Positions 1 through 64,000 of a DNA stretch of 64,000 nt are shown here, one piece after another. A program made the position numbers and the translations under genes. Location: positions 107,573 to 171,572 of the forward strand of contig PMOE01000072.1 of the NCBI GenBank assembly GCA_003161575.1, given 5' to 3'. Numbering within the stretch: position 1 is the stretch's first letter; every line of letters begins with the position of its first letter. Source of the DNA: Acidimicrobiaceae bacterium. GTDB lineage: Bacteria > Actinomycetota > Acidimicrobiia > Acidimicrobiales > RAAP-2. The notes below the pieces were generated by a model. That model made no database searches. It was not told the origin of the DNA and saw only the letters and a program-made list of their open reading frames with translations.

Positions 1-728
1 AGGTCGGCCGACGGCATCACCACGAAGGGGTCAGATCCGCCGAGTTCGAGCACGCATTTTTTCAGCGCGTCGCCCGCCGCGGCGCCCACCGACTGGCCGG
101 CCCGCTCGCTCCCGGTCAAGGTGACCGCGGCGATCCGGTCGTCGGCGATGACCGCGGCCACGTCTTTGGACTCGATCAGCAAGGTGGTGAAGGCCCCGTC
201 GGGATAGCCGGCCCGGCGAAACACGTCTTCGAGCACGAGCGCGGTCTGGGGCACGTTCGACGCGTGCTTGAGAAGGCCGACATTGCCGACCATCAGGGCC
301 GGCGCGGCGAAGCGGATCACCTGCCACATGGGGAAATTCCAGGGCATGATGGCCAGCACCGGACCGAGCGGCTGATAACGCACCAGGCTCTTGGTGGCCG
401 AGGACTCGATCTCTTGGTCGGCCAGCAAGGACTCGGCGTGTTCGGCGAACCAGCGCAGGGCCAGCGCGCACTTGGAGACCTCGCCCTTGGCCGAGGCGAA
501 GGTCTTGCCCATTTCCGTCGTGACGACGCGGGCCACGTCGGGCACTTCTGCTTCCAACAAGTCGGCCGCAGTGATCATGAGACGGGCCCGCTCGGCAAAG
601 GTCGTTCTGCGGAACTGGGCGAAGGTTTCGGCGGCTTGGGCCAGGCGCGCCTCCACCTCCTCGGGCGTGTGGCTGTCGAAGGTCTTCTCGATCTCGCCGG
701 TCGCCGGGTTGGTTGTGGTGAAGGACAT
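1..728 (-). CDS. NAD(P)-dependent aldehyde dehydrogenase, succinate-semialdehyde type (partial)
   Basis: This gene runs off the left edge, so only the N-terminal ~242 residues are visible. It begins at the ATG at 728 (MSFTTTNPATGEIEKTF). Visible ALDH landmarks are the cofactor-loop segment MPWNFPMWQ, the GSERAG turn and the catalytic-Glu motif LELGGSDPF. The nucleophilic Cys lies outside the window. The NPATGE N-terminus and the MPWNFP segment resemble succinate-semialdehyde dehydrogenases (GabD/SSADH), which oxidise succinate semialdehyde to succinate, but substrate cannot be fixed from half a protein. It is the last of three same-strand genes after an acyl-CoA ligase and an MFS exporter. 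An AAGAAT hexamer ends 6 nt before the start, so it may have its own near-leaderless promoter. Confidence 0.88.
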   Translation of the reverse strand, partial: MSFTTTNPATGEIEKTFDSHTPEEVEARLAQAAETFAQFRRTTFAERARLMITAADLLEAEVPDVARVVTTEMGKTFASAKGEVSKCALALRWFAEHAESLLADQEIESSATKSLVRYQPLGPVLAIMPWNFPMWQVIRFAAPALMVGNVGLLKHASNVPQTALVLEDVFRRAGYPDGAFTTLLIESKDVAAVIADDRIAAVTLTGSERAGQSVGAAAGDALKKCVLELGGSDPFVVMPSAD

Positions 729-808
729 GGGACGATTCTTACCCGCCCGAGGCCCTTGGGGTTCGTGCCCCCGACGGTGCCACCGCACCGACCCCTCTTG
801 CGACAGAT

Positions 809-2221
809 TCAGTCGTCGGTCCCCAGCCCGAGATGTTCGGGCACCGCCCGGCGGAGCAGCTTGCCCGTGGCGGTGTGGGGAAGGTCGGCCACCATCAGAT
901 ACTGCTTCGGGCGTTTGTAGGGGGCGAGGCGCTGCGACGCCTCGGCCCGCACGGTGGCGATGTCGAGCCCCGGCCCGACGACCGCCGCACACACCCGTTG
1001 CCCCCAGGTCTCGTCGGGGAGGGCGAATACCGCCACCTCGGCCACCCCGGGGACTTCGGCGAGCACCGCTTCGACCTCGGCCGGGTAGACGTTGACCCCC
1101 CCGGTGATGATCAGGTCGTGACGTCGACCGGACAAGAAGAGATACCCCTGCGCATCGAGGTGCCCGACGTCACCCACGCTGAAGGCGTCGCCACGCCAGG
1201 CCGCGAGGGTGGCCGCTTCGTCGCCGAAGTAGGAGAACCGGGCGAACGGCGGAACCGTGCACCAGATCGTCCCGACCCCGGTGGTCTCGGCTCGAGGGCC
1301 ACGGAGCCCGAGAGATGGCCCGTCGTCGTCGCCTGCCGGGTCTTCGATGGAGAGCACCCGCCCGGGTCGGGCCCGCCCGACGGTGCCCGGACGGGCCAGC
1401 CACTCCTCGGGCGAGCAGGCCGTGAACTGGCCTTCGGTGGCGCCGTAGAACTCCCAGAGCGCGGGCGGTGCGACTCGTGTCATGGCGGCCCGCTTGAGCA
1501 CCGGTGGACACGGGGCCCCGGCATGGGCGAGGAGCCGGAGCGAGCCGAAGCGCTCGTCGGCCCCGAGATCCGCCAAGGCCAGCAGCCTCTGGAGGTGGGT
1601 CGGCACCAAAAACGCCGTGGTCGGTCGGTGCTGGCGCAGCACGCCGAGGGCGCAGGAGGCGTCATATTGAGAAAGGATGACCACAGATCCGCCGCGCAAC
1701 ACGGTGCCCGCAGCGAAGCGGATCGACACGGTGTGATACATCGGCGAGCACACCATGTGCAGGTCGCCAGCGTCGAATCCCCACTGGTCGGCCTCGTCGT
1801 CAAAAACCTCTTGGGCCCGTCGGTCGTCCCAAATACCCGTGGTCACCCCTTTCGGGTGACCGGTGGTCCCCGAGCTGTAGTGCATCGGCCGGGTCAACGG
1901 GTATTGAGCGAGGTCGGCCGGGGGCCCGGCCAACACAGCGGCCAGTGCGGCTCGGTCGAACACGCGCAGCGACGGCTCGGCGTCGGCCACCAGCAGGTCC
2001 CGTTCGCCGGCCGTGAGGGTGGCGTTCAACAGGACCGGGATGACCCCGGTGCGGGCCGCCCCGAGCACCGCACAGAGCAGGTCGGCCGACGACGGCAGGC
2101 AGAAGGCGACCCGATTGCCCGAGACCAGACCCGCCGCGGCGATCGCTCCGGCCGCCCGACGCTGGCGGTTCTCCGCGTCAGCTGCGGTCAGGAGCTCGAC
2201 GGTCGGGGTGCTCGGCGACAC
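809..2221 (-). CDS. AMP-dependent acyl-CoA synthetase / ligase
   Basis: A 470-residue member of the ANL adenylating superfamily, which activates a carboxylic acid to acyl-AMP and then acyl-CoA. The P-loop YSSGTTGHPKG is near residue 125, the A5 motif FYGATEG near 265, the hinge region SGRRHDLIITGGVNVYPAE near 360, and the catalytic-lysine motif TATGKLLRR near the C-terminus, so all essential motifs are intact. It is slightly shorter than typical FadD/MenE-like enzymes (500-550 aa) because the N-terminal domain is trimmed. The GTG start at 2221 is supported by a TACGCT hexamer ending 6 nt upstream, indicating a leaderless transcript. Substrate is unknown; medium-chain fatty or aromatic acids are possible. 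Confidence 0.9.
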   Translation of the reverse strand: MSPSTPTVELLTAADAENRQRRAAGAIAAAGLVSGNRVAFCLPSSADLLCAVLGAARTGVIPVLLNATLTAGERDLLVADAEPSLRVFDRAALAAVLAGPPADLAQYPLTRPMHYSSGTTGHPKGVTTGIWDDRRAQEVFDDEADQWGFDAGDLHMVCSPMYHTVSIRFAAGTVLRGGSVVILSQYDASCALGVLRQHRPTTAFLVPTHLQRLLALADLGADERFGSLRLLAHAGAPCPPVLKRAAMTRVAPPALWEFYGATEGQFTACSPEEWLARPGTVGRARPGRVLSIEDPAGDDDGPSLGLRGPRAETTGVGTIWCTVPPFARFSYFGDEAATLAAWRGDAFSVGDVGHLDAQGYLFLSGRRHDLIITGGVNVYPAEVEAVLAEVPGVAEVAVFALPDETWGQRVCAAVVGPGLDIATVRAEASQRLAPYKRPKQYLMVADLPHTATGKLLRRAVPEHLGLGTDD

Positions 2222-2227
2222 CGCCGC

Positions 2228-2233
2228 AGCGTA
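2228..2233 (-). promoter_or_regulatory. -10 element of leaderless acyl-CoA ligase mRNA
   Basis: TACGCT on the minus strand, followed by exactly 6 nt and then the GTG at 2221. With a start point 6-7 nt downstream of the hexamer, transcription would begin at or next to the start codon. No Shine-Dalgarno sequence is present. Confidence 0.55.
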
Positions 2234-2272
2234 CCGACGCCGGCGGCGCGCGGCGGGATCGGGGAACGCCCC

Positions 2273-3559
2273 TCAGCGGCGCCCCGTCGGATGCGGGCCG
2301 GTGACTCCCTCGCTCGGTACGCCGACATCGGCCAGGGCCCGAAATACCCCCGGACTGAACAGGGCGGTCAGACCGAGGACGGCCAGCAACACGACCCCCG
2401 ACCCCGCCGTCACCGCCTTGACCCCGATATGGCTGCCGATGGCACCTTGGGCGATCGCCCCGAGCGGGTAGATGGTCCCGAGGGAGAGCATGAAGAGGCT
2501 GAGCACCCGGCCCCGGGCCCATTCGGGGGCTCTGAGCTGGACCACCGTGTTAAGGCCCGAGAGGACCGCGATGTACCCGGCGCCCACGAAGAACAGCGCG
2601 AGGGCCGCCCACCACAACGAAGGCGCCGCCGCGTAGAGGGCGAGGAGGACCGGCAGGGCGAAGAGGGCGGTCACCACCTGACGGCCCCGACCGATTCGCC
2701 GGGCCAGTCCGGGGATGGTCAGCGCGCCCACCACCGCGCCGACCCCCTGGGCGGTGACCAGGATCGTGGTCCCGACGGTGCCCCGGTGATGGGGACCGAG
2801 GTGCAGGGCATCGATGGCCATCGCCGGAACGAGGGCGATGAACGGGGAGGCGAGCAGGGCGACCAGCCCGATCAAGACAATTGCACTGCGACATCCCGGC
2901 TCGCTCGCAGCCAGGCGGGCGCCCTCGGCGATTCGGCGAAAGATCCGCAGCGGCTCGCTCACGACGGCCGGGGCCGGCAGGCGAATGAGGAGGAGGGCCA
3001 CGATCACCGCCCCGAAGGACACCGCGTTGGCGGCGAAAGCCAACGAGTACGACCCGAAGGCCAGGGCCACCCCGGCGAGCGCCGGGCCCACCACTCGACC
3101 CAGGTTGAACTGGGCCGAGGAGAGCGACACCGCCGCCAACAGGTCGTCTCGACGCTCGACGAGGTCGGGCAGCATGGCCTGGTAGGCCGGAAAACCGACG
3201 GCCGCGGCCGAGCCGCCGAGGAAGGCGACGATGACCACGACGACCGGTTGGTCCCGACCGGTGGCCGCAAGTACGGCCAGCAGCGCGGCGATGACCGTCT
3301 CCGCGGTGGTCGTGAGCAGCAACCATCGCCGGCGGTCCAACCGGTCGGCGAGGGCGCCGCCGAACGGCGCCAGCAACCCGTTTGGTAAGAAGGCCGCCGC
3401 CGCCACCAGCCCGGTCCACAACGGGTTGTGGGTGCGGGCGGTCACCAAGATGCCGAGTGCGACCGCCTGCATCCATGAGCCGATGTTCGAGACGAGCGCC
3501 GCCGACCACAACAGGGCGAAGTTCCTCGAGCGCAGTGGGCGCAGCGACGTCAGGGCCAC
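2273..3559 (-). CDS. MFS transporter, EntS/MFS_3-like exporter
   Basis: A 428-residue polytopic membrane protein with about 12 hydrophobic segments. The N-terminal LRSRNFALLWSAALVSNIG and the ADRLDRRR loop after the second helix are typical of the MFS_3 / enterobactin-exporter-like group of drug and siderophore efflux proteins. Substrate cannot be read from the sequence. It starts with GTG at 3559, with TAGCCT ending 6 nt upstream, so it is predicted to be leaderless. It is divergent from the sirtuin gene (56 nt between starts) and lies 51 nt upstream of the acyl-CoA ligase on the same strand. Confidence 0.87.
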   Translation of the reverse strand: MALTSLRPLRSRNFALLWSAALVSNIGSWMQAVALGILVTARTHNPLWTGLVAAAAFLPNGLLAPFGGALADRLDRRRWLLLTTTAETVIAALLAVLAATGRDQPVVVVIVAFLGGSAAAVGFPAYQAMLPDLVERRDDLLAAVSLSSAQFNLGRVVGPALAGVALAFGSYSLAFAANAVSFGAVIVALLLIRLPAPAVVSEPLRIFRRIAEGARLAASEPGCRSAIVLIGLVALLASPFIALVPAMAIDALHLGPHHRGTVGTTILVTAQGVGAVVGALTIPGLARRIGRGRQVVTALFALPVLLALYAAAPSLWWAALALFFVGAGYIAVLSGLNTVVQLRAPEWARGRVLSLFMLSLGTIYPLGAIAQGAIGSHIGVKAVTAGSGVVLLAVLGLTALFSPGVFRALADVGVPSEGVTGPHPTGRR

Positions 3560-3565
3560 CGACCG

Positions 3566-3571
3566 AGGCTA
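3566..3571 (-). promoter_or_regulatory. -10 element of leaderless MFS transporter mRNA
   Basis: TAGCCT on the minus strand, with 6 nt to the GTG start at 3559 and no Shine-Dalgarno sequence between. Confidence 0.5.
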
Positions 3572-3615
3572 ACGGCGCCCGGAGCGGCCCAGCCCGTCGA
3601 AACCAGCGTGGGCCC

Positions 3616-4440
3616 GTGGTGTCAAAGTGGAGCGTGGCAACGAACGATGATCGGGGCGAGGACCCGTCGGGGGCGGTGTCGCGGGCCCGACACCTGCTGG
3701 CCAATTCCAAAAGGATCGTGGTGCTGACCGGTGCGGGCATCTCCACCGATTCGGGCATCCCGGATTTCCGGGGTCCGAACGGGGTGTGGACCAAAGATCC
3801 GGGCGCCGAGCGTCTCGCCACCTTCGAGGCCTACGTGACCGATCCCGACGTCCGCCGCCGGGCCTGGATCAACCGCCGCGACTCCCCCGCCTGGTCGGCC
3901 CGGCCCAACGCCGGACACCGGGCCCTCGCCGACCTCGAACGCTCGGGCCGCCTGGCGCTGTTGGTCACCCAGAATATCGATGGCCTCCACCTCGACGCGG
4001 GCCATGATCCGGCCCAGTTGGTGGAGATTCATGGCACCGTGCGCGAGGTCGTGTGCCTTGACTGCGGTGACCGTCGGGTCATGGAATCGGTCCTCGGGAG
4101 GGTGCGCGCCGGCGAGGAGGACCCCCGCTGCCTCGAGACGCGCGACGAGGTGCCGTGCCACGGCATTCTGAAATCGGCCACGATCAGTTTCGGACAGAGT
4201 CTCGTAGCAAAAGACATCGCCCGGGCTGAGGCGGCGGCCGAGGCGTGCGACCTCTTGCTAGCCGTGGGCACCAGCCTCGGGGTCTATCCGGCGGCCGCAC
4301 TTGTTCCCCGGGCCGCCCGTTTCGGGGCGGCGGTCATCATCGTGAACGGCGAGGAGACGCCCTTTGACGATCTGGCCGACGTGGTGCTGCGGGGGTCGAT
4401 CAGCCACGTCCTGCCGGCGATCGTCGGACTGGCGGGGTGA
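3616..4440 (+). CDS. NAD-dependent protein deacylase, SIR2 family
   Basis: A sirtuin that removes acyl groups from lysines using NAD. The NAD-binding motif GAGISTDSGIPDFRG is near residue 40, TQNIDGLH near 120 and the catalytic His motif IHGTVRE near 140. The Zn-binding region has CLDC, then PRC and a further Cys in VPCHGILKSATISFGQ. The second Cys pair is separated by 8 residues instead of the usual CxxC, an apparent insertion that may affect zinc binding. GTG 3616 was chosen because a CAGCGT hexamer ends 6 nt upstream. GTG 3619 and GTG 3634 are alternatives and all keep the whole domain. Length (274 aa) fits bacterial CobB-type sirtuins. Confidence 0.9.
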   Translation: MVSKWSVATNDDRGEDPSGAVSRARHLLANSKRIVVLTGAGISTDSGIPDFRGPNGVWTKDPGAERLATFEAYVTDPDVRRRAWINRRDSPAWSARPNAGHRALADLERSGRLALLVTQNIDGLHLDAGHDPAQLVEIHGTVREVVCLDCGDRRVMESVLGRVRAGEEDPRCLETRDEVPCHGILKSATISFGQSLVAKDIARAEAAAEACDLLLAVGTSLGVYPAAALVPRAARFGAAVIIVNGEETPFDDLADVVLRGSISHVLPAIVGLAG

Positions 4441-4443
4441 GGG

Positions 4444-4459
4444 GCCCGCGTCGGCGGGC
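4444..4459. terminator. Short GC hairpin between convergent genes
   Basis: GCCCGC / GCGGGC 6-bp stem with a 4-nt loop, just after the sirtuin stop and touching the stop of the small minus-strand gene. There is no T-tract, so bidirectional terminator function is only plausible. Confidence 0.35.
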
Positions 4460-4590
4460 TACGAATCGGTCGAGCGCTTTGCCTTACGACGGGGCTTGAG
4501 AGCGAACCACCAGATGCTGGCCATCGTGCCCAGCACCCCGACGGCCGCCGCCACCGGCTTGATCAACGTGCGCTTCCCGCTCTTTGCCAT
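4459..4590 (-). CDS. Small single-pass membrane protein (43 aa)
   Basis: A short reading frame starting MAKSGKRTLIKPVAAAVGV, containing one hydrophobic segment (about residues 11-31, with a WWF end) flanked by basic residues on both sides and ending in a Lys/Arg-rich tail (KPRRKAKRSTDS). This layout is typical of small bitopic membrane proteins, often annotated in actinobacteria as DUF4235-like or hypothetical. An AAGG stretch lies about 10 nt before the ATG. It is convergent with the sirtuin and lies downstream of the SDR start on the opposite side. No function can be assigned; a chance frame is possible but the basic-hydrophobic-basic pattern argues against it. Confidence 0.5.
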   Translation of the reverse strand: MAKSGKRTLIKPVAAAVGVLGTMASIWWFALKPRRKAKRSTDS

Positions 4591-4634
4591 GGGCGTGGAC
4601 CTTACTGCGCCGCGGCGTGGGCCGAACCTCGACG

Positions 4635-5483
4635 TCAGCCGTCGTGGGCCCCCGGTGGCTGCATCGGTACCCGTAGGCGCACCTGGGATACCGGATGCTC
4701 ACCGAAGGCGAGCTCGAGGAGGCGTTCGGCCACCCACGAGGGGGAGTTGAAAGCCTCGGCCTCTTTTAAGGCCCGGAAGCGGCGTACTTGTGGGAATGCG
4801 GACTCGTCGGTGGCCCGGATTCTCGCCTGCATGTCGGTGTCGATGACCCCCGGTGCAACCGCATAGGGCCGGAGCCCGTTCGCCCGCTCTTCGAGGGCGA
4901 CGGCCTCGGTCAATCGATCGACGGCGGCCTTGGCCCCGCAGTAGGCGGCCCACCCGGCATACGGACGCGACCCAGCCCCCGACGAGACGTTGATCAGTAC
5001 GCCTTCGCCGGGCCGCGACCGAACATGACGGGCGAAGATCATGGTGCCGAAGAGAATGCCGGTCACGTTGACCTCGATGTGCCGGGCGACCTGATCGGGC
5101 GCCGCCTCGGCGATCGCCCCGATCGGTTCGAGGACACCGGCGTTGTTGACCCACAGATCGATCCGGCCGAAGCGCTGGATCACGGCGTCACTGAACGCGT
5201 CGAGGGCGTCGAAGTCGACCACGTCGACCGATGCCACCAACGGGGTCTCGGGCGGATCAATCCGCCCGTCGTGGGCCCGCGGCCTGGTCTTGGCGACAAG
5301 ATCAGGCCGGTGCCGGGCACAAAGCCCGAGGTGCAGCCCGACCGAGGCGAAGTGGGCAGCCATCCCCGCCCCGAGACCCCGGCTGGCCCCGGTAATAACT
5401 GCGACTCGGCCCGAGAGGACCGACCGACGGGCGGCCGCGGTGGAAAAGGGGGCGACGAGTGGCCAGCGCTCGTCGCTCACCAT
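4635..5483 (-). CDS. SDR-family oxidoreductase
   Basis: A 282-residue classical short-chain dehydrogenase/reductase. The Rossmann glycine motif TGASRGLG is near residue 31, NNAG near 113, the catalytic Ser in VSSGAGS and the YCGAK (YxxxK) pair near 180. An N-terminal extension of ~25 residues precedes the Rossmann fold. It should use NAD(P)H to interconvert an alcohol and a ketone, substrate unknown. It is the last of three same-strand genes (B12-binding protein, PuuD-like hydrolase, SDR), 27 nt after the hydrolase, so it is probably co-transcribed with them. Confidence 0.88.
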   Translation of the reverse strand: MVSDERWPLVAPFSTAAARRSVLSGRVAVITGASRGLGAGMAAHFASVGLHLGLCARHRPDLVAKTRPRAHDGRIDPPETPLVASVDVVDFDALDAFSDAVIQRFGRIDLWVNNAGVLEPIGAIAEAAPDQVARHIEVNVTGILFGTMIFARHVRSRPGEGVLINVSSGAGSRPYAGWAAYCGAKAAVDRLTEAVALEERANGLRPYAVAPGVIDTDMQARIRATDESAFPQVRRFRALKEAEAFNSPSWVAERLLELAFGEHPVSQVRLRVPMQPPGAHDG

Positions 5484-5510
5484 CGGCGCGGGCGGGCTGT
5501 CATCGAAGAT

Positions 5511-6257
5511 TCAGGGCCGGCTGGCGCTCATCAGCGCATCGAACAACCGGCGGTCGCCGGACTCTTCCGGGTGCCACTGGACGCCGAGGACGAAGGGTGC
5601 ACCGTCGAGCTCCACCGCCTCAATGATCCCGTCGGTGCCCACGGGGCCGGAGCGCTCGACCGACCGGGCCGACACCACCAGGCCCTTCCCGAGTTCCCCA
5701 ATGGCCTGGTGATGCGAACAGCGCACCGTGTCGGTCTCCCCCATAATCGTCGCCAGCGCGGTGCCGGGCACCGTCACGATGTCGATGTCGCCGAAGGCTC
5801 CCGCCGCCGGCTGATGCCCGGTGTGACCGACCATGTCGGGCACGTGCTGAACCAGGGTCCCCCCAAGGTGCACGTTGAGCACCTGGAGCCCCCGGCAGAT
5901 GGCCAGCACCGGGAGCTCGGCGTCGAGAGCGGCCGCTACCAGTGCCAGTTCGGACTGGTCACGAGCCCCGTCGACCCCCCCAAGCTGTGAGTGGGCTGGC
6001 TCGCCGTACGACTCCGGGTCGATGTCGCCGCCGCCGACCACCACGAGCGCGTCGAGAGCATCAATCGCCTCGAGGGCACCAACGCCAGGCCCTGCGAGCG
6101 ACGAACGTACGGGCGGGATCAGAAGCGTTCGCCCACCCGCCGCGGCGACCAGTTCGACATAGGGGGCGGGCACGACGAACGCCGGGCAGTGCCAAGGGCC
6201 CCACGACGCCTCGGCGTAGTAGGTGGTCACCCCGACCAGCGGAGCTGACCGGGTCAT
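5511..6257 (-). CDS. Gamma-glutamyl-GABA hydrolase family protein (PuuD-like, class I glutamine amidotransferase fold)
   Basis: A 248-residue peptidase C26 / PuuD-type hydrolase. The nucleophile elbow [17 protein letters not shown] carries the catalytic Cys, and QWHPEES carries the His-Glu pair near residue 230. [14 protein letters not shown] is the conserved early loop of PuuD proteins. PuuD cleaves gamma-glutamyl-GABA to Glu and GABA in the gamma-glutamylated putrescine pathway. The divergent neighbour at 6759 encodes a glutamine-synthetase-like gamma-glutamyl ligase, the enzyme type that starts that pathway, which strengthens the call. Its ATG overlaps the stop of the upstream B12-binding gene by 4 nt (ATGA), indicating translational coupling. 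Confidence 0.88.
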
Positions 6258-6679
6258 GACACCCCCATGGCCCGGTCCATCGCGGCGACCACTTGGAGCT
6301 CGGAGGCGCCGGGGTTCAGCACTTCACGCACCCCCATCGCCTCGAGGATCGGCACATCGCGGGCGGGGATGATGCCACCCAGCACGACAGGGATGTCGAG
6401 TCCACGCTGACGCAACGCGGCGACGACGGCCGGAGCAAGGGTGAGGTGGCCCCCTGAATGCATCGACAACCCGACCACGTCGACATCTTCTTGGAGAGCG
6501 GCGGTGGCGACGGTCTCGGGGGTCTGGCGCAGCCCCAGGTACACGACCTCGAAGCCCGCGTCGCGCAGCATGCGGGCGACGACCTTGACTCCCCGGTCGT
6601 GCCCGTCGAGACCGACTTTGGCCACGACCACCCGGCCTTTGGTGACAACGCCACCAGAATCGAAGCGCTCGGAGGTCAC
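6254..6679 (-). CDS. Stand-alone cobalamin-binding domain protein (methylmalonyl-CoA mutase small-domain type)
   Basis: A 141-residue protein consisting of a single B12-binding Rossmann-like domain. The base-off cobalamin motif DGHDRG (DxHxxG) is near residue 27, SMHSGGH in the middle and GGIIP later, as in the C-terminal domain of methylmalonyl-CoA mutase or small subunits of isobutyryl/ethylmalonyl-CoA mutases. No catalytic mutase subunit is present in the window, so the partner must lie elsewhere. GTG 6679 was chosen because TACGCT ends 6 nt upstream (leaderless pattern) and the residues before it do not resemble the family. It overlaps the PuuD-like gene by ATGA and is divergent from the glutamine-synthetase-like gene. 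Confidence 0.85.
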
Positions 6680-6685
6680 ACCACC

Positions 6686-6691
6686 AGCGTA
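6686..6691 (-). promoter_or_regulatory. -10 element of leaderless B12-binding/PuuD/SDR operon
   Basis: TACGCT on the minus strand ends 6 nt before the GTG at 6679. It would drive the three-gene operon down to 4635. Confidence 0.5.
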
Positions 6692-6758
6692 GTGAGGGGT
6701 TTCGGGCGGTGGGCGTGGCGTTGGACGCTGCGACCGGAAAAAAGCAATAGTTCGAACC

Positions 6759-8117
6759 ATGCCGGACCTGGAAAGCTTGCGCCAGAACATTGCCGATGGA
6801 TCGATCGACACCGTGGTGCTGGCCTTCCCTGATCTCCAAGGCCGACCGGTCGGCAAGAGAGTCACTGGTCCCTTCTTCCTCGAGCACGTCCAAGCCCACG
6901 GGATCGAGGCGTGCGACTACCTGCTCGCCGTCGACGTGGACATGGAGCCACTTCCGGGTTACGAGTTCACGAACTGGGACTCGGGCTATGGCGACGTGGC
7001 CGCACTGCCCGACTACGCCACCACAATGGTCCTGCCCTGGCTCGAGGGCACAGCCATTGTGCTGTGCGACGTCCAGGATCTCTCTGGTGCACCCATCGAG
7101 GTCTCGCCCCGGCGGATCTTGCGGCGACAGATCGAGCGGGCGGCCGAGCGCGGGTTGCGGGTGCGCTGCGCGACCGAGCTCGAGTTCTACCTGTTTCGCG
7201 ACACCTTCGAGGAGGCGTCGAACAAGAGGTGGAACGGGCTGGTACCCCATACGAGCACCATCGAGGACTATCAGCTGCTCCAGACCTCACGCGAGGAGTA
7301 CGTCCTACGCCGCATCCGAAACGAAATGGTGGCCGCCGGGATCCCCGTCGAGTTCTCCAAGGGTGAGGCGGGACGTGGACAGCACGAGGTCAATGTCACC
7401 TACGCCGAACCGCTCCTCACCGCCGATCGCCATCTGGTGTTCAAAAACGGTGTGAAGGAGATCGCGTCCCAAGAGGGCCGGGCGGCCACCTTCATGGCCA
7501 AGTGGTCGATGGACGAAGTGGGGTCGTCGTGCCATCTGCACACCAGTCTGTGGGGACTGGAGGACGACGCTCCCCTCATGGGTGACGCCGACGCCCCGGG
7601 GCAACTTTCTGCGACCGGCCGGCACTTCGTGGCCGGCCAGATCCACGCGGCGCGGCAGCTCGCCTGGTGCTTCGCCCCGTATGTCAACTCGTACAAGCGT
7701 TACGTTCCGGGCAGCTGGGCCCCGACGGCCGCGGTGTGGGGAGAGGACAACCGGACCTGTGGCTTCAGGGTGATTGGCCACGGCGCCAGCCGACGCGTCG
7801 AGAGCAGGGTGCCCGGCGGCGACGTCAACCCTTACATCGCGCTGGCGGCCGCCATCGCGGCCGGGCTCTACGGTATCGACCACGCCCTCGAGCTGGGGGA
7901 GCCGTTCGTCGGCAACGCCTACGTGGCCGAGGACGTGCCCCGCATCCCCTCCACCTTGGCCGAGGCCTTGGCCGAACTCGAACACAGCGAGGTAGCCGAG
8001 GAGGCGTTCGGCCATGACGTCCACCAGCACTTCACGAACACAGCCCGCCAGGAGTGGCTGGCCGCCAACCGCGTCGTGACCGACTGGGAGCTGGCCCGCA
8101 ACTTCGAGCGAATCTGA
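6759..8117 (+). CDS. Glutamine-synthetase family protein, probable gamma-glutamyl-amine ligase (PuuA/GlnA3-like)
   Basis: A 452-residue GS-fold ligase. Metal and glutamate-binding motifs are intact: ELEFYLF (near 130), the [12 protein letters not shown] segment (near 203), [10 protein letters not shown] (near 252) and [17 protein letters not shown] near 350. The N-terminal segment is closer to PuuA and the streptomycete GlnA3/GlnA4 group, which gamma-glutamylate polyamines or ethanolamine, than to ammonia-using GlnA. The divergent PuuD-like hydrolase supports a role in polyamine or amine use. An AATAGT hexamer ends 7 nt before the ATG, so the mRNA may be leaderless. Substrate amine is inferred, not shown. 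Confidence 0.87.
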
Positions 8118-8150
8118 GCGGGCCGGGGTCAAGCACCACGAGCGGCGGGT

Positions 8151-8165
8151 GGCCCTGAATGGGCC
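8151..8165. terminator. Small GC hairpin between convergent genes
   Basis: GGCCC / GGGCC 5-bp stem with a 5-nt loop between the stops at 8117 and 8174. Weak, without a T-run. Confidence 0.25.
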
Positions 8166-8173
8166 GGCCGCGC

Positions 8174-8821
8174 TCAGCGTTCGACATCGATGCCACGACC
8201 GGTGATCTCTTGGGCTTCGAGCACGAGGTAGTGGTCGTCGCCGCCGCCGGGCCAGGGTGAAACACCAACGTCCCGCAATTTCTCGAGCTCCGCCTCATCT
8301 GTCGGTCGGCGAACCCGTCCGGTGAGCAGCACGCTCCAGCCCGACGAAGAGGCCTCATCGAGCTGGTCGATCTCGAGGCCGACCGGCTCCTGGCCGTCGA
8401 GGTGATCGAAATGGCTCCCCGACTCGGTCCGAAAGACGATCGCCCGATCAACGGTGCGAAAGTTGACCGGTAGGGCCGTGGGGCCACGCTCGCTGTCGAA
8501 GACCAGGCGGGCGACGCCGCCGGGACCGATGAGACGCCAGCACTCGTCCTCGGAGATCTCCGAGGTGGACGGCGATTCCCCCGCGCCGCCGGCGCCCGAG
8601 GGGCGGTCCATTTCGGTCCCGAAAAGGTAGGCGGACGTCGTCTCGAGCCCGGCCGCCAACTTCAAGATTGCCCGGGCGTCGGGCATCGCGACCGGGCTCG
8701 TCTCGAGGTGGCGCAGATACGGAACCGCCGTACCGGTGCGTTTGGAGAGGTCCTCGAGGCTCAAGCCGAGTTCCTCCCGCCGTCGGGTGAGCCTGCGTCC
8801 GAAGGCTCCGGGGTTAGCCAT
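8174..8821 (-). CDS. XRE helix-turn-helix regulator fused to a pyridoxamine-5'-phosphate-oxidase-like domain
   Basis: A 215-residue two-domain protein. Residues ~7-65 form an XRE/Cro HTH (FGRRLTRRREELGLSLEDLSKRTG, then YLRHLE). Residues ~95-210 form a split-barrel flavin/PNPOx-like domain (ECWRLIGPGGVARLVFDSERGP, then ALPVNF and FRTESGSH). In related actinobacterial proteins the barrel is thought to bind a flavin or F420-type ligand and tune DNA binding, which is inference here. It overlaps the upstream sugar-kinase gene by 8 nt on the same strand and probably shares its transcript, so the kinase operon may be its target. Confidence 0.83.
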   Translation of the reverse strand: MANPGAFGRRLTRRREELGLSLEDLSKRTGTAVPYLRHLETSPVAMPDARAILKLAAGLETTSAYLFGTEMDRPSGAGGAGESPSTSEISEDECWRLIGPGGVARLVFDSERGPTALPVNFRTVDRAIVFRTESGSHFDHLDGQEPVGLEIDQLDEASSSGWSVLLTGRVRRPTDEAELEKLRDVGVSPWPGGGDDHYLVLEAQEITGRGIDVER

Positions 8822-10478
8822 CCTCGCTCTTCTCCTTCTTTGCGTTCCCGCCGAGGCGTCGGCGGTTCAACCGTCGGTGAATGGCCTTGGTCCGTTTGTA
8901 AAGGTTCACGAACTCCTCGGCCATCTCGTCGTAGATCTCCGAGTTGGCCCGATCCGGACGGTACTCGGATTTGATGTTCACCATGGCGGGTATGTCGGAC
9001 AAGCGCACCTTGCCGAGGGCCAACAGAGTGATGAGTCCCGCTCCGCGCACATTGGCCAGCACCGGGTCGGCCACCTGAGAGATGGTCCGCCCGGTCACGT
9101 CGGCGTGGATCTGGGCCCACAGGTCCGAGTTGGCCCCACCCCCGACAAAGGCAAGGGACCCAAATGGCCGCTTGGTGTATTTCTCCACGGCGCCGAGCAG
9201 CCACTTCGAGTTGAAGGCGACCCCTTCGAAGACGGCCCGCACCATGTCGGCCCGGGTGCTCGAGAGCGACAGGTTGTGGAAGCCCCCTCGGATCGTATGG
9301 TCGTCGACCGGGGAGCGCTCCCCGTTGAGCCACGGGGTGAACAAAACGCCCCCCGCACCCGGGGGGACCGCGGCCGCCACCTCGTTCAGCTTGTCGAAGG
9401 CGTCGGCGGGGGCAGCGGGCCCGAGAGGGTCGTCGGCGAACACCACGTTGTCGCGCAACCAGGTCAGGCAGGCCCCGCCGGTCTCGTGCTCGTCGGCCAC
9501 GAGGTATTTCCCCGGCACACCGGCGGGGATCGAGGCGATATTGGTGAGCATGTCGGTCCGTTTGAACGGGACGTGGCAGCTGATCCACGACGAGGTCCCG
9601 ATATAGAGGTGACCGGCGAAGTCGGCGACGGCACCCGAGCCCACCGCGGCTGAGTGCAGGTCGCCGGTCCCCGTCGTGACGGCGGTCCCCGGGCGTAGCC
9701 CGAGGGTGCCGGCAGCCTCCTCGCTCAGGCCGCCGATGACCGTAGCCGTCGGCACCAGCTCGGGCAGCTTGTCCGGGTCGAGCCCCGCCAGGGCGAGCAG
9801 GTCGGCGTCGTAAGCCACGGCGTCAATCCGGCGGTTGTCGGTGACCCAGTGCAAGGTGATCGAGTCGAATGAGGCCCGGGCCAGTCCGGTCAGCCGGAGG
9901 TTGAGGTAGTCGACCGGCTCCAAGAAGACTGCGGTCTGCTGGTAGATCTCGGGACGCTCCTCTTTCAAAAAGAGGATGTGGCCCACCGGGTCCTTCCCCG
10001 ACAGGCTCGGGATGCCCCCGGTCAACCGCACCCACCGTCGAACTTTGCGCACGTCGTAGCCGAGAGCGGACACGGTGCCCTTCATGGCCCGACGGATGGC
10101 CGTGCTGCCTCGGCTGTCCATCCAAATCACGGCGTTGCCCAACGCCGCACCGCCGCGTGCAATCGGGACGGTTCCGGACCACTGAGCCGTGCAACCGACC
10201 CCGATGATGCGCTCGACGGGGACTCCGCCGGCATCGATCGCCTTGCGGGCGGCAGAGACCACCGCCGACCACCACTCCTCGGGGTCCTGCTCGGCGCCCC
10301 CACCTGGAAGCAGCCGCAGCTCGGTCCTCTCGAATGCGTGCGCCGCGATCCGTCCGGTCGCCGAGATGACCGCCGCTTTCGGGCCGCCGGTCCCGAGATC
10401 GACGGCCAAGACGTAGGTGTCCTCGGGGGCCAGACCGTGGGGCTGGTCGATAACGGGCGTAGGCCGTTGCGTGGTCAC
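8814..10478 (-). CDS. FGGY-family carbohydrate kinase (xylulokinase-like)
   Basis: A 554-residue sugar kinase of the ASKHA fold. The N-terminal phosphate motif VDLGTGGPKAAVI follows a short extension, GCTAQWSG lies near 95, and the second-domain motifs (TTGTGDLHSAAVGSGA near 275; AFVGGGANSDLWAQIHAD near 450) are present. FGGY kinases phosphorylate pentoses, polyols or related sugars with ATP; substrate is not predictable. GTG 10478 was chosen because TACGCT ends 6 nt upstream. An upstream TTG would lie inside the hairpin at 10502-10543. Its 3' end overlaps the XRE/PNPOx regulator by 8 nt. Confidence 0.88.
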   Translation of the reverse strand: MTTQRPTPVIDQPHGLAPEDTYVLAVDLGTGGPKAAVISATGRIAAHAFERTELRLLPGGGAEQDPEEWWSAVVSAARKAIDAGGVPVERIIGVGCTAQWSGTVPIARGGAALGNAVIWMDSRGSTAIRRAMKGTVSALGYDVRKVRRWVRLTGGIPSLSGKDPVGHILFLKEERPEIYQQTAVFLEPVDYLNLRLTGLARASFDSITLHWVTDNRRIDAVAYDADLLALAGLDPDKLPELVPTATVIGGLSEEAAGTLGLRPGTAVTTGTGDLHSAAVGSGAVADFAGHLYIGTSSWISCHVPFKRTDMLTNIASIPAGVPGKYLVADEHETGGACLTWLRDNVVFADDPLGPAAPADAFDKLNEVAAAVPPGAGGVLFTPWLNGERSPVDDHTIRGGFHNLSLSSTRADMVRAVFEGVAFNSKWLLGAVEKYTKRPFGSLAFVGGGANSDLWAQIHADVTGRTISQVADPVLANVRGAGLITLLALGKVRLSDIPAMVNIKSEYRPDRANSEIYDEMAEEFVNLYKRTKAIHRRLNRRRLGGNAKKEKSEDG

Positions 10479-10484
10479 CGCCAG

Positions 10485-10490
10485 AGCGTA
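10485..10490 (-). promoter_or_regulatory. -10 element of leaderless FGGY kinase mRNA
   Basis: TACGCT on the minus strand, with 6 nt to GTG 10478. Confidence 0.5.
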
Positions 10491-10501
10491 GGCCGGGCGC
10501 G

Positions 10502-10543
10502 CCAACGCCAGCCGCCCGAGACATCAGGGACGGCTGGCGTTGG
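10502..10543 (-). terminator. Perfect 13-bp hairpin downstream of the yceI-like gene
   Basis: CCAACGCCAGCCG (10502-10514) pairs perfectly with 10531-10543 around a 16-nt loop. It starts 13 nt after the yceI stop and precedes the kinase promoter, so it probably terminates yceI transcription. There is no downstream T-tract, as is common in high-GC actinobacteria. Confidence 0.6.
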
Positions 10544-10556
10544 GGTGCGCGGGCGA

Positions 10557-11114
10557 TTACTTCTGGAGGGCCGCTTCGACTTCGAGCTCGATCTTCACTT
10601 TGTTGCCGACCACCAAGCCGCCGTTAGCGAGCGGTGCGTTGAACGAGACGCCGAATTCACGACGGTCGATCTCGGTGCTGGCCGAGAAAGCCACAACCTC
10701 GGCGTCGGGCTGCATGCCCGGACCCGTGCCGTGGTACTCGAGGTCGAAGACCACCGGCTTGGTGATCCCACGGATGGTGAGATCCCCGGCCAGCTTCCAC
10801 TCGCCCTCAGACTCTTTGGTGAGTCCCGTGGACTTGAAGGTCAGCTTCGGGAACGTCGGGGCATCGAGGAAGTCGTTGGTCCGCAGGTGGTCGTCGCGCA
10901 TGGAGTTGCCGGTCTCGATGCTCGCCGCTACCGCGTCGGCCTCCAGGCTCGACTGCTCTGGAGGGTCGGCGATGGTCAAGGTGGCCTCGAAATCGGTGAA
11001 ACGGCCCCGGACCTTGGTGCCGATGAGGTGGCGGGCGACGAAGCCCACCTCGGTGTGGGCCTTGTCCACCACGTAGGTGCCAGGGGTGGGGGGTGCGATG
11101 GTCTGTGTAGCCAT
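10557..11114 (-). CDS. YceI-family protein (lipocalin-like isoprenoid-binding fold)
   Basis: A 185-residue YceI-like beta-barrel protein, with the typical opening GTYVVDKAHTEVGFVARHL, the middle SMRDDHLRTNDFLDAPTFPK, and DLTIRGITKPVVFDLEY. No signal peptide is visible, so this copy is probably cytoplasmic. The family binds amphiphilic or polyisoprenoid molecules and is often stress-induced. ATG 11114 has a strong AAGGAG site. The gene is divergent from a MarR regulator, which very likely controls it, and has a recognisable TTGACA promoter. Confidence 0.9.
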   Translation of the reverse strand: MATQTIAPPTPGTYVVDKAHTEVGFVARHLIGTKVRGRFTDFEATLTIADPPEQSSLEADAVAASIETGNSMRDDHLRTNDFLDAPTFPKLTFKSTGLTKESEGEWKLAGDLTIRGITKPVVFDLEYHGTGPGMQPDAEVVAFSASTEIDRREFGVSFNAPLANGGLVVGNKVKIELEVEAALQK

Positions 11115-11184
11115 GGGAACTCCTTCGGATGGATATGTCGGATGTCCTTGCGAGTCCGGACCGTGTGCCCGTGGACTCGGCCTC

Positions 11185-11214
11185 ACAATATCTGATCTCT
11201 CATCTACTTGTCAA
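11185..11214 (-). promoter_or_regulatory. Promoter of the yceI-like gene
   Basis: A perfect -35 TTGACA (11214-11209, minus strand) is followed after 18 nt by TATTGT (11190-11185). The surrounding ~70 bp is markedly AT-richer than the genes. This gives a leader of about 65 nt with an AAGGAG site. MarR probably binds here, but no unambiguous operator palindrome was found. Confidence 0.6.
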
Positions 11215-11252
11215 TCACTTACTTTCTCCTCAAACATTTCCCCAAGTTCTGG

Positions 11253-11258
11253 TAGGCT
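11253..11258 (+). promoter_or_regulatory. -10 element of leaderless marR mRNA
   Basis: TAGGCT ends 6 nt before the GTG at 11265. No Shine-Dalgarno sequence. Confidence 0.5.
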
Positions 11259-11264
11259 CAGAGC

Positions 11265-11789
11265 GTGGTGATCGATGTTCCCGAGCACGATGACGGCCCG
11301 ATGGCCGGTCCGGCACCCGAATCAGTCGACTGGGCCTCCTTGGCGAGTGACGAGCGGATCGCCCTGATGCGGCTGCTGGTCGGGGCCCATGGCCGCCTGA
11401 CCCGGCTCCTCGGCGGTGAGCTCGAAGAGGCCTGCGGGCTGCCGCTCAGCTGGTTCGTCGGCATGGTGCGTCTGGCCCGCGCCCCCGGGGCCCGGCTGAC
11501 GATGAGCGAGTTGGCGGTGGAGCTTTCGCTCACCTCAGGGGGGACCACCCGCATGGTGGACCGTATGGCTGAGGCCGGCCTGGTCGAGCGTCAGCACTGC
11601 CCGTCTGACCGTCGCAGCGTCTTCGTGGCCCTCACCGACGCAGGTGCCCGCAAGCTCGAAGACGCCACCACCATCCATCTCATCGGCCTCGACCAGCACC
11701 TGCTCGGCCCACTCGACGTCGCCGACCGGGTGGCACTGGCCACCGCCCTCGGCAAACTCGGCGCCGACCCGACCGCCTGCCCGGGCTGA
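11265..11789 (+). CDS. MarR-family transcriptional regulator
   Basis: A 174-residue winged-helix regulator. The recognition region reads MSELAVELSLTSGGTTRMVDRM, followed by the wing and LVERQHCPSDRRSVFVALTDAG, a hallmark of MarR proteins. It is divergent from the yceI-like gene and lies beside its TTGACA promoter, so it is the probable local repressor, likely released by an organic ligand or oxidant. A Cys is present (EEACGLP) but it is not in the OhrR-type N-terminal position. Predicted leaderless, GTG start. Confidence 0.87.
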   Translation: MVIDVPEHDDGPMAGPAPESVDWASLASDERIALMRLLVGAHGRLTRLLGGELEEACGLPLSWFVGMVRLARAPGARLTMSELAVELSLTSGGTTRMVDRMAEAGLVERQHCPSDRRSVFVALTDAGARKLEDATTIHLIGLDQHLLGPLDVADRVALATALGKLGADPTACPG

Positions 11790-11817
11790 GCCCGCTCCGG
11801 TCGGTCCGCTGCGCAAT

Positions 11818-14800
11818 TCAGACTTTTTCAATCCAGGCCCGGGCTTCGCTCGTGAGGGCGTCGAGGTCGAGGACGATGCCCTCGCCTCTGCCCGCGCCGG
11901 CGACCACTTCGGTGGCGAGGACCTCACGCCCGATGTAGTCGAAGTAGGGGGTCAACTCGTCGAGGCCGCCCAAGGACAACACGATGCGGTCCGAGACGTC
12001 CAATCCGCTCGTCTTGCGCAGCTCTTGGACATGGCGCACGACCTCGCGGGCCAGGCCGCGCCGGGCCAGTTCGTCGTCGATGGCCAGTTCGAGAGCGACG
12101 ACCTCTCCCCCTTCTCTTGAGACGGCAAAGCCGGGTTGGCCCTGCACCCGCAGTTCGACATCACCGGGTCCGAGCTCGACGGGGCCGCCGGGCAGCAGCA
12201 CCGAGATGGTGCCGCCCTGCTCGAGGGTCGCCGCGGCGGCCACGCCGTCCAGACCGGCGAGTGCCCCCTTCAAGTCCCGAACCGCCGGACCGAGGCGGGG
12301 GCCAAGCTCTTTGAAGTTGGGTACCAGCTCGAAACGCAGCACCTCGCCGAGCTCGTCGGCCACCACCACCTCGTCGACGTTGAGCTCCTCGCCCACTACG
12401 GACTCGAGCAGCGCCGGGGCACCGGGGGACAAAAACACGAGGGCCCGGGCCAGCGGCTGACGCACCTTGACCCCGGCCTCGCTGCGCGCCGCGCGCCCAA
12501 GAGAAGCGAGCCGCCGGGCTTGGGCCATTTCGGATTCGAGGGCGGTGTCGATGGTACCGCGCGCTCCCGTGGGATCGGCGAGGGCGGGCCAATCGGCGAG
12601 GTGCACCGAATCGACATCGCCGGCGTCGGTGAGCTCTCGCCACAAACGATCGGCCAAAAAAGGACAAAACGGTGCGAGCAGCACGCTGAGGCGCACCAAC
12701 ACCTCGTGCAAGGTGGCCTGGGCGGCCAGGCTGTCGCTCGGGGGGGCGTCGGGGTCGGTCCGCCAAAAACGGCGTCGGCTCCGGCGCACGTACCAGTTGG
12801 AGAGATCGTCGACCAGCCGACCGATGGGAACGGCAGCGGCGAACGGTTCGTAGGCAGCCAGAGACTCGGTCACCTCGGCCTCGGTCGACGCCAGCCGGGA
12901 GAGCACCCAGCGGTCGAGCACCGGGCGGTCGGATGGCGCGGGGACCGCCGGGTCAGCCGGATCGAATCCGTTGAGCGAGGCGTAGGTCATGAAGAAGCTG
13001 AAGGTGTTCCACAAGGTGAGCGGCATCTCGCGCAACGACGTGTCGATCGAGTCGAGGTTCACCCGCGTCGGGGTCCACGGCGAACCCTGAGTGAACATCC
13101 ACCAGCGCAACGGGTCTGCCCCCCGGGAGTTGAGGATCTCCCAGGGATCGATGACGTTGCCGATCGACTTGGACATCTTGCGGCCGTCGGCGTCGACGAT
13201 GTGGCCGAGGCACATGACATGGCGGTAGGGGGCGTGGCCAAAGACGAGCACGTTGACCGCCAGCAGGGAGTAGAACCAGCCCCGGGTCTGGTCGATGGCC
13301 TCGGTGATGAAGTCGGCGGGGAAGCGGAGGGCTTCTTTCGAGCCGGGTTGATGGGGATAACCGACCTGGGCCGCGGGCATCGAGCCCGAATCGAACCAGG
13401 CGTCGATCACCGCCGCCACCCGTCGAGCGAGAGAGGACGCACCGTCGGACTGGTCGCGGTCGGACGCCGGATCGGCGCAGTCAGGGCAGGCAAAAGTGAC
13501 CTCATCGATGGTGGGTCGGTGCGGGTCGAGGGCAGTGACGTCGCGCCCGCAGAGTTCGGAGAGCTCCGCCAGCGAGCCCACGCAGAACACATGGCCGCCC
13601 CCGCAACGCCAGATGGGCAACGGGGTTCCCCAGAACCGGTCCCGGGACAGGGCCCAGTCGACGTTGTTCTCGAGCCACTCGCCGAAACGACCGTCTCGGA
13701 TGTACTCGGGGTGCCAGTCGACGCCGGCGTTCGCGGCCAGCAGGTCGCGCTTCTTGCTCTGCGTGGCGATGTACCAGCTAGGCTTGCCCCAGTAGATCAG
13801 CGGCGTCGAACAACGCCAGCAGTGGGGGTAGGAGTGGACGTAGGGCTGGCGGCGGAGCAGCAAGCCGGCCGCCTCCAGTCGGTCGTTGATGTCGTGGTTG
13901 GCCTCGCGCACCGCCCGGCCAGCGAGCCAGCCGATGGCGTCGGTGAATCGCCCGTCAGGGCCAACCGGGTTGAGCATGGGGAGGCCGTGCTCCCTGGCCG
14001 CCTGGCGGTCGATCTCACCGAAGGCCGGTGCGAGGTGGACGAGGCCGGTGCCCTCGTCGGTGGTCACGTAGTCCGCCGGGACCACTCGCCAGCCGTCGGC
14101 GCCACCGGGCGCCGGCAGTTCGTCAAAGGGGCGCTGGTACTTGAGACCCACCAGGTCCGTGCCCGGCACGCGGCGGGTGATCGTCGCCCCCTCGCCAAAG
14201 ACGTTGGGGACGAGCTCTTCTGCGACCAGCTGTCCGTCGACGACGGCGTAGCTCAGCGCGGGATTGACCGCCACGCCGGTGTTGGACACGAGGGTCCAGG
14301 GTGTGGTCGTCCAGACCACGAGCGACGTGGCATCGCCCAGCACACGCGGGTCGGCATCGACGAGAGGAAAGCGAACGTAGGCCGATTCGTCGTCCTCGTC
14401 GGAGTAGACGCCGGGCTGGCCCAACTCATGACTCGACAGCGCGGTCCCACACCGCGGGCAGTAGGGCACCACCTTCAAGTCCTCATAGAGCAGGCCCGCA
14501 TCGAACATGGTCTTCAAGTGCCACCAGACCGACTCGATGTAGCTCGGATCGAACGTCCAGTAGGCGGCGTCGAGGTCGACCCAGTACCCGATGCGCTCGG
14601 TCAGGTGCTTCCAGTCGTCGACGTAGTCGAGCACCGACTCCCGGCAGAGCCGGGTGAACTCGGCAATGCCGACCTCTTCTTCGATCTGCCGCTTGCCGGT
14701 GATCCCGAGCTTCTTTTCCACCTCGACTTCGACGGGGAGACCGTGGGTGTCCCACCCGGCCCGGCGGGCCACGTAGAAGCCGGCCATGGTCCGGTACCGA

Positions 14801-15006
14801 CAGAAGAGGTCTTTGTAGGCCCGCGCCCACACATGATGGAGGCCAGGTCGGCCGTTGGCCGTCGGCGGTCCCTCGTAGAAGACCCACGGCTCGGCGCCCT
14901 CGCGCTGGGCCACCGAGCGCTCGAAGATCTGGTACTCCCGCCAGCGGGCCAGCTCTGCCTCTTCAAGTGCGACGAAATCGGCGTCGGCCGGGACGGGTCG
15001 GAACAC
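11818..15006 (-). CDS. ileS: Isoleucyl-tRNA synthetase, eukaryotic-like (type 2)
   Basis: A 1062-residue class I aminoacyl-tRNA synthetase charging tRNA-Ile. The HIGH-type motif appears in the form PPTANGRPGLHHVWAR near residue 50, and KMSKS occurs as GRKMSKSIGNVID near 590. The CP1 editing domain (TTPWTLVSNTGVAVNP) and a zinc-type cysteine cluster (YCPRCG) are present. The HHVWAR form belongs to the eukaryotic-like IleRS clade that is usually insensitive to mupirocin (established for the clade, not tested here). GTG 15006 was chosen for its AGGAG 4 nt upstream; longer versions add low-complexity Pro/Arg sequence. It lies 68 nt after the HAD gene and probably shares its transcript. No T-box leader is seen. 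Confidence 0.95.
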   Translation of the reverse strand: MFRPVPADADFVALEEAELARWREYQIFERSVAQREGAEPWVFYEGPPTANGRPGLHHVWARAYKDLFCRYRTMAGFYVARRAGWDTHGLPVEVEVEKKLGITGKRQIEEEVGIAEFTRLCRESVLDYVDDWKHLTERIGYWVDLDAAYWTFDPSYIESVWWHLKTMFDAGLLYEDLKVVPYCPRCGTALSSHELGQPGVYSDEDDESAYVRFPLVDADPRVLGDATSLVVWTTTPWTLVSNTGVAVNPALSYAVVDGQLVAEELVPNVFGEGATITRRVPGTDLVGLKYQRPFDELPAPGGADGWRVVPADYVTTDEGTGLVHLAPAFGEIDRQAAREHGLPMLNPVGPDGRFTDAIGWLAGRAVREANHDINDRLEAAGLLLRRQPYVHSYPHCWRCSTPLIYWGKPSWYIATQSKKRDLLAANAGVDWHPEYIRDGRFGEWLENNVDWALSRDRFWGTPLPIWRCGGGHVFCVGSLAELSELCGRDVTALDPHRPTIDEVTFACPDCADPASDRDQSDGASSLARRVAAVIDAWFDSGSMPAAQVGYPHQPGSKEALRFPADFITEAIDQTRGWFYSLLAVNVLVFGHAPYRHVMCLGHIVDADGRKMSKSIGNVIDPWEILNSRGADPLRWWMFTQGSPWTPTRVNLDSIDTSLREMPLTLWNTFSFFMTYASLNGFDPADPAVPAPSDRPVLDRWVLSRLASTEAEVTESLAAYEPFAAAVPIGRLVDDLSNWYVRRSRRRFWRTDPDAPPSDSLAAQATLHEVLVRLSVLLAPFCPFLADRLWRELTDAGDVDSVHLADWPALADPTGARGTIDTALESEMAQARRLASLGRAARSEAGVKVRQPLARALVFLSPGAPALLESVVGEELNVDEVVVADELGEVLRFELVPNFKELGPRLGPAVRDLKGALAGLDGVAAAATLEQGGTISVLLPGGPVELGPGDVELRVQGQPGFAVSREGGEVVALELAIDDELARRGLAREVVRHVQELRKTSGLDVSDRIVLSLGGLDELTPYFDYIGREVLATEVVAGAGRGEGIVLDLDALTSEARAWIEKV

Positions 15007-15074
15007 TTCACTCCTGATGGGTTGGCGGTGGGGTGCCGAACGATAGTGGGCGCCGGTCGGCGGTCCCCCACCGC

Positions 15075-15797
15075 TCAGCGGGCGCCCTCGTGGCTCCCCG
15101 GGGCGGCCATCGGGTCGGCCCGGTGGGCGTCGGCCAGGCGGTCCCACAAGGCCTCGTCGGCCTCGTCGAGCGAGCCCAAGACGACATCGGCGATACCGAA
15201 GGCGGGACGATCCCGCTCGACCGCCTCGGGGACGGCCACACAGGCCATGCGCGCGGCCTTGGCCGCCAAGACACCGGCCGGTGAGTCCTCCCAGACGATG
15301 CAGCGGTCGGGAGGGACGCCGAGTCTGCCCGCCGTGGTGAGAAAGACCCCGGGGTGGGGCTTGCCGTAGGGCTCGTCCTCGGCCGAGTGCACGAGAGCGA
15401 ACTCACCGGCCAGGCCGAAGTGCTCGAGGACCACGGTGATCAGCCGGTACTGCGACGAGGAGGCCACGGCCCGGGGCAGCCCGTGACGCCCGCACAATTC
15501 GAGGGCCCGATGAACGCCGGGCTTGAGCCGCCCAATCGTCACCACCAGGTCGATCACCCGGTCGACGACGAGGCGGGCCACCTCGTCGGGATCAGGGCCG
15601 CGCCAGGGGAAGCGCTCGTACCAGTACCGGGTCACCTCAGCCACGAACATGCCCTTGGTCTGTCGGCACGCCGAGGGGACAAGCGGGACACCCAGGCCGC
15701 CCAGGATCTCGATCTCGGCGTCGTGCCAAAGCGGCTCGGAGTCGATGAGCAGGCCGTCCATGTCGAAGATGGCGGCTGCGAAGCCGGCGTCGGTCAC
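15075..15797 (-). CDS. HAD-superfamily phosphatase (subclass IA, HxpB/beta-phosphoglucomutase-like)
   Basis: A 240-residue haloacid-dehalogenase-type hydrolase with all four motifs: FDMDGLLIDSEPLWHDAE (motif I with a cap insertion after it), ASSSQY (motif II), KPHPGVF (motif III Lys) and WEDSPAG (motif IV). The LIDSEPLW signature resembles YniC/HxpB hexitol or deoxyglucose phosphatases and PGM-like enzymes. It probably dephosphorylates a small sugar phosphate. GTG 15797 has GGGGAG about 8 nt upstream. It is upstream of ileS on the same strand. Confidence 0.87.
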   Translation of the reverse strand: MTDAGFAAAIFDMDGLLIDSEPLWHDAEIEILGGLGVPLVPSACRQTKGMFVAEVTRYWYERFPWRGPDPDEVARLVVDRVIDLVVTIGRLKPGVHRALELCGRHGLPRAVASSSQYRLITVVLEHFGLAGEFALVHSAEDEPYGKPHPGVFLTTAGRLGVPPDRCIVWEDSPAGVLAAKAARMACVAVPEAVERDRPAFGIADVVLGSLDEADEALWDRLADAHRADPMAAPGSHEGAR

Positions 15798-15852
15798 CAG
15801 TCACTCCCCTCGGCTGGCCCGCCCGGGAACGCGGGCGGGGCGGCGGCGGCGC

Positions 15853-16341
15853 TCAGCTGGGAAGTTGCGCTGCGATGGCCGACACGAGGGCGGGATCCTC
15901 GGGCTCGACCTGGGGGCGGAACCGGCCCACGACCTCGCCGGCCGGCGACACCAGGAACTTCTCGAAGTTCCAGGTGATATCGCCGGCCTCTCCTTCGGCA
16001 TCGGGCACCGCGGTCAGCGCCGCGTAGAGCGGGTGCCGGTTCTCCCCGTTCACGTCAATCTTCTCGAACAACGGAAACGTCACCCCGTACGTGGTCGAGC
16101 AGAAGTGCTGGATCTCCTCGGCCGAGCCCGGCTCCTGGCCGAGGAACTGGTTGCAAGGGAAGCCGAGGACACTGAAGCCCTGGTCCCCGTAGGTCTTCTG
16201 CAACCGCTCGAGCCCTTCGTACTGCGGGGTCAGGCCGCACTTGGAGGCCACGTTCACGAGCAACAGCGCCTCTCCTTTGTGGGGGGCCAGCGAGGACTCC
16301 TCGCCCTCGAGGGTGTGGATGGGGATGTCATAAAGAGCCAT
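15853..16341 (-). CDS. Glutathione peroxidase-family thiol peroxidase
   Basis: A 162-residue GPx-fold enzyme that reduces peroxides. The peroxidatic Cys is in NVASKCGLTPQYEGL, the second conserved Cys and Asn-Gln in GFPCNQFLGQEPG, and the conserved Trp in ITWNFEKFLV. Actinobacteria lack glutathione, so thioredoxin or mycoredoxin is the likely reductant (inference). The ATG at 16341 is preceded by TAGCCT with a 6-nt gap and no Shine-Dalgarno sequence, so the mRNA is predicted leaderless. Confidence 0.92.
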   Translation of the reverse strand: MALYDIPIHTLEGEESSLAPHKGEALLLVNVASKCGLTPQYEGLERLQKTYGDQGFSVLGFPCNQFLGQEPGSAEEIQHFCSTTYGVTFPLFEKIDVNGENRHPLYAALTAVPDAEGEAGDITWNFEKFLVSPAGEVVGRFRPQVEPEDPALVSAIAAQLPS

Positions 16342-16347
16342 GCCCGC

Positions 16348-16353
16348 AGGCTA
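16348..16353 (-). promoter_or_regulatory. -10 element of leaderless glutathione peroxidase mRNA
   Basis: TAGCCT on the minus strand, with 6 nt to ATG 16341. Confidence 0.5.
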
Positions 16354-16566
16354 TCGGGAATGACCGTCGCCCCGACCCACCGGGCCTCGGGGCCGTGCAC
16401 CCTCGGCATCCGACGACCAACAGAGGCTCTCTGACCGGTCCCCGGTCAGCCCACCACTCGGCGGCGGTGTGCCCGTGGTTCGCCACCTGTGGAAAGGTGA
16501 CATCGATGCTCAAAGACCCCCCGGCCGTGTTGTCGCTCGTGGTCGAGTTGTCCGGGGGACCCTGAC

Positions 16567-17505
16567 ATGCAGGCCGTGGTGATCGACGACGGCGAGCTGG
16601 TCTATGAGGACCGACCCGATCCAACGCCCGGAGAGACCGAGCTGTTGGTGTCGGTACGAGCGGCTGGGGTCAACGGCGGCGATTTGATGCAACGACGGGG
16701 GCTCTACCCTCCGCCCCCGGGTGCGCCCGATACCCCCGGAATGGAAGTGGCGGGCGAGGTGGTCGCCGTCGGAAGCCGGGTGACCCGCTTCAGCCCGGGC
16801 GACCGGGTCATGGCGGTGGTCGGCGGGGGCGGGCAGGCGACGCTGTGTGTGGTCGAAGAGACCCACGCGCTCTGCGTCGCCGAGCGGCTGTCGTGGGCCG
16901 AGGCCGGCGGATTCCCCGAGGTTTTTTCGACCGCCTACGACGCGCTGTTCACCCAGGCGGCTCTCAGCATTGGCGACCGGGTTCTGGTGAGCGGGGCCGC
17001 CGGGGGCGTCGGGACGGCCGGCGTCCAGCTCGCCGCCGCGGCCGGCGCGTGGGTGGTCGCATCGGTGCGCGATCCGGGATGCCGCGACGGGGTGGCGGCC
17101 CTCGGCGCCGATGAGGTCATCGACCCAGCAGCGGTCGCCGATCACGGCCCGTACGACGTCGTACTCGAGCTGGTGGGAGCGGCCAGCTTCCCCGACGCGT
17201 TCGGGGCATTGGCCACCGGCGGTCGGATGACCGTCATCGGTGTGGGCACCGGGGCCAAGGTCGAGCTGAATCTCCTTCAGCTGATGGGCGCGCGAGCCAC
17301 GATGAGCGGATCGACGTTGCGGGCGCGCCGGCGCGAAGAGAAGGCCGCGGTCGCCCAATCAGTGGCCGCCCATGTGCTGCCCCTCCTTACTGCAGGTCGC
17401 GTCCGCGTACCGCTGGCCGCGACATTCGCCATGGCCGACGCCGATGCCGCGTACGCCCGCTTTGCCCAAGGGGGAAAACTCGGCAAGGTCGTACTCACAG
17501 CCTGA
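16567..17505 (+). CDS. NADPH:quinone oxidoreductase / zinc-independent MDR dehydrogenase
   Basis: A 312-residue medium-chain reductase of the QOR/PIG3 branch. It has the GroES-like N-terminus (VNGGDLMQRRGLYPPPPGAP, then PGMEVAGEVVAVGS), the nucleotide-binding motif GAAGGVGTAGVQLA near 145, and GKVVLTA at the C-terminus. The catalytic and structural zinc cysteines of alcohol dehydrogenases are absent, as in quinone reductases. It likely reduces quinones or enoyl compounds with NADPH. GGGGGA lies 7 nt before the ATG. Confidence 0.88.
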   Translation: MQAVVIDDGELVYEDRPDPTPGETELLVSVRAAGVNGGDLMQRRGLYPPPPGAPDTPGMEVAGEVVAVGSRVTRFSPGDRVMAVVGGGGQATLCVVEETHALCVAERLSWAEAGGFPEVFSTAYDALFTQAALSIGDRVLVSGAAGGVGTAGVQLAAAAGAWVVASVRDPGCRDGVAALGADEVIDPAAVADHGPYDVVLELVGAASFPDAFGALATGGRMTVIGVGTGAKVELNLLQLMGARATMSGSTLRARRREEKAAVAQSVAAHVLPLLTAGRVRVPLAATFAMADADAAYARFAQGGKLGKVVLTA

Positions 17506-17590
17506 GACCACGGCCGGGCCGCTCGCTCTCACGGGGTTGCCAAACAGAGCCCGAGGAGTCCGCTGCCGCCGCATCCGTCGTCTGAGGGAC

Positions 17591-18001
17591 TCAGAGTTCG
17601 ACGAGCTCGGTGGCGTCGAACTCCCAGTAGGCGCGCAACGCGGCAAGTTTGCCGTCTCCGTTCGAGCGGTAGGTGTAAACCCCCCGCACCACCGCCATGT
17701 GCTTGCCACCGGCCAACGTGGTGCGGATGATGCCCACATCGGCCACCTCGTCCCCGCAGAGATAGGAGCGCTCGATCTCGAAAGTGATCCTCTCGCTCGG
17801 AGCGATCACGGTGTCGTAGAACTTGGCGATCGCCTCACGCCCGTGGTGGCCTTTTGCCTCGGGATCAAACGGTGACGGGCCGATCGGGTCCTGCACCACC
17901 GCATCGGGGGCGAAAACGTCGAGCCAAGCCTCGCGGTCACGCGCCTCTACGGCCGCCCTCGAGCGGATGCCGAGCTCTCGTGCACTGACTTGTTCTGCCA
18001 T
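17591..18001 (-). CDS. SnoaL/NTF2-like protein
   Basis: A 136-residue protein with the NTF2-like/SnoaL cone fold: RSRAAVEARDREAWLDVFAP, then VQDPIGPSPFDP and the GHHGREAIAKFYDTVI helix, ending in strands. The family includes isomerases, cyclases and hydrolases of lipid and polyketide metabolism. VQDPIGPSPFDPEAKGHHGR resembles the KSI-like ketosteroid group found in mycobacterial lipid clusters. It follows the LLM oxidoreductase on the same strand (44-nt gap), with a GAAGGGA site. Confidence 0.8.
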   Translation of the reverse strand: MAEQVSARELGIRSRAAVEARDREAWLDVFAPDAVVQDPIGPSPFDPEAKGHHGREAIAKFYDTVIAPSERITFEIERSYLCGDEVADVGIIRTTLAGGKHMAVVRGVYTYRSNGDGKLAALRAYWEFDATELVEL

Positions 18002-18045
18002 CTGCTTCCCTTCTCTCTCCAGGTTCGCGCAATAACCCGGGGCGA

Positions 18046-18924
18046 TCACTCGTTGGTCTTGGCCATGACCCCGTCGGCGAACCAACGCAGTTTGTCGATC
18101 TTGTCTGACAGCGCTTCGATATCGGGGCCGACCTCATAGGGCCAGCGGAACCCGACGATGACGTCGGTGACGCCTTCATTCTCGAGCCGCTTGATCCCGT
18201 CCACGCTGAAGGCATCCATCGAGATCACAAAGATCGAGAACGGCTTGTCCGACGTGCCGTACTCCTCGCGCAACTCCCCCAAACGCTTCAGGAGTCCGGG
18301 CAAGTCGGCCGGGTCCCCGCCGCCGTGCAGCCAGCCGTCGCCGACCTGCGCCGCCCGCCGCAAGGCGGCCTCACCGTGCCCGCCGATGAGAATCGGAAGC
18401 GGCTTGGTCGGGACAGGAGCGATCTTGATCGACGGAACATCGAAGACCTCTCCGTGGTGCTCGAACCAACCCCCCGCGGACAGGCCCCGGATGATGGCGA
18501 CCTCCTCGTCCATGCGCTTCCCCCGCCCGGCCCAGGGAACCGCGAGCACGTCGTAGTCCTCGCGCCACGGGCTGGTGCCGACCCCGAGCAGGAGGCGGTT
18601 ACCGGTCAGCACCGCGGTCGACGTGGCCTGCTTGGCCACCAAGACCGGGTTGCGGATCGGTAGTTTGAGAACGAAGGTCACGAAGCGCAGGCGCTCGGTC
18701 ACCGCCCCAAGGGCCGGGATCAGGGAGAACGGCTCTAAGAAGGGCTTGTCCTCGAGGAATTCCCTCGTCCCGTCGGGGTTGAAGGGGTAGTGGCTGTCGG
18801 CCTCGGCGGGGTAACAGATGCTGTCGGGCACGACCATCGAGTCGTAGCCCGCCTCCTCGGCTGCTCGGGCCAACGGGGGGTAGAAGGCCGGGTCGGTCAT
18901 GGACTCGGCGTAGCTGAAGCGCAC
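18046..18924 (-). CDS. LLM-class (probably F420-dependent) oxidoreductase
   Basis: A 292-residue luciferase-like TIM-barrel protein. Recognisable segments are EEAGYDSMVVPDS, LRFVTFVLKLPIRNPVLVAKQ, the cofactor-site region LLLGVGTSPWREDY, and LPILIGGHGEAALRRAAQVGDGW. This combination is typical of actinobacterial F420-dependent oxidoreductases, but FMN cannot be excluded. GTG 18924 has GGAGG 4 nt upstream. It is divergent from the FMN hydroxy-acid dehydrogenase gene by about 55 nt and forms a two-gene unit with the SnoaL-like gene. Confidence 0.87.
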   Translation of the reverse strand: MRFSYAESMTDPAFYPPLARAAEEAGYDSMVVPDSICYPAEADSHYPFNPDGTREFLEDKPFLEPFSLIPALGAVTERLRFVTFVLKLPIRNPVLVAKQATSTAVLTGNRLLLGVGTSPWREDYDVLAVPWAGRGKRMDEEVAIIRGLSAGGWFEHHGEVFDVPSIKIAPVPTKPLPILIGGHGEAALRRAAQVGDGWLHGGGDPADLPGLLKRLGELREEYGTSDKPFSIFVISMDAFSVDGIKRLENEGVTDVIVGFRWPYEVGPDIEALSDKIDKLRWFADGVMAKTNE

Positions 18925-18967
18925 AGAACCTCCGGGTTCGGGTGGCAACCGGTCGGCGGCCGCCGCC

Positions 18968-18973
18968 TACCAT
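18968..18973 (+). promoter_or_regulatory. -10 element of leaderless hydroxy-acid dehydrogenase mRNA
   Basis: TACCAT ends 6 nt before GTG 18980. Confidence 0.5.
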
Positions 18974-18979
18974 GCGGCC

Positions 18980-20133
18980 GTGGCCGACAATCCTGCCAGC
19001 CTGGGCGCCCACACGGCCAGATCGGACCTTCGGGCCGGCGCCACCGGCCAGATCTTCGTCGACCTGACACTCATGGAAGAAGAGGCGCGCCGGGTGGTGG
19101 GCGAGATGCCCTACGCCTACTTCGCGGGAGGGTCGGGGGCCGAGCGGCTACTGGACGACAATGTGGCCGCCTGGCTGCGCTGGCGGCTCCACCCGCGGGT
19201 GCTGGTCGATGTCTCGGCCGTGTCGACCACCACCACCATGCTGGGTCACCCCGTGGCGTCGCCGGTGCTGGTGGCCCCGACGGCGATCCAAGGGCTGGCC
19301 CACCCCGACGGCGAGGTGGCCACGGCTCATGGCGCGGCGGGCGCCGGGGCGGCCATGGTCCTCTCGTCGCTGGCCACCCGCTCGCTCGAAGACGTCGACG
19401 CCGTCGCGCCCGGGGGGCTTCGTTGGATGCAGGTCTACGTGCTGCGGGACCGGGGCCGGACCGCAGAGCTGGTCATGCGGGCAGCACACAGCAATTACCG
19501 AGCGCTCGTACTCACCGTCGATGCGCCGGTCTCGGGCCTGCGCCTGCGGGAGCTGCATGCCGGGGTGCACTTGCCTGACGACCTCGAACTCCCCAACCTG
19601 GCCGGCCCAAGCACCCAGCGGGCCCGCCAGGGCGGCTTCATGGCCGTGGTCGCCGGCGAGTTCGACCCGGCCTTGACCGTCGACGACATCGGCTGCTGGC
19701 CGGGCTCACCGATCTGCCCGTCGTGGTCAAAGGGATCCAGCGGGCCGATGACGCGGCGCGCTGCGTTGCGGCCGGCGCCGCCGCGGTGATCGTGTCGAAC
19801 CATGGGGGCCGCCAGCTCGACGAGGCACCGGCGACCGCCGACATCTTGAGTGAGGTGGTCGACGCCGTGGGTGACCGGGTGGAGGTCTACGTCGACGGGG
19901 GCATCCGCAGCGCTCCCGATGTGGCCAAGGCGCTGGCCCTCGGTGCCCGGGGCGCCCTCGTGGGCCGGCCGGTGATCTGGGCCCTCGCCACCGGTGGCGC
20001 CGGCGGTGTGCAGTCGCTTCTCGACTGGTTCGCCGCCGAGTTGCGGCGGACCATGGCCCTGTGCGGGGCACCGACGGTGAGCGACCTCGATCGTTCCCTC
20101 ATCCGCCGATGGATGGAATCGGGGGACGGGTGA
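18980..20133 (+). pseudogene. FMN-dependent alpha-hydroxy-acid dehydrogenase (lactate dehydrogenase/glycolate oxidase type), frameshifted
   Basis: Two adjacent frames give one protein of this family. The first (18980 to about 19695) carries MPYAYFAGGSGAE, LVAPTAIQGLAHPDGE and the YVLRDRG segment. The second (about 19696 to 20133) carries VVVKGIQRADDA, the catalytic-His motif SNHGGRQLDEAP and VYVDGGIRS. The frames join if one G is restored in ggctg/ctggcc at 19695/19696, which turns GCW-P into the expected GWLAGL. The whole locus is then 1155 nt (384 aa), normal for the family. It is either a recent loss of function or a base-call error; all active-site motifs are otherwise intact. It precedes an acyl-CoA ligase on the same strand. 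Confidence 0.85.
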
Positions 20134-20149
20134 TGACCGGGGGGTCGCG

Positions 20150-21838
20150 GTGACCACGGTGGCTCGGATGCTCGCGGCGCGTGCCGAGGACGACTCGGCC
20201 GCCGTTCTCGACACCACCGGAACGTGGACCTGGCGGAGTGCGGTCGCCGAGGGTGCCGCCCGCGGGGCGCTCGCCCGCGGCCTCCAACGCCCGGGTCCGT
20301 TCCACATCGGCGTGCTCTTGCCCAATGGCCCTGAGTACTTGTTCTGGCTGAACGGGGCGGCGCTGGCCGGGGCGACCGTGGTCGGACTCAACCCGACCCG
20401 TCGGGGCGAAGCGTTGGGCGCAGACGTCCGAGCCACCGACTGCCAGCTCTTGGTGACCGATCCCGATGGGGCGATGCTGCTCGCCGACCTCGACCTCGAT
20501 CTCGACGAAGAGCGGGTGCTGGTGATCGGCACGCTGGACTACGCGACACGGCTGGCGGCGGTTGCGGCCAACGCTGCGGCCGGCCTCGTGACAGCGGCCG
20601 CCGGGATCCCCGAGGACCAGCTCTTCTTGTTGCTGTTCACCTCGGGGACGACGGGGACGCCCAAGGCCGTCCGCTGCACCCAGGGCCGGCTGGCCGGCAT
20701 CGCCGAGGTCGCCGCCCCCGGCTACGGCTACACCCAGAGCAGCGTCTGCTACTGCCCCATGCCCTTGTTCCACGGCAACGCGCTGATGGCGCTGTGGGGT
20801 CCGGCTGTGATGGTGGGCGCCGCCATCGCGGTACGCCCGCGGTTCAGTGCGTCAGCATTCATCGACGACGTGCGACGATACGGGGCCACGACGTTCAGCT
20901 ATGTCGGCAAAGCCATCGCCTACATCCTGGCCACTCCCGAGCAGCCCGACGACGCGGACAACACGCTGGTCAGCGCATTCGGCACCGAGGCGTCGGCGCG
21001 TGACCGGGCGCGTTTCCAAGAGCGGTTCGGTTGTTATCTGATCGAAGGGTACGGACAGAGCGAGGGCGGCGCAGCCATCAATCCGGTGCGCGGCATGCCC
21101 AAGGGGGCCTTGGGCCGCCCGGTGCAAGGCGCCGATCTGGCCGTGGTCGACCCGGTGTCGGGCGACGAATGCCCACCAGCACGTTTTGACCAAGAAGGAC
21201 GGCTCTTGAACGCCGGAGAGGCGACCGGGGAGATCGTCAACCGGAGCGGGCCGGGAAAGTTCGAGGGCTATTACGGTGCACCAGAAGCCGAGGAGGAGCG
21301 GACCCGCGACGGGTGGTACTGGACGGGCGACCTGGCCTACCGCGACGCAGAGGGCTACTTCTATTTCGCCGGGCGTCGCGGGGACTGGCTGCGGGTGGAC
21401 TCGGAGAACTTCGCCGCGGGCCCGGTCGAATCGCTCCTTTCGCGCTACCCCGCCATCTCGGTGTGCGCCGTCTATGGCGTACCCGACACCCGTTCGGGCG
21501 ACCAGGTCATGACGGCGCTCGAGCTCGCGCCGGGCGCCGAGTTCGACCCCGTCGACTTCGCCAACTGGCTGGACACGCAGCCCGATCTCGGCACCAAATG
21601 GGCGCCCCGCTTCGTCCGGGTGACCGCGTATCTCCCCCAGACCGCGACCGGCAAGGTGACCAAAGTCGACCTCCGTCGTGAGGCCTGGGAGTGCGACGAC
21701 CCGGTGTGGTGGCGGCCCGGGCGCGACCCGGCGGGGGACGCTCGCGCCGGGGGATACCGCCCACTCACCGACGACGACCGCTCCGGATTGGCTGCCGAAC
21801 TGGCCGAGCACGGCCGGTCCGATGTGCTCGGTGCCTGA
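20150..21838 (+). CDS. AMP-dependent long-chain acyl-CoA ligase (FadD-like)
   Basis: A complete 562-residue ANL-family ligase. The P-loop LFTSGTTGTPKAVRC is near 165, YGQSEGG near 302, TGDLAYRDAEGYFYFAGRRG near 390, the hinge after it, and the catalytic Lys in TATGKVTKVDLRRE near 495. The overall pattern is closest to mycobacterial FadD1/FadD17-like very-long-chain or steroid-acid ligases. It starts 16 nt after the frameshifted dehydrogenase and is followed by a VOC protein, so the three probably form an operon. Confidence 0.9.
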   Translation: MTTVARMLAARAEDDSAAVLDTTGTWTWRSAVAEGAARGALARGLQRPGPFHIGVLLPNGPEYLFWLNGAALAGATVVGLNPTRRGEALGADVRATDCQLLVTDPDGAMLLADLDLDLDEERVLVIGTLDYATRLAAVAANAAAGLVTAAAGIPEDQLFLLLFTSGTTGTPKAVRCTQGRLAGIAEVAAPGYGYTQSSVCYCPMPLFHGNALMALWGPAVMVGAAIAVRPRFSASAFIDDVRRYGATTFSYVGKAIAYILATPEQPDDADNTLVSAFGTEASARDRARFQERFGCYLIEGYGQSEGGAAINPVRGMPKGALGRPVQGADLAVVDPVSGDECPPARFDQEGRLLNAGEATGEIVNRSGPGKFEGYYGAPEAEEERTRDGWYWTGDLAYRDAEGYFYFAGRRGDWLRVDSENFAAGPVESLLSRYPAISVCAVYGVPDTRSGDQVMTALELAPGAEFDPVDFANWLDTQPDLGTKWAPRFVRVTAYLPQTATGKVTKVDLRREAWECDDPVWWRPGRDPAGDARAGGYRPLTDDDRSGLAAELAEHGRSDVLGA

Positions 21839-21884
21839 TCCGGTCAACCTACGATTGACCCCGCCGACGGAGAAAGGGGGCGCC

Positions 21885-22334
21885 ATGCTGCTTGACGGAG
21901 TCAACCACGTGGCCTGGCTCACCAAGGACAGTGCCCGGCTGGCGCGATTTTACGAACAGGTCTTCGACGCCACCGTCTATCCGACCCGGGACCACGGACC
22001 GGGCGAGACCATGACGGTGATCGACATCGGACCGGCCACCCAGCTCAACATCTTCGAGATCGAAGGGAACACCGAGGCTGAACGCCAGACCCCGATGTTC
22101 GCCCGGGGGCGGCTCGATCACATCGGACTGCAAGCGGCCTCGAACGAGGCCTTCGTCGCGATCCGCCGGCGCCTGGTCGATACCGGTGCGAGCGACGGCA
22201 CGGTGAACGACTTCGGCGGGGCGCTCAGCCTCTTTTTCCGTGACCCCGACGGCCTGGAGGGCGAGGTCTTGTTGCGAGGGGTCGCCTTGAAGGACCTGCA
22301 CGGAGACGGCGGGGCGGGGATCACACCTAGCTGA
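21885..22334 (+). CDS. VOC-superfamily protein (glyoxalase/dioxygenase fold)
   Basis: A 149-residue vicinal-oxygen-chelate protein: VNHVAWLTKDSARLARFYEQV at the N-terminus, then LDHIGLQAASNEAFVAIRRR and SLFFRDPDGLEGEVLL at the C-terminus. The candidate metal ligands (His in VNHVA, His in LDHIG, Glu in LEGEV) are present, so it may be metal-dependent. The reaction is unknown. ATG 21885 has GAAAGGGGG 4 nt upstream; the frame upstream of it does not resemble the family. Confidence 0.85.
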   Translation: MLLDGVNHVAWLTKDSARLARFYEQVFDATVYPTRDHGPGETMTVIDIGPATQLNIFEIEGNTEAERQTPMFARGRLDHIGLQAASNEAFVAIRRRLVDTGASDGTVNDFGGALSLFFRDPDGLEGEVLLRGVALKDLHGDGGAGITPS

Positions 22335-22365
22335 GCTGGACGTGTGCCGGAAATGAGCACCGATT

Positions 22366-22441
22366 CCTCGTGCCGTCTGGTGTCTCGGTCGCTACGTTGA
22401 CCGAGCGCACGAGGGTCGGCGATCGGTGGGGACCACCGATC
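22366..22441. terminator. Nested hairpins between convergent genes
   Basis: An outer 8-bp stem (CCTCGTGC 22366-22373 with 22407-22414) encloses an inner 7-bp stem (CTCGGTC 22384-22390 with 22399-22405). A further 9-bp hairpin (GATCGGTGG 22421-22429 with 22433-22441, 3-nt loop) reaches the stop of the acyl-CoA dehydrogenase gene. It probably terminates transcription from both sides. Confidence 0.55.
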
Positions 22442-23567
22442 AGTCGAGGACGGCGACCGCCACTCGCTGCTCCAAGGCCCGGGTGTCCCACCAGCTGATC
22501 TGCAGCTGCTTGGCCCGGCGGAAGTAGAGCTGGATGTCGAACTCGAGGGTGAACCCAATGCCCCCGAAGATCTGCTGGGCCATGGCCGTCACGTCGCGGA
22601 AGGTCTGACAGGCGAACAATTTGGCCATCGGGGCCAGCCGTTCGGTCGGTCGGTCGTTGGCCCGGGCCCAGGCGGCCTCATGCACCAGGTGCTCGGCCCC
22701 GTCGACCGCGGTGACCGCATCGGCGAGGTAGTGGGCGAGGGCCTGGAAGGCCCCGAGCGGCTTGTCGAACTGCTCACGGTCCTTCGCGTATTGGACGGTG
22801 ATGTCGAGCGCGTAGCGGGCACCGCCGACCGCCTGTGCAGCGAGCAAGATGACCGCGTCACTCATGATTTCGTCCCAGGTGGCCCAGCCGGTGCCCGCCC
22901 CCCCGATGCGATCCGCCTCGCTCACCACCACATCGGTGAAGCCGACGTGATATTGGGTGTCCGAGCCTATGGTGAACTGCTGGGCCATCGAGACCCCGGG
23001 CGCGGCCGGGTCGACCAGGAACAGGTCCACCGCCGAAGGACCGTCACCGGTGCGGGCGAGGACGACCAGCCGGTCGGCGGCCTTCGCGAACGCCACATGC
23101 CGCTTCGTGCCGTTGATGACGACGCCCTCGCGGCCCGCCGTTGCACGGGTCTGGACCCCCCGTGGCCCGAAGCCACCGTCGGGCTCGAGCCATGCCGGGG
23201 TGAAGACAGCCTCGCCCGAGCCCAACTTGGCCAGCCACCCCGCCTGCTGCTCGTCGCTACCGGCCAGGGCCAACCCCCCGGCACACAACACCGCGCTGAC
23301 CAAGTGCGGCACCGGGGCGAGCGCCCGGCCCAGCTCCTCGTAGAGGGCGACCCCTTCCACCAGGGTCATGCCCGAACCACCGAAGGACTCGGGCACCAAC
23401 AGCCCGATCAGGTCGAGCTTGCCCAACTGGCCCCACAACTCGGCGGGGTACCCGACGGGGTCGTCCTCCATCGCGCGCACGACGGCGAGCGGGCAGTGCC
23501 GCTCGAGTACGTCGCGGACCGTTTGGCGCAGCATCTCCTGCTCAGGACTGAAGTCGAGGTCCAACAC
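22440..23567 (-). CDS. Acyl-CoA dehydrogenase, alpha-like subunit of a two-gene pair
   Basis: A 375-residue acyl-CoA dehydrogenase-fold protein, FAD-linked, making enoyl-CoA. FSPEQEMLRQTVRDVLER opens it, DREQFDKPLGAFQALAHYLAD is the conserved Arg-Glu-Gln helix, and GGIGFTLEFDIQLYFRRAKQ is the C-terminal FAD-contact segment. The usual C-terminal YEGT(S/N) catalytic-Glu loop is not evident. Together with the second dehydrogenase of the operon (25871) this suggests an alpha2beta2 heterotetramer as in FadE28-FadE29/ChsE-type enzymes, where the active site is shared. It is the last gene of the five-gene operon. Confidence 0.87.
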   Translation of the reverse strand: MLDLDFSPEQEMLRQTVRDVLERHCPLAVVRAMEDDPVGYPAELWGQLGKLDLIGLLVPESFGGSGMTLVEGVALYEELGRALAPVPHLVSAVLCAGGLALAGSDEQQAGWLAKLGSGEAVFTPAWLEPDGGFGPRGVQTRATAGREGVVINGTKRHVAFAKAADRLVVLARTGDGPSAVDLFLVDPAAPGVSMAQQFTIGSDTQYHVGFTDVVVSEADRIGGAGTGWATWDEIMSDAVILLAAQAVGGARYALDITVQYAKDREQFDKPLGAFQALAHYLADAVTAVDGAEHLVHEAAWARANDRPTERLAPMAKLFACQTFRDVTAMAQQIFGGIGFTLEFDIQLYFRRAKQLQISWWDTRALEQRVAVAVLD

Positions 23568-23615
23568 GTCAGTTCACCTCCGGTTCGTCGGCCGCGGCAC
23601 TGCGGCACAGCGTGC

Positions 23616-24101
23616 TCATGGTCGCCACTGGTCGCCCCGCCGGGCCCAAGGATTGTCATCGGTCGTCTGCGGAACGGCGACGCGGACGGCGCACGCTGTC
23701 TTCACATCGCCGTCAACCGCGAGCTCGATAGCCGCGCTCACCCAAGCGCAGCCCGCCTCGTCAACCTCGGTACCCTCCACGGTCCCGCACATCACCATCG
23801 TGTCGCCGGGGAACACCGAGCCCTTCATGGAGAAGGTCACCCGCCCGAGGCGGCCGTGGGGCCCGGTCCAATCGGTCACGTAGCGTTCGAACCAGGCGGC
23901 CTGGTTCGGTGTGTTGAGAAAGATGTCGCGGGTTCCGTTGCGATGCACCGCGAAGTCCTTGTCGTGGTGCATGGGTCGCCAGTCCCGGCTGGCCAGCGCG
24001 CCAAGGACGACGGTGCTCGCCGTGACGTCGTAACGGAGCTCGGGAAGGCGGTCACCGACCGCCACGCGGTCGTAAAGCAGACGGGGGGCGGGTCCGCTCA
24101 C
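23616..24101 (-). CDS. MaoC-like enoyl-CoA hydratase subunit (catalytic)
   Basis: A 161-residue hot-dog-fold protein. The hydratase-2 motif is recognisable as ASRDWRPMHHDKDFA (Asp and His catalytic residues). FLNTPNQAAWFERYVTDW and FSMKGSVFPGD are typical of the steroid-type ChsH1/MaoC partners. It probably hydrates an enoyl-CoA together with the upstream-encoded FAS1-dehydratase-like subunit, whose stop codon overlaps its start (ATGA). Confidence 0.83.
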   Translation of the reverse strand: MSGPAPRLLYDRVAVGDRLPELRYDVTASTVVLGALASRDWRPMHHDKDFAVHRNGTRDIFLNTPNQAAWFERYVTDWTGPHGRLGRVTFSMKGSVFPGDTMVMCGTVEGTEVDEAGCAWVSAAIELAVDGDVKTACAVRVAVPQTTDDNPWARRGDQWRP

Positions 24102-24661
24102 GAGGCCGCCCGCCGGTACCCGAAACCGGTGTAGGACTCGACTCCCACGAGTCCGCCCTCTTGATTGTGGTACACGACCTCGATCACCCAGAAGCGTCCG
24201 GTGCCGAGCTTGGTGGTCTTCTCGTCGCTCACCGACCGCAGCACCTGGTGGGTGTGCAACCGGTCGCCCGGTCGCACCGGGTCATAGAAGGTGATGGTGT
24301 TTTCGGTCATGACCGCCTCGGGCAACTCCAGCAGGGCCTTCAGATCGAAGTGCACCTGCAGCGGCAGGGCCGCCTCGGTCCGGCCCGGAGCCCAGTGGTG
24401 GGGTCGGAACCAGACCGAGAGCATCGTCGGTGGTGCGATGGGCCCGTTTGTGAGATCGGCTGCCGCCTCGTCGTCCCAAAAGAGCGGGTTCGCGTTCTCG
24501 ACCGACGAGCAGGTTGTCCAGATATAGCCGCGCTCGACGGGAAACTCGCCCTCCTCGGGGTACTGCTCGCCGCCGATCAGGCTCCGAGCTGCGGCCACCG
24601 GGTCGCCGGCCTGGTCGGCCAGCGCCGCCCGGAGCGCCCCGGACAACCCGGCCCCGGTCAC
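24098..24661 (-). CDS. FAS1-type dehydratase / MaoC N-terminal-like hydratase subunit
   Basis: A 187-residue hot-dog protein of the FAS1-like dehydratase domain group: VENANPLFWDDEAAADL, APPTMLSVWF, VMTENTITFYDPVRPGDRL. It lacks the DxxPxH catalytic motif, matching the non-catalytic CoA-binding half of heterodimeric ChsH-type hydratases. GTG 24661 was chosen because it overlaps the preceding CoA-transferase stop as GTGA and has a GGAG-like site; the longer version would need a TTG. Both junctions of this gene overlap by 4 nt, so operon coupling is tight. Confidence 0.8.
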   Translation of the reverse strand: MTGAGLSGALRAALADQAGDPVAAARSLIGGEQYPEEGEFPVERGYIWTTCSSVENANPLFWDDEAAADLTNGPIAPPTMLSVWFRPHHWAPGRTEAALPLQVHFDLKALLELPEAVMTENTITFYDPVRPGDRLHTHQVLRSVSDEKTTKLGTGRFWVIEVVYHNQEGGLVGVESYTGFGYRRAAS

Positions 24662-25863
24662 GCCACCGCTCCCGCGCTGCGCCAACCATCGATGGTGGCC
24701 GAGTCCACTCCGGCGGCCACCAGCCGCCGGTCGGTATCGGTGACCGACGGGTCGGGAAGGGCGATCGGAGCTATCGGTCGTGCCATACCGGCCAAGAGCG
24801 GACCCAACTGGCGGAAACGCCCCTCGGTCGGGTGCACCGCCTCGATGACCACCCCCCGGTGGACGAACTGCTCGTCGCTCGCCACTTCGGCGGCGGTCAG
24901 CACCGGGGCCACACAGGTGTCGGTGCCCGAGAGCTCGGCCATCCAGTCGTCGCGCCGCCGGGTGGCAAATACCTCGGCGAAGTCGGCCCGGATCCGGTCT
25001 TGCACGGCGTCGTCCAGCTGGTGGTCTATCCAGCGGTCACACCCGAGCGCCCGACAGAGGTTGGCGAAGAACTTGTGTTCGATGGCCCCGACGGCCAGCC
25101 ACCGCCCGTCGGCGGCCCGGTAGGCGTCGTAGCAGGCGTAGCGACCGGTCAAGATGTCATGGCCCGGACCCGGATCGGTGCCCGTCGCGAGGTGCTCGTC
25201 GATGGTGAGGGACATGAGCCACAGCACCCCGTCGGCCACGGAGACATCGAGGTAGGCGCCTTCGCCGGTCTTTTGGCGCCCGGTCAGGGCGGCGGTGATG
25301 GCCAGGGCGGCTTGCATCCCCCCCGCCGCCGCGTCGGCCACCGTCGCCCCGGGCAACGGGGGACCACCGTCGCTCCGGGGCCCGCTCGTGGCCAGGAACC
25401 CCCCCACGCCGAGATAGTCGACGTCGTGGCCGGCCCAGCCGGCGTGGGGCCCGGTCTGGCCATACCCGCTGGTCGAGCAGTAGACCACCGCCGGGTTGGC
25501 GGCGCGCACGGCCTCGTAGCCGATACCCAGGCGATCGGCCACACCCGGACGGAAGCTCTCCACCACCACGTCGGCCCGGGCGGCCAGGGTCAAGAAGGCC
25601 TCGAGACCAGCGGGGTCCTTCAGGTCCAGCAGCACGCGCGACATGCCCCGGTGCCCGCTGTACGCGAAAAACGCCGGCTCGATCTGCACGCCACTGTCGG
25701 AGGGCACCGGCCCGACCTTCACCACGTCGGCGCCGTAGTCAGCCAACAACCGGGTACAGCGGGCCGCCGGACCGACGCTCGCGAGGTCAAGGACCGTCAC
25801 TCCGGCGAGCGGTCCGGCAGGCGGGGGCCCGGTCGTCGGACCGGTATGGGTCTTTGCCGACAT
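24658..25863 (-). CDS. CaiB/BaiF-family CoA-transferase
   Basis: A 401-residue family III CoA-transferase. GVTVLDLASVGPAARCTRLLADYGADVVKV opens it (the middle is the nucleotide/CoA-binding region), VVESFRPGVADRLGIGYE follows, and STSGYGQTGPHAG lies just upstream of the conserved aspartate segment GHDVDYLGVGG. The family moves CoA between acids, or racemises alpha-methylacyl-CoA; the latter (AMACR-like) fits a branched or steroid side chain. ATG 25863 has TGAGG close upstream and lies 7 nt after the acyl-CoA dehydrogenase stop. Confidence 0.87.
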   Translation of the reverse strand: MSAKTHTGPTTGPPPAGPLAGVTVLDLASVGPAARCTRLLADYGADVVKVGPVPSDSGVQIEPAFFAYSGHRGMSRVLLDLKDPAGLEAFLTLAARADVVVESFRPGVADRLGIGYEAVRAANPAVVYCSTSGYGQTGPHAGWAGHDVDYLGVGGFLATSGPRSDGGPPLPGATVADAAAGGMQAALAITAALTGRQKTGEGAYLDVSVADGVLWLMSLTIDEHLATGTDPGPGHDILTGRYACYDAYRAADGRWLAVGAIEHKFFANLCRALGCDRWIDHQLDDAVQDRIRADFAEVFATRRRDDWMAELSGTDTCVAPVLTAAEVASDEQFVHRGVVIEAVHPTEGRFRQLGPLLAGMARPIAPIALPDPSVTDTDRRLVAAGVDSATIDGWRSAGAVA

Positions 25864-25870
25864 GGCGTCC

Positions 25871-27052
25871 TCAGAAGTTCTTCGGAAGGCCGAGCTTGCG
25901 GCGGGCGATGATGTTCTTCTGGATCTCCGACGCGCCACCCCCGATGGTGTCGATCACGGTGTAGCGGTAGGTGGACTCGGCCCGGCCAGCCATCGGGGCA
26001 TCGGGGGTCTTGACCCGGAGCTGGGTGCCGGGCCCGGCGATGTCCATCGACGCATCGGCCACCCGTTTGGACAATTCGGTCGCGAAGAGCTTGTACTCAG
26101 AGGCTTCCGACGTCGGCGCGGCGCCGCCTTTTGCTGACTCGAAGACGAACCGCAGGCCCATCACCCGAGCCACTTCGGCCTCGGTCGACAACTGTGCGAT
26201 GCGCTGGCGGATTACCTGGTCGTCGCGAAGCGGTTCGCCGTCTCGGGTCGTCGTCTTTACGTACTCGATGAGGAGTTCGAGTCGTTGGGCGATGGGTGAG
26301 AACGTGAACATGGTGAAGCGCTCGAGGTCGAGTGCTTCGGAGATGTACTGGAAGCCCCGGTTGAGCTCACCGACCACGTAGTCGTCAGGGACGAACACGT
26401 CGTCGAGATAAACCTCGTTGGTCCGTTCGTCGCCCATGGTCCAGATGGCGTTGATCGTGATGCCCGGCTGGTCGAGAGGAACGAGGAACAACGTGATGCC
26501 GAAGTGCTTCTGAGCGTCAGGGTCCGTGCGGGCGCCGACCCAGTACCACTCCGCGAAGTGAGCCGACGTTGTCCAGGTCTTCTGCCCGTTGAGCGTCCAC
26601 CCGCCGTCGACCTTGGTCGCCTTCAGCTGCATGGAGGCGGCGTCCGAGCCGGCATTGGGTTCGGAATACCCAACGGCGAATTCGACCTCGTTGCGCAGGA
26701 TCTTGGGCAGGAACTCGGCCTTGAGCTTGTCGTTTCCGTGGCGGATCAGGGTCTTGCCGATGATGCCGACCCCCTTGCCGATCTGGGGGCCGCCGCGCCG
26801 CGCCAGCTGCTCATTCAACAAGTACTCGTAGACCCCTTCGCCCTCCTTGCCCCCGTACTGGGTGGGCCAGGTCATCCCCAGCCAGCCCTGCTGGCCCATC
26901 TCGGCCATGAAGGACCGCCGAGCGGGGGTGTCGACGATCTGGGCCATGTTCTCCCGGGTGACGTCAAAGACATCGGGGTCGTCGTGGGCGTCGAGGAAGC
27001 TCTCCACCTCCTTGACGAAGGCGGTCTGCTCAGGCGAGAACTCGAAGTCCAT
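25871..27052 (-). CDS. Acyl-CoA dehydrogenase, beta-like subunit (first operon gene)
   Basis: A 393-residue acyl-CoA dehydrogenase. MDFEFSPEQTAFVKEVESFL opens it, GYSEPNAGSDAASMQLKA and TWTTSAHFAEW are flavin-site segments, and IDTIGGGASEIQKNIIARR is the C-terminal loop typical of FadE29/ChsE-like subunits. GGAGG lies 8 nt before the ATG. The promoter region is shared with the divergent ketosynthase-OB fusion and holds a palindromic operator. This gene leads the five-gene operon 27052-22440. Confidence 0.9.
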   Translation of the reverse strand: MDFEFSPEQTAFVKEVESFLDAHDDPDVFDVTRENMAQIVDTPARRSFMAEMGQQGWLGMTWPTQYGGKEGEGVYEYLLNEQLARRGGPQIGKGVGIIGKTLIRHGNDKLKAEFLPKILRNEVEFAVGYSEPNAGSDAASMQLKATKVDGGWTLNGQKTWTTSAHFAEWYWVGARTDPDAQKHFGITLFLVPLDQPGITINAIWTMGDERTNEVYLDDVFVPDDYVVGELNRGFQYISEALDLERFTMFTFSPIAQRLELLIEYVKTTTRDGEPLRDDQVIRQRIAQLSTEAEVARVMGLRFVFESAKGGAAPTSEASEYKLFATELSKRVADASMDIAGPGTQLRVKTPDAPMAGRAESTYRYTVIDTIGGGASEIQKNIIARRKLGLPKNF

Positions 27053-27095
27053 CGGGCGACCTCCGGTCGATGGCGGGGTCGGGCCTCGCCAGCCG

Positions 27096-27114
27096 ATCTG
27101 ACGGTCCGTCAGAT
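27096..27114. promoter_or_regulatory. Palindromic operator 1 (TetR-type)
   Basis: A 19-bp inverted repeat, ATCTGACGG-T-CCGTCAGAT, perfect around one central base. It lies 11-29 nt downstream of the TATGAT -10 and over the predicted start point of the minus-strand operon, where a repressor would block initiation. Length and symmetry fit a TetR-family site; no such regulator is encoded in the window. Confidence 0.7.
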
Positions 27115-27303
27115 TCGAACGGTCATCATAGGGTCGGTTTCGTCGGGTGGGCGACTGCCCGGCACGCCTCGCCGGCCGCCATCGGGTCGCAACAAGGGTT
27201 CTCGCCGCGATTCGGGTCTGCCCGCGGCCGCCGCCCGCGGCCGAACGGCCCCGGACGCCAGACGCACCGGCCCCTCGACTCGCCGCCCAGGCGGGCCCGC
27301 CTC

Positions 27304-27324
27304 TACCTGACGCACCGTCAGATA
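27304..27324. promoter_or_regulatory. Palindromic operator 2 (TetR-type)
   Basis: The core CTGACGCACCGTCAG (27307-27321) matches operator 1 at 13 of 15 positions. It lies just upstream of the TACGAT -10 for the ketosynthase-OB fusion gene, overlapping the -35 region. Confidence 0.65.
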
Positions 27325-27353
27325 CAAGAGGCGATCGGGCTACGATCGCGCCC

Positions 27354-28814
27354 GTGCGTGGAATCGTGGGTGCCGCCGGCTACGTTCCCTACCGGCGCTT
27401 GGAGCGGGCCCAGATCGCGTCCTTTCTCGGCTCCGGTGGGGGCAAAGGGACGAGGGCGGTGGCCTCCCACGACGAGGACACCACCACCATGGGTACCGAG
27501 GCGGCCCGCCTGGCGCTGCGCGGAGCCCCCGGGTCCGCCCCCGACGTGGTGTGGTTCGCCACCGCCAGCCCGGCCTACCTCGACAAGACCAACGCCACCG
27601 CCGTCCACGCGGCCCTCCGGCTGCCAAACGAGGTCCCGGCCTTCGACTTCGGTGGCGCGCTCCGCTCGGGTACCGGGGCCCTCGCCGCGGCGCTTTGTGC
27701 CGGCGGGATCGGGACGGCGCTGGTCGTCTCGGCCGACCAGCGCGACGGTCTGCCGACGAGCAGCGACGAAGCGGCCGGCGGCGACGCCGGGGCGGCCCTG
27801 ATCGTCGCCGACGACGGCCCGGGCGCGCCGGTGGTGGCCGAGTTTTTGGGAGGCGGGTCGGCGACCGACGAGTTCACCGACCGCTGGCGGACCCCGGGCG
27901 AACAGCGCTCGAGGGTTTGGGAGGAGCGCTTTGGTGAGACCCGCTACGTGCCACTAGGCCTGGAGGCCTGGGCCCGGGCGCTGAAGACCACCGGCATCGA
28001 CGCCTCGAGCGTCGCTCGCGTCGCGGTGACCGGGATGCACGCCCGCGCCGTCAAGGCGCTGGCCGGCAAGCTCGGCGTGGCCGAGGGCGCGTTGGCCGAC
28101 GACCTGTCGGCCTCGGTCGGCCAGGCGGGCGCCGCCCACCCGGCCCTTGTTCTCACCGCATTGTTAGAGGACGAGGCCCGCAGCCAGGCGGCCGGCGAGG
28201 TGCCCGCCGGCCGGGTGCTAGCCCTGATCCACTTGGCCGACGGCGCCGACGTGACGGTGTTGCGGACGACCAGCGCACTCGCCGACTGGCGGCCGGCCCG
28301 GCCGGTCGCCGCCCAAGTGGCGGACGGGGCCGCACTCCCCTACGGCAAGTACCTCAGCTGGCGGGGCCTTCTCGAGCTCGAACCGCCGCGGCGGCCCGAA
28401 CCCCCCCGGGTGTCGTCCTCGGCGGCGTGGCGCAGCGAGGATTGGAAGTTCGGCTTCGTCGGCTCGAAGGACCGCTCGAGCGGTGCCGTCCATCTGCCGC
28501 CGGCCCGGATATCGATGAAGGGCGGGGCGTTCGACGAGATGGACCCGGTCCCCCTGGCCGACGCCACCGGCACCGTGGTCACCTTCACCGTCGACCGGAT
28601 GGCCTATTCACCGAGCCCGCCGATCGTCTTCGCTGTCGTCGACTTCGACGGCGGTGGCCGCTTCCCGATCGAGCTGACCGACGTCGACGCCGACGCCATC
28701 GCCATGGGCGACCGGGTGGAAATGACCTTCCGCCGGCTCTTCACCTCTGATGGGATTCACGACTACTTCTGGAAGGCCAAGCCGGTGCGCGCCGGCTCGA
28801 AGGCAGGAGGCTGA
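27354..28814 (+). CDS. HMG-CoA-synthase/ketosynthase-III-like protein fused to an OB-fold (DUF35) domain; active-site residues missing
   Basis: A 486-residue fusion. Residues ~1-330 have the thiolase/HMG-CoA-synthase-like fold (GIVGAAGYVPYRRLERAQI; ATASPAYLDKTNATAVHAAL; ALVVSADQRDG). Residues ~345-480 form a DUF35 OB-fold (ATGTVVTFTVDRMAYSPSPP, then VVDFDGGGRFPIELTD). Where the nucleophilic Cys normally stands (A-C-x-S-G) the sequence reads FDFGGALRSGTGAL, with Leu. The DUF35 zinc ribbon (CxxC pairs) reads GSKDRSSGAVHLPPARI, with no Cys. It is probably a non-catalytic scaffold for the thiolase encoded 1 nt downstream, comparable to archaeal thiolase-HMGCS-DUF35 complexes and Ltp2-DUF35 aldolases. 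GTG 27354 has TACGAT 7 nt upstream. Confidence 0.8.
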   Translation: MRGIVGAAGYVPYRRLERAQIASFLGSGGGKGTRAVASHDEDTTTMGTEAARLALRGAPGSAPDVVWFATASPAYLDKTNATAVHAALRLPNEVPAFDFGGALRSGTGALAAALCAGGIGTALVVSADQRDGLPTSSDEAAGGDAGAALIVADDGPGAPVVAEFLGGGSATDEFTDRWRTPGEQRSRVWEERFGETRYVPLGLEAWARALKTTGIDASSVARVAVTGMHARAVKALAGKLGVAEGALADDLSASVGQAGAAHPALVLTALLEDEARSQAAGEVPAGRVLALIHLADGADVTVLRTTSALADWRPARPVAAQVADGAALPYGKYLSWRGLLELEPPRRPEPPRVSSSAAWRSEDWKFGFVGSKDRSSGAVHLPPARISMKGGAFDEMDPVPLADATGTVVTFTVDRMAYSPSPPIVFAVVDFDGGGRFPIELTDVDADAIAMGDRVEMTFRRLFTSDGIHDYFWKAKPVRAGSKAGG

Positions 28815-28815
28815 C

Positions 28816-30006
28816 ATGGGATCGCACGGGATCCGCGACCAGGTGGCCATCGTCGGCATGGGCTGCACCAATTTCGGCGAGCAGTGGGACCAGGGCCTCG
28901 ACGATCTGATCCTCGACGCCACCGGTCAGACCTTCAACTCGAGCGGCATTGCCAAGGGCGACGTCGACGCCTTTTGGATCGGCACCGCCCAAAGCGGGAT
29001 GAGCGGCATCACCCTGGCTCGCCCGCTCCAGCTCGAGGGTAAGCCGGTCACGAGGGTCGAGAACTATTGCGCGACCGGGTCCGAGGCACTGCGGGCCGCC
29101 GCCTACGCCGTGGCCTCGGGTGCCTACGACGTAGCCATGGCGGTCGGCGCCGAAAAGGTGAAGGACAGCGGCTATCAAGGGCTCAACGCCAACAATCCTC
29201 CCGGCGACGGGACAGCAAGGACCTTGACCGCGGCCGCCATGTTCTCGATGGTTGCTCCGGCCTACGGGGCGAAATACGGCGTGGACGAAGACCAGATGAC
29301 CGACGTGTTGGCCACCATCTCGGCCAAGAACCACTACAACGGAGCCCGCAACCCGCGAGCCCAGTTCCGCCGCGAGGTGTCCAAAGAGACGATCTGCGCC
29401 TCGCCGCGGGTGGCGGGACGGCTCGGGGTGTTTGACTGCGCCGGCGTGGCCGACGGTGCGGCTGCTGCGATCGTGGTGCGGGCCGAAGATGCCCACCGCT
29501 ACACCGACAAGCCGATCTACATCAAGGCGCTGTCGTTTGCCGCAGGGAGCGGCTCGGGCCTGATCGATCCCGACTACGACTACACGCACTTCCCCGAGTG
29601 CGAGCTGGCGGCCCGGGACGCCTACGCCCAGGCTGGAATCACCGACCCGCGGCACCAACTGGCCTTCGCCGAGGTCCATGACTGCTTCACCCCGACCGAG
29701 CTGGTCCTCATGGAGGATCTCGGGTTCGCCGAGCGAGGCACGGCGTGGAAAGAGGTGCTGGCGGGCACGTTCGCCCTCGACGGCGAGCTACCGATCAACC
29801 CCGACGGCGGGCTCAAGAGCTTCGGCCACCCGGTCGGCGCCTCGGGCCTGCGGATGTTCTTCGAGTGCTGGCTGCAATTGCGAGGCGAAGCCACCCCTGA
29901 ACGCCAGCTACACAGTGAGCGGACCCTCGCTCTTACTCACAACCTGGGTGGGTATCCCGGCGAGATGGTCTCGTTCGTCTCGGTGGTGGGCTCCGAGCTC
30001 GACTGA
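28816..30006 (+). CDS. SCP2-type thiolase / acetyl-CoA acetyltransferase (Ltp2-like)
   Basis: A 396-residue thiolase with a complete active site: the nucleophile in VENYCATGSEALRA near residue 82, HDCFTPTELV near 290 and GHPVGASG near 335. It resembles lipid-transfer-protein/SCPx-type thiolases, which cleave 3-ketoacyl-CoA, or perform retro-aldol release when paired with a DUF35 protein. AGGAGG lies 5 nt before the ATG, partly inside the end of the preceding gene, and only 1 nt separates the stop and start. The fused OB-fold domain next door is the likely partner. Confidence 0.88.
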   Translation: MGSHGIRDQVAIVGMGCTNFGEQWDQGLDDLILDATGQTFNSSGIAKGDVDAFWIGTAQSGMSGITLARPLQLEGKPVTRVENYCATGSEALRAAAYAVASGAYDVAMAVGAEKVKDSGYQGLNANNPPGDGTARTLTAAAMFSMVAPAYGAKYGVDEDQMTDVLATISAKNHYNGARNPRAQFRREVSKETICASPRVAGRLGVFDCAGVADGAAAAIVVRAEDAHRYTDKPIYIKALSFAAGSGSGLIDPDYDYTHFPECELAARDAYAQAGITDPRHQLAFAEVHDCFTPTELVLMEDLGFAERGTAWKEVLAGTFALDGELPINPDGGLKSFGHPVGASGLRMFFECWLQLRGEATPERQLHSERTLALTHNLGGYPGEMVSFVSVVGSELD

Positions 30007-30007
30007 G

Positions 30008-30604
30008 TCATCCCGGTCTTGGTGGACCGGAGGTCTCGCCCTTCTCGGCGCTCTCCACCTCGGACCCGGCGTCTGCCGAGATGTCTTCGCCGAATGCGGA
30101 CCGGCGCTCGGCCGCCGCAGTGGCGTCGTCGGCGACCGGGGACTCGGCATCCCCGGAGTCCTCGCTGATGTCCTCGGCGTGCGGCACCGTTTCCCCGGCG
30201 CTCCCGTCTGCGGTGCCTGCCGAACCCTCCGAGGGGTCGGTGCCCGCGGCCAATCGAGCAGCCTCGGTCCCCCCGGCCGATGACGTGTGGAACCGGTCCT
30301 TTAGGTCCGAGATGCCGTCGAGCACCTCCCAGATCTCGGCGGGTTCCACCTTCTCCAAGACGACCACCCCGGTGCCTCGGGCCTTGGTGGTCAGCTCGAG
30401 CCGGCTGCCTCCCTTCTCCGCCGCCTGGACGCTGAGCCCGGTCACCGCAGTCCATTTGGCCCAGACCTTGTACAGACTCCTCGAGAAGAAGACCCGGGGA
30501 CGCCGGAGCACGAACTGGTCGCCGCTCAACTGGAGCGTCGCTTCGCCGCTGGCCTTCATCCCCTGAAAGCCGCCCTCATAGGACCCGTGATACGTCTCGG
30601 TCAT
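30008..30604 (-). CDS. Unknown protein: small folded domain plus acidic disordered tail
   Basis: A 198-residue protein I do not recognise. Residues 1-105 look like a beta-rich domain (GGFQGMKASGEATLQLSGDQF; RVFFSRSLYKVWAKWTAVTG; ARGTGVVVLEKVEPAEIWEVL) resembling PH-like or membrane-docking folds. Residues ~108-198 are rich in Asp, Glu, Ser, Ala and Gly and are probably disordered. No signal peptide or TM segment. GGAGG lies 6 nt before the ATG and TAGTTT is a possible -10. It converges on the thiolase with a single base between the two stop codons, so terminators must lie inside the genes. Confidence 0.65.
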   Translation of the reverse strand: MTETYHGSYEGGFQGMKASGEATLQLSGDQFVLRRPRVFFSRSLYKVWAKWTAVTGLSVQAAEKGGSRLELTTKARGTGVVVLEKVEPAEIWEVLDGISDLKDRFHTSSAGGTEAARLAAGTDPSEGSAGTADGSAGETVPHAEDISEDSGDAESPVADDATAAAERRSAFGEDISADAGSEVESAEKGETSGPPRPG

Positions 30605-30901
30605 GTCCGACCTCCGGGAGAAAAACTACTCCGCGACGGCGGACGACACGACCAGGTGACGCCCGGTCCGATCCCCCGGCGGCGCCATCTTCTACCGGAG
30701 GCTTCGGATCAGGACCGACCCCGGCGCGGGCGGGACGCTCAGGGGCCCCAAACGGTCGCCCGGCGCCGCTTCGATTTTCGGCGAACTCTGAGCGTCGGCT
30801 GGGGCGAGATCACGGGAAGGCAGCACTGGGGCCAAGAATTATCGAGAAGGGGGAAGCGGCCCGCAGGTCGGTGACCGCCGGCCGTGTCGTAGCATCGCCC
30901 C
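30605..30901. other. Intergenic region, no gene seen
   Basis: 297 bp between divergent genes. A 9-bp inverted repeat (GACGCTCAG 30734-30742; CTGAGCGTC 30788-30796) has a 45-nt spacer and is of uncertain meaning. Nothing else except the promoter at 30890. Confidence 0.4.
30890..30895 (+). promoter_or_regulatory. -10 element of leaderless small membrane protein mRNA
   Basis: TAGCAT with 6 nt to ATG 30902. Confidence 0.5.
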
Positions 30902-31300
30902 ATGAGCGATGTGGCACAAGGACCCGGGTGGTGGCAGGCGAGCGACGGCCGGTGGTACCCGCCCGAATCGGTCCCGTCGGCGGCTCCGACCCTGCCCCCG
31001 ACCCCGGTCACGCCGGACTTCCCGGCGGCCCACGCTCCGGCCGACGCGGCCTACGGGTGGTCCCAGCCGGTCGGCGGGTACATGCCCGTCTACCGCAATC
31101 GGGCGATCGGCACCCTCGTCATCGTGCTCGGCCTGGCCGTCCTCATCTGGGGGGTCGGGTTGGCTTTCAACGCGGTCGCCGCCAACTCCAGCCCGCTGTT
31201 TCCCCACGACGAGAAGATCGGCGCGTGGTTCGCGATGGCTGGGGTGTTGTTGGCGGGGCTGACGACCGTCGTGATCGGCTTTCTCTACCGGCGGAGCTGA
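30902..31300 (+). CDS. Small membrane protein with WWQASDGRWYPPE tag
   Basis: A 132-residue protein. The N-terminus has GPGWWQASDGRWYPPE, a short tryptophan-rich tag similar to the SHOCT/DUF2510-type tags common at the ends of actinobacterial membrane proteins and, in my experience, especially frequent in Acidimicrobiia. A Pro/Ala-rich linker follows (to ~65), then two TM helices (about 69-92 and 107-127) and a basic end (YRRS). The loop between them is short. Function unknown. Confidence 0.75.
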   Translation: MSDVAQGPGWWQASDGRWYPPESVPSAAPTLPPTPVTPDFPAAHAPADAAYGWSQPVGGYMPVYRNRAIGTLVIVLGLAVLIWGVGLAFNAVAANSSPLFPHDEKIGAWFAMAGVLLAGLTTVVIGFLYRRS

Positions 31301-31327
31301 CACCAGCAGACCGCGACAGCGGTCTCG

Positions 31328-32446
31328 TCAGAGCAACGACTCGAGCGCAGTGAATGCAAGACCGTGGGACTCGGCCACGGGTTCACAGACGACCGCCCCT
31401 TCGACCACATTGACCCCGAGAGCGAGGGCCGGGTCGGCCTGCACCGCATCACGCCACCCCCGATCGGCGATCTCGAGCGTGTAGGGAAGGGTGGCGTTCA
31501 CCAAGGCATAGGTCGACGAGTGCGGAACCGCACCGGGCATGTTCGCCACGCAGTAGAAGATCGACCCTTCGACCTCGAACGTCGGTTTCGAGTGGGTGGT
31601 CGGGCGGGTTGACTCGAAGCATCCGCCTTGATCGACTGAAATATCGACGAGCACCGAACCCGTCGGCATGCGGGCCACCAGTTCGTCGGGCACGAGTGTG
31701 GGCGCCCGGGCCCCGACAACGAGGACGGCACCGATCACCAGATCGGCGTCAGAACAGGTCTCCTCGATGGCGTGCGCACTTGAAGCCACGGTCTCGAGCG
31801 CCCCGCGGAAGTGGTGATCGACTTGGCGCAGCCGCTCGAGGTTGCGGTCGAGGATGTAGACGTTGGCGTGCATCCCGACGGCCAGGGTGGCCGCCGCCAT
31901 CCCGGCGACCCCCGCTCCGAGGATGACGATCTTGGCGCACTCGACACCGGGAACACCGCAGACAAGGGTCCCCCGGCCGCCGGCCGGACGCATCAGGTGG
32001 TGGGCCCCCATGAACGGGGCCATGCGACCGGCCACCTCGCTCATCGGGGTGAGCAGCGGCAGCGAGCCGTCGGGGAGGCGGACCGTCTCGTAGGCGATCG
32101 CCGTGTTCTGTGCGGCCAACAGCGCGTCGGTGCACGAGCGAGAAGCCGCGAGGTGCAGGTAGGTGAACAACACCTGACCTTTGTGCAACCCGAGCCAGGG
32201 GTACTCCTCTCCCACCGGCTCTTTGACCCCGAGGATCATGTCGGATTCGGCCCAGATGCCCTCGGGTTCGGCGATGATCATCGCCCCGGTCCGCACGAAG
32301 TCCTCGTCAGGTATCGACGAGCCCCCGCCCGCTCCCCGCTCGACGAGGACCGTATGGCCGTGGGCGGTGAGCTCGCGCACCCCAGCCGGCGTGATGGCCA
32401 CCCGGTACTCGTCGTCTTTGACTTCTTTGGGTACCCCGACAATCAC
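31328..32446 (-). CDS. ald: Alanine dehydrogenase
   Basis: A 372-residue NAD-linked enzyme interconverting L-alanine and pyruvate plus ammonia. MIVGVPKEVKDDEYRVA is the classic Ald start; the catalytic Lys/His region is VKEPVGEEYPWL to YLHLAA, and the Rossmann motif is ILGAGVAGMAAATLAVGM. VDISVDQGGCFESTRPT and PGAVPHSSTYALVNATLPY are strongly conserved in Ald. Length matches the family. It follows the aldehyde dehydrogenase on the same strand (48-nt gap) and can recycle the alanine made by the omega-amine:pyruvate transaminase next door. GTG 32446 has GAGG ~6 nt upstream. Confidence 0.95.
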   Translation of the reverse strand: MIVGVPKEVKDDEYRVAITPAGVRELTAHGHTVLVERGAGGGSSIPDEDFVRTGAMIIAEPEGIWAESDMILGVKEPVGEEYPWLGLHKGQVLFTYLHLAASRSCTDALLAAQNTAIAYETVRLPDGSLPLLTPMSEVAGRMAPFMGAHHLMRPAGGRGTLVCGVPGVECAKIVILGAGVAGMAAATLAVGMHANVYILDRNLERLRQVDHHFRGALETVASSAHAIEETCSDADLVIGAVLVVGARAPTLVPDELVARMPTGSVLVDISVDQGGCFESTRPTTHSKPTFEVEGSIFYCVANMPGAVPHSSTYALVNATLPYTLEIADRGWRDAVQADPALALGVNVVEGAVVCEPVAESHGLAFTALESLL

Positions 32447-32494
32447 CGGCGCCTCATCTCTTCCACGATCCCCGTCGGGTCACGCCCGGCCAGG

Positions 32495-33943
32495 TCACTC
32501 CTCGATATTGCTCATGACGTGCTTGACCCGCGTGTAATCCTCGAAGCCGTACATCGAGAGGTCCTTGCCATAGCCAGAGTGCTTGAAGCCCCCGTGGGGC
32601 ATTTCGGCGACCAGCGGGATGTGGGTGTTTATCCACACACATCCGAAATCCAGGTCGCGGGCCATCCGCATGGCTCGGGCGTGGTCCCGGGTCCACACGC
32701 TTGAGGCGAGACCGTATTGCACGCCGTTGGCCCAGCCGAGCGCCTCGGCCTCGTCGGAAAATTCCTGGACGGTGATGACCGGCCCGAAGACCTCCTGTTG
32801 GATCATCTCGTCGTCCTGACGCAGTCCGCCCACCACGGTGGGGGAGAAGCAGTAGCCACGGTCCCCGACCGCCGCGCCACCAGTCAGTACGTGGGCGTGG
32901 GACGGGGTGCGCTCGATGAAGCCCCGCACCCGTTCGAGCTGATCGGCATTGTTGAGAGGGCCGAAATCAGCGTCTTGATTGTCCAATCCACCCACCGTGG
33001 TGGCTTTGGCCTGCTCGACGAGGGCTTCGAGGAGATCGGAGTGGACCCGGGGGGCGGCCAGCACGCGGGTGGCCGCGGTGCAGTCCTGGCCGGCGTTGAA
33101 GTAGGCCGCCCCGGCGATGCCCTCGGCCGTCGACGCGACGTCGGCGTCGTCAAAGACGATGACCGGTGCCTTGCCCCCGAGCTCGAGGTGGATCCGCTTG
33201 AGGTCGGCCGCCGCCGCCGTAGCCACCTCCATGCCGGCCCGGACGCTCCCGGTAATCGACACCATCGCCGGCACCGGATGCTCGACGAGTGCCCGACCGG
33301 TGTCCCGGTCACCGCACACCACGTTGAAGACTCCCGGTGGGAGATGATCGCTCATGATCTCGGCCATCAGCAGCGTGCTCACCGGCGTCGTATCCGAGGG
33401 CTTGAGGACCATCGTGTTCCCTGCCGCCAAGGCCGGCGCCCATTTCCACACGGCCATCATCATCGGGTAGTTCCAAGGGGTCACCGCCGCGCAGACGCCG
33501 ATGGGCTCGCGCCGGATGAACGACGTGTGTCCCGCCATGTACTCGCCGGCCGAGAGGCCCTGAAGGTGCCGGGCGGCACCGGCAAAGAACCGCACCTGAT
33601 CGACCATCGGAGGTACTTCTTCGGACATGGTCAGTGCGAAGGGCTTCCCGGTGTTCTCGCTCTCGGCCCGAACCAGTTCTTCACCACGGGCCTCGAGCGC
33701 ATCGGCGATGCGGATCAGCGCGAGGCTGCGCTCGGCCGGGGTCGTGCGCTTCCACGCAACGAAGGCCTCGGCGGCCACCCGCAGGGCCCGGTCCACATCT
33801 TTCGGCCCGGACACTGGGGCCTCCGCGAATGGTTGCCCGGTGCTCGGATCGACGACGGGGGCCACCGCCCCGTCGAGGGCATCGAGGTGTTTCCCACCGA
33901 CGAAGTTGTGGAGCCGCCGCAGCGAACCGTCTTTTCCGTTCAT
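32495..33943 (-). CDS. Aldehyde dehydrogenase, gamma-aminobutyraldehyde/polyamine type
   Basis: A 482-residue ALDH. ELGGKAPVIVFDDADV holds the catalytic Glu, FNAGQDCTAATRV the nucleophilic Cys, and VTPWNYPMMMAVWK is the cofactor loop. The ELGGKAPVIVF and FNAGQDCTA segments are typical of aminobutyraldehyde dehydrogenases (PatD/YdcW, PuuC), which make GABA. ATG 33943 has GGAGG 5 nt upstream. Its neighbours (aminotransferase, PuuB-like oxidase, Lrp regulator) support an amine-catabolic role. It is divergent from the regulator. Confidence 0.9.
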   Translation of the reverse strand: MNGKDGSLRRLHNFVGGKHLDALDGAVAPVVDPSTGQPFAEAPVSGPKDVDRALRVAAEAFVAWKRTTPAERSLALIRIADALEARGEELVRAESENTGKPFALTMSEEVPPMVDQVRFFAGAARHLQGLSAGEYMAGHTSFIRREPIGVCAAVTPWNYPMMMAVWKWAPALAAGNTMVLKPSDTTPVSTLLMAEIMSDHLPPGVFNVVCGDRDTGRALVEHPVPAMVSITGSVRAGMEVATAAAADLKRIHLELGGKAPVIVFDDADVASTAEGIAGAAYFNAGQDCTAATRVLAAPRVHSDLLEALVEQAKATTVGGLDNQDADFGPLNNADQLERVRGFIERTPSHAHVLTGGAAVGDRGYCFSPTVVGGLRQDDEMIQQEVFGPVITVQEFSDEAEALGWANGVQYGLASSVWTRDHARAMRMARDLDFGCVWINTHIPLVAEMPHGGFKHSGYGKDLSMYGFEDYTRVKHVMSNIEE

Positions 33944-34113
33944 ATCACCCTCCCCGTTCTCCACCTGGGCCCTTGGCGGACGGCCTTCGGGCCCCACGCA
34001 CGGATATGACATCGGGCCGCGCCCACGCTCGGGCGCCTCTCCTTAGAATCACAGACATCGGCGCCTTCGACAAGGGATAACGTAGTGATGTTCGCTTTTC
34101 ACGCCGAATCCCC

Positions 34114-34142
34114 TTGACTGGGGCGACACGCGTGACAGAATT
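34114..34142 (+). promoter_or_regulatory. Possible promoter of the Lrp-aminotransferase operon
   Basis: TTGACT (34114-34119), 17 nt, then AGAATT (34137-34142). The -10 is poor, so this is tentative, but it would place the start point upstream of the SD-bearing GTG at 34195. Confidence 0.35.
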
Positions 34143-34194
34143 CGACAGCAGCCGATATCCGGCGCAGGCCCGGCGCACCGGGAAGGGAATCCAC

Positions 34195-34731
34195 GTGCCC
34201 CCATACTCCGACGACACCCGAGCCGATGATGAGCACGGCGAGCTCGAGCCGGACCCAGAGAGCGGGCCGGTCTTCCTTCCGACCGGGCTGCTCGACGATG
34301 CCAACCGGGCGATCATCGAGGCGCTCCAGCGCGACGGACGGCGCCCCTACGGCTCGATCGCCGAAGAGGTCGGCCTCTCGGAGGCCGCGGTTCGGCGCCG
34401 GGTCCAGCGCCTGCGCGAGAACGGCGTCATCCAGATCGTGGCCGTCACCGACCCCCTCCAACTCGGATTTCACCGCCAGGCCATGGTGGGCATCCGGGTG
34501 GAGGGCGACGTCCGCCAAGTCGCGGCCAAGATCGCCGCACTCGACGAGGTCGACTATGTGGTGATCTGCGCCGGGTCCTTCGACCTGCTCGCCGAACTCG
34601 TCTGTGAGAACGACGAGAGCCTTTTGCAATTGCTCAACGACTCGATTCGCTCGGTGCCCGGGGTGCGGTCGACGGAGACCTTCCTCTACCTGAAACTGGC
34701 CAAGCAAACCTACACATGGGGGACCAGATGA
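34195..34731 (+). CDS. Lrp/AsnC-family transcriptional regulator
   Basis: A ~178-residue regulator. An Asp/Glu-rich N-terminal ~35 residues precede the AsnC HTH (LLDDANRAIIEALQRDGR, then IAEEVGLSEAAVRRRVQRL), and a RAM effector domain follows (residues ~90-160; VVICAGSFDLLAELVCENDE). It is the first gene of an operon with an aminotransferase and FAD oxidase, and faces the aldehyde and alanine dehydrogenases, so it likely controls amine/amino acid catabolism in response to a small ligand. GTG 34195 has AAGGGA 6-7 nt upstream; GTG 34132 is an alternative. Its stop overlaps the next start (ATGA). Confidence 0.85.
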   Translation: MPPYSDDTRADDEHGELEPDPESGPVFLPTGLLDDANRAIIEALQRDGRRPYGSIAEEVGLSEAAVRRRVQRLRENGVIQIVAVTDPLQLGFHRQAMVGIRVEGDVRQVAAKIAALDEVDYVVICAGSFDLLAELVCENDESLLQLLNDSIRSVPGVRSTETFLYLKLAKQTYTWGTR

Positions 34732-36125
34732 GCGATGTAGCACCGGTGAGCGGGACCGTTGATGACAACCTCATGAGCGAACGGGCCCAGCGCCACCTGT
34801 GGATGCACTTCACCCGGCTCGGCTCCTACGGGGCCCATCACGAGGTGCCGGTCATGGTGCGCGGCGAGGGACCCTATGTCTGGGATCAGAACGGCAAGCG
34901 CTACCTCGACGGCCTCTCGGGCCTGTTCACCAGCCAGATCGGCCACGGCCGCACTGAGTTGGCCGAGGCCGCCTCCAAACAGGCGAGCGAGTTGGCCTAC
35001 TTCCCGCTGTGGACCTATGCCCACCCTCGGGCCATCGAGTTGGCCGAGCGGTTGGCCGAGCTAGCTCCGGGCGACTTGAACCGGGTGTTCTTCACCACCG
35101 GGGGCTCCGAAGCGGTCGAGTCGGCCTGGAAGTTGGCCCGCCAATACTTCAAGGTGACCGGCGAGCCCAGCCGCTTCAAGGTCATCAGCCGCGACATCGC
35201 CTACCACGGCACCACCATGGGGGCTCTGTCGATCACCGGGATCCCGTCACTCAAGACTCCGTTCGAGCCGCTGGTTCCCGGGGCGCTGAAAGTGGCCAAC
35301 ACCAACTTCTACCGGGCCCCCTACTTTGCCGATGACCTCGAGGCGTTCGGACGATGGGCGGCCGACGAGATCGCACGGACGATCGAGATGGAGGGGCCCG
35401 AGACCGTCGCCGCCGTCTATCTCGAGCCGGTACAGAACGCCGGCGGATGCTTCCCGCCCCCTCCGGGCTACTTCGCCCGGGTGCGCGAGATCTGTGACCG
35501 CTATGGCGTGCTCTTGGTCTCAGACGAGGTGATCTGCGCCTTCGGGCGCCTCGGCGAATACTTCGGGGCCATCAAGTACGACTACCAACCCGACATCATC
35601 ACCGTGGCCAAGGGCTTGACGAGCGGGTACGCCCCTCTCGGCGCCATGATCGCCAGTGACCGGCTGGTCGAACCCTTCTTGCACGGCGACGCCAGCTTCG
35701 CTCATGGATTCACCTTCGCCGGCCATCCGGTGAGCTGTGCAGTGGCGATGGCGAACCTCGACGTCTTTGAGCGCGACGGGATCCTCCCCTACGTGCGCGA
35801 GACCCAAGACAAGTTCCGCTCAGCGCTCGAGAGCCTCTACGAGCTGCCCATCGTGGGCGATGTCCGAGGGGACGGCTTCTTCTACGGGATCGAACTCGTG
35901 AAGGACAAGGCGACGAGGGAGTCGTTCAACGACGAGGAGAGCGAGGGCCTCTTGCGGGGATATCTCTCGGGCGCACTCTTCGACGCCGGGCTCATCTGCC
36001 GGGCCGACGACCGAGGTGACCCGGTGGTGCAGCTCTCCCCGCCGCTCATCTGTGGTCAGACCGAGATCGACTTCATGCAAGAAGTGCTCCGCGACGTGCT
36101 CACGGAGGCGTGGCGACGGATCTAA
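34728..36125 (+). CDS. Class III PLP aminotransferase (omega-amino acid/diamine:pyruvate type)
   Basis: A 465-residue fold-type I aminotransferase. The PLP lysine is in TVAKGLTSGYAPLGA near residue 300, with the DEVICAFGRLGEYFGA motif upstream and FTTGGSEAVESAWK near 122. The HHEVPVMVRGEGPYVWD start is typical of the beta-alanine/putrescine:pyruvate group (SpuC, PuuE-like). It would convert a diamine or omega-amino acid with pyruvate into the semialdehyde plus alanine. ATG 34728 overlaps the Lrp stop by 4 nt. Confidence 0.9.
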   Translation: MSDVAPVSGTVDDNLMSERAQRHLWMHFTRLGSYGAHHEVPVMVRGEGPYVWDQNGKRYLDGLSGLFTSQIGHGRTELAEAASKQASELAYFPLWTYAHPRAIELAERLAELAPGDLNRVFFTTGGSEAVESAWKLARQYFKVTGEPSRFKVISRDIAYHGTTMGALSITGIPSLKTPFEPLVPGALKVANTNFYRAPYFADDLEAFGRWAADEIARTIEMEGPETVAAVYLEPVQNAGGCFPPPPGYFARVREICDRYGVLLVSDEVICAFGRLGEYFGAIKYDYQPDIITVAKGLTSGYAPLGAMIASDRLVEPFLHGDASFAHGFTFAGHPVSCAVAMANLDVFERDGILPYVRETQDKFRSALESLYELPIVGDVRGDGFFYGIELVKDKATRESFNDEESEGLLRGYLSGALFDAGLICRADDRGDPVVQLSPPLICGQTEIDFMQEVLRDVLTEAWRRI

Positions 36126-37528
36126 CGGTGCCCGACAACCCGTATCGACACCTCTCGTTGTGGTGGGACACCCTGGGCAGCCCCTTCGTCCCTCGAGCCG
36201 CGCTGCCCGGCGACCTCGATGTCGATGTCGTCATCGTGGGTGGCGGATTCACCGGCCTGTGGACCGCCCACTCCCTGGCCGTCGCCGACCCGAGTCTGCG
36301 CATCGCCGTGCTCGAAAAAGAGACCGCCGGCTTCGGCGCCTCGGGTCGCAATGGCGGGTGGTGTTCGGCTCTCTTCGCGGCCTCTGACGAACGGATCGCC
36401 CGCGACCACGGCCACCAGGCAGCCCTCGACATGCGCCGGGCGATGCGGGCGAGCGTCGACGAGGTGGGCCGAGCCGCCCTGGCCGAAGGCATCAACTGCG
36501 ACTTCGACAAGGGAGGAACAGTCGTCGTCGCCCGCAGCCCGGCCCAGTTGGCCCGGGCGCACGCCGAAGTGGCAGCGGCCCGGACGATGGGGGCGAGCGA
36601 GGAGGATCTCTGCTGGTTGGACCGGACCCAAGCCCAGGCCCTCATTGGCGCCGAGGGCGTGCTCGGGGCCACCTACACCCCCCACTGCGCCGCGCTGCAC
36701 CCCGGCCGCCTGGCCCGCGGGTTGGCCGACGCGGTCGAGCGCCGCGGCGTGAGCATCTTCGAGCGGACGACCGCCCGGTCGATCGAATCGGGCGGGAGCC
36801 GAACGCGGCCCCGGGTCGATACCGCCGGCGGGACGGTACGCGCCGACGTCGTGGTACGCGCCGTCGAGGGTTGGACGCCGTCACTGCCGACGCAGCGACG
36901 GGCACTGGCACCGGTGTATTCGCTCATGGTCGCGACCGAACCCTTGGACGAAGACTTCTGGGCCACAGCGGGGCTTTCGCGACGGGAGACCTTCGCCGAC
37001 TACCGCCACATGATCATCTACGGTCAGCGCACCGCCGACGGACGGTTGGCCTTCGGGGGCCGCGGCGCGCCCTACCACTTCGGCTCGTCGGTCCGGCCCG
37101 CCTTCGACCGGGCGCCCCGGGTGCACGCGGCGCTGCGCCAGACCCTGATCGAGCTTTTCCCGGCCCTGGCCCAAGCGGCGATCACCCATTGCTGGGGCGG
37201 CCCCCTTGGGGTGCCCCGGGACTGGTTCTCCTCGGTCGGCCTCGAGCGGCACCGGGGACTTGCCTGGGCCGGCGGCTACGTCGGTGACGGGGTGTCGACC
37301 ACCAACTTGGCCGGACGCACCCTGGCCGACCTCATCTTGGATAGGAAGACCGACCTCGTGGAACTGCCCTGGGTCGGGCACTCCTCGCCCGACTGGGAAC
37401 CCGAACCCTTGCGGTGGCTCGGGGTCAACGCCGGGTTGTGGACGATGACCATGGCCGATCGTGCCGAGGCCCGCACCGGCCGACCGAGCTGGCTGGCGGG
37501 CCGGATGGAGCGCGTGCTCGGGCACTGA
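36110..37528 (+). CDS. FAD-dependent amine oxidoreductase (DAO family, PuuB-like)
   Basis: A 472-residue DAO-fold flavoenzyme. VDVVIVGGGFTGLWTAHSL is the FAD-binding motif, and EKETAGFGASGRNGGWCSALF is the signature of gamma-glutamylputrescine oxidases (PuuB/OrdL). The WWDTLG segment near the N-terminus is also typical of PuuB. It oxidises a (gamma-glutamylated) amine to an aldehyde with release of H2O2. The GTG at 36110 overlaps the aminotransferase by 16 nt; GTG 36128, just after its stop, is an alternative. Confidence 0.88.
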   Translation: MATDLTVPDNPYRHLSLWWDTLGSPFVPRAALPGDLDVDVVIVGGGFTGLWTAHSLAVADPSLRIAVLEKETAGFGASGRNGGWCSALFAASDERIARDHGHQAALDMRRAMRASVDEVGRAALAEGINCDFDKGGTVVVARSPAQLARAHAEVAAARTMGASEEDLCWLDRTQAQALIGAEGVLGATYTPHCAALHPGRLARGLADAVERRGVSIFERTTARSIESGGSRTRPRVDTAGGTVRADVVVRAVEGWTPSLPTQRRALAPVYSLMVATEPLDEDFWATAGLSRRETFADYRHMIIYGQRTADGRLAFGGRGAPYHFGSSVRPAFDRAPRVHAALRQTLIELFPALAQAAITHCWGGPLGVPRDWFSSVGLERHRGLAWAGGYVGDGVSTTNLAGRTLADLILDRKTDLVELPWVGHSSPDWEPEPLRWLGVNAGLWTMTMADRAEARTGRPSWLAGRMERVLGH

Positions 37529-37556
37529 GCGCCTCCCGGGTGATCACAGGGCTCAG

Positions 37557-37562
37557 TAGTCT
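37557..37562 (+). promoter_or_regulatory. -10 element of leaderless phosphoesterase mRNA
   Basis: TAGTCT with 6 C-rich nt before ATG 37569. Confidence 0.5.
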
Positions 37563-37568
37563 CCCCCC

Positions 37569-39059
37569 ATGACACAGGACCGCCGCGGCGTCAGCCGCCG
37601 GCAATTTCTCCAGGGCACGCTGGCGGCCGGGGCGGCCGCTGGATTTGGAACCCTGGCGTCGAGCGGTGCGGCACGAGCGGCGACTGGTTCGGTGTCGAGG
37701 GCCAAGGGCCTCGGGCCCGGCGGGGCACTGCTCAAACCCGACAGCCTCCCCTTCCCCCATTTGCCGGCGGGCACCGACACGATGCCCCACATCGAACACA
37801 TCGTCATCTTGATGATGGAGAACCACAGTTTCGATGACCATCTGGGCATGCTCGGGCGGGGCGACGGGCTGACGCTCGGCTCCGGCGGAAGGCCGGTCAA
37901 CTACAACCCCAATCCGACCGGTGGCTACGTCCGCTCGTTCCACAATCCCAACACGTACGGCTACCAGGGCGTCGGGGTCTCCCAGAGCTGGAACGCCTCG
38001 CATATCAGCTGGGACAGTGGGACGAACATGGGTTTCGTGAAGGCGTGCAACCCGTCGTCCATGGGCTACTGGGACAAAGGGGACCTCCCCTTTTACTACT
38101 CCATGGCCTCCTTGTTCCCCATCGGTGACCGGTACTTCTGTTCGGTCATGGGCCAGACCTACCCGAACCGTCGATTCCTCATCGCGGCCACGGCTCTCGG
38201 CAACGTCAGCACCGACGCCTCGGGTATCTCAAGGACCGACGCCCCGAACGGCACCATCATGGACCGCCTCGACGCCCACGGCATCACCTGGCGTGACTAC
38301 TACCCCGACATCCCGACGGTCGCCTTGTTCTTACCCGAATGGACCAAGAACCAGACCGACGGCAAGGTGGTGAAATTCCCGCAGTTCTACACCGACGCGG
38401 CATCGGGCAATTTGCCGGCGGTCTCGATCGTCGACCCGTACACCAACTACTCCGAGGAGAGCGGGGACATCTCGATCGGCGAAGCCTACGCGTCCACCAT
38501 CATCGACGCCGTGCTCAAGTCGCCCTCCTGGGACAAGACCGCGCTCATCTGGATCTACGACGAGCACGGCGGGTGGTACGACCATGTGGCGCCGGTGCCC
38601 GCGGTGCGTCCCGACAACGTGCCCCCCGAGATCACCGTGCCCCCTGACCAGCCCGGCGCCTACGACTACACCGGTTTCCGGGTGCCGTGCGCGGTGGTCT
38701 CTCCCTGGGCCAAGCGTGACCACGTCTCCCATGTCGTTTACGACCACACCTCGGTGCTCAAGTTCATCGAGGCCAAGTGGAATCTCCCGGCGATGACCTA
38801 CCGCGACGCCAACGCCAACAATCTGACCGACTTTTTCGACTTCACGAACACGAAGCCGCCATTCGCCGAGCCGCCCACCCTGGCCTCGCCCCTCAACCCC
38901 TTCAAGGGGTCGCCACCGCCGAGTTCGTACGACGCCTCCTTGTTCCACCCCGTCGCCTTCCCGCTTCCCGGCAACAGCCCGGCCAGCGCCCATCTGGCCA
39001 CCTTGCCCCGGGGCACCAAAGAGCTCTTGGAGAACCACGCGCGTCAGTTCTCCACCTGA
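37569..39059 (+). CDS. Tat-exported phosphoesterase (phospholipase C/acid phosphatase family)
   Basis: A 496-residue secreted enzyme of the phosphoesterase/PLC family. A Tat signal is present (SRRQFLQGTLAAGAAAGFG, cleavage probably after the ARA near residue 40). IEHIVILMMENHSFDDHLGM holds the metal and nucleophile site (Asn/Ser region), and WIYDEHGGWYDHVAPVPA lies in the C-terminal metal site. It should hydrolyse phospholipids or phosphomonoesters outside the cell. A paralogue is at 59631. It is followed by an NTF2-like gene 27 nt later. Confidence 0.88.
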   Translation: MTQDRRGVSRRQFLQGTLAAGAAAGFGTLASSGAARAATGSVSRAKGLGPGGALLKPDSLPFPHLPAGTDTMPHIEHIVILMMENHSFDDHLGMLGRGDGLTLGSGGRPVNYNPNPTGGYVRSFHNPNTYGYQGVGVSQSWNASHISWDSGTNMGFVKACNPSSMGYWDKGDLPFYYSMASLFPIGDRYFCSVMGQTYPNRRFLIAATALGNVSTDASGISRTDAPNGTIMDRLDAHGITWRDYYPDIPTVALFLPEWTKNQTDGKVVKFPQFYTDAASGNLPAVSIVDPYTNYSEESGDISIGEAYASTIIDAVLKSPSWDKTALIWIYDEHGGWYDHVAPVPAVRPDNVPPEITVPPDQPGAYDYTGFRVPCAVVSPWAKRDHVSHVVYDHTSVLKFIEAKWNLPAMTYRDANANNLTDFFDFTNTKPPFAEPPTLASPLNPFKGSPPPSSYDASLFHPVAFPLPGNSPASAHLATLPRGTKELLENHARQFST

Positions 39060-39073
39060 GTCGGGTCCTCTCC

Positions 39074-39079
39074 TACGAT
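39074..39079 (+). promoter_or_regulatory. -10 element of leaderless NTF2-like mRNA
   Basis: TACGAT with 7 nt to ATG 39087, within the 27-nt gap after the phosphoesterase. Confidence 0.5.
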
Positions 39080-39086
39080 CGGTCCG

Positions 39087-39539
39087 ATGAGCACCGCGCG
39101 CGACGAGATCACCGAACTCCTGTTCTGTTACGCCGAGCGGATCGACGCCGGTGACTTTGAGGGCCTGGCCGACCTCTTCACTCACGCCGAGATGACTTTC
39201 GCCGGTTACGACCAGGTCTGTTCGGGTCGACAAGAGGTCCTGGCCCGTTACGCCTCGTCCACCCGCCGCTACGAGGACGACGGCACCCCCAAGACCAAGC
39301 ACGTGATGACCAATGTGATCGTGGCCGTCGACGAACTGAACGACACCGCCACCAGCCGCTCCTACTTCACCGTGCTCCAGGCGGTAGCCGGCACCCTGGG
39401 GCTTCAGGTGATCATCGCTGGCCGCTACGAGGACCGCTTCGAGCTGGCCGAATCGAGCTGGCGCTTCACCAGCCGGCACGTGATGGTGGACCTGGTGGGC
39501 GACCTGTCGGCCCACCTGCTCTTCGACCTCGGACGTTGA
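39087..39539 (+). CDS. SnoaL/NTF2-like protein
   Basis: A 150-residue protein: RDEITELLFCYAERIDAGDFEGLADLF is the typical SnoaL helix pair, followed by HAEMTFAGYDQVCSGRQEVLARYA and RRYEDDGTPKTKHVMTNVIV. The KTKHVMTN segment resembles scytalone-dehydratase/SnoaL_4 proteins. Ligand or substrate unknown. Confidence 0.82.
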   Translation: MSTARDEITELLFCYAERIDAGDFEGLADLFTHAEMTFAGYDQVCSGRQEVLARYASSTRRYEDDGTPKTKHVMTNVIVAVDELNDTATSRSYFTVLQAVAGTLGLQVIIAGRYEDRFELAESSWRFTSRHVMVDLVGDLSAHLLFDLGR

Positions 39540-39585
39540 CGTTCGAGCACGGCGATCCGCAAGCCCTCATGGGATGCTGGGCATC

Positions 39586-40080
39586 GTGAAGCTCCAGCTG
39601 ACCTACGAGCTCGACTGTTCTCCCAACCGATTCTGGGCCCTGTATTTCGACCCCGATTTCACCACCCGGCTGCACCGCGAAGGCCTCGGGTCGACCTCGG
39701 TGGAGATCGTCGAGCAGCACGGCAACCTCGCCTCGGGACTCGGGCGGACCTTGCGCTACGGGCAACGTCCCGATGCGCCCGGACCGGTCAAGAGGCTCTT
39801 CGGCGAAGAGATCATCACCACCGAGGTGTGTACCTTCGACCCGGCGCTCGGGACTTCGTTGTTCACCCTGGTTCCCGCCACGTTGGCTGACAAGACCGAG
39901 ATCATGGGCTCCATTGGCGTCAAGGGCCACGGCGACACCTGTACCGAGACCTTCGAGCTCGAGGCCCGGGTGAAGATCTTCGGCGCGGGACCGATCGTCG
40001 AGCGATTCATTGAACGCCAGGCCCGTGACATTCAAACCAACGCGGTCGCCTTCATGAAAAAGGAGCTGACCCGAGGCTGA
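39586..40080 (+). CDS. DUF2505 family protein
   Basis: A 164-residue protein matching the DUF2505 (START-like, polyketide-cyclase-related) pattern: LQLTYELDCSPNRFWALYFDP and a C-terminal GPIVERFIERQARDIQTNA. Such proteins may bind a lipid or steroid. GTG 39586 was preferred over ATG 39574 because homologues begin with the LTYE strand and a GATGCT hexamer ends 7 nt upstream. No catalytic residues are known. Confidence 0.75.
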   Translation: MKLQLTYELDCSPNRFWALYFDPDFTTRLHREGLGSTSVEIVEQHGNLASGLGRTLRYGQRPDAPGPVKRLFGEEIITTEVCTFDPALGTSLFTLVPATLADKTEIMGSIGVKGHGDTCTETFELEARVKIFGAGPIVERFIERQARDIQTNAVAFMKKELTRG

Positions 40081-40195
40081 ACGTTGCCCTCCGGTCCCCC
40101 AGTTCGCCGACCGCCTGGACCACGGACCTGCCCGGGGGAGTCCGCTCTCCTCGATCCGAACGACGGCCCCGGACCGGGCCCAGCGCCGCCCAAGT

Positions 40196-40217
40196 GCGTT
40201 GGCCATCAGGCCAACGC
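40196..40217 (+). terminator. 9-bp hairpin between DUF2505 and adenosine deaminase genes
   Basis: GCGTTGGCC (40196-40204) pairs perfectly with GGCCAACGC (40209-40217), loop ATCA. It lies 115 nt after the DUF2505 stop and just before the deaminase promoter, consistent with a terminator, though it lacks a T-run. Confidence 0.5.
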
Positions 40218-40234
40218 TCGGCCATGCTCGCGGC

Positions 40235-41233
40235 GTGGATCGCGAATGGCTCATCGCCCTGCCCAAAGCCGAGGTGCATCTGCACCTCGAGGGCTGCGTT
40301 CCCGCGGGGCTGCTTGCCGACGCGGCGGCCCGCCGCGGGGTCGATCCCGGCGTCGAGACACCCGACGTCACCAACTTGGGTCAGCTGCTCGCGTCCCTCG
40401 ATCGGTCCTGCGGGTTGATAGACCGGGCCGAGGACCTGACCACCATCGCCTACGAGGCGGCGGAGCGGGCCACGGCCTCGGGTGCCCGGCACATCGACGT
40501 GATCGTCAATCCGACCCACTGGCCCCATTTCGAGGGTCACCTCGCAATCCTCGTCGAAGCCCTTGACTCAGGGTTCGCCGCGGCCGAAGCGGACGGCCAC
40601 GCCACGGCCGCGCTGTGCGTGAGCCTGAAACGAACCCAAACCCGGACCGAGTCCGTGGCCCTGGTCCAGCAACTGCTCGAAGCGTCCCATCCCCGGGTCG
40701 CCGGGCTGTCCATCGACGGCGACGAGTCGGAAGGTTCGCACAACGACCGCTTCGCCGAGGCATTCGCCCTGGCGGCCGGCGGCGGCCTGCGCCGGTGTGC
40801 CCACGCCGGCGAATCGAGTGGGCCCGAGGGGGTGCGCGAAGCGATAGATCTGCTGGGGGCCGAGCGAATCGACCACGGCGTCCGCTCTCGCGAGGACCCG
40901 GCGCTGGTGGCCGAGCTGGTGGCCCGGGCCATCCCTCTTGACATCTGCCCGAGCTCGAACGTCATCTTGGGGCTCGTCTCCGACTTGGCCGCCCACCCGG
41001 TCGGGGCATTCGAACGTGCCGGGATCCGGTTCTCGCTCAACACCGACGACCCCCTCCTCTACGGCATCGACCTCGTCGGCGAGTACGAACGGTGCGCCCG
41101 CACCTTCGGCTGGGGACATGACACCGTCTCTCGGATCGCTCGCACCTCCATCGAGTCCTGCTTCGCTCCGCCCGATCGCCGGGCCGCCCTCCTCGAGGAC
41201 TTGGACCGATTCCTGGCGGGACCGCGGATTTGA
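40235..41233 (+). CDS. Adenosine deaminase family protein
   Basis: A 332-residue amidohydrolase. Zn ligands are in LPKAEVHLHLEGC (HxH near residue 15), HAGESSGPEGV (His and Glu), the RIDHGV His and the NTDDPLLYG Asp. It converts adenosine (or adenine) to inosine (or hypoxanthine), and heads a nucleobase-salvage stretch. GTG 40235 has CATGCT ending 6 nt upstream, a weak leaderless pattern. Length matches the ADD group. Confidence 0.9.
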   Translation: MDREWLIALPKAEVHLHLEGCVPAGLLADAAARRGVDPGVETPDVTNLGQLLASLDRSCGLIDRAEDLTTIAYEAAERATASGARHIDVIVNPTHWPHFEGHLAILVEALDSGFAAAEADGHATAALCVSLKRTQTRTESVALVQQLLEASHPRVAGLSIDGDESEGSHNDRFAEAFALAAGGGLRRCAHAGESSGPEGVREAIDLLGAERIDHGVRSREDPALVAELVARAIPLDICPSSNVILGLVSDLAAHPVGAFERAGIRFSLNTDDPLLYGIDLVGEYERCARTFGWGHDTVSRIARTSIESCFAPPDRRAALLEDLDRFLAGPRI

Positions 41234-41689
41234 CCCCCGGGCTTACCCCAGGGACGAGCCGGGAGGCGGTCCCGCTTGACGGCGGCGCTCGCGCAACGCA
41301 TCGTGTGGGCCAGCAGCAATCGGTGGCGCGGGTTCCAGGGAGTCGCACCGAGTCAGAGGGGAGTGGTGCGACGGAACCTGGCCATGCCATGACCCGCCCC
41401 GACGCGCGTCGGCCCGTCACCGCTGTGAATCCGGACCCACCGACCTGCGGCCGGTCCGGCGTCGGGCTCCGCCTCTTCCCCCGCGTTGCCGGACCCCCCG
41501 GTGTCGGGTGCCGGTCGCTCCCGACTGCCCCAGTCCCATCCCAGCCCCGTCCCCTCGGCAGTCCCCGAGGGTCGGCCGGGCGCCGCTGAGGCCGGAGGCA
41601 GCGCCTGGAACACACCAGGGGCCCGCGGGAGCGGGATCGCAACAACAGCCAAGACAATCAAGAAACCCCACTACCAACACGGAGGCAGC
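41234..41689 (+). other. 456-bp leader/intergenic region upstream of the NCS1 permease
   Basis: No gene is supported here. It contains a strong bulged hairpin (41329-41380, listed separately), a 6-bp stem (GTCGGG 41503-41508 with CCCGAC 41520-41525) and a 7-bp stem (CCCTCGG 41552-41558 with CCGAGGG 41565-41571). The last ~60 nt are A/C-rich and unstructured up to the GGAGG of the permease. This layout suggests a long structured 5' leader with regulatory potential. Confidence 0.5.
41329..41380 (+). ncRNA. Candidate structured leader element (possible nucleobase-responsive RNA)
   Basis: An outer stem (GGTTCC 41331-41336 with GGAACC 41373-41378, extended by a C-G and G-U pair) carries a 5-nt bulge on one side only. 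It is followed by an 8-bp inner stem (GTCGCACC 41342-41349 with GGTGCGAC 41365-41372) and a 15-nt purine-rich loop. All 14 core pairs are Watson-Crick. It does not match any riboswitch consensus I can recall; its position before a purine/cytosine permease makes regulation plausible. Confidence 0.35.
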
Positions 41690-43192
41690 GTGGCCATCAC
41701 AACCCAAGACCCGACCGGCGGACTCCCCGAGTCCGACCTGGCGTTCCACGTCGAACAGCACGGGATCGACTTCATCCCCGAAAACGAACGGTGGGCCAAG
41801 CCCCGGGACCTGGCGGGCATGTGGGCCGGTGCGAGCGTACAGATCGAGTACTTCATCTACGGGGCGATCCTGATGACCTTCGGCTTCACCTTCGCCCAGG
41901 CCTTGAGCCTGATCGTAATTGGCAACCTGTCGTTCTTCTTGCTGGGGATCTGCAGCTTGCAGGGTCCCGACGCCGGCACCACGGTGTTTGGGACTAACCG
42001 GGCGGCCTATGGCCCGAACGGGTCGCGCATCGTTGCCTTTTTCAACTGGATCACCCAGGTGGGTTTCGAGGTCGAAGGGCTAATCTTGATCGTGGGAGCC
42101 GGACTGGTGCTCACCATCAAGTCAGGCTTTGACCCCGGGACGTCGGCCAAGCTGGTCTTCGTCCTGGTCGCGGTGGGGATCCAGTTCATCCTGCCCTTCC
42201 TCGGCCACGCCACCATTGTCCGGGTGCTGCGGTGGCTCATCATCCCCTTCGTGGTGCTCTTCGCGGTCATGACGTATTTCGCCGCCCAGCACGCCCAACT
42301 CGACGCCGTGAAGCACGGGGCCAGCTGGCAGGTCTATCTGGCCGGTCTGGCGTTCACCATCACCCTGAGTGGCCTGGGTTGGACCGAGTGCGGCAATGAC
42401 TACTCCCGGTATCTGCCCCGCAACTCCAGCAAGAAGGCCATCGTGGGCTGGGTCTTCCTCGGCACCGCGGTCCCCGAGGTCCTGGTGATGACCCTCGGTG
42501 CGTTGGTCGGCACCTTCCTCACGACGGTTGGCACGTCGAGCAATGCCTTCTTGCCCTTCATCCACCAGAGTTTCATCCCGAGCTGGTTCGTGGTGATCTT
42601 CCTCATCTTCGCCATCGTCCAGCTGTTCGCCATCAACAGCCTCGACCTGTACTCCTCGGGGGTCACCCTTCAAGCGATTGGTGTGCGGGTGAAGCGCTAC
42701 CAGGCGGTGGGCATCGACAGCGTGGTCTGTCTGGCTATCACCATCTATGCCGTCTTCAATTCGTCGTTCAATGCCTACCTGAAGGACTTCGTCGACGTGG
42801 TCATCATCTGGATCGCTCCCTGGGTCGCCATCTACCTGGTGGACTGGGCACTGCGCCGGTACCGCTACGTGCCCAACGAACTCCAAAAGACCGGCCGCGA
42901 CGGCCTGTACTACCGCAAGAATGGCTTCTACTGGCCGGCCATCATCGCCCAAGTCTTGGGCATGATCGCCGCCATGACGGGGCTGAACCCCACCTTCAGC
43001 GTGCCCACGTGGATGAACCCGATCGCCGCGGCCACGGGGTCGGACTCGTTTACGAGAGCCGACTTCTCGATCTTCTTGGGCATCGCCGTCGGGGGCCTCG
43101 TGTACCTGGCGCTCGCCTGGAAAGGCGTCCACGCCCAGGCCGACACCCAAGACGAACTGCTCGAAGCCCAGGGCCTCCTGACCAAGGGCTGA
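41690..43192 (+). CDS. NCS1-family purine/cytosine permease
   Basis: A 500-residue 12-TM transporter of the nucleobase:cation symporter-1 family. MWAGASVQIEYFIYGAIL is helix 1, LSGLGWTECGNDYSRYLPRNSS is the conserved loop of cytosine/purine permeases, and FAINSLDLYSSGVTL is helix 8. It imports cytosine, purines or hydantoins with H+ or Na+. GTG 41690 has GGAGG 4-5 nt upstream, and residues before it are low-complexity. It ends 9 nt before the convergent phosphoribosyltransferase gene. Confidence 0.9.
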   Translation: MAITTQDPTGGLPESDLAFHVEQHGIDFIPENERWAKPRDLAGMWAGASVQIEYFIYGAILMTFGFTFAQALSLIVIGNLSFFLLGICSLQGPDAGTTVFGTNRAAYGPNGSRIVAFFNWITQVGFEVEGLILIVGAGLVLTIKSGFDPGTSAKLVFVLVAVGIQFILPFLGHATIVRVLRWLIIPFVVLFAVMTYFAAQHAQLDAVKHGASWQVYLAGLAFTITLSGLGWTECGNDYSRYLPRNSSKKAIVGWVFLGTAVPEVLVMTLGALVGTFLTTVGTSSNAFLPFIHQSFIPSWFVVIFLIFAIVQLFAINSLDLYSSGVTLQAIGVRVKRYQAVGIDSVVCLAITIYAVFNSSFNAYLKDFVDVVIIWIAPWVAIYLVDWALRRYRYVPNELQKTGRDGLYYRKNGFYWPAIIAQVLGMIAAMTGLNPTFSVPTWMNPIAAATGSDSFTRADFSIFLGIAVGGLVYLALAWKGVHAQADTQDELLEAQGLLTKG

Positions 43193-43201
43193 GCCGCGGC
43201 C

Positions 43202-43861
43202 CTACGCCCCACCGGCGGCCGGCGATGGCGCCGGGGCGGTCCCGTCTTTGGTGCCCCACTCCTCGATCAAAGAGCCGTCGGGTCCATGGCGAAAGACCGG
43301 GATCGCCCCGAGGGACCGCACGAGTTCGGCATCCGGCCCGAGCAACTGGCGCCACGTCGATCCCTCGGTCACCAATGTGCCGATGACCACCGGTTCGGCG
43401 CCGACGCGGCGCAACAGATTCAGCGCTGCGCGCATCGAACCCCCAGTCGAGATCACGTCGTCGACCACCGCCACCCGGCGGCCGGCCACCGCATCGACGC
43501 GGGCGCGGTCGAAGAGCAGGCGTTGTGCACTGGCCGTCGTGATGGACTGCACCGGTTCGCCGACGGCGTCGGCCAGATGGATCTTCGGGGTCTTGTGCAA
43601 GATCACGTAGTCGTCCAAAGAGAGGGCTCGGGTGACCTCGATCGCCAAGGGGATGCCCATCGTGGCCACTGAAACCACAATGTCGACGTCGAAGGGTGCC
43701 AGTTGCTGGGCCAGCTCCCCGGCCGCTCGCTCGGCAAAGGTGATGCCGTGGTCGACCGAGATGAGAAGGGCGATGGTCACGTCGTCGCTCATCGCCACCA
43801 GCGGGACCCTGACTTCTTGGGACCCGACACGGATCGTGTAGGTACTATCGGCGGCGTCCAT
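43202..43861 (-). CDS. Purine-type phosphoribosyltransferase
   Basis: A 219-residue type I PRTase. The PRPP motif VAVVDDVISTGGSMRAAL is near residue 132, and VSVATMGIPLAIEVTRAL is the conserved pyrophosphate loop region; ILHKTPKIHLADAV resembles adenine/xanthine PRTases and the PurR-like group. It would attach ribose-5-phosphate to a purine base. ATG 43861 lies only 26 bp from the divergent cytosine-deaminase start, so the two share a promoter region. Confidence 0.83.
   Translation of the reverse strand: MDAADSTYTIRVGSQEVRVPLVAMSDDVTIALLISVDHGITFAERAAGELAQQLAPFDVDIVVSVATMGIPLAIEVTRALSLDDYVILHKTPKIHLADAVGEPVQSITTASAQRLLFDRARVDAVAGRRVAVVDDVISTGGSMRAALNLLRRVGAEPVVIGTLVTEGSTWRQLLGPDAELVRSLGAIPVFRHGPDGSLIEEWGTKDGTAPAPSPAAGGA
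43843..43848 (+). promoter_or_regulatory. Possible -10 of the cytosine deaminase gene
   Basis: TACTAT ends 39 nt before ATG 43888, inside the 5' part of the divergent PRTase gene. A weak TTGGGA lies at a plausible -35 distance. Confidence 0.3.
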
Positions 43862-43887
43862 GCACCCGACTCTGACCGGATCACACG

Positions 43888-44361
43888 ATGTCTGCAAGTG
43901 AACGGACCCCCATCGATCGGGCGCTGGCCAACGAGATGCTGGCCGCGGCCATTGCAGAAGCACGGGCCGGGCGCACCACCGGTGGCATTCCGATCGGCGC
44001 CGCGCTCTTCACCCGGGAGGGCACGCTGCTCGGGCGCGGGCACAACCGGCGGGTCCAAGACGATGACCCTTCCACCCACGCCGAGACGGCTGCCTTCAAA
44101 GACGCCGGTCGGCGACGGGACTACCCGGACTGCATCATGGTCTCGACCCTCTCGCCGTGCTGGTACTGCTGCGGTCTGATCCGCCAGTTCGGGATTGGCG
44201 CCGTGATCGTCGGGGAGGCCCGGAACTTCGTCGGGGCCCACGAGTGGGTAGCCGACTTGGGGGTCGAGGTGATCGAGCTGGACGACCCCGAGTGCATAGA
44301 ACTGCTCGGCGCATTCATCGCCGAGCACCCCGAGGTCTGGCACGAAGACATCGGTCTGTAA
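43888..44361 (+). CDS. Cytosine deaminase, yeast FCY1 type
   Basis: A 157-residue zinc deaminase of the CDA fold. The catalytic HAE (THAETAAF) is near residue 72 and the zinc cysteines are in STLSPCWYCCGLI (PCxxC). The context matches yeast Fcy1: GIPIGAALFTREGTLLGRGHNRR, an (F/V)GE-AxNF-like segment, and a C-terminal PEVWHEDIGL (Fcy1 ends ...DWFEDIGE). Bacterial cytosine deaminases are usually the unrelated CodA amidohydrolases. The product uracil feeds the upp gene next door. Confidence 0.88.
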   Translation: MSASERTPIDRALANEMLAAAIAEARAGRTTGGIPIGAALFTREGTLLGRGHNRRVQDDDPSTHAETAAFKDAGRRRDYPDCIMVSTLSPCWYCCGLIRQFGIGAVIVGEARNFVGAHEWVADLGVEVIELDDPECIELLGAFIAEHPEVWHEDIGL

Positions 44362-44375
44362 CTCGGAAAGAACGC

Positions 44376-45032
44376 TCAGTCCGGAGGACCGAAGAGGCGG
44401 TCGCCGGCATCGCCGAGCCCGGGCACAATGAACCCGCGCCCGTTGAGCTCGGGGTCGATGGCGGCGCAGGCCACCCGCACACTTGGGTGTCGGCGGCGGA
44501 AGTTGGCCAGTCCGGGCACGGACGCAAGCAGGCACAGGGCCACGATCCGGGTGGCCCCCGCGTCGACCACCATGTCGCAGACCTCGGCGAGCGACCCACC
44601 GGTGGCCAGCATCGGATCACAGACCACGACCCGGCGGTCCGACAGATCGACGGGGAGCCGATTGAGGTAGACCGTCGGTTGCAGGGTCCGGTCGTCACGG
44701 CGCAGACCGACGTGGGCCACCTCGGTGAGCGGGAGCACCTCTTGGATGGCCGGCACCATGCCCAGACCGGCCCGCAGTATTGGGACCAACAGGACCGTCT
44801 CGTCCACCTGGCCAACGGGCACCCCGCCTACGACCGGGGTGTCGATACGGACCACTCGCATGCCGAGATCCGAGAGGGCCTCATAGGCGATGAGCGAGGA
44901 CATCTCCGAGACCAACTGGCGGAACATCGTGCTGTGAGTCCGAACGTCACGCAGCACGCCGAGTCGGTGCGCGACCATCGGGTGGCCGACGACGATGAGG
45001 TTCGGGTCCCCAGCCGCAGGCACTGAAGTCAT
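44376..45032 (-). CDS. upp: Uracil phosphoribosyltransferase
   Basis: A 218-residue Upp. The PRPP motif VVVCDPMLATGGSLAEV is near 130, and the uracil site IDPELNGRGFIVPGLGDAGDRLFG is at the C-terminus, diagnostic of Upp. It makes UMP from uracil and PRPP. It starts within the Rieske oxygenase stop (ATGA overlap), so it is coupled to it, and converges with the cytosine deaminase, 14 nt apart. Confidence 0.95.
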   Translation of the reverse strand: MTSVPAAGDPNLIVVGHPMVAHRLGVLRDVRTHSTMFRQLVSEMSSLIAYEALSDLGMRVVRIDTPVVGGVPVGQVDETVLLVPILRAGLGMVPAIQEVLPLTEVAHVGLRRDDRTLQPTVYLNRLPVDLSDRRVVVCDPMLATGGSLAEVCDMVVDAGATRIVALCLLASVPGLANFRRRHPSVRVACAAIDPELNGRGFIVPGLGDAGDRLFGPPD

Positions 45033-46063
45033 CGGGCCCCCCCGAGGCCCCCGGTTGCCGTCACGAGTTCGGCCAACACCCGGCGCAGTTCGAGCGTGGT
45101 CCGGTCGGCCCGGGTGTGCAGCTCCATCGTCGGGTCGAGCGGGAGACCGAGCCCGTCAACGGCGCTTTGGACCGCGAGGTCCTCTTCGATCACGGCCGCC
45201 TCGAAGGCCACCGCCTCGGCTAAGCGGTCAGCGTCGCCACCCAGGTCGTTCCGCCACAGCGTGGAATAGATACGGCAGCGGTCATCGGTCTCGGGTTGGA
45301 CGAAGAACCCGATCACGTTGGCCCCACCGGCCTCGAGGAAGTCGATCCGGAGCCGCAGGTGGAACGGGGCGTCGAGGCGGTAGGTGAGACGCCGGGTCTG
45401 GACGAGCGGGCGGAGGCCGGCGGCCACGCCGGGGTCCTCGCGGTGGGCAAAGGCGTGCTCGTAGGTCACGGTGAACCCCCACCCGTCGCGCTCGACCCGG
45501 TAGGAGGGGACCTCAGCCGCCTGCTCGGTCCCGAACGTGGCGCGATGGACGAAGGGGAAGTGGGCCATGTCGAGGAAGTTGTCGGCCAAGAGTCCGGCGC
45601 CGCTCCGGGCCCGGATCGGCGGCAGGTCGCCGGCCACGAACCCCGCCTCGTCGGCCTCGGGCACCGCACCGAGAGGCGCGATGGGATCTTCGGGGGCCAA
45701 AAACACCATGCCGTGGCGCTCGAGGAGCCCGGCCGCCGGCTGCAGGGTGGCCCGGGAGGGAAGTGTCGCCGCCGGCCCGAGGGCGGGGATCTCGATGCAC
45801 CGGCCGTCGGAGTCGAAACGCCAGCCGTGGTACACGCACTGCAGGACACCGTCCGCGCAGCTCCCCAACGATAAGGGAGTGAGACGGTGGGGGCAACGGT
45901 CACGAAAGGCCCGGCACTGCCCGCTGGCCCGGTACAGCACCCAAGGTTCACCCAGGAGCAGCACTCGGGTGGGCTGTTCTCCCACCTCTTCGGACCGAGC
46001 CACGGGGTGCCAGCACCGGGCCAACGCAGGGTCGGTGTTCGAGAGTACCTTCCCAGTCGTCAT
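45029..46063 (-). CDS. Rieske non-heme-iron oxygenase, alpha subunit
   Basis: A 344-residue Rieske oxygenase. The [2Fe-2S] motif is [11 protein letters not shown] then CVYHGWRF (CxH-x17-CxxH) near residue 60, and the mononuclear iron site is [13 protein letters not shown] (DxxHxxxxH) near 155. Length (~345) fits the vanillate- and N-methyl-purine-demethylase (VanA/NdmA) class rather than dioxygenases of ~450 aa. The reductase partner is not in the window. It is the first gene of a two-gene unit with upp, with GGGGAGGG before its ATG. Co-transcription with upp suggests a nucleobase-related substrate. Confidence 0.88.
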
Positions 46064-46167
46064 GACCCTCCCCGCTCCAAAGACCCAGACACCGGCCGGT
46101 CCGAGCGTTGCCTGTTGGTATGCGGCTCGTCAAACACCGACAGCGAATCCCCCCGCTCGCGTGGCGC

Positions 46168-46173
46168 TACGCT
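46168..46173 (+). promoter_or_regulatory. -10 of the SDR/DapB-like operon
   Basis: TACGCT, about 45 nt before ATG 46218, giving a leader of ~37 nt that ends in an AAGGA site. No clear -35. Confidence 0.4.
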
Positions 46174-46217
46174 CCGCCAGTCGCCAACAAGGTGCCCAGA
46201 GGGAACAAAGGACGACC

Positions 46218-47006
46218 ATGATCCTCGACCGCTTCGATATGACCGATCGCACCGCCATTGTCACCGGCGCCGGCCGCGGCATCGGCGCGGCGAGCGCCCT
46301 GGCGCTGGCCGAGGCCGGGGCGGACGTACTCATCGCGGCGCGGACAGCCGAACAACTCGACGAGGTGGCCGCCAAGGTCGACGCGGTCGGTCGCCGGGCC
46401 GTCGTCGTGGCCGGCGACCTCAGCGACCTCGAGGTCATCGCCTCGTTGGCCGACGCGGCCTACCAGGCGTTCGGGCGCATCGACGTGGTGGTGAACAACC
46501 TCGGTGGCTCCATGCCCCGGCCACTTCTCGACACTTCGCCCAGGTTCTTAGAAGAGGCGTTTCACTTCAATGTGGCGACCGCCCACGCCCTCGTCCGAGC
46601 AGCGGTTCCCCGCATGCTCGAAGGCGGCGGAGGTTCCATCGTCAACATCACCTCGGTGGTCGGGCGTGTGTCGGGCCGGGGCTACCTCGCCTACGGAACG
46701 GCGAAGGCAGCGTTGGCCCACTACACGCGGCTTGCGTCCAAAGACCTCTCCCCCCGGATCCGCGTGAACGCCGTGGGCGTCGGATCGACCGCCACTTCGG
46801 CCCTCGACATCGTGATGCAGAGCGATGAACTGCGCATAGCCATGGAGGAGGCGACACCGCTCAAGCGCATTGGCCATACCGAGGACATTGCGGCGGCCGT
46901 GCTCTTCTTGGCCTCGTCGGCCGGATCCTTTTTGACCGGCAAGGTGATCGAGGCCGACGGAGGTCTCGACATCCCGAACCTCGATTTCGGAATGCCCGAC
47001 CTGTGA
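46218..47006 (+). CDS. SDR-family oxidoreductase
   Basis: A 262-residue classical SDR with the Rossmann motif [24 protein letters not shown] at the NNAG position, the catalytic Ser in NITSVVGR and the YGTAK (YxxxK) pair. [20 protein letters not shown] and GKVIEADGG are typical of mycobacterial-style 3-oxoacyl/steroid SDRs. AAGGA lies 6 nt before the ATG. The next gene starts 31 nt later on the same strand. Confidence 0.88.
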
Positions 47007-47037
47007 TGAGGCCGTCAAGAGCAGAGAGGAAGTCCCG

Positions 47038-48099
47038 ATGACCCTTCGCGTGGTGGCCTGGAGCACCGGCAACGTCGGACGTCACGCCCTGGCCGGTATC
47101 GACGCCCGACCCGATTTAGAACTGGTCGGCCTGTTCGTCTCGAACCCCGACAAGGTCGGGCGTGACGCTGGCGAGCTGGCCGGCCTCGGTCGACCCTTCG
47201 GGGTAGCGGCCAGCAACGACGCCGCGGCGCTGCTCGCCCTCCGTCCCGACTGCATCGTGCACTCGGCCATGGCCGACGACCGGTTGGTCGAGGCCGTCGC
47301 CGACCTCGAAGGGTTCTTGTCGGCCGGGATCAACGTGGTCTCGAGCGGTCCGGTGTTCTTGCAGTACCCCGCGCCTGGGGACCCGCTGGCCGAGCCGCTT
47401 CGAGCTGCCGCCGCCGAGGGCGGCGCGTCGCTGTGGGTGAACGGAGTCGATCCGGGCTTCGCCAACGACGCCCTGCCTCTGGTGTTGAGCGGGGTGTGCG
47501 AACGGATCGACGAGGTCCGTTGCCTCGAGGTCCTCAACTACGCCACCTACAACCAGGCGATGGTGCTCTTCGACATCATGGGCTTCGCCAAGCCCATGGA
47601 CGAGGTACCGATGCTCCTCCAGCCCGGCGTCCTCACCATGGCCTGGGGCAGCGTGGTGCGCCAGATCGCAGCCGGGCTCGGGGTCGAACTCGACGCTGTC
47701 GAGGAATGGTACGAGCGGGTGCCCGCACCGATCGATTTCGACGTCGACGCCGGCCCGGTACCAAAGGGGACCGCGGCCGGTTTGCACTTCGAGGTCCGCG
47801 GGATCCTCGGGGGACGCCCGGTGGTCGTCCTCGAGCACGTCACCCGCCTGCACGATGACCTGGCCCCGCACTGGCCCCAACCCGCGGGGCAAGGCTGTTA
47901 CCGGGTCGTGATCACCGGCGAGCCCACCTACACCCTTGACCTGCAGCTGCTCGGGACCGACGGCGACCACAACACGGCCGGCCTCAAGGCGACCGCCATG
48001 CGACTCGTCAACGCCGTTCCCGCCGTGGTGGCCGCGCCACCCGGGCTGCTAACGGCTCTCGACCTCCCGCTCATCACCGGCCGAGGCCTCCTGCGCTGA
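47038..48099 (+). CDS. NAD(P)H-dependent amine/DapB-like dehydrogenase family protein
   Basis: A 353-residue protein with an N-terminal Rossmann fold (RVVAWSTGNVGRHALAGI) and a DapB/diaminopentanoate-dehydrogenase-like C-terminal domain (GSSLWVNG-type loop: ASLWVNGVDPGFANDALPL). It belongs to the family known in mycobacteria as dihydrodipicolinate-reductase-like and in clostridia as 2,4-diaminopentanoate dehydrogenase. Substrate unknown. It probably forms an operon with the preceding SDR. Confidence 0.8.
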   Translation: MTLRVVAWSTGNVGRHALAGIDARPDLELVGLFVSNPDKVGRDAGELAGLGRPFGVAASNDAAALLALRPDCIVHSAMADDRLVEAVADLEGFLSAGINVVSSGPVFLQYPAPGDPLAEPLRAAAAEGGASLWVNGVDPGFANDALPLVLSGVCERIDEVRCLEVLNYATYNQAMVLFDIMGFAKPMDEVPMLLQPGVLTMAWGSVVRQIAAGLGVELDAVEEWYERVPAPIDFDVDAGPVPKGTAAGLHFEVRGILGGRPVVVLEHVTRLHDDLAPHWPQPAGQGCYRVVITGEPTYTLDLQLLGTDGDHNTAGLKATAMRLVNAVPAVVAAPPGLLTALDLPLITGRGLLR

Positions 48100-48192
48100 G
48101 CGCAATGGCAGCGGGGCCGGGCGAGTCGATCCTCGCGATGACTTGATTCGCCCCACGTCACGACAACGACGATCCACTACGGTGGGCCCGCC

Positions 48193-49551
48193 ATGCCCGA
48201 GCGGTTCGATGCCGATGTCTGTGTCGTGGGCGCTGGCTACGCCGGCCTCACGGCGGCCCGACGATTGAGCCAAGAAGCGAAGACCGTTGTCGTCCTCGAG
48301 GCCCGGGACCGCGTCGGGGGCCGGATCTGGACTCAACCCCTTTCCGATGGCTCACCGGTCGACCGCGGGGGCGCGTGGCTGGCTCCCAAACATGAGGCGA
48401 TCTTCGCCCTCGCTCGCGAGTTCGACGTCTCCACGTACAAAACGTGGGTCAAGGGGTCGCACCTCCTCATCGACAAGGGACGAACGCGTCGCTATACCGG
48501 GCTCATTCCGAAGATCAGTCCACTCGCGGTGGTCACGATCGCCTTGGCGCAACTGAAACTCGATCGGATGGCCAAGCACGTTCCAGTCGAAGCCCCGTGG
48601 ACGGCCAGGCGTGCCGAGGAGTGGGATAGGCGCTCAATAGGCTGGTGGCTCGAGCGTTCTGGGATCCGGACCGAGATCGGGCGCGATCTGTTCGAGATGG
48701 CGGTGCGGGGCTTGTTTACCGGTGACCTGAACGATGTCTCGCTTCTGCACCTGCTGTTCCTTGTTCGGGCTCACGGAAGCATTGGCACGCTGTTTTCGAT
48801 CGAAGATGGTTCGCAGGAGAACATGGTCGAGGGTGGTGCTGGGTCCATCGCGCAACGAATCGCTGACAGTTTGGGGGACGCTGTGCGCTTGAGCGCGGCG
48901 GTGCGGTCGATCACTCAACGGGGGGATCGCGTAATCGTCGACACAGGCGATCTCGTGGTGTCGGCCCGCCACGCCGTTGTCACTGTCCCCCCCGCGCTCG
49001 CCCTCGAGATCGCGTTTGACCCCGTTCTCCCCGACGATCGCATGACTCTGTACCGCAATGCTGTCGCTGGTCCGGAGACCAAGACGCTCGTCGTCTACGA
49101 CGAGCCGTTCTGGCGAGCCGACGGATTCAGCGGCCAATCCGCCGAGCCCGGCTCCGCCGCCGAGGTGACCCTCGATGCGTCACCGGCGTCCGGTTCCCCC
49201 GGCGTCATTGCGTCGTTCACATTCGGGTCGGTGGCAAAACACCTCGACGCGCTCGACCAGGCTGTCCGACGGCGTTCAGTGCTCGATGCGCTCGCGGCCA
49301 GGTTCGGGCCGCGGGCTGCGTTGCCCGCCGAATTCATCGAGACGGCCTGGTGGACGGAGGAGTGGACTCGCGGCTGTTCGATGGCCCATCTCCCCCCCGG
49401 GATCCTCACGCGCTACGGACCCCTTCTCCACGAGCCGTTCAGGCTCGTGCACTGGGCCGGAACAGAAACCTCAACGACGTCGCACGGTGCAATTGACGGT
49501 GCCGTACGCTCGGGCGAGCGCGCCGCGGCCGAGATCCTCCAACTCGCGTAA
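48193..49551 (+). CDS. Flavin monoamine oxidase family protein
   Basis: A 452-residue FAD amine oxidase. CVVGAGYAGLTAARRLSQEA is the FAD motif, EARDRVGGRIWTQPL the second fingerprint, DRGGAWLAPKHEAIFALARE follows, and WAGTETSTTSHGAIDGAVRSGERAA is the FAD-binding C-terminus. It oxidises primary or polyamines (for example putrescine or tyramine) with H2O2 formation. A TACGGT hexamer ends 9 nt before the ATG. Third positions look slightly less GC-biased than in neighbours by eye, which may hint at recent acquisition but is weak. Confidence 0.87.
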   Translation: MPERFDADVCVVGAGYAGLTAARRLSQEAKTVVVLEARDRVGGRIWTQPLSDGSPVDRGGAWLAPKHEAIFALAREFDVSTYKTWVKGSHLLIDKGRTRRYTGLIPKISPLAVVTIALAQLKLDRMAKHVPVEAPWTARRAEEWDRRSIGWWLERSGIRTEIGRDLFEMAVRGLFTGDLNDVSLLHLLFLVRAHGSIGTLFSIEDGSQENMVEGGAGSIAQRIADSLGDAVRLSAAVRSITQRGDRVIVDTGDLVVSARHAVVTVPPALALEIAFDPVLPDDRMTLYRNAVAGPETKTLVVYDEPFWRADGFSGQSAEPGSAAEVTLDASPASGSPGVIASFTFGSVAKHLDALDQAVRRRSVLDALAARFGPRAALPAEFIETAWWTEEWTRGCSMAHLPPGILTRYGPLLHEPFRLVHWAGTETSTTSHGAIDGAVRSGERAAAEILQLA

Positions 49552-49696
49552 AGCCGCTCCGCACGATCGAGTGGCGGTCCCCAGGTAGCGGGATCATCCC
49601 GCTCCGTCGTCGTTGGGGAGAGTGCGCCTTGGGCAACCTTGGCAAGACCTTGCAGCAGATTGTGGATCCGTCACGCGGAATCGACTGTCGACCCAC

Positions 49697-49702
49697 TAGC
49701 GT
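49697..49702 (+). promoter_or_regulatory. -10 of the monooxygenase gene
   Basis: TAGCGT, giving a leader of ~23 nt that contains the AGGAGGG site of the TTG-start gene at 49732. Confidence 0.4.
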
Positions 49703-49731
49703 CGCCGGGAGGAAAAGTCTAGGAGGGTTCG

Positions 49732-50034
49732 TTGATCATCATCGTCGGTTCGCTGACATTTGAACCATCTGATCGCGAGGACGTCATCTCCAGCCTGCAG
49801 GAGGTCACCTCGCTCAGCCGACGAGATGAGGGGTGCCGTGAGTACTCGTGGTCTGAGGACCTCGACTCACCCAACACGTTCCGGTTCTTCGAATGCTGGG
49901 ACTCCCAAGAGAGTCTCGACAAACACCTCGGGGCGCCTCATGAAAAGGCGTTCGGCGAGCGGAATCTGAGCCGGATCACCGGTGCGACGGCGCAGATCTA
50001 CTCGGCCAGCGAAATCACGGAGGCTGACGATTAG
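49732..50034 (+). CDS. Antibiotic-biosynthesis-monooxygenase (ABM) domain protein
   Basis: A 100-residue ferredoxin-like ABM protein: IIIVGSLTFEPSDREDVISSL, SRRDEGCREYSWSEDLDSPN, then FRFFECWDSQESLDKHLGAPH. This is the putative quinol-monooxygenase (YgiN-like) group, small cofactor-less oxygenases or stress proteins. The TTG start at 49732 is supported by AGGAGGG 5 nt upstream, and no ATG or GTG fits the domain. Confidence 0.83.
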   Translation: MIIIVGSLTFEPSDREDVISSLQEVTSLSRRDEGCREYSWSEDLDSPNTFRFFECWDSQESLDKHLGAPHEKAFGERNLSRITGATAQIYSASEITEADD

Positions 50035-50145
50035 CCGACAGCGCCAGACCCTGTGGTCGCCAACACGTACCAGAGGACACCGCCGAGAGCGGAATCTCCG
50101 CGTGGGGACGGCTTGGAGAGATCGAGTCGGAGTCTGAACTCCCGA

Positions 50146-50451
50146 TTACGAAGCGCCGTCACCGAGCTGTTCGACTTCGAGCAGTGTGAACGAGTCGATG
50201 ATCGCCCGCAACACCTGCCGGGCGATCCGAGGGTCGAGCCCTTTCGATTCGGCAAGAGCCTCGATCCTCGAGAGCATCGCGTCCTCGCGGGGTCGATCTA
50301 CCACCGCCATCGTGTGGGCGCGCTTGAACTGGATCACCTCGCCGATGAGCCGGGTGCGCTCAAGCAGCACGTCGACAAGTCTCTCATCGACGGCATCGAG
50401 GCGCAGTCGAATGTTCGTTAGATCTGTTTGTGCGGTCACGGCGGTCTCCAT
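50146..50451 (-). CDS. Chorismate mutase (AroQ type)
   Basis: A 101-residue all-helical chorismate mutase. It has the family pattern IRLRLDAVDERLVDVLLERTRLIGEVIQFKR, VDRPREDAMLSRIEALAESKG and a C-terminal helix IARQVLRAIIDSFTLLE. It makes prephenate from chorismate. ATG 50451 was chosen for GAGG 4-5 nt upstream; GTG 50460 is an alternative. A TAGTCT -10 lies ~28 nt upstream. It is a stand-alone enzyme with no aromatic-pathway neighbours. Confidence 0.85.
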   Translation of the reverse strand: METAVTAQTDLTNIRLRLDAVDERLVDVLLERTRLIGEVIQFKRAHTMAVVDRPREDAMLSRIEALAESKGLDPRIARQVLRAIIDSFTLLEVEQLGDGAS

Positions 50452-50584
50452 CGGCCTCACGTCACGGCGGTCCGTCCAAGACTAGAGGGTCGTCGCCGCC
50501 GGATAGGCGGAGCAGAAAGGCCGGTACCGCGTGCTGTCGTTGAGCAATTACTGCGTTGATCGGGCGTTCCCGTGCCCCGGGCCG

Positions 50585-50833
50585 CTAGGCGTCCTGTGGG
50601 ATCTCGTCCCACCACTGACACCACCAGTTGGCGCCGACGAGGATGCGCAGCTTGGGGTGCCAGCAGTAGGAAAGATCGGATGTTTCATCGAGGTAGTAGC
50701 GGCAGTTGTCGCATCGCTCGTCGCCGGACGGATGACCCCGCAGCACCGCGTTGGAGGAGAGAATCTGCAGCTCCATAGAGAGCGTCTCGTCTATTTCTTT
50801 CGGTTCCGGTTCGGGAATCACGTAGTCGGACAT
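50585..50833 (-). CDS. Small Cys-rich protein resembling high-potential iron-sulfur proteins
   Basis: An 82-residue soluble protein with an acidic N-terminus (MSDYVIPEPEPKEIDE) and four cysteines in the order CDNCRYYLDETSDLSYCWHP...WWCQWW (C-x2-C-x12-C-x13-C). This spacing and the aromatic-Trp ending resemble the HiPIP [4Fe-4S] pattern (CxxC, C, then W-C-xx-W/F), though the last Gly of the published signature is a Trp here. A cluster-binding electron carrier is the best reading; a zinc protein is the alternative. TAACGT ends 6 nt before the ATG, so it is predicted leaderless. No neighbours explain it. Confidence 0.7.
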   Translation of the reverse strand: MSDYVIPEPEPKEIDETLSMELQILSSNAVLRGHPSGDERCDNCRYYLDETSDLSYCWHPKLRILVGANWWCQWWDEIPQDA

Positions 50834-50839
50834 GCCGAG

Positions 50840-50845
50840 ACGTTA
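50840..50845 (-). promoter_or_regulatory. -10 element of leaderless HiPIP-like mRNA
   Basis: TAACGT on the minus strand, with 6 nt to ATG 50833. Confidence 0.5.
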
Positions 50846-50944
50846 CTGCGCGGTACGCCGAGGCCTGCGCCAGACGGGCACCGAGTTCGCCATGGTCCGA
50901 CGCTGCTGGTGGGCGCCGGCGCGTCCTGTCGGAGACCGGGGTAA

Positions 50945-53900
50945 TCACCGGAAGTCGCGCGACGCGGGCACCGCGGCCCCGAGAGCGAACTCTTCAACTC
51001 GTTCGGCCGTGATGTTCACCACGCCCTGCGCCGATTCGAGCCTCCCGTGCACCAGCAGCACCGGGGCGTGGCGGGCCACGCTGCGCCACCGGGCCCAGGC
51101 CCCACGGGAAAAGACCACGTTGAGGTGACCTGTCTCGTCCTCAAGGTTGATGAACACTGCGCCGTTGGCCGTCTCGGGGTGCTGGCGGTGGGTCACCACC
51201 CCGGCCACCACTACCCGGCTGCCGTCGGGACGGCCGGAGAGCTCGGCCGCAGTCGTCGCCCCGAGCCCGTCCAGTTCGGGGCGCGCCAACTCCATCGCCG
51301 TGCGCCCAGGGGTGAGGCCGAGGGCCCACAAGTCGTCGGCGACGGTATCGAGCGGGGCCGGCTCGGGGAGCATCGGCGCCTCGGTCCCCACCACGATCCC
51401 GGGCAGGCGGTCGGGGGTCCCCTGGGCCGCGGCACCGGCAGCCCACAGCAGGCGGCGCCGGGCGGCCGACCGAGGGCTGTCTGCCTGCAGCGAATCGGTA
51501 CCGGCGGGGTCGAGATCGAGTGCGCCGGCGGCGGCCAGCGCCTCGAGCTGAGGACGGGTCACCCCGGCCCGGCGCACCAGGTCCTGCTGGCCGTGCCAAG
51601 GGCGGCCGGCGGCGATCCGCTCGGCCACCGCGTCGCCCAGGCCCCGCACCGAAGCGAGCCCCAGGCGCAGCGCCGGGCAGTCACCGGACCCTTCGAGCGA
51701 CGCGCCGGGGTGGCTCTTGTCCACGTGCGGGCGACGCACCGCCACCCCGTGGCGTCGGGCGTCGGCCACCAGGCTCTGCGGTGACCAAAAGCCCATGGGC
51801 TGTGCGTTCAACAACCCGGCGAAGAAGGCGGCCGGGTAGTGCACCTTCAGCCAGGACGAGGAATAGACCAGGTGCGCGAAGGACACCGAGTGGGACTCGG
51901 GGAAGCCGAAGTTCGCGAAGGCGGCGAGAGCCCGGTAGACGGTGTCCGCCGCCTCGGCGGTGATGCCGCGCTCGGCCATCCCCGCGTACAGTCGGTCGCG
52001 CAGCCTTGTCATGCGGGCCGCCGAGCGTTTGGCCGCCATGGCCTGGCGCAGTTCGTCCGCCTCCGACGCGGTGAATCCGGCGATGGCGACAGCCATCTCC
52101 ATCAACTGCTCTTGGAAAAGCGGGACCCCGAGCGTGCGCCTCAAGATGGGCTCGAGGAGGGGGTGCAGATAGGTGACCGGCTCGAGGCCGCGGCGACGAC
52201 GGATGTAGGGGTTGACGGCGTTGCCCTGGATGGGCCCGGGCCGGATGAGCGCCACCTCGATCACCAGGTCGTAGAAGCAGCGGGGCCGGACCCGGGGCAA
52301 GGTCCCCATCTGGGCCCGGCTCTCGACTTGGAAGACCCCGACGGTGTCGGCCGCGCACAGCAGGTCGTAGACCTCGGGCTCTTGTGGCAACGCACCGAGA
52401 TCGAGGGTCACCCCGTGGTGGTCAGCTACCAGGTCGACGGTCCGGTGCAGCGCTTCGAGCATGCCCAGCCCGAGGAGATCGAACTTCACCAGTCCAATGG
52501 CCGCGCAATCGTCCTTGTCCCACTGCAACACGGTGCGCCCGGGCATGCGCCCCCATTCCACCGGACAGACCTCCACCACCGGGCGGTCACAGATCACCAT
52601 CCCCGCCGAGTGGATGCCGAGGTGGCGGGGGCGATCGAGGACCTCGGTGGCCAATTCGACCACGAGGGGCGGGATGGGCCCGGGCGACCCGTCGGGTGTG
52701 ACCGGGCCGTCGGGTGTGACCGGACCGTCGTGAGCCGGGCCGTCGGTGACCGCCGCGGCGCCGAGGGTGCTCTGTTCATGGCCGCGCTGGCCAGCGTCGA
52801 TATCCGAGGCCCAGACGCCCACCTCCTCCACTGAGTAACCCAGGGCACGACCGACGTCACGGATGGCCGAGCGCGGGCGGTAGGTGATGACATTGGCCAC
52901 CTGCGCGGCGTGACGCCGGCCGTAACGCTCGTAGACGTACTGGATGACCTCCTCGCGCCGGTTCGATTCGATATCCACGTCGATGTCGGGCGGACCGTCG
53001 CGCGCTGGTGAGAGGAAGCGTTCGAAGAGGAGGCCGAGGGAGACGGCGTCGACGTTGGTCACCCCGAGCGCGTAGCAGACCGCCGAGTTGGCGGCCGATC
53101 CGCGCCCCTGACAGTAGATGCCGAGGCGCCCGCAGACCTCCGCGATATCCCAGACCACCAAGAAGTAGCCGGCGAACCCGAGGCCACCGATGACCGACAG
53201 CTCGTGGTCGATCTGGGCCCAGGCACCGGCGACGCGCTCGGCGGTGCGGGGCCCGTACCGCTCGACCGCCCCCCGCTCGACTAGCTCGGCCAGAAACCGC
53301 TGTTCGTCATAGCCTTCGGGGACCGGAAAGTCCGGAAGCCTCGGGGCGACCAGGCGCAGGTCGAAGGCGCAGGCCTCTCCGAGTTCAGCGGCCCGCCTGA
53401 CCACCCCGGGCCAGCGGGCGAAGCGCCGGGCCTGCTCGACCCCCGAACGCAGGCAGGCCGCGGTGGATGGAGGGAGCCATCCTTCGAGGTCGGCCAAGGG
53501 ACGGTGGGCCCGCACCGCGGCCAGGGTGGCCGCCAGGCGGTGGCCGGCGGGGGTGGCGTAGTGCACGTTGTTGGTGGCCACCGTGTCGATGTGGGCCGAG
53601 GCGGCCAGTAGAGCCAACGCGTCGTTGCGAGCGGTGTCGAGAGGATCCCCGTGTTCCCACAGTTCGACGCCGAGCGCGTCGCGCCCGAAGGCGGCAACCA
53701 GGCGCTCGAGCTCGCGGCGCGCCGCGCCGGGACCGTCAGCCACGAGGGCTGCGGGAACCGCTCCCTTGCGACACCCGGTGAGCACCAGCCAATGGCCGTC
53801 GTGCGCCGCCGCCAACTCGGCCAGGGTGAAAACCGGTCGCCCCTTTTCCCCGCCGCGGAGGTGGGCATCGGCCAGCACGCTCGAAAGACGGGCGTACCCG

Positions 53901-54166
53901 GAGGGGTCACGGGCGACAATGACCAGGTGGGCGCCGGTGGGGTCCGGCGCTCCGGTACGCGGTCCGGCCGGGGCCAGCGCAACCTCGGCGCCGAAGGCGA
54001 CGGGGAGCCCGCACGCCCGGGCCGCCTCGGCGAAGCGGACGACGCCATAAAAGCCATGGTGGTCTGTCAGGGCCAGGGCACGAAGACCGAGGCGACTCGC
54101 TTCGGCGACCAGCTCCTCGGGATCACTTGCGCCATCGAGGAAGCTGAAGCCCGAATGAGCGTGCAA
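50945..54166 (-). CDS. dnaE2: Error-prone DNA polymerase III alpha subunit DnaE2
   Basis: A ~1073-residue C-family polymerase for SOS mutagenesis. The PHP domain begins at HAHSGFSFLDGASDPEE, the polymerase Asp residues are in PDIDVDIESNRREEVIQYVY and WDKDDCAAIGLVKFDLLGLG, then LFQEQLMEMAVAIAGF and a C-terminal OB-fold (VVAGVVTHRQHPETANGAV). It copies damaged DNA with ImuB and ImuA'. The TTG at 54166 leaves almost nothing before the HAH metal motif. An ATT at 54193 with GGAGG 9 nt upstream would add TIERETAYAEL-type residues like homologues, so the true start may be ATT. It overlaps the end of imuB. Confidence 0.93.
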   Translation of the reverse strand: MHAHSGFSFLDGASDPEELVAEASRLGLRALALTDHHGFYGVVRFAEAARACGLPVAFGAEVALAPAGPRTGAPDPTGAHLVIVARDPSGYARLSSVLADAHLRGGEKGRPVFTLAELAAAHDGHWLVLTGCRKGAVPAALVADGPGAARRELERLVAAFGRDALGVELWEHGDPLDTARNDALALLAASAHIDTVATNNVHYATPAGHRLAATLAAVRAHRPLADLEGWLPPSTAACLRSGVEQARRFARWPGVVRRAAELGEACAFDLRLVAPRLPDFPVPEGYDEQRFLAELVERGAVERYGPRTAERVAGAWAQIDHELSVIGGLGFAGYFLVVWDIAEVCGRLGIYCQGRGSAANSAVCYALGVTNVDAVSLGLLFERFLSPARDGPPDIDVDIESNRREEVIQYVYERYGRRHAAQVANVITYRPRSAIRDVGRALGYSVEEVGVWASDIDAGQRGHEQSTLGAAAVTDGPAHDGPVTPDGPVTPDGSPGPIPPLVVELATEVLDRPRHLGIHSAGMVICDRPVVEVCPVEWGRMPGRTVLQWDKDDCAAIGLVKFDLLGLGMLEALHRTVDLVADHHGVTLDLGALPQEPEVYDLLCAADTVGVFQVESRAQMGTLPRVRPRCFYDLVIEVALIRPGPIQGNAVNPYIRRRRGLEPVTYLHPLLEPILRRTLGVPLFQEQLMEMAVAIAGFTASEADELRQAMAAKRSAARMTRLRDRLYAGMAERGITAEAADTVYRALAAFANFGFPESHSVSFAHLVYSSSWLKVHYPAAFFAGLLNAQPMGFWSPQSLVADARRHGVAVRRPHVDKSHPGASLEGSGDCPALRLGLASVRGLGDAVAERIAAGRPWHGQQDLVRRAGVTRPQLEALAAAGALDLDPAGTDSLQADSPRSAARRRLLWAAGAAAQGTPDRLPGIVVGTEAPMLPEPAPLDTVADDLWALGLTPGRTAMELARPELDGLGATTAAELSGRPDGSRVVVAGVVTHRQHPETANGAVFINLEDETGHLNVVFSRGAWARWRSVARHAPVLLVHGRLESAQGVVNITAERVEEFALGAAVPASRDFR

Positions 54167-54188
54167 CTCCGCGTACGCGGTCTCACGT

Positions 54189-55316
54189 TCAATCGTACAA
54201 AGCCTCCATCCACCACTTTTCCCGCTCGGCTACGAGCAGGCACGCCATGCCGCCTTCGAACACGATCTGGAGCCGGGCCCGGCGCCGCCGCGTCGACCAC
54301 CAACGTTCGGTCGCCGGCCATGGGCCGGCCCACGCCGCTACCCCCTGCCACGGGCCGCCGGCGACCGAGCAGCGCGTCGGGGTACTCGTGAGCAGGCCGC
54401 GCCCGGTGACGGTGACCGGGCGTCCCGAGGCATCGAGGACCTCTACCCCCGGTGGATCGACAAGGACGGCGACCGGCGCAGGGGACGGAACCCGGCCCGG
54501 CCATGGAGCACCCCCGTCCCCGGTGGCGTCTCCTGGCCGGCCCGCCGGAGCGCTCGAGGAGCTCTGGGTGTCGCGACTGCCCCAGGGCACCAGGCGCGCC
54601 CGTTCGGCCGGCCCCCGGCCGCCACCGAGCCGACCCACCAGCACGGCGTCGATCCCTAAGCGGTGCTGCACCCGAGCGAAGGCCCGAGCTGCCCGGGCGT
54701 CGGCCGCCGAGGCTCCGCCGAAGAAACCGGGCTGACACGGCCCATCGGTCACCTCGCCCCGCACCACCCGAAGGCGCCGGTCGATGCCTGGGTCCCGCAG
54801 TCCCGCCAACTCGCCCTCCTCGCCTCGGGCCACCCGATGACACGCGGCGGCGTCGGCCCCGAAACGGGCCGAGACATGAGAGCCCGGGAGGGCGGCGAAC
54901 TGGCCCAGAGTGTGGACCCCTAAGCGTTGGAGGGTGACGGCCAGCTCGGGCCGGCGTAGGACGGCAACCGACCAGGGGGCGACGAACGCCCCGGTGGTTC
55001 CCGGCGGCACCACCACCTCGGCCCGGGCGGCCAGCAGGGCGGCAAACAGCCCGTCGGCCACTCCGACCCGCACGCCCTCAGTGGTCCCGACCACTTCGAC
55101 CACCGCGGCCGCCAACAGGGCGACCAGGGCCGGCTCCCCCCCAAAGAACCTTGCCGGCCCACGCGCCGGCAAGGTGGCCACCCCGAGGCAGGCCGCCTCC
55201 ACCCAAGGGCAGAAAGCCTCCAGGGTGTCGAGCACCCGGGTGAACTCCCGAGCCTCGTCCGCCCGGTCACCTTCTTCGAGGAGCGTGGGACACCACACCG
55301 CGACCAGCCGTTCCAC
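54189..55316 (-). CDS. imuB: ImuB, catalytically inactive Y-family polymerase homologue (shortened)
   Basis: A 375-residue ImuB-like protein, against ~500-550 in typical actinobacteria. Recognisable pieces are RLVAVWCPTLLEE, LPARGPARFFGGEPALVALL, LGVHTLGQFAALPGSHVSARFG (helix-hairpin-helix) and the C-terminal FEGGMACLLVAEREKWWMEALYD. Two stretches are missing relative to the family: the segment after WCP that normally reads through the fingers (about 65 residues) and most of the little-finger region after HRVARG. ImuB carries the beta-clamp contact and recruits DnaE2 rather than polymerising, so a compact form may still work. GTG 55316 has GAGGAGG 7 nt upstream. It is 12 nt after imuA'. Confidence 0.87.
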   Translation of the reverse strand: MERLVAVWCPTLLEEGDRADEAREFTRVLDTLEAFCPWVEAACLGVATLPARGPARFFGGEPALVALLAAAVVEVVGTTEGVRVGVADGLFAALLAARAEVVVPPGTTGAFVAPWSVAVLRRPELAVTLQRLGVHTLGQFAALPGSHVSARFGADAAACHRVARGEEGELAGLRDPGIDRRLRVVRGEVTDGPCQPGFFGGASAADARAARAFARVQHRLGIDAVLVGRLGGGRGPAERARLVPWGSRDTQSSSSAPAGRPGDATGDGGAPWPGRVPSPAPVAVLVDPPGVEVLDASGRPVTVTGRGLLTSTPTRCSVAGGPWQGVAAWAGPWPATERWWSTRRRRARLQIVFEGGMACLLVAEREKWWMEALYD

Positions 55317-55328
55317 CGCCCGTCCTCC

Positions 55329-56093
55329 TCACGCCGGGACGGGGGGGCTCAGCGCCACGCCGTCGGGGGTCACGTCGGCCAGGGCACCGGTACCCGAGGG
55401 CAACCACAAAGTGCGGCTGACCGGCCGGCCGGCCGGCCGGCGCCCGGTCACCTGCACCTCGGCTCGGCGGCCTCGGAGGTGCCCATGTCCCTGGCCGATC
55501 CCGTGCCACTCGGCCGCGGTCACCGTGAGGACGGCGTCTGGTCCGACGGGCCAGTTCCCCGGGCGCTCGACCAGCACCACCAGCGCCGACTGGCGCTCGC
55601 GGGCACGGGCGACCAGGTGACGGGCGACGGTCGGGCGGACCCGCCCCGGTGGGCACACGAGCACGACGTCGACGCCGTCCAACAACTCGGCCGCGGCATC
55701 GGCCCATCCGGCTGTCGGATGCGGGACGAAAACCACCCGACGCAGGTCGAGACCGAGCTCGGCGACGGCCACCACCCCGGGATCGGTCAGGCCGACCGAC
55801 GCACACCAACCGGCGCCGGCCGACGCGCTGGCCAACAGGGCGAGGGCGAGGGTGCTGGCCCCGCGCCCGGGGACACCGGTCACCAGCGTCGTCCCGCCGC
55901 GCCGCAGCGCTCCATCGGGGAACAGCGGAACCAGCGGGCCGGGAAGAGCAAGGAGCCGGGATGCCGCGGTGCTGACCGGGCGAACCCGAGCGGCGAGATC
56001 GGCGGGGACCACCCGCCGGCGGGGAGGGAGCAGCCCCGCCGGCGGGTGAGAACGGCGCTGGGAGAGGGTCGCCGGGGACTCGGATACGAACAT
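55329..56093 (-). CDS. ImuA' mutasome protein
   Basis: A 254-residue RecA/ImuA-like protein, first gene of the mutasome operon. The Walker-like region is GGTTLVTGVPGRGASTLALALL near residue 68, and VVLVCPPGRVRPTVARHLVARARERQSALVVLVERP follows. This matches the actinobacterial ImuA' that bridges ImuB. It starts at ATG 56093, inside a perfect LexA box, with a TATAGT -10 eight nt upstream. The order imuA'-imuB-dnaE2 is the standard DNA-damage cassette. Confidence 0.87.
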   Translation of the reverse strand: MFVSESPATLSQRRSHPPAGLLPPRRRVVPADLAARVRPVSTAASRLLALPGPLVPLFPDGALRRGGTTLVTGVPGRGASTLALALLASASAGAGWCASVGLTDPGVVAVAELGLDLRRVVFVPHPTAGWADAAAELLDGVDVVLVCPPGRVRPTVARHLVARARERQSALVVLVERPGNWPVGPDAVLTVTAAEWHGIGQGHGHLRGRRAEVQVTGRRPAGRPVSRTLWLPSGTGALADVTPDGVALSPPVPA

Positions 56094-56107
56094 ATGTTCG
56101 CACTATA
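56087..56107 (-). promoter_or_regulatory. LexA (SOS) box overlapping start codon and -10 of imuA'
   Basis: CGAACATATGTTCG (56087-56100) is a perfect palindromic match to the Gram-positive CGAAC-N4-GTTCG SOS box. The TATAGT -10 (56107-56102, minus strand) abuts it, and the imuA' ATG at 56093 lies in its centre. LexA would cover both the start point and the start codon. Confidence 0.85.
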
Positions 56108-56310
56108 CCGAGAGGGTGCTCCCGCCGCCCGGGGCTACCAAATCCCTGGTGAGCGGCCCGGGTGCGGCCACACACCCGGGGGGGCACTCCCCGAACCCCG
56201 ATGACTGGGCGAGCCTCCTCGGTCGAGGCCGGTCGAAACGTCCTCGATCTGGCTCGCCAACCCGGGGCCGTCGCAGTCCAAGACGGCAAGCGCACTTCGG
56301 CCCGGGCCGT

Positions 56311-56565
56311 CTACTTCCAGCGGAAATGTACGAACAGTCGGCCCCAGTTCTTCGAGTCCTTCTCGACTCGGTGGTAGAGCGCCTTGATCTCTTTTTGATC
56401 GAGGAACCGCAGTACTCGCTTCTTCAGCTGGCCCGATCCCTTGCCCGGGATGATCTCGACCAAGGAGGCCTTCTTTTGCACGGCTTCGTCGATGACCTCG
56501 CGCAGCGCGCGCTCGATGTCCTCACCGCGGTTGTAGATGTCATGCAGGTCGAGCGTGAGCTTCAC
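56311..56565 (-). CDS. Small Smr-domain protein (MutS2 C-terminal type)
   Basis: An 84-residue protein consisting of an Smr domain: LTLDLHDIYNRGEDIERALREVI opens with the conserved LDLH, and IIPGKGSGQLKKRVLRFL is the GxGxGxLK catalytic/nucleic-acid loop. Smr domains nick or bind DNA or RNA, particularly branched DNA or stalled ribosomes. The GTG at 56565 has GGAGG 4 nt upstream, whereas any longer version reads through the promoter region of the divergent gene. The start is 58 bp from the divergent lipoprotein gene. Confidence 0.87.
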   Translation of the reverse strand: MKLTLDLHDIYNRGEDIERALREVIDEAVQKKASLVEIIPGKGSGQLKKRVLRFLDQKEIKALYHRVEKDSKNWGRLFVHFRWK

Positions 56566-56611
56566 CGGTCCTCCATCGAATGCGTATTCGGGGTGGGCGG
56601 GGTCCCCGACA

Positions 56612-56617
56612 TAGTCT
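56612..56617 (+). promoter_or_regulatory. -10 element of leaderless aspartyl-protease-like lipoprotein mRNA
   Basis: TAGTCT with 6 nt to ATG 56624. Confidence 0.5.
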
Positions 56618-56623
56618 GCGCCA

Positions 56624-57694
56624 ATGCGGAGGTGGGGAACCGGGCTGGTGCTCGTCGCCATGGTCGGGCTCTTGTGCGCTTGTGGCTCCTCGGGCACCGA
56701 GTCGTCGGCCAAGAAGGCGGCGGCCCAAAAGACGATCACCATCGGCATCCCCAACTTCGCCCTCCCCTCCCCGGCCCTCGGTTGTGGCGGAGCGTCTGCC
56801 GGGGCAGGGGGAACAACGAGCATCCCGGTCACCGTCAGCCGTGCCGGGGCACAGGTGGCCGCAATGGCTAACGTCTGTATCGACGGACAGGGTCCGTTCC
56901 CGTTCGTGATCGACACCGGGGCGGCCGGCTCGGTCATCGACTCGAAGCTGGCGGCGAACCTGCACCTGGCCCACGTCGGCACACCACAACAGTTCGCCGG
57001 GGTCGGGTGCACGGCAACCAGCATCGGGGTGCAGGTACCGAGCTGGTCGGTCGGCGGCCTCTCGCTCAGCGCCCAGACCGTGTCGGCCGCAGCCCTTCCC
57101 GACTTCGGTGGACCGGGGCAGCCCGATGGTCTCGTGGGTTCGGACGTGTGGGCCCGCTTCGCCGCCATGCGGCTCGACTTCGCCCGCCAGATCCTCGAGG
57201 TGCCAGGAACCGAGGCGCCGGCGCCGACCAGCCCGGTCGTGGTGAACGGTCCGAGCTCGACCCCGGTTCCCCCCGCCCTCCTCATGGGCTCGGCGCAGGT
57301 GGTGGCCCCGATGCGGGTCGAAGCGGTAGAGGGCCAGGTCCTGATCAGCACGACGGTCCGGTTCGCTCAACACCGCCGGATGCAGTTCGTCCCCGACACC
57401 GGTGACTCCCAGTCGGTCATCGACCGCGCGGCGGCGCGACCGCTCGGGCTTGCCCCCTCCAACGTCGTGGCCAAGCAGACCACAGTCTGTTCTTTTGTCA
57501 CTGTGCCCCTCGTCCACTCGGGACCCTGGTCGATCGGGGGGAACGAGCTTGCCCAGCAACTGATCGGCTCGACGAACCTCGGCGTCGTCGGAGCCGCCGG
57601 CTTCGTCGGCCTCTTGGGCGCCGACCAGCTGAGCCGGTTCGGCTCGGTCATCTTCGATTACCAAGGTGGCCGGCTCGTCCTCGGCGCTGGCTGA
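56624..57694 (+). CDS. Lipoprotein with two retropepsin-like aspartyl protease halves
   Basis: A 356-residue exported protein. The signal and lipobox are MRRWGTGLVLVAMVGLLCACG (acylated Cys about residue 18-20). It has two similar half-domains: one with FVIDTGAAGSVID (about residue 94) and one with FVPDTGDSQSVID (about 265), each with the DTG catalytic triplet, followed by LVGSDVW and LLGADQL hydrophobic hinges near the end of each half. Bacterial retropepsin-like proteins usually carry one DTG and dimerise, so this looks like an internal duplication forming a bilobal enzyme. It may process surface peptides. Confidence 0.78.
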   Translation: MRRWGTGLVLVAMVGLLCACGSSGTESSAKKAAAQKTITIGIPNFALPSPALGCGGASAGAGGTTSIPVTVSRAGAQVAAMANVCIDGQGPFPFVIDTGAAGSVIDSKLAANLHLAHVGTPQQFAGVGCTATSIGVQVPSWSVGGLSLSAQTVSAAALPDFGGPGQPDGLVGSDVWARFAAMRLDFARQILEVPGTEAPAPTSPVVVNGPSSTPVPPALLMGSAQVVAPMRVEAVEGQVLISTTVRFAQHRRMQFVPDTGDSQSVIDRAAARPLGLAPSNVVAKQTTVCSFVTVPLVHSGPWSIGGNELAQQLIGSTNLGVVGAAGFVGLLGADQLSRFGSVIFDYQGGRLVLGAG

Positions 57695-57883
57695 GCGGAG
57701 CGCGCCGTCCCTTCTGGCCGTCGGCCGGTCGGCCTCGACAGCACCTTGTCCAACTTGAAGACCCCGACCGCGGAGCACCGGGCGCGTCGGACGAGCCCGA
57801 TCTCGGGCGGCCGGGAATGGGGTGAGGTCGCCGGCGGTTGCCCAGTCGGTAGTACCGAATCGACGAACCCCAAGGAGACCTGG

Positions 57884-58666
57884 ATGGAAACGAACCCTCA
57901 ACGCTGGCTGGCCGCCTTTCGGCGCTCCCACGATGCGCTTTCGGCCACCGTGGGAGGACTCGACCCCGCGCAGATCATCGGGCCGTCGTACTGCGATGAG
58001 TGGAGCATCGCCCAGGTGCTCTCTCACCTGGGCAGCCAGGCCGAGATCTTCGAGTTGTTCCTTGACGCCGGGCTCGAGGGAAGAGAGCCACCGGGTCAGG
58101 ATTCGTTCCCGCCGATTTGGGAAAAGTGGAATGACCGCACCCCCGAGAGCCAAGCGTCGGACAGCCTGGCGGCGAACGAGGCGTTCGTGCGTCGACTCGA
58201 AGCGCTCCCCGATACCAAACTCGACGGTTTGCACCTGACGTTGTTCGGCATGGAGCTCGGTGCCGCCGGTCTGCTCAGGCTCCGTTTGGGAGAACACACC
58301 CTGCACTCCTGGGACATAGCCGTGGTACTCGATCCACTGGCGGTGGTCGATCCGGTGGCGGTCGACCTGTTGGTGGACAACGCTCTCGGACAGACGGTCA
58401 GCCGGGTCGGCAAAGCCCAGGACAAGCACTTCACCCTGCAAGTGTCGACCACCGAGCCGGCTCGGGAGTTCGCGCTCGTTGTCAACGACGAGTGCAGGCT
58501 CGAGGAGTGGTCGGGCCAGCAGGTCGACGGCTCGCTCGTGCTGCCCGCAGAAGCCCTGCTCCGCCTGGTCTACGGGCGGCTCGACGTCAGGCACACTCGA
58601 GCGGTTGCGCTCGACGCCGGCGACGTGAGCCTTGACGATCTTCGGGCGGTATTTTCTGGGATATAG
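57884..58666 (+). CDS. Mycothiol-dependent maleylpyruvate isomerase family protein
   Basis: A 260-residue DinB-like four-helix protein of the maleylpyruvate isomerase/mycothiol-S-transferase group. RWLAAFRRSHDALSATVGG, the metal His in WSIAQVLSHLGSQAEIFE, then RLGEHTLHSWDIAVVLDP (metal histidines) are the markers. Mycothiol use is typical of actinobacteria. Reaction unknown. ATG 57884 has AAGGAG 7 nt upstream. Confidence 0.83.
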   Translation: METNPQRWLAAFRRSHDALSATVGGLDPAQIIGPSYCDEWSIAQVLSHLGSQAEIFELFLDAGLEGREPPGQDSFPPIWEKWNDRTPESQASDSLAANEAFVRRLEALPDTKLDGLHLTLFGMELGAAGLLRLRLGEHTLHSWDIAVVLDPLAVVDPVAVDLLVDNALGQTVSRVGKAQDKHFTLQVSTTEPAREFALVVNDECRLEEWSGQQVDGSLVLPAEALLRLVYGRLDVRHTRAVALDAGDVSLDDLRAVFSGI

Positions 58667-58751
58667 GTGGGGCCGGGGTCCACCGAGGCCCAACGCACCG
58701 GTGCCGCCGCTAAGGTGTCGTTCGTCGATCCACTCGGTCATCGTTGAAGTC

Positions 58752-59555
58752 ATGTGCGGACGCATCGCCCTTTACACACCCCCGGCTCGGATGGCCAAGT
58801 ACTTTCAGGCCTCCCTGGCCGACGGGGTCGACCCCGAGGGAACACCGAGCTGGAACGTGGGTCCCACACGCGACCTCCTGGCCATCACCATGGAGCGGCC
58901 GCGGCCGCTCGATGAGAATGCCGCCGGCGGCCCCGAGCCCGGCCCGGCGGACCGTATCTTGTCGACCTACCGCTGGGGCCTCGTGCCCTCGTGGGCCAAG
59001 GACCCCTCGGTCGGCAGCCGCCTGTTCAACGCCCGGGCCGAGACCGTGGCCACCCGGACCTCGTTCCGGGGGGCGTTCGAGTCGCGCCGAGCCGTTGTTG
59101 CAGTCGACGGCTTCTTCGAGTGGCACAAGGCCCAGGGGTCGGGCCGGCAGCCCCACTATTTCAAACGGGTCGACGATTTCCCACTGGCCTTGGCCGGGCT
59201 CTACGAGTTCTGGCGCGATCCTCGGAACATTGACGGAGGCACGGGTTGGATGCGCTCATGCACCATCATCACCACCCGGGCCAGTCAGGACATGGACGGG
59301 ATCCACGACCGCATGCCGGTCGTGCTCGACCAGGGCACCGTTGATCTGTGGCTCGACCCGAACAGCGATGACCGCCGTGAGCTCGAGGCCCTGCTGTCGT
59401 CCCCAGCGGTTGGCACCCTCACCCACCACCTGGTCGACACCCGGGTGGGCAACGTCAGGAACGACGATCCGGGCCTGATCGCCGAGGTGTCCCGTCGGGC
59501 CGAGAGGAAGTCGCCGATGCAACAGTCCCTGCTCGATCCCGAAGTCGGCGGGTGA
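58752..59555 (+). CDS. SRAP-family abasic-site processing protein (HMCES/YedK-like)
   Basis: A 267-residue SRAP protein. The catalytic Cys is residue 2 (MCGRIALYT), exposed after Met removal. Conserved motifs RLFNARAET, VDGFFEWHK and IHDRMPVVL supply the Asn, Glu and His of the DNA-binding active site. SRAP proteins form a covalent thiazolidine link with abasic sites in single-stranded DNA, protecting them. Its nearness to the mutasome fits DNA-damage handling, but this is only proximity. Confidence 0.92.
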   Translation: MCGRIALYTPPARMAKYFQASLADGVDPEGTPSWNVGPTRDLLAITMERPRPLDENAAGGPEPGPADRILSTYRWGLVPSWAKDPSVGSRLFNARAETVATRTSFRGAFESRRAVVAVDGFFEWHKAQGSGRQPHYFKRVDDFPLALAGLYEFWRDPRNIDGGTGWMRSCTIITTRASQDMDGIHDRMPVVLDQGTVDLWLDPNSDDRRELEALLSSPAVGTLTHHLVDTRVGNVRNDDPGLIAEVSRRAERKSPMQQSLLDPEVGG

Positions 59556-59597
59556 CCCGACGGCGATCCCGGCCCACCGTCTCGGGGCGGGGCCGCC

Positions 59598-59603
59598 TAT
59601 GTT
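59598..59603 (+). promoter_or_regulatory. Possible -10 of the second phosphoesterase gene
   Basis: TATGTT, giving a leader of ~21 nt with a GGGAGGGGG site. No clear -35. Confidence 0.35.
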
Positions 59604-59630
59604 GGCAGCGTCTCAAAGGGGAGGGGGCGC

Positions 59631-61223
59631 GTGGTGGGCCGAAGCGATGAAGAACGTCCGATGAAGGGCGGCGGCTTCGATCGTCGCCATTTCCTCGGGT
59701 TGGCCGCGGCGGCCGGTGCCGGCGGGCTGTTCTCGGGCAGGGCGGCGGCGGCGGGTGCCACCGTAGGCAAGGCGGCGTCGGTCGCCCCGGCCGGCTCGGA
59801 CCTCGGGGCGATCGAGCACGTCATCTTCCTCATGATGGAGAACCGCTCCTTCGACCACTACTACGGCACCTATCGGGGCGTTCGGGGTTTCGATGACCAC
59901 CCCAAGGCCAACCTCGGCTCATTCGCCCAGGCGTACCCGGCCAACACCACCCGCGCCCCGAAGGGCCGGCAGCTCCCGTTCCACCTCGACACAAAGAACA
60001 CCGACATCGCCGATTGCACCCACGACCTCACCCACTCGTGGGGACCACAACACATGTGCCGAAACGGCGGTCGCATGGACTCGTTCGTGAACGTCCACAC
60101 CGCGTCGAACAACGAAGGCCCCCAAGGTGTACTCACCATGGGCTACTACGCGCGCCAAGACCTCCCCTACTACTACGCGCTGGCCGACGCGTTCACGATT
60201 GGAGACGGCTACCACTGTTCGGTCATGGGCCCCACCGACCCCAACCGCATGATGCAGATTTCGGGGACCATCGATCCGGCCGGGAAGGCCGGGGGCCCGA
60301 TCATCATCACCGATCCGCTCCCGTCGGCTCTGTTCAGTGTGCACTGGGACACCATGCCCGAGGTCTTAGAAGACGCCGGGATCAGCTGGAAGTACTACAA
60401 CCCGGCCGGGGCGCTCTACACCATCGAGAACATGCAGAAGCTCGGCATTACCATCGACGGCACACTCCCCTACTTCTCCCAGTACGAGAACCCGAGCTCT
60501 GTGCTCTATCAGAAGGCCTTCCTCCCCACCTTCCCGAACGACTTTGTCGCCGATGTGAAAAATGGCACCTTGCCCAAGGTGAGCTGGATCAGCACACCGG
60601 TCGGCTACGACGAACACCCGCCGGCGCCCTCGTTCCTCGGTGAATGGTTCACCGACCAGGTGCTGACGACCCTGGTCTCGAACCCTGAGGTCTGGTCCAA
60701 GACCGTGTTGTTTCACATGTATGACGAGAACGACGGCTTCTTCGACCACGTGGCGCCCCCCACGCCACCTCCGGGGACCCCGGGTGAATACCTGAGCGTG
60801 GACCCGCTGCCCGGCGCCGCCCAGGGCATCGCCGGGCCCATCGGCCTCGGCTTCCGGGTACCGCTCCTCGTCGTGTCACCCTTCAGCCGAGGGGGTTACG
60901 TCTGCTCGGAGACGTTCGACCACACCTCTCAGCTCCGGTTCTTAGAAGAGCGCTTCGGAGTCACCGCGCCCAACATCTCGGCCTGGCGGCGCAAGACCGT
61001 CGGTGATCTGACCGCCACGCTGCATATGAACAACTCGCGGCAATCGCTGCCCGCCCTTCCGGCCACCACCGACGACCCGACGTACGTGGCGGCCAAGGGC
61101 TGCACCCAGGGCGACCTTTTCGAGATCGCCGACAACCAACCGGCGTACCCGCTGGCGACGGCGCAATCGATGCCTTCCCAAGAGCCGGGCCGGGCCCGGC
61201 GACTCGAGCCCCGCCGCACCTGA
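59631..61223 (+). CDS. Tat-exported phosphoesterase (phospholipase C family), second copy
   Basis: A 530-residue exported enzyme of the phosphoesterase/PLC family. The Tat signal is DRRHFLGLAAAAGAGGLFSG (cleavage likely after an AAA near residue 40). IEHVIFLMMENRSFDHYYGT is the metal/nucleophile motif, DLPYYYALADAFTIGDGYH and YDENDGFFDHVAPPTPP are the conserved metal segments. It is the paralogue of 37569, with the PLC-type HYYGT that the other copy lacks. It likely acts on phospholipids outside the cell. GTG 59631 follows GGGAGGGGG. Confidence 0.9.
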   Translation: MVGRSDEERPMKGGGFDRRHFLGLAAAAGAGGLFSGRAAAAGATVGKAASVAPAGSDLGAIEHVIFLMMENRSFDHYYGTYRGVRGFDDHPKANLGSFAQAYPANTTRAPKGRQLPFHLDTKNTDIADCTHDLTHSWGPQHMCRNGGRMDSFVNVHTASNNEGPQGVLTMGYYARQDLPYYYALADAFTIGDGYHCSVMGPTDPNRMMQISGTIDPAGKAGGPIIITDPLPSALFSVHWDTMPEVLEDAGISWKYYNPAGALYTIENMQKLGITIDGTLPYFSQYENPSSVLYQKAFLPTFPNDFVADVKNGTLPKVSWISTPVGYDEHPPAPSFLGEWFTDQVLTTLVSNPEVWSKTVLFHMYDENDGFFDHVAPPTPPPGTPGEYLSVDPLPGAAQGIAGPIGLGFRVPLLVVSPFSRGGYVCSETFDHTSQLRFLEERFGVTAPNISAWRRKTVGDLTATLHMNNSRQSLPALPATTDDPTYVAAKGCTQGDLFEIADNQPAYPLATAQSMPSQEPGRARRLEPRRT

Positions 61224-61493
61224 GCAACGCGGGACCCGGGCGGCCGCCGATGGCTCGAGGCTGCTGGAGTTCAGATCCAGTGGCGGCCTGACCCCGATCG
61301 CCCTGGTGCCGAAGTCATTTTAACGCCACTACCAGGGACTCTTCCTATTCGCACTGGCCAGGTCCCCGCAGAGATGGAATAGTTACACTTGGAGATCACA
61401 TTGAAGGCGTCGATGACGCCGATTCGCTGGGAAATGGCTGGGCGGGCACAGGGGTTCGGGAGGACTCTCCACACAGACAGTAAGGAGGGCGGA
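61224..61493. other. Intergenic region with an AT-richer stretch
   Basis: 270 bp. Positions ~61310-61400 are AT-richer than the surroundings and probably hold the promoter of the next gene, though I could not fix the hexamers. A GGCGTC/GACGCC 3-nt-loop hairpin lies near 61405-61419. No gene. Confidence 0.4.
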
Positions 61494-62336
61494 ATGATCA
61501 TCTACACGCCCATGTCCCCGCTGGAAGCAGCGATCCTTGAATCGGGAAGATTCGAGCTGGCAACCGACACCGCTGGCCGTGAAGTGCTCTGCGTCGGTCA
61601 CCGGCGATTGCCCAAGATCGTGCTCCAGCAGAAGTCCGACGGCCTGCACGATCTCATAGAAGCAGTGGGAGCGACCGGCGGGCGCGCTTTCGAAGTCATC
61701 GAGGGCGATCCCTGGCAGATCGAAGAAGCCGAGCCCGACGGCTCGCCGGGCCCCTTGTCCGCCGAAGAGCACCTCGTGATGGGGCTTCGCCCCATGAAGT
61801 CCGACGGCCGCCCGGTCCGGGTCGCCACCACCCGCGACGTGGTCCGGCTCTTCCTCCTCCCGTGGTCCGTACCGGCCAAGACCCTCACCTTTGGCGGGAA
61901 GCCCCATTACGTGGTGACCAGCTCGCGCGGGGTGGTCGGCGACTGGAACAGCGATCCGGACGGGCGGGTCGGTGTCGTCGTCGGGGTCCCCGAGATCTGG
62001 GTCGGCATCCTCGAACGCCACCACGCCATCGGCAGCTCCCTTGCCTTCCGCTGTGACGTCCCGGTTCCCTGGGTCGGCGACAGCGGTGTGGCCAACGCCA
62101 GTCCAACCATGATCGGCGTGTACGAGTCCCCCGGCGGCCTGGGAGTCAACGGCAACGGTTCGGGTCCCGTTCCCGGTGGGTCGTGGATCGCGACACTGCC
62201 GGTCGTCATGACCGAGGGGACGGTGGTCCAGCCGGTCCAACTGCCCGTCGACGTGGAGATCGAAGCGGTCACCGACGGGCCATGGGAGCTCGAGTGGCAG
62301 GACTCCTCGGAGTTCACCCTGGAGAGCCTCAACTGA
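61494..62336 (+). CDS. Unknown protein, 280 aa
   Basis: I do not recognise this family. The protein is soluble, with no signal peptide or TM segment: MIIYTPMSPLEAAILESGRFE, then EVLCVGHRRLPKIVLQQKSDGL, DVVRLFLLPWSVPAKTL, YVVTSSRGVVGDWNSDPDGRVGVV and a C-terminal strand-rich region with GWELE-like acidic patches. ATG 61494 has a strong AAGGAGG 5 nt upstream, and the reading frame is clean over 840 nt in high-GC sequence, so it is real. It may be beta-rich (many V/G strands). Flanked by a phosphoesterase and a CoA-transferase; no function inferred. Confidence 0.6.
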   Translation: MIIYTPMSPLEAAILESGRFELATDTAGREVLCVGHRRLPKIVLQQKSDGLHDLIEAVGATGGRAFEVIEGDPWQIEEAEPDGSPGPLSAEEHLVMGLRPMKSDGRPVRVATTRDVVRLFLLPWSVPAKTLTFGGKPHYVVTSSRGVVGDWNSDPDGRVGVVVGVPEIWVGILERHHAIGSSLAFRCDVPVPWVGDSGVANASPTMIGVYESPGGLGVNGNGSGPVPGGSWIATLPVVMTEGTVVQPVQLPVDVEIEAVTDGPWELEWQDSSEFTLESLN

Positions 62337-62463
62337 CCGAATCGCCCGGCCGGTGCTGGGCATGCGCTCCGTTCCGAGGTCACGCACGCTGCGGGGTGGC
62401 TCGGACCTGACGAGCCATCGCACGGTCACTACCATGCCGGGGTCCGAACAGGAGACCCCGACC

Positions 62464-63696
62464 ATGGCCACCACCCCCCCGCTGCACGGCATCCGGATCA
62501 TCGAGGCTTCGGCCCTCGGGCCGGCGGCCATCACCATGCCCCTGATAGATCTCGGGGCCGAGGTGATCAAAGTGGAGCCGCCCCAGGGCGACTACATCCG
62601 CGAGATGACATGGCCGATCGTCGAAGGCGTCTCGCTGATGCACCTCCACCTCAACCGGGGGAAACGCAGCCTGGTACTCGACCTGAAATCCGACGCGGGA
62701 GTCGCTGCGTTCAGCGAACTGGCCCGGAGTGCCGACGTCGTGGTCGAAGCGATGCGGCCCGGCGGACTGGCCCGCCGGGGGCTCGGCTTCGACGAGCTGG
62801 TGAAGATCAACCCCAAGATCGTGTTTTGCACCATCTCGGGCTACGGAATGACGGGGCCCTATAAGGACTATCCGAGCCACGGCATCGCTTATGACACCTG
62901 GGCCGGGATCGTCAACGTGGCGACCGACGAGGAGGGTTTCACCTACATCCCCGAACACGCGTCCATCGGCATCCATGCTGGACCGCTGTTCGGAGCGCTC
63001 GGCATCCTCGCCGGAGTCATCCGGGCCCGGGCGACCGGGGAGGGCTCCTTTCTCGAGATCGCCCAAGCCGACGCGGCGGCCGCCATGGACTGGTACCGCA
63101 GCGAGAGCTGGCGAGCCTACGAGCGCCCCGAGTCAGAAGTGACGGGGAACAAGGCAGACAACTACGAACGGCGGGCGCCGGGCACGGCCGGCATGAAAGA
63201 AGGCGTGCGTTACCAGGTCTACGAGGCCTCCGACGGGCGCCACGTGCTCTTTATGGCCTCCGAACAGGCCTTCTGGAAGAACTTCTGTAACGCGTTGGAC
63301 CGTCAGGATCTCTTCGAGCGGTGGCCCGGCTCGACGTTTGCCGACCACGCCAGGGGGAACCGGGAGCTTCAAGGCGAGTTGAAGGCCATCTTCGCCACCA
63401 AGACCGCGGCGCAATGGCTCGAGTTCGGCGGCCGGGTCAACACCCCGATCGCCCCGGTGAACACGCCGAAGACGTTGCTCGAGGACCCCCAATTCCAAGA
63501 CCGCTTCCCCCTCTACCGGGCCAGCGATCTCGGGGCCGACGAGCTGCCCGGCCCGATCAAGTTCGTGGGCGAAGCACTTCCCGCTCCGACCAAGGCGCCG
63601 ACGGTGGGTGAGCACACCGACGACGTGCTGCGCGAGGTGCTCGGCTGGGACGACGCCCGCATCGCCACGGCGCGCCAGGCGGGGGCGTTCGGCTGA
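62464..63696 (+). CDS. CaiB/BaiF-family CoA-transferase
   Basis: A 410-residue family III CoA-transferase: GIRIIEASALGPAAITMPLIDLGAEVIKVEPP at the start, HLNRGKRSLVLDLKS, SRPGG-like VVVEAMRPGGLARRGLGFDEL and TISGYGMTGPYKDYPSHGIAYD, the segment holding the conserved Asp, near 140. It may shuttle CoA between acids or racemise an alpha-methylacyl-CoA. It is distinct in sequence from the copy at 24658. ATG 62464 has AGGAG 9 nt upstream; ATG 62434 is an alternative. Confidence 0.87.
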   Translation: MATTPPLHGIRIIEASALGPAAITMPLIDLGAEVIKVEPPQGDYIREMTWPIVEGVSLMHLHLNRGKRSLVLDLKSDAGVAAFSELARSADVVVEAMRPGGLARRGLGFDELVKINPKIVFCTISGYGMTGPYKDYPSHGIAYDTWAGIVNVATDEEGFTYIPEHASIGIHAGPLFGALGILAGVIRARATGEGSFLEIAQADAAAAMDWYRSESWRAYERPESEVTGNKADNYERRAPGTAGMKEGVRYQVYEASDGRHVLFMASEQAFWKNFCNALDRQDLFERWPGSTFADHARGNRELQGELKAIFATKTAAQWLEFGGRVNTPIAPVNTPKTLLEDPQFQDRFPLYRASDLGADELPGPIKFVGEALPAPTKAPTVGEHTDDVLREVLGWDDARIATARQAGAFG

Positions 63697-63754
63697 TCAG
63701 TCCGCTGATCGGCGACGAGACCCGCCACCTCTCCGGGGCCGGCGCAGCCAGCCG

Positions 63755-63985
63755 ATCACGGCCGATTACGCCACCCGGATGTGGCTCGTTGCGACCCCGG
63801 GCCGGTGCTTCAAGACCCATCTGTTCGATCTGGCCATCGTGGTTCTGTGGGCGCTCCCGATCATCACCGTCCCGCGCGGCCTGCATTTTCTGCGCCTTCT
63901 CCTCTCTCTGTGGCTGGCCTTCTTCGCCTCTGGTGTGCAGCACGGGCGCGAGATCCTGGACGATCGTCGGTCGCGACATCGCTGA
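63755..63985 (+). pseudogene. Possible remnant of a voltage-gated ion-channel-like gene
   Basis: In this frame the sequence reads ITADYATRMWLVATPGRCF, KTHLFDLAIVVLWALPIITV and LHFLRLLLSLW. The combination of an acidic-Tyr-Arg helix end, an F/L-D-hydrophobic helix (S3-like) and an Leu-Arg-Leu helix (S4-like) is what one sees in the S2-S4 part of voltage-sensor domains of bacterial potassium channels. It ends at a stop at 63985 without pore or S5-S6 segments, so only a fragment remains. It may also be a chance hydrophobic frame. Confidence 0.3.
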
Positions 63986-64000
63986 ACGCCGAGGCTCAGG

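Follow-up and report, generated by a model that had tools for sequence, protein, structure and literature searches.

Divergent genes and two palindromes in the window

The window analysed here, a stretch of 64,000 nucleotides, contains two runs of genes that diverge from the gap between the ATG at 27052 on the minus strand and the GTG at 27354 on the plus strand. The leftward genes (27052 to 22440, minus strand) probably form one operon, which begins with an acyl-CoA dehydrogenase (25871..27052; Pfam PF00441, PF02770 and PF02771 over cut-off) and continues with a family III CoA-transferase (24658..25938; PF02515, 296 bits), a protein with a FAS1-like dehydratase domain (24098..24685; PF13452), a protein in the same orientation that gave no match in the Pfam scan (23616..24101) and a second acyl-CoA dehydrogenase (22440..23567; four Pfam domains). 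On the plus strand, an HMG-CoA-synthase-like ketosynthase fused to a ChsH2-type OB domain (27354..28814; PF01796, and NF003274 below its curated cut-off) starts at the GTG and is followed by a thiolase (28750..30006; PF22691 and PF00108), the next gene of the rightward operon.

Inspection of the sequence confirmed the two palindromes that a preliminary description of this DNA had placed in the gap, at 27096–27114 and 27307–27321. Site 1, ATCTGACGGTCCGTCAGAT, is a perfect 19-base dyad centred 53 bases before the left ATG, and site 2, CTGACGCACCGTCAG, is a 15-base dyad centred 40 bases before the right GTG; as previously claimed, their cores agree at 13 of 15 positions. A search of the window for CTGACGNNNCGTCAG returned these sites as its only two perfect matches, whereas a first-order Markov model of the window predicts 0.013 in 64 kb, and the model gives a probability of approximately 1e-4 for a second perfect match within 300 bases of a given one. 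Scored with a matrix trained on 66 sites from other genomes only, sites 1 and 2 reached 29.2 and 26.8, respectively, compared with 14.7 for the next best place in the window. Both are annotated as predicted operators on the basis of dyad symmetry, motif excess and matrix score. Approximate matches showed no excess: with three mismatches allowed, the window contained 46, compared with 63 in shuffles, and with two allowed, the genome contained 206, compared with 223 for the control pattern; only near-perfect sites were therefore used.

A consensus scan found no full sigma-70 promoter between the two genes. By eye, a possible −10 element, TATGAT, can be read at 27130–27125 (minus) for the leftward operon, and another, TACGAT, at 27341–27346 (plus) for the rightward operon; neither appears in the consensus scan. 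If the former is real, site 1 seems to occupy approximately +4 to +22 of the acyl-CoA dehydrogenase transcript. The preliminary description had placed this site over the likely transcription start; with this −10 element, it appears instead to begin a few bases past the start. If TACGAT is real, the ketosynthase-OB transcript would be leaderless and site 2 would cover its −35 region, with the centre near −40, in line with the overlap that had been proposed. Repressors commonly bind just downstream of the start or around −40. The minus strand also carries, at 27349–27331, between site 2 and the ketosynthase-OB gene, a terminator-like hairpin with a T-rich stretch after it.

Occurrence of the motif in the genome and its relatives

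The perfect motif CTGACG-N3-CGTCAG occurred five times in the 3.53-Mb genome, compared with 0.7 expected under the Markov model and none for the reversed pattern. Outside the window, perfect sites lie between an aldehyde dehydrogenase and a ChsH2-like OB protein (C4:19438), between an amidohydrolase and a short-chain dehydrogenase gene (C4:28258), and between an acyl-CoA dehydrogenase and MsrB (C25:15626). Further, near-perfect sites, scored with the same matrix, lie between an acyl-CoA dehydrogenase and a thiolase (C4:37294), 15 bases before an Amidohydro_3 gene as called (C68:22557), near the start of an acyl-CoA ligase, where the open reading frame as called runs across the site (C44:66712), and adjoining a 255-aa protein without a Pfam match (C54:31574). 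The genome-wide search for the motif upstream of lipid genes, which the preliminary description had suggested, thus yielded acyl-CoA dehydrogenase, thiolase, aldehyde dehydrogenase, acyl-CoA ligase and amidohydrolase targets. The shorter pattern TGACG-N3-CGTCA was found at 11 places in the genome against one for its reversed form, but 7.8 are expected under the Markov model; five of the extra matches, located inside called genes, scored 9–16, and a sixth, on contig C44, scored 24. The low scores of the matches inside genes indicate that the outer bases matter.

Analysis of 41 genomes of the family and order revealed 86 sites against 5 for the reversed pattern (summed from the per-genome table), and the 148 genomes of the class contained 249 against 26. 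The 71 of the 86 family and order sites that were inspected in sequence have the consensus A-[T/C]-CTGACG-(G)N(C)-CGTCAG-[A/G]-T, and 6 of them lay deep inside a called open reading frame, though 64.5% of bases do. A random frequency of the motif in coding sequence had been named beforehand as the outcome that would overturn the regulatory reading; the excesses in this genome and in the class, with 65 of 71 sites not deep in a reading frame, speak against it. The gene clusters most often starting near sites were acyl-CoA dehydrogenases and Amidohydro_2 proteins (13 each, with cluster families assigned from representative proteins), and most targets are genes of CoA catabolism.

A perfect dyad can fold into a hairpin, and the terminator-like hairpin at 27349–27331 lies close by, such that the palindromes might be taken for RNA hairpins or chance inverted repeats instead of protein-binding sites. 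The motif, however, exceeds both the reversed control and the Markov expectation, its letters are conserved and not its pairing alone, and the likely start point is downstream of site 2; this explanation is scarcely credible.

Co-occurrence of the sites with a TetR_C_38 protein

The preliminary description had noted that the window holds no regulator gene, and this was borne out: the only TetR match on the contig (C32) is at 31365, outside 107573–171572. The genome contains 24 TetR_N matches over the Pfam cut-off, and a matrix scan found no good site upstream of any of its TetR genes. Among the genomes studied, three of the few TetR genes near sites share the C-terminal family TetR_C_38. This genome encodes a single TetR_C_38 protein, our candidate regulator, on a different contig from the window (G000:C4, ~11,996–12,904); it matches PF00440 with 34 bits (cut-off 24) and PF19352 with 103 bits, and the TetR_N helix-turn-helix is present. 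Its predicted structure (pLDDT 91.5) is of the TetR type, and the recognition-helix region SPATFYQYF is nearly invariant in the 15 proteins compared.

The distribution of the sites followed that of the TetR_C_38 gene. Based on Pfam assignments of TetR_C_38 and TetR_C_20, and omitting one below-cut-off genome for each family (G173 and G066, respectively), at least three sites were present in 31 of 37 class genomes with TetR_C_38 and in 1 of 111 without it, and at least two in 35 of 37 and 6 of 111, respectively; p values for such counts overstate the association, since the 148 genomes are related and not independent. The difference persisted among genomes rich in lipid genes: of the 55 with at least 25 acyl-CoA dehydrogenase candidates, a first-look number scored up to ~28 per genome, at least three sites were found in 31 of 37 with TetR_C_38 and in 1 of 18 without it. 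Within families f25, f32, f33 and f40, genomes that lack the gene have no site or one. Exceptions occurred in both directions. Six sites each were found without a TetR_C_38 gene in G139 (class set) and G024 (relatives), and two each in G019 and G028, while G153, G025 and G036 lack a perfect site despite carrying the gene; the majority of these exceptions come from incomplete assemblies. In the drafts of G139 and G024, the assembly may have missed the gene, or it may have been replaced.

Sites were also found upstream of the TetR_C_38 gene itself. Four of 17 TetR_C_38 loci from 16 genomes have a site scoring 18–22 within 60 bases upstream, and two more have weaker ones (11–12); in G074, the coordinates point to a site close to the gene start. 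Another set of 28 TetR_C_38 loci, from Acidimicrobiia and other metagenome-assembled genomes (MAGs), contained eight with a site of at least 14 within 110 bases upstream of the match. In this genome, nothing above score 8 lies upstream of the TetR_C_38 gene.

The nearest named relatives of the candidate, among the best 80 of at least 584 matches, are proteins of Acidimicrobiales MAGs with ~70% identity, followed by Streptomyces proteins with ~47%. Around the Streptomyces orthologues, 102 sites scored above 17 compared with 3 in shuffled copies of the same 52 loci, which share ancestry, and 36 of the 52 held at least one. The S. coeruleorubidus locus has a pair of sites in the gap between an acyl-CoA dehydrogenase gene and a thiolase gene that diverge from each other, ~2 kb away from the gene for the regulator.

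Co-occurrence is no proof of binding, and the profiling covered the TetR family with two of its subfamilies; the sites might be read by some other, unrecognised regulator whose gains and losses parallel those of TetR_C_38. Against this stand the sites upstream of the TetR_C_38 gene in several genomes and beside it in Streptomyces, and a scan of 10 short site-adjacent genes and six further proteins that revealed no other regulator. We regard such a protein as unlikely.

A more specific competitor is the TetR_C_20 protein, a homologue of KstR (E 3.8e-33 to M. tuberculosis KstR), which would make the sites part of a KstR-type lipid regulon. TetR_C_20 also tracks the sites (at least three in 29 of 43 genomes with it and in 3 of 105 without); its gene closely adjoins the TetR_C_38 gene in most genomes of the family and lies ~3 kb from it here, and in G003, G023 and G004 the site upstream of the TetR_C_38 gene falls between the two. 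The genomes that carry one gene alone, however, separate them: the five with TetR_C_38 only have 2, 2, 3, 4 and 4 sites, whereas of the 11 with TetR_C_20 only, six have none and the others 1, 1, 2, 2 and 6. Furthermore, the KstR homologue gene of this genome (L123:8926-9522, minus, on G000:C4) has a canonical KstR operator of its own, TAGAACAGGTTCCA, 24 bases upstream of its start (L123:9546), judged by the motif given in PMC1995591. This operator and the retention of sites with TetR_C_38 alone indicate that KstR very probably recognises the KstR motif rather than the palindromes described here, which leaves KstR as the reader of the sites a very improbable option.

Comparison with known regulators

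The arrangement resembles the KstR regulon of mycobacteria, for which PMC1995591 describes a TetR repressor with many palindromic operators before lipid-catabolic genes, some of these operators in divergent regions, two operator copies in one region, and autoregulation. The KstR operator given there, TnnAACnnGTTnnA, is unlike CTGACG-N3-CGTCAG; sites 1 and 2 do not fit it, and its only match in the window, at 63292, lies inside a gene. The TetR_C_38 protein also matched 28 PDB sequences, and KstR is not one of them. The operators of the Thermus thermophilus TetR proteins TTHB023 and TTHA0167/SbtR (PMC7022988) share the CTGAC/GTCAG ends, and fatty-acid genes are among their targets; those sites are even-spaced (aY(g/t)A(A/C)YGryCR... 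and TGACYrnnyRGTCA), in contrast to the odd 15-base core here. SRTF1, a steroid-responsive TetR protein of Nocardioides simplex, likewise has a palindrome between divergent genes, one of them next to it encoding a steroid dehydrogenase; its operator is described as a 22-base palindrome (PMC7807495 and PMC7062782).

The best fold match of the candidate was the TetR protein EthR of Mycobacterium tuberculosis (Z ~17 over 184–195 residues, ~20% identity), followed by FasR, PfmR, DesT and FadR. The sequence match between EthR and the TetR_C_38 protein (E ~1e-5) covers mainly the N-terminal half. The fold matches include entries of FasR, DesT and FadR with acyl-CoA. A shared fold does not prove a shared ligand; together with the targets, it suggests that the ligand would be an acyl-CoA.

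Proposed regulon

We propose, with a probability of roughly 85%, that both palindromes are operators of one TetR-family regulator whose repression is lifted by a ligand, and that the single TetR_C_38 protein is the best candidate. The preliminary description had predicted one TetR-type repressor acting in trans in both directions, a prediction supported by the co-occurrence with TetR_C_38, the CoA-catabolic targets and the location of the candidate on another contig. A TetR_C_38 dimer would bind each 15–19-base dyad. Bound at site 1, the repressor would cover the earliest transcribed bases of the acyl-CoA dehydrogenase operon; bound at site 2, it would occupy the −35 region that serves the ketosynthase-OB/thiolase operon. 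Both positions are compatible with repression, which would be lifted as an intermediate from the breakdown of the compound accumulates; an acyl-CoA is the most likely such intermediate.

Palindromic operators at the promoters of several genes are a trait of a TetR-family regulon and were found here; the system is an uncharacterised member of this familiar kind. A literature search found no paper that links the motif to a regulator or describes TetR_C_38, within a coverage that was thin for subscription journals and may have missed a Streptomyces study. The analysis links an operator motif to one candidate regulator and to a set of target genes, and so outlines a testable regulon in a class of mostly uncultured Actinomycetota, with a reach into Streptomyces, where laboratory work is feasible; TetR_C_38 offers a possible sensor protein for its ligand. 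On a broader reading, for which we consider the chances evenly balanced, TetR_C_38 would be an undescribed global regulator of acyl-CoA catabolism that acts in parallel to KstR and, in this family, is often encoded beside it. Under this reading, its regulon in Acidimicrobiia and Streptomyces, built around acyl-CoA dehydrogenases and amidohydrolases, would reach ~19 perfect operators in some genomes and would point to an unknown pathway for acids of branched or cyclic structure, which would be sensed via an acyl-CoA intermediate.

The regulon also points to amidohydrolases of unassigned role as part of acyl-CoA catabolism. Together with acyl-CoA dehydrogenases, Amidohydro_2 and Amidohydro_3 genes are among the commonest neighbours of the sites (amidohydrolases at L027:17037-18236, L070:10013-11236, L209:3338-4594, L064:4241-5971 and L036:7580-9337). 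One gene cluster diverges from an acyl-CoA dehydrogenase across a site in three genomes (L029:9682-10152, MsrB by Pfam, L086:5574-5978 and L090:6025-6456). A perfect site was also observed between a dUTPase gene and an exonuclease-domain gene, neighbours without an evident lipid role, in L105:5418-6668 and the like region of L106, which belong to two genomes of one genus.

Follow-up and report, generated by a model that had tools for sequence, protein, structure and literature searches.

A fused HMG-CoA-synthase-like and DUF35 protein lacking nucleophile and zinc cysteines is encoded beside an intact thiolase in Acidimicrobiia

Two adjacent genes of an Acidimicrobiaceae bacterium encode a protein that joins an HMG-CoA synthase (HMGCS)-like domain to a DUF35 OB-fold domain, and a thiolase with intact active-site motifs. 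The fusion protein lacks the nucleophile cysteine and the catalytic glutamate of the HMGCS-like domain, as well as the zinc-binding cysteines of DUF35. Judged by sequence, the contrast between an active site that is lost throughout the family and one that is strictly kept by the neighbor in the same operon goes far beyond chance. The most fitting reading of the pair is a remodeled version of a known type of complex, in which an inactive part would hold and shape an active one, and the fusion is probably the inert, obligate partner of a heteromeric thiolase. That a dead HMGCS-like subunit can be required alongside an active thiolase and a bridging DUF35 protein has already been established for PhlA in the PhlACB complex. 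What is new here is a fusion that is obligate and widespread, together with a concerted, clade-specific loss of zinc.

The fusion protein and its partner thiolase

Positions refer to the window, the whole stretch of 64,000 nucleotides that was analyzed (Table 1). The fusion gene begins with a GTG codon and ends with a TGA codon at 28812-28814. A GTG at 27147 is a possible earlier start, but 27354 is favored because the alignment of relatives begins at residue 1. The thiolase gene, with an ATG start at 28816, follows after 1 nt, which agrees with the spacing given in the initial annotation.

The N-terminal domain of the fusion is, by its sequence, clearly related to HMGCS and FabH enzymes, although it misses all cut-offs of these families (98.7 bits against 244 for the NCBIfam HMG-CoA synthase NF003274, and 65.3 bits against 353 for TIGR00748). 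Its nearest relatives by both sequence and structure are the archaeal HMGCS of 6ESQ and PhlA (5M3K_A, E=5.7e-10 in sequence comparison). Foldseek assigns it a thiolase/ketosynthase fold (6ET9_I, E=6e-24), and 6ET9_I/6ESQ_I is also the best structural match of the fusion, with a TM score of 0.87 normalized by target. The Pfam OB_ChsH2_C/DUF35 match spans residues 399-460 and lies above the cut-off. The AlphaFold model of the window fusion, ribbon included, has a mean pLDDT of 95.5 and a pTM of 0.94. Pfam, sequence and fold matches agree on the architecture first proposed, an HMGCS/KAS III-like domain and a DUF35 OB-fold in one protein.

The partner thiolase belongs to the PRK06157 family of SCP2/archaeal type, by its family score and by its Cys, HDCF and GHP motifs, the last of which reads GH(338)PVG and contributes His338. 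Its best match in the PDB by sequence is 6ESQ_A, and 4YZO, SCP2-thiolases, BbsB and PhlC are also matched. The Cys-His-Cys motifs, already noted in the first reading of the sequence, correspond to Cys85, His288 and Cys290. They are kept across 102 related thiolases: HDCF is present in 102/102, and the search pattern leaves one row unmatched for the Cys motif and two rows for GHPxG.

Table 1 Features of the fusion, the partner thiolase and the neighboring genes in the window
Feature	Position	Strand	Basis
AMP-dependent ligase	20150-21838		best NCBIfam match steroid-22-oyl-CoA synthetase, 719.6 bits, below cut-off of 900
Conserved divergent five-gene block	22440..27052	-	gene order alongside the pair in many Acidimicrobiia; family matches
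Second ACAD	22440-23567	-	family match
MaoC/HadA-HadB-like hydratase, second of two	23616-24101	-	family match
MaoC/HadA-HadB-like hydratase, first of two	24098-24685	-	family match
CaiB-type CoA-transferase	24658-25938	-	family match
ACAD	25871-27052	-	family match
HMGCS/KASIII-like + DUF35 OB-fold fusion protein, 486 aa	27354..28814	+	ORF, profile/sequence comparison, AlphaFold
Putatively inactive HMG-CoA-synthase-like domain, residues 1-340	27354..28373	+	phmmer 6ESQ_I, E=5.8e-12; Foldseek
Ala71, catalytic Glu position of archaeal HMGCS (PhlA Cys83)	27564..27566	+	alignment to 6ESQ and PhlA
Leu103, nucleophile Cys position (PhlA Gly115)	27660..27662	+	alignment to 6ESQ and PhlA; Cys in 0/103 fusions
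Former zinc ribbon of DUF35, residues 358-398; Cys4 replaced by Asp373, Ser376, Ser387, Gly390	28425..28547	+	alignment of relatives
OB-fold PF01796 OB_ChsH2_C/DUF35, residues 399-480	28548..28793	+	Pfam, 50 bits, cut-off 27.1
Intact SCP2/archaeal-type thiolase, PRK06157 family, 396 aa	28816..30006	+	NF004810, 591 bits against cut-off of 403; 6ESQ_A, 1.5e-53
Thiolase nucleophile Cys85, motif ENYC(85)ATGS	29068..29070	+	sequence; kept in relatives
Thiolase His288-Asp-Cys290-Phe motif, H(288)DC(290)F	29677..29688	+	sequence; relatives

Lost catalytic and zinc-ligand residues

The nucleophile cysteine of 6ESQ aligns with Leu103 of the window fusion, as the initial annotation had read it, and Ala71 occupies the glutamate position, so that neither of the two residues expected of an HMG-CoA synthase or KAS III enzyme is present. 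Leucine is only one of several replacements. None of 103 fusions has Cys in the nucleophile column, where the residues are mostly hydrophobic and include Leu, Val, Ala, Ile, Thr, Gln and Pro. In the glutamate column, Thr, Ala, Val, Pro and Ser occur along with a single Cys, and Glu is absent throughout. No substitute cysteine has taken over the site. Cys115 is the single cysteine of the whole window fusion, and in an alignment of 85 close relatives the sole column with Cys in at least ten rows is 444, located in the OB domain (14 rows). With a lone Cys115 and a ketosynthase domain devoid of recurring cysteine columns, another cysteine as nucleophile was ruled out, and with it the first of the two findings that the initial annotation had named as refuting it.

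Even in the absence of Cys and Glu, the ketosynthase domain might still bind or process a compound. That it performs a different reaction, such as decarboxylation without Cys, hydrolysis or acyl transfer, would be in line with a domain that is whole and under purifying selection, and with His229, which is present in 63/103 fusions. We nevertheless consider this unlikely, since neither Cys nor Glu has a consistent polar replacement, related fusions carry Asp, Asn, Tyr, Ser or Phe in place of His229, and the equivalent subunit of PhlACB plays no part in acyl transfer. We give close to an even chance to a refinement of the inert-partner explanation, according to which the HMGCS-like domain is more than a scaffold: it would bind acyl-CoA or product, determine substrate length and specificity, and be indispensable for each turnover. 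The loop near the former active site is constrained (Asp98 in 95/103 fusions, Arg or Lys at position 104 in 94/103) while the nucleophile position varies, the CoA site of the archaeal complex is formed by all three proteins, and the cavity of PhlACB is lined by all three. The conserved residues of the loop may, however, be purely structural.

The zinc-ribbon cysteines are replaced as well, in keeping with the first reading, and the window fusion retains 0/4 of the Cys4 set that characterizes two-domain DUF35 proteins. The ribbon is an all-or-none feature: the Cys set is present in 43/103 fusions, no ribbon cysteine remains in 60/103, and there are no intermediates. The zinc-free form is concentrated in Acidimicrobiia. 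On a tree built by a quick method without the ribbon columns, in which the long rows L170 and L177 are uncertain, the zinc state changes three times. Ribbon dN/dS is roughly 0.02-0.03 in two close zinc-free pairs, which indicates that the metal-free ribbon is maintained and not in decay. Substitute metal ligands were considered for the ribbon; the positions are filled mainly by Asp, Ser/Thr, Ser and small residues, which we judge unlikely to bind zinc. The DUF35 homologs of thiolase-like complexes compared previously have four cysteines in all cases but Shy, which has a Cys3His1 site (PMC12329534). A wholly metal-free DUF35 clade therefore appears to be undescribed in the literature searched.

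The combined loss of catalytic and zinc residues resembles, at first sight, the decay of a gene. A sequence error, a decaying pseudogene or a chance annotation is, however, so improbable as to be negligible, and is refuted by the comparative data: the frames are intact in scores of genomes, the same residues are lost everywhere, and the gene is linked to an intact thiolase. Overall dN/dS is about 0.13-0.16 in close pairs unsaturated at synonymous sites, which corresponds to purifying selection; the ratios come from the pairs L022/L024, L144/L142 and L067/L069 only, most others being saturated.

Distribution of the fused pair and order of the losses

The pair is not a single case: matches occur in 91/198 genomes drawn from the order (E<=1e-20) and in 58/397 genomes of the phylum draw (E<=1e-8). 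Fused pairs are frequent throughout Actinomycetota and are also carried by proteobacterial and haloarchaeal plasmids. The plasmid relatives include those of Rhodococcus DK17, R. opacus PD630, Mycobacterium avium, Variovorax, Novosphingobium, Sphingobium and Haloferax mediterranei; the Rhodococcus DK17 protein WP_029538842.1 is a Cys4 form. Where the fetched locus extends 900 nt or more beyond the fusion, a thiolase follows directly in 142/142 cases, a partly redundant set, and the junctions are mostly overlaps or gaps of a few nucleotides. The HMGCS-like and DUF35 parts form one polypeptide in the window and its relatives, and not the separate genes of a PhlACB-type three-gene set. The plasmid relatives carry the labels 'OB-fold domain-containing protein', 'zinc ribbon domain-containing protein' or '3-oxoacyl-ACP synthase III C-terminal domain', or are called hypothetical. 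Among the loci that were read, the nearby genes are of acyl-CoA dehydrogenase, CoA-transferase, ring-hydroxylating dioxygenase, enoyl-CoA hydratase or SDR type. No description of the fused family was found in the literature searched, which is weak evidence given that most subscription journals were outside its reach.

In Halosegnis rubeus (4821-7542 of locus L110), an HMGCS-like gene, a DUF35 gene and an intact thiolase gene stand unfused in a row. The HMGCS-like protein has Ala at the nucleophile position, and the DUF35 gene keeps both CxxC pairs. This unfused set, together with the Cys4 fusions, indicates that catalysis was lost without fusion, and that fusion occurred without loss of zinc. 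The character states, taken without a rooted tree, suggest that catalytic loss came first, followed by fusion and then by zinc loss.

The fused relative on plasmid pHME505 of Haloferax mediterranei (4826-8595 of locus L177) has one thiolase directly upstream on the same strand and another downstream on the opposite strand, an arrangement that differs from the bacterial gene order. The window genome contains a second fusion of a dead ketosynthase and DUF35 (G000 C85:18751-20163; 4521-6230 of locus L111), which is 31% identical to the window fusion. The Cys4 ribbon of this second fusion (L111/L014 pair) is intact, and its own downstream thiolase is 38% identical to that of the window. The same genome has 17 DUF35/OB_ChsH2_C places in 3.5 Mb, many of them adjoining thiolase-like ORFs. 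Extra N-terminal domains were considered for L157 (1624-4986, 1121 aa) and L158 (1573-5061, 1163 aa), where the fusion lies at the C-terminal end of a longer frame. The upstream parts have no Pfam match, and the frames are taken as open frames of GC-rich DNA.

Predicted assembly, known complexes and likely role

The arrangement of fusion and thiolase was modeled on locus L051, a relative of the window pair (70%/86% identical), in which the fusion stop codon and the thiolase lie in one frame and the stop was read as Gly. The chain is thus tethered with 1:1 stoichiometry, and its alignment comprised 20 tandem rows and unpaired rows. The AlphaFold model of 897 residues has a mean pLDDT of 93.7 and a pTM of 0.90, with a disordered linker at residues 473-498. 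By our own estimate, a pTM of about 0.5 is expected for two unplaced bodies of about 470 and 390 residues. The relative placement is therefore predicted with confidence despite the disordered linker, and the fusion and thiolase are predicted to form an interface. On the second refuting condition of the initial annotation, the lack of such an interface, the outcome for this tethered chain thus favors the annotation. For a physical hetero-oligomer bridged by DUF35, the evidence is this tethered chain of a relative's sequence. The initial annotation had called the fusion a merged non-catalytic scaffold. The merger stands, as a dead HMGCS-like partner and a DUF35 bridge share one polypeptide with a defined predicted arrangement relative to the thiolase, but the term scaffold goes further than this, and the shaping of a CoA/substrate tunnel fits equally well.

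PhlACB (PpATase/CsATase; PDB 5M3K, 9SKH), a Friedel-Crafts C-acyltransferase of Pseudomonas and Chromobacterium, is among the best fold matches and, like the window pair, combines a dead HMGCS-like subunit, a DUF35 bridge and a cysteine thiolase. By sequence criteria, the window pair shares with it an inactive HMGCS-like partner beside an active thiolase. The dead partner is not new in kind, contrary to what was first implied: the unfused haloarchaeal relative lacks the nucleophile, as does PhlA, which has Gly115 and Cys83 at the Cys and Glu positions, and acyl transfer involves residues of PhlC alone (PMC6392133). All three PhlACB subunits are needed for activity, with the chemistry located in PhlC (PMC6392133, PMC12955522). 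In the work on the SSO2064 structure, PhlA had been described by the authors as an inactive member of the thiolase superfamily, and fusions of DUF35 with domains of this superfamily were pointed out (PMC2954200). PhlACB differs from the window pair in consisting of three separate proteins, in keeping the Cys4 zinc site of DUF35, and in catalyzing biosynthetic acyl transfer to phenols; PhlC is only about 25% identical to the modeled thiolase. The archaeal thiolase-HMGCS-DUF35 complex (6ESQ) has the same three folds and provides the best PDB sequence match of the thiolase and the best fold match of the HMGCS-like domain. However, its HMGCS is catalytic (Cys114 and Glu82; numbering from PMC6392133), its subunits are separate, and its DUF35 binds zinc. 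MucABC of Streptococcus macacae (PDB 9VBO, 9VBT) is a multi-component acyltransferase with HMGCS-like and thiolase-like chains, the former a fold match, but its subunits are separate and act in a natural-product pathway. The benzoylsuccinyl-CoA thiolase BbsAB (PDB 7PXP) is degradative, has a DUF35 partner, and its thiolase is a fold match. BbsAB is not known to have an HMGCS-like domain.

In the steroid side-chain aldolases Ltp2-ChsH2 and Sal-Shy, as is probable here, a thiolase fold is held by DUF35 fused to another enzyme domain. In these enzymes, however, the thiolase fold has a YDxF/Y motif, DUF35 is fused to MaoC hydratases, and zinc is kept (C4 or C3H1). Divergently from the window pair runs the block ACAD, CaiB, MaoC, MaoC, ACAD, a gene order that recurs next to the pair in numerous Acidimicrobiia from soil and peat; a different subset of loci has homologs of the AMP ligase upstream. 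Having its ACADs and its hydratases in pairs, the block is reminiscent of modules for steroid side chains. With the AMP ligase and the absence of a hydroxyacyl-CoA dehydrogenase alongside, these genes recall operons in which a thiolase homolog of Ltp2/Sal type acts as a retro-aldolase after MaoC hydratases, with DUF35 placed as in ChsH2-Ltp2. The likeness to Ltp2, drawn in the initial annotation, does not extend to the chemistry. A retro-aldolase is very unlikely here, as the window thiolase has Cys85 and, like its relatives, HDCF in place of Tyr-Asp-His/Cys-Phe/Tyr. TcLtp2 and CtSal depend on the Tyr of the latter motif.

We hypothesize that the two genes encode a hetero-oligomeric thiolase, in which the thiolase subunit would perform the Claisen cleavage or condensation of a 3-oxoacyl-CoA using Cys85/Cys290, His288 and His338; the direction of the reaction and the substrate class are deduced. 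The fusion would be the non-catalytic partner. Its HMGCS-like half, dead at Cys and Glu, would pack against the thiolase as PhlA does against PhlC, and its OB-fold half would bridge the two and line the CoA/acyl tunnel. Fusion would lock the ratio of HMGCS-like domain to DUF35 at 1:1, and in Acidimicrobiia the ribbon, normally stapled by zinc, would have been rebuilt in a metal-free form. The divergent block and the AMP ligase favor a role in CoA-thioester catabolism, in which a bulky CoA thioester is degraded and thiolysis ends the process; a steroid as the substrate is a guess. The pair may thus catalyze the last step of a beta-oxidation-like round together with the ACAD pair, the hydratase pair and the CoA-transferase. 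Against a full round of this kind, the immediate block of the window contains no 3-hydroxyacyl-CoA dehydrogenase.

Thiolases are usually taken as self-sufficient, but here a broad family, including degradation-type clusters of Rhodococcus, mycobacteria and sphingomonads, pairs an intact thiolase with a nucleophile-less ketosynthase. We tentatively propose, at somewhat less than even confidence, that these are widespread, undescribed heteromeric catabolic thiolases in which a permanently inactive HMGCS-like domain and DUF35 form an essential substrate- or CoA-gating subunit, with the structural zinc site swapped for a metal-free ribbon in one bacterial class, all or none. The automatic labels 'acetyl-CoA acetyltransferase', 'OB-fold domain-containing protein' and 'hydroxymethylglutaryl-CoA synthase' are corrected for many genes. 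The role of the inactive half in such complexes, a question raised by PhlA, becomes testable, and the all-or-none loss of zinc offers natural pairs for probing the role of zinc in DUF35.
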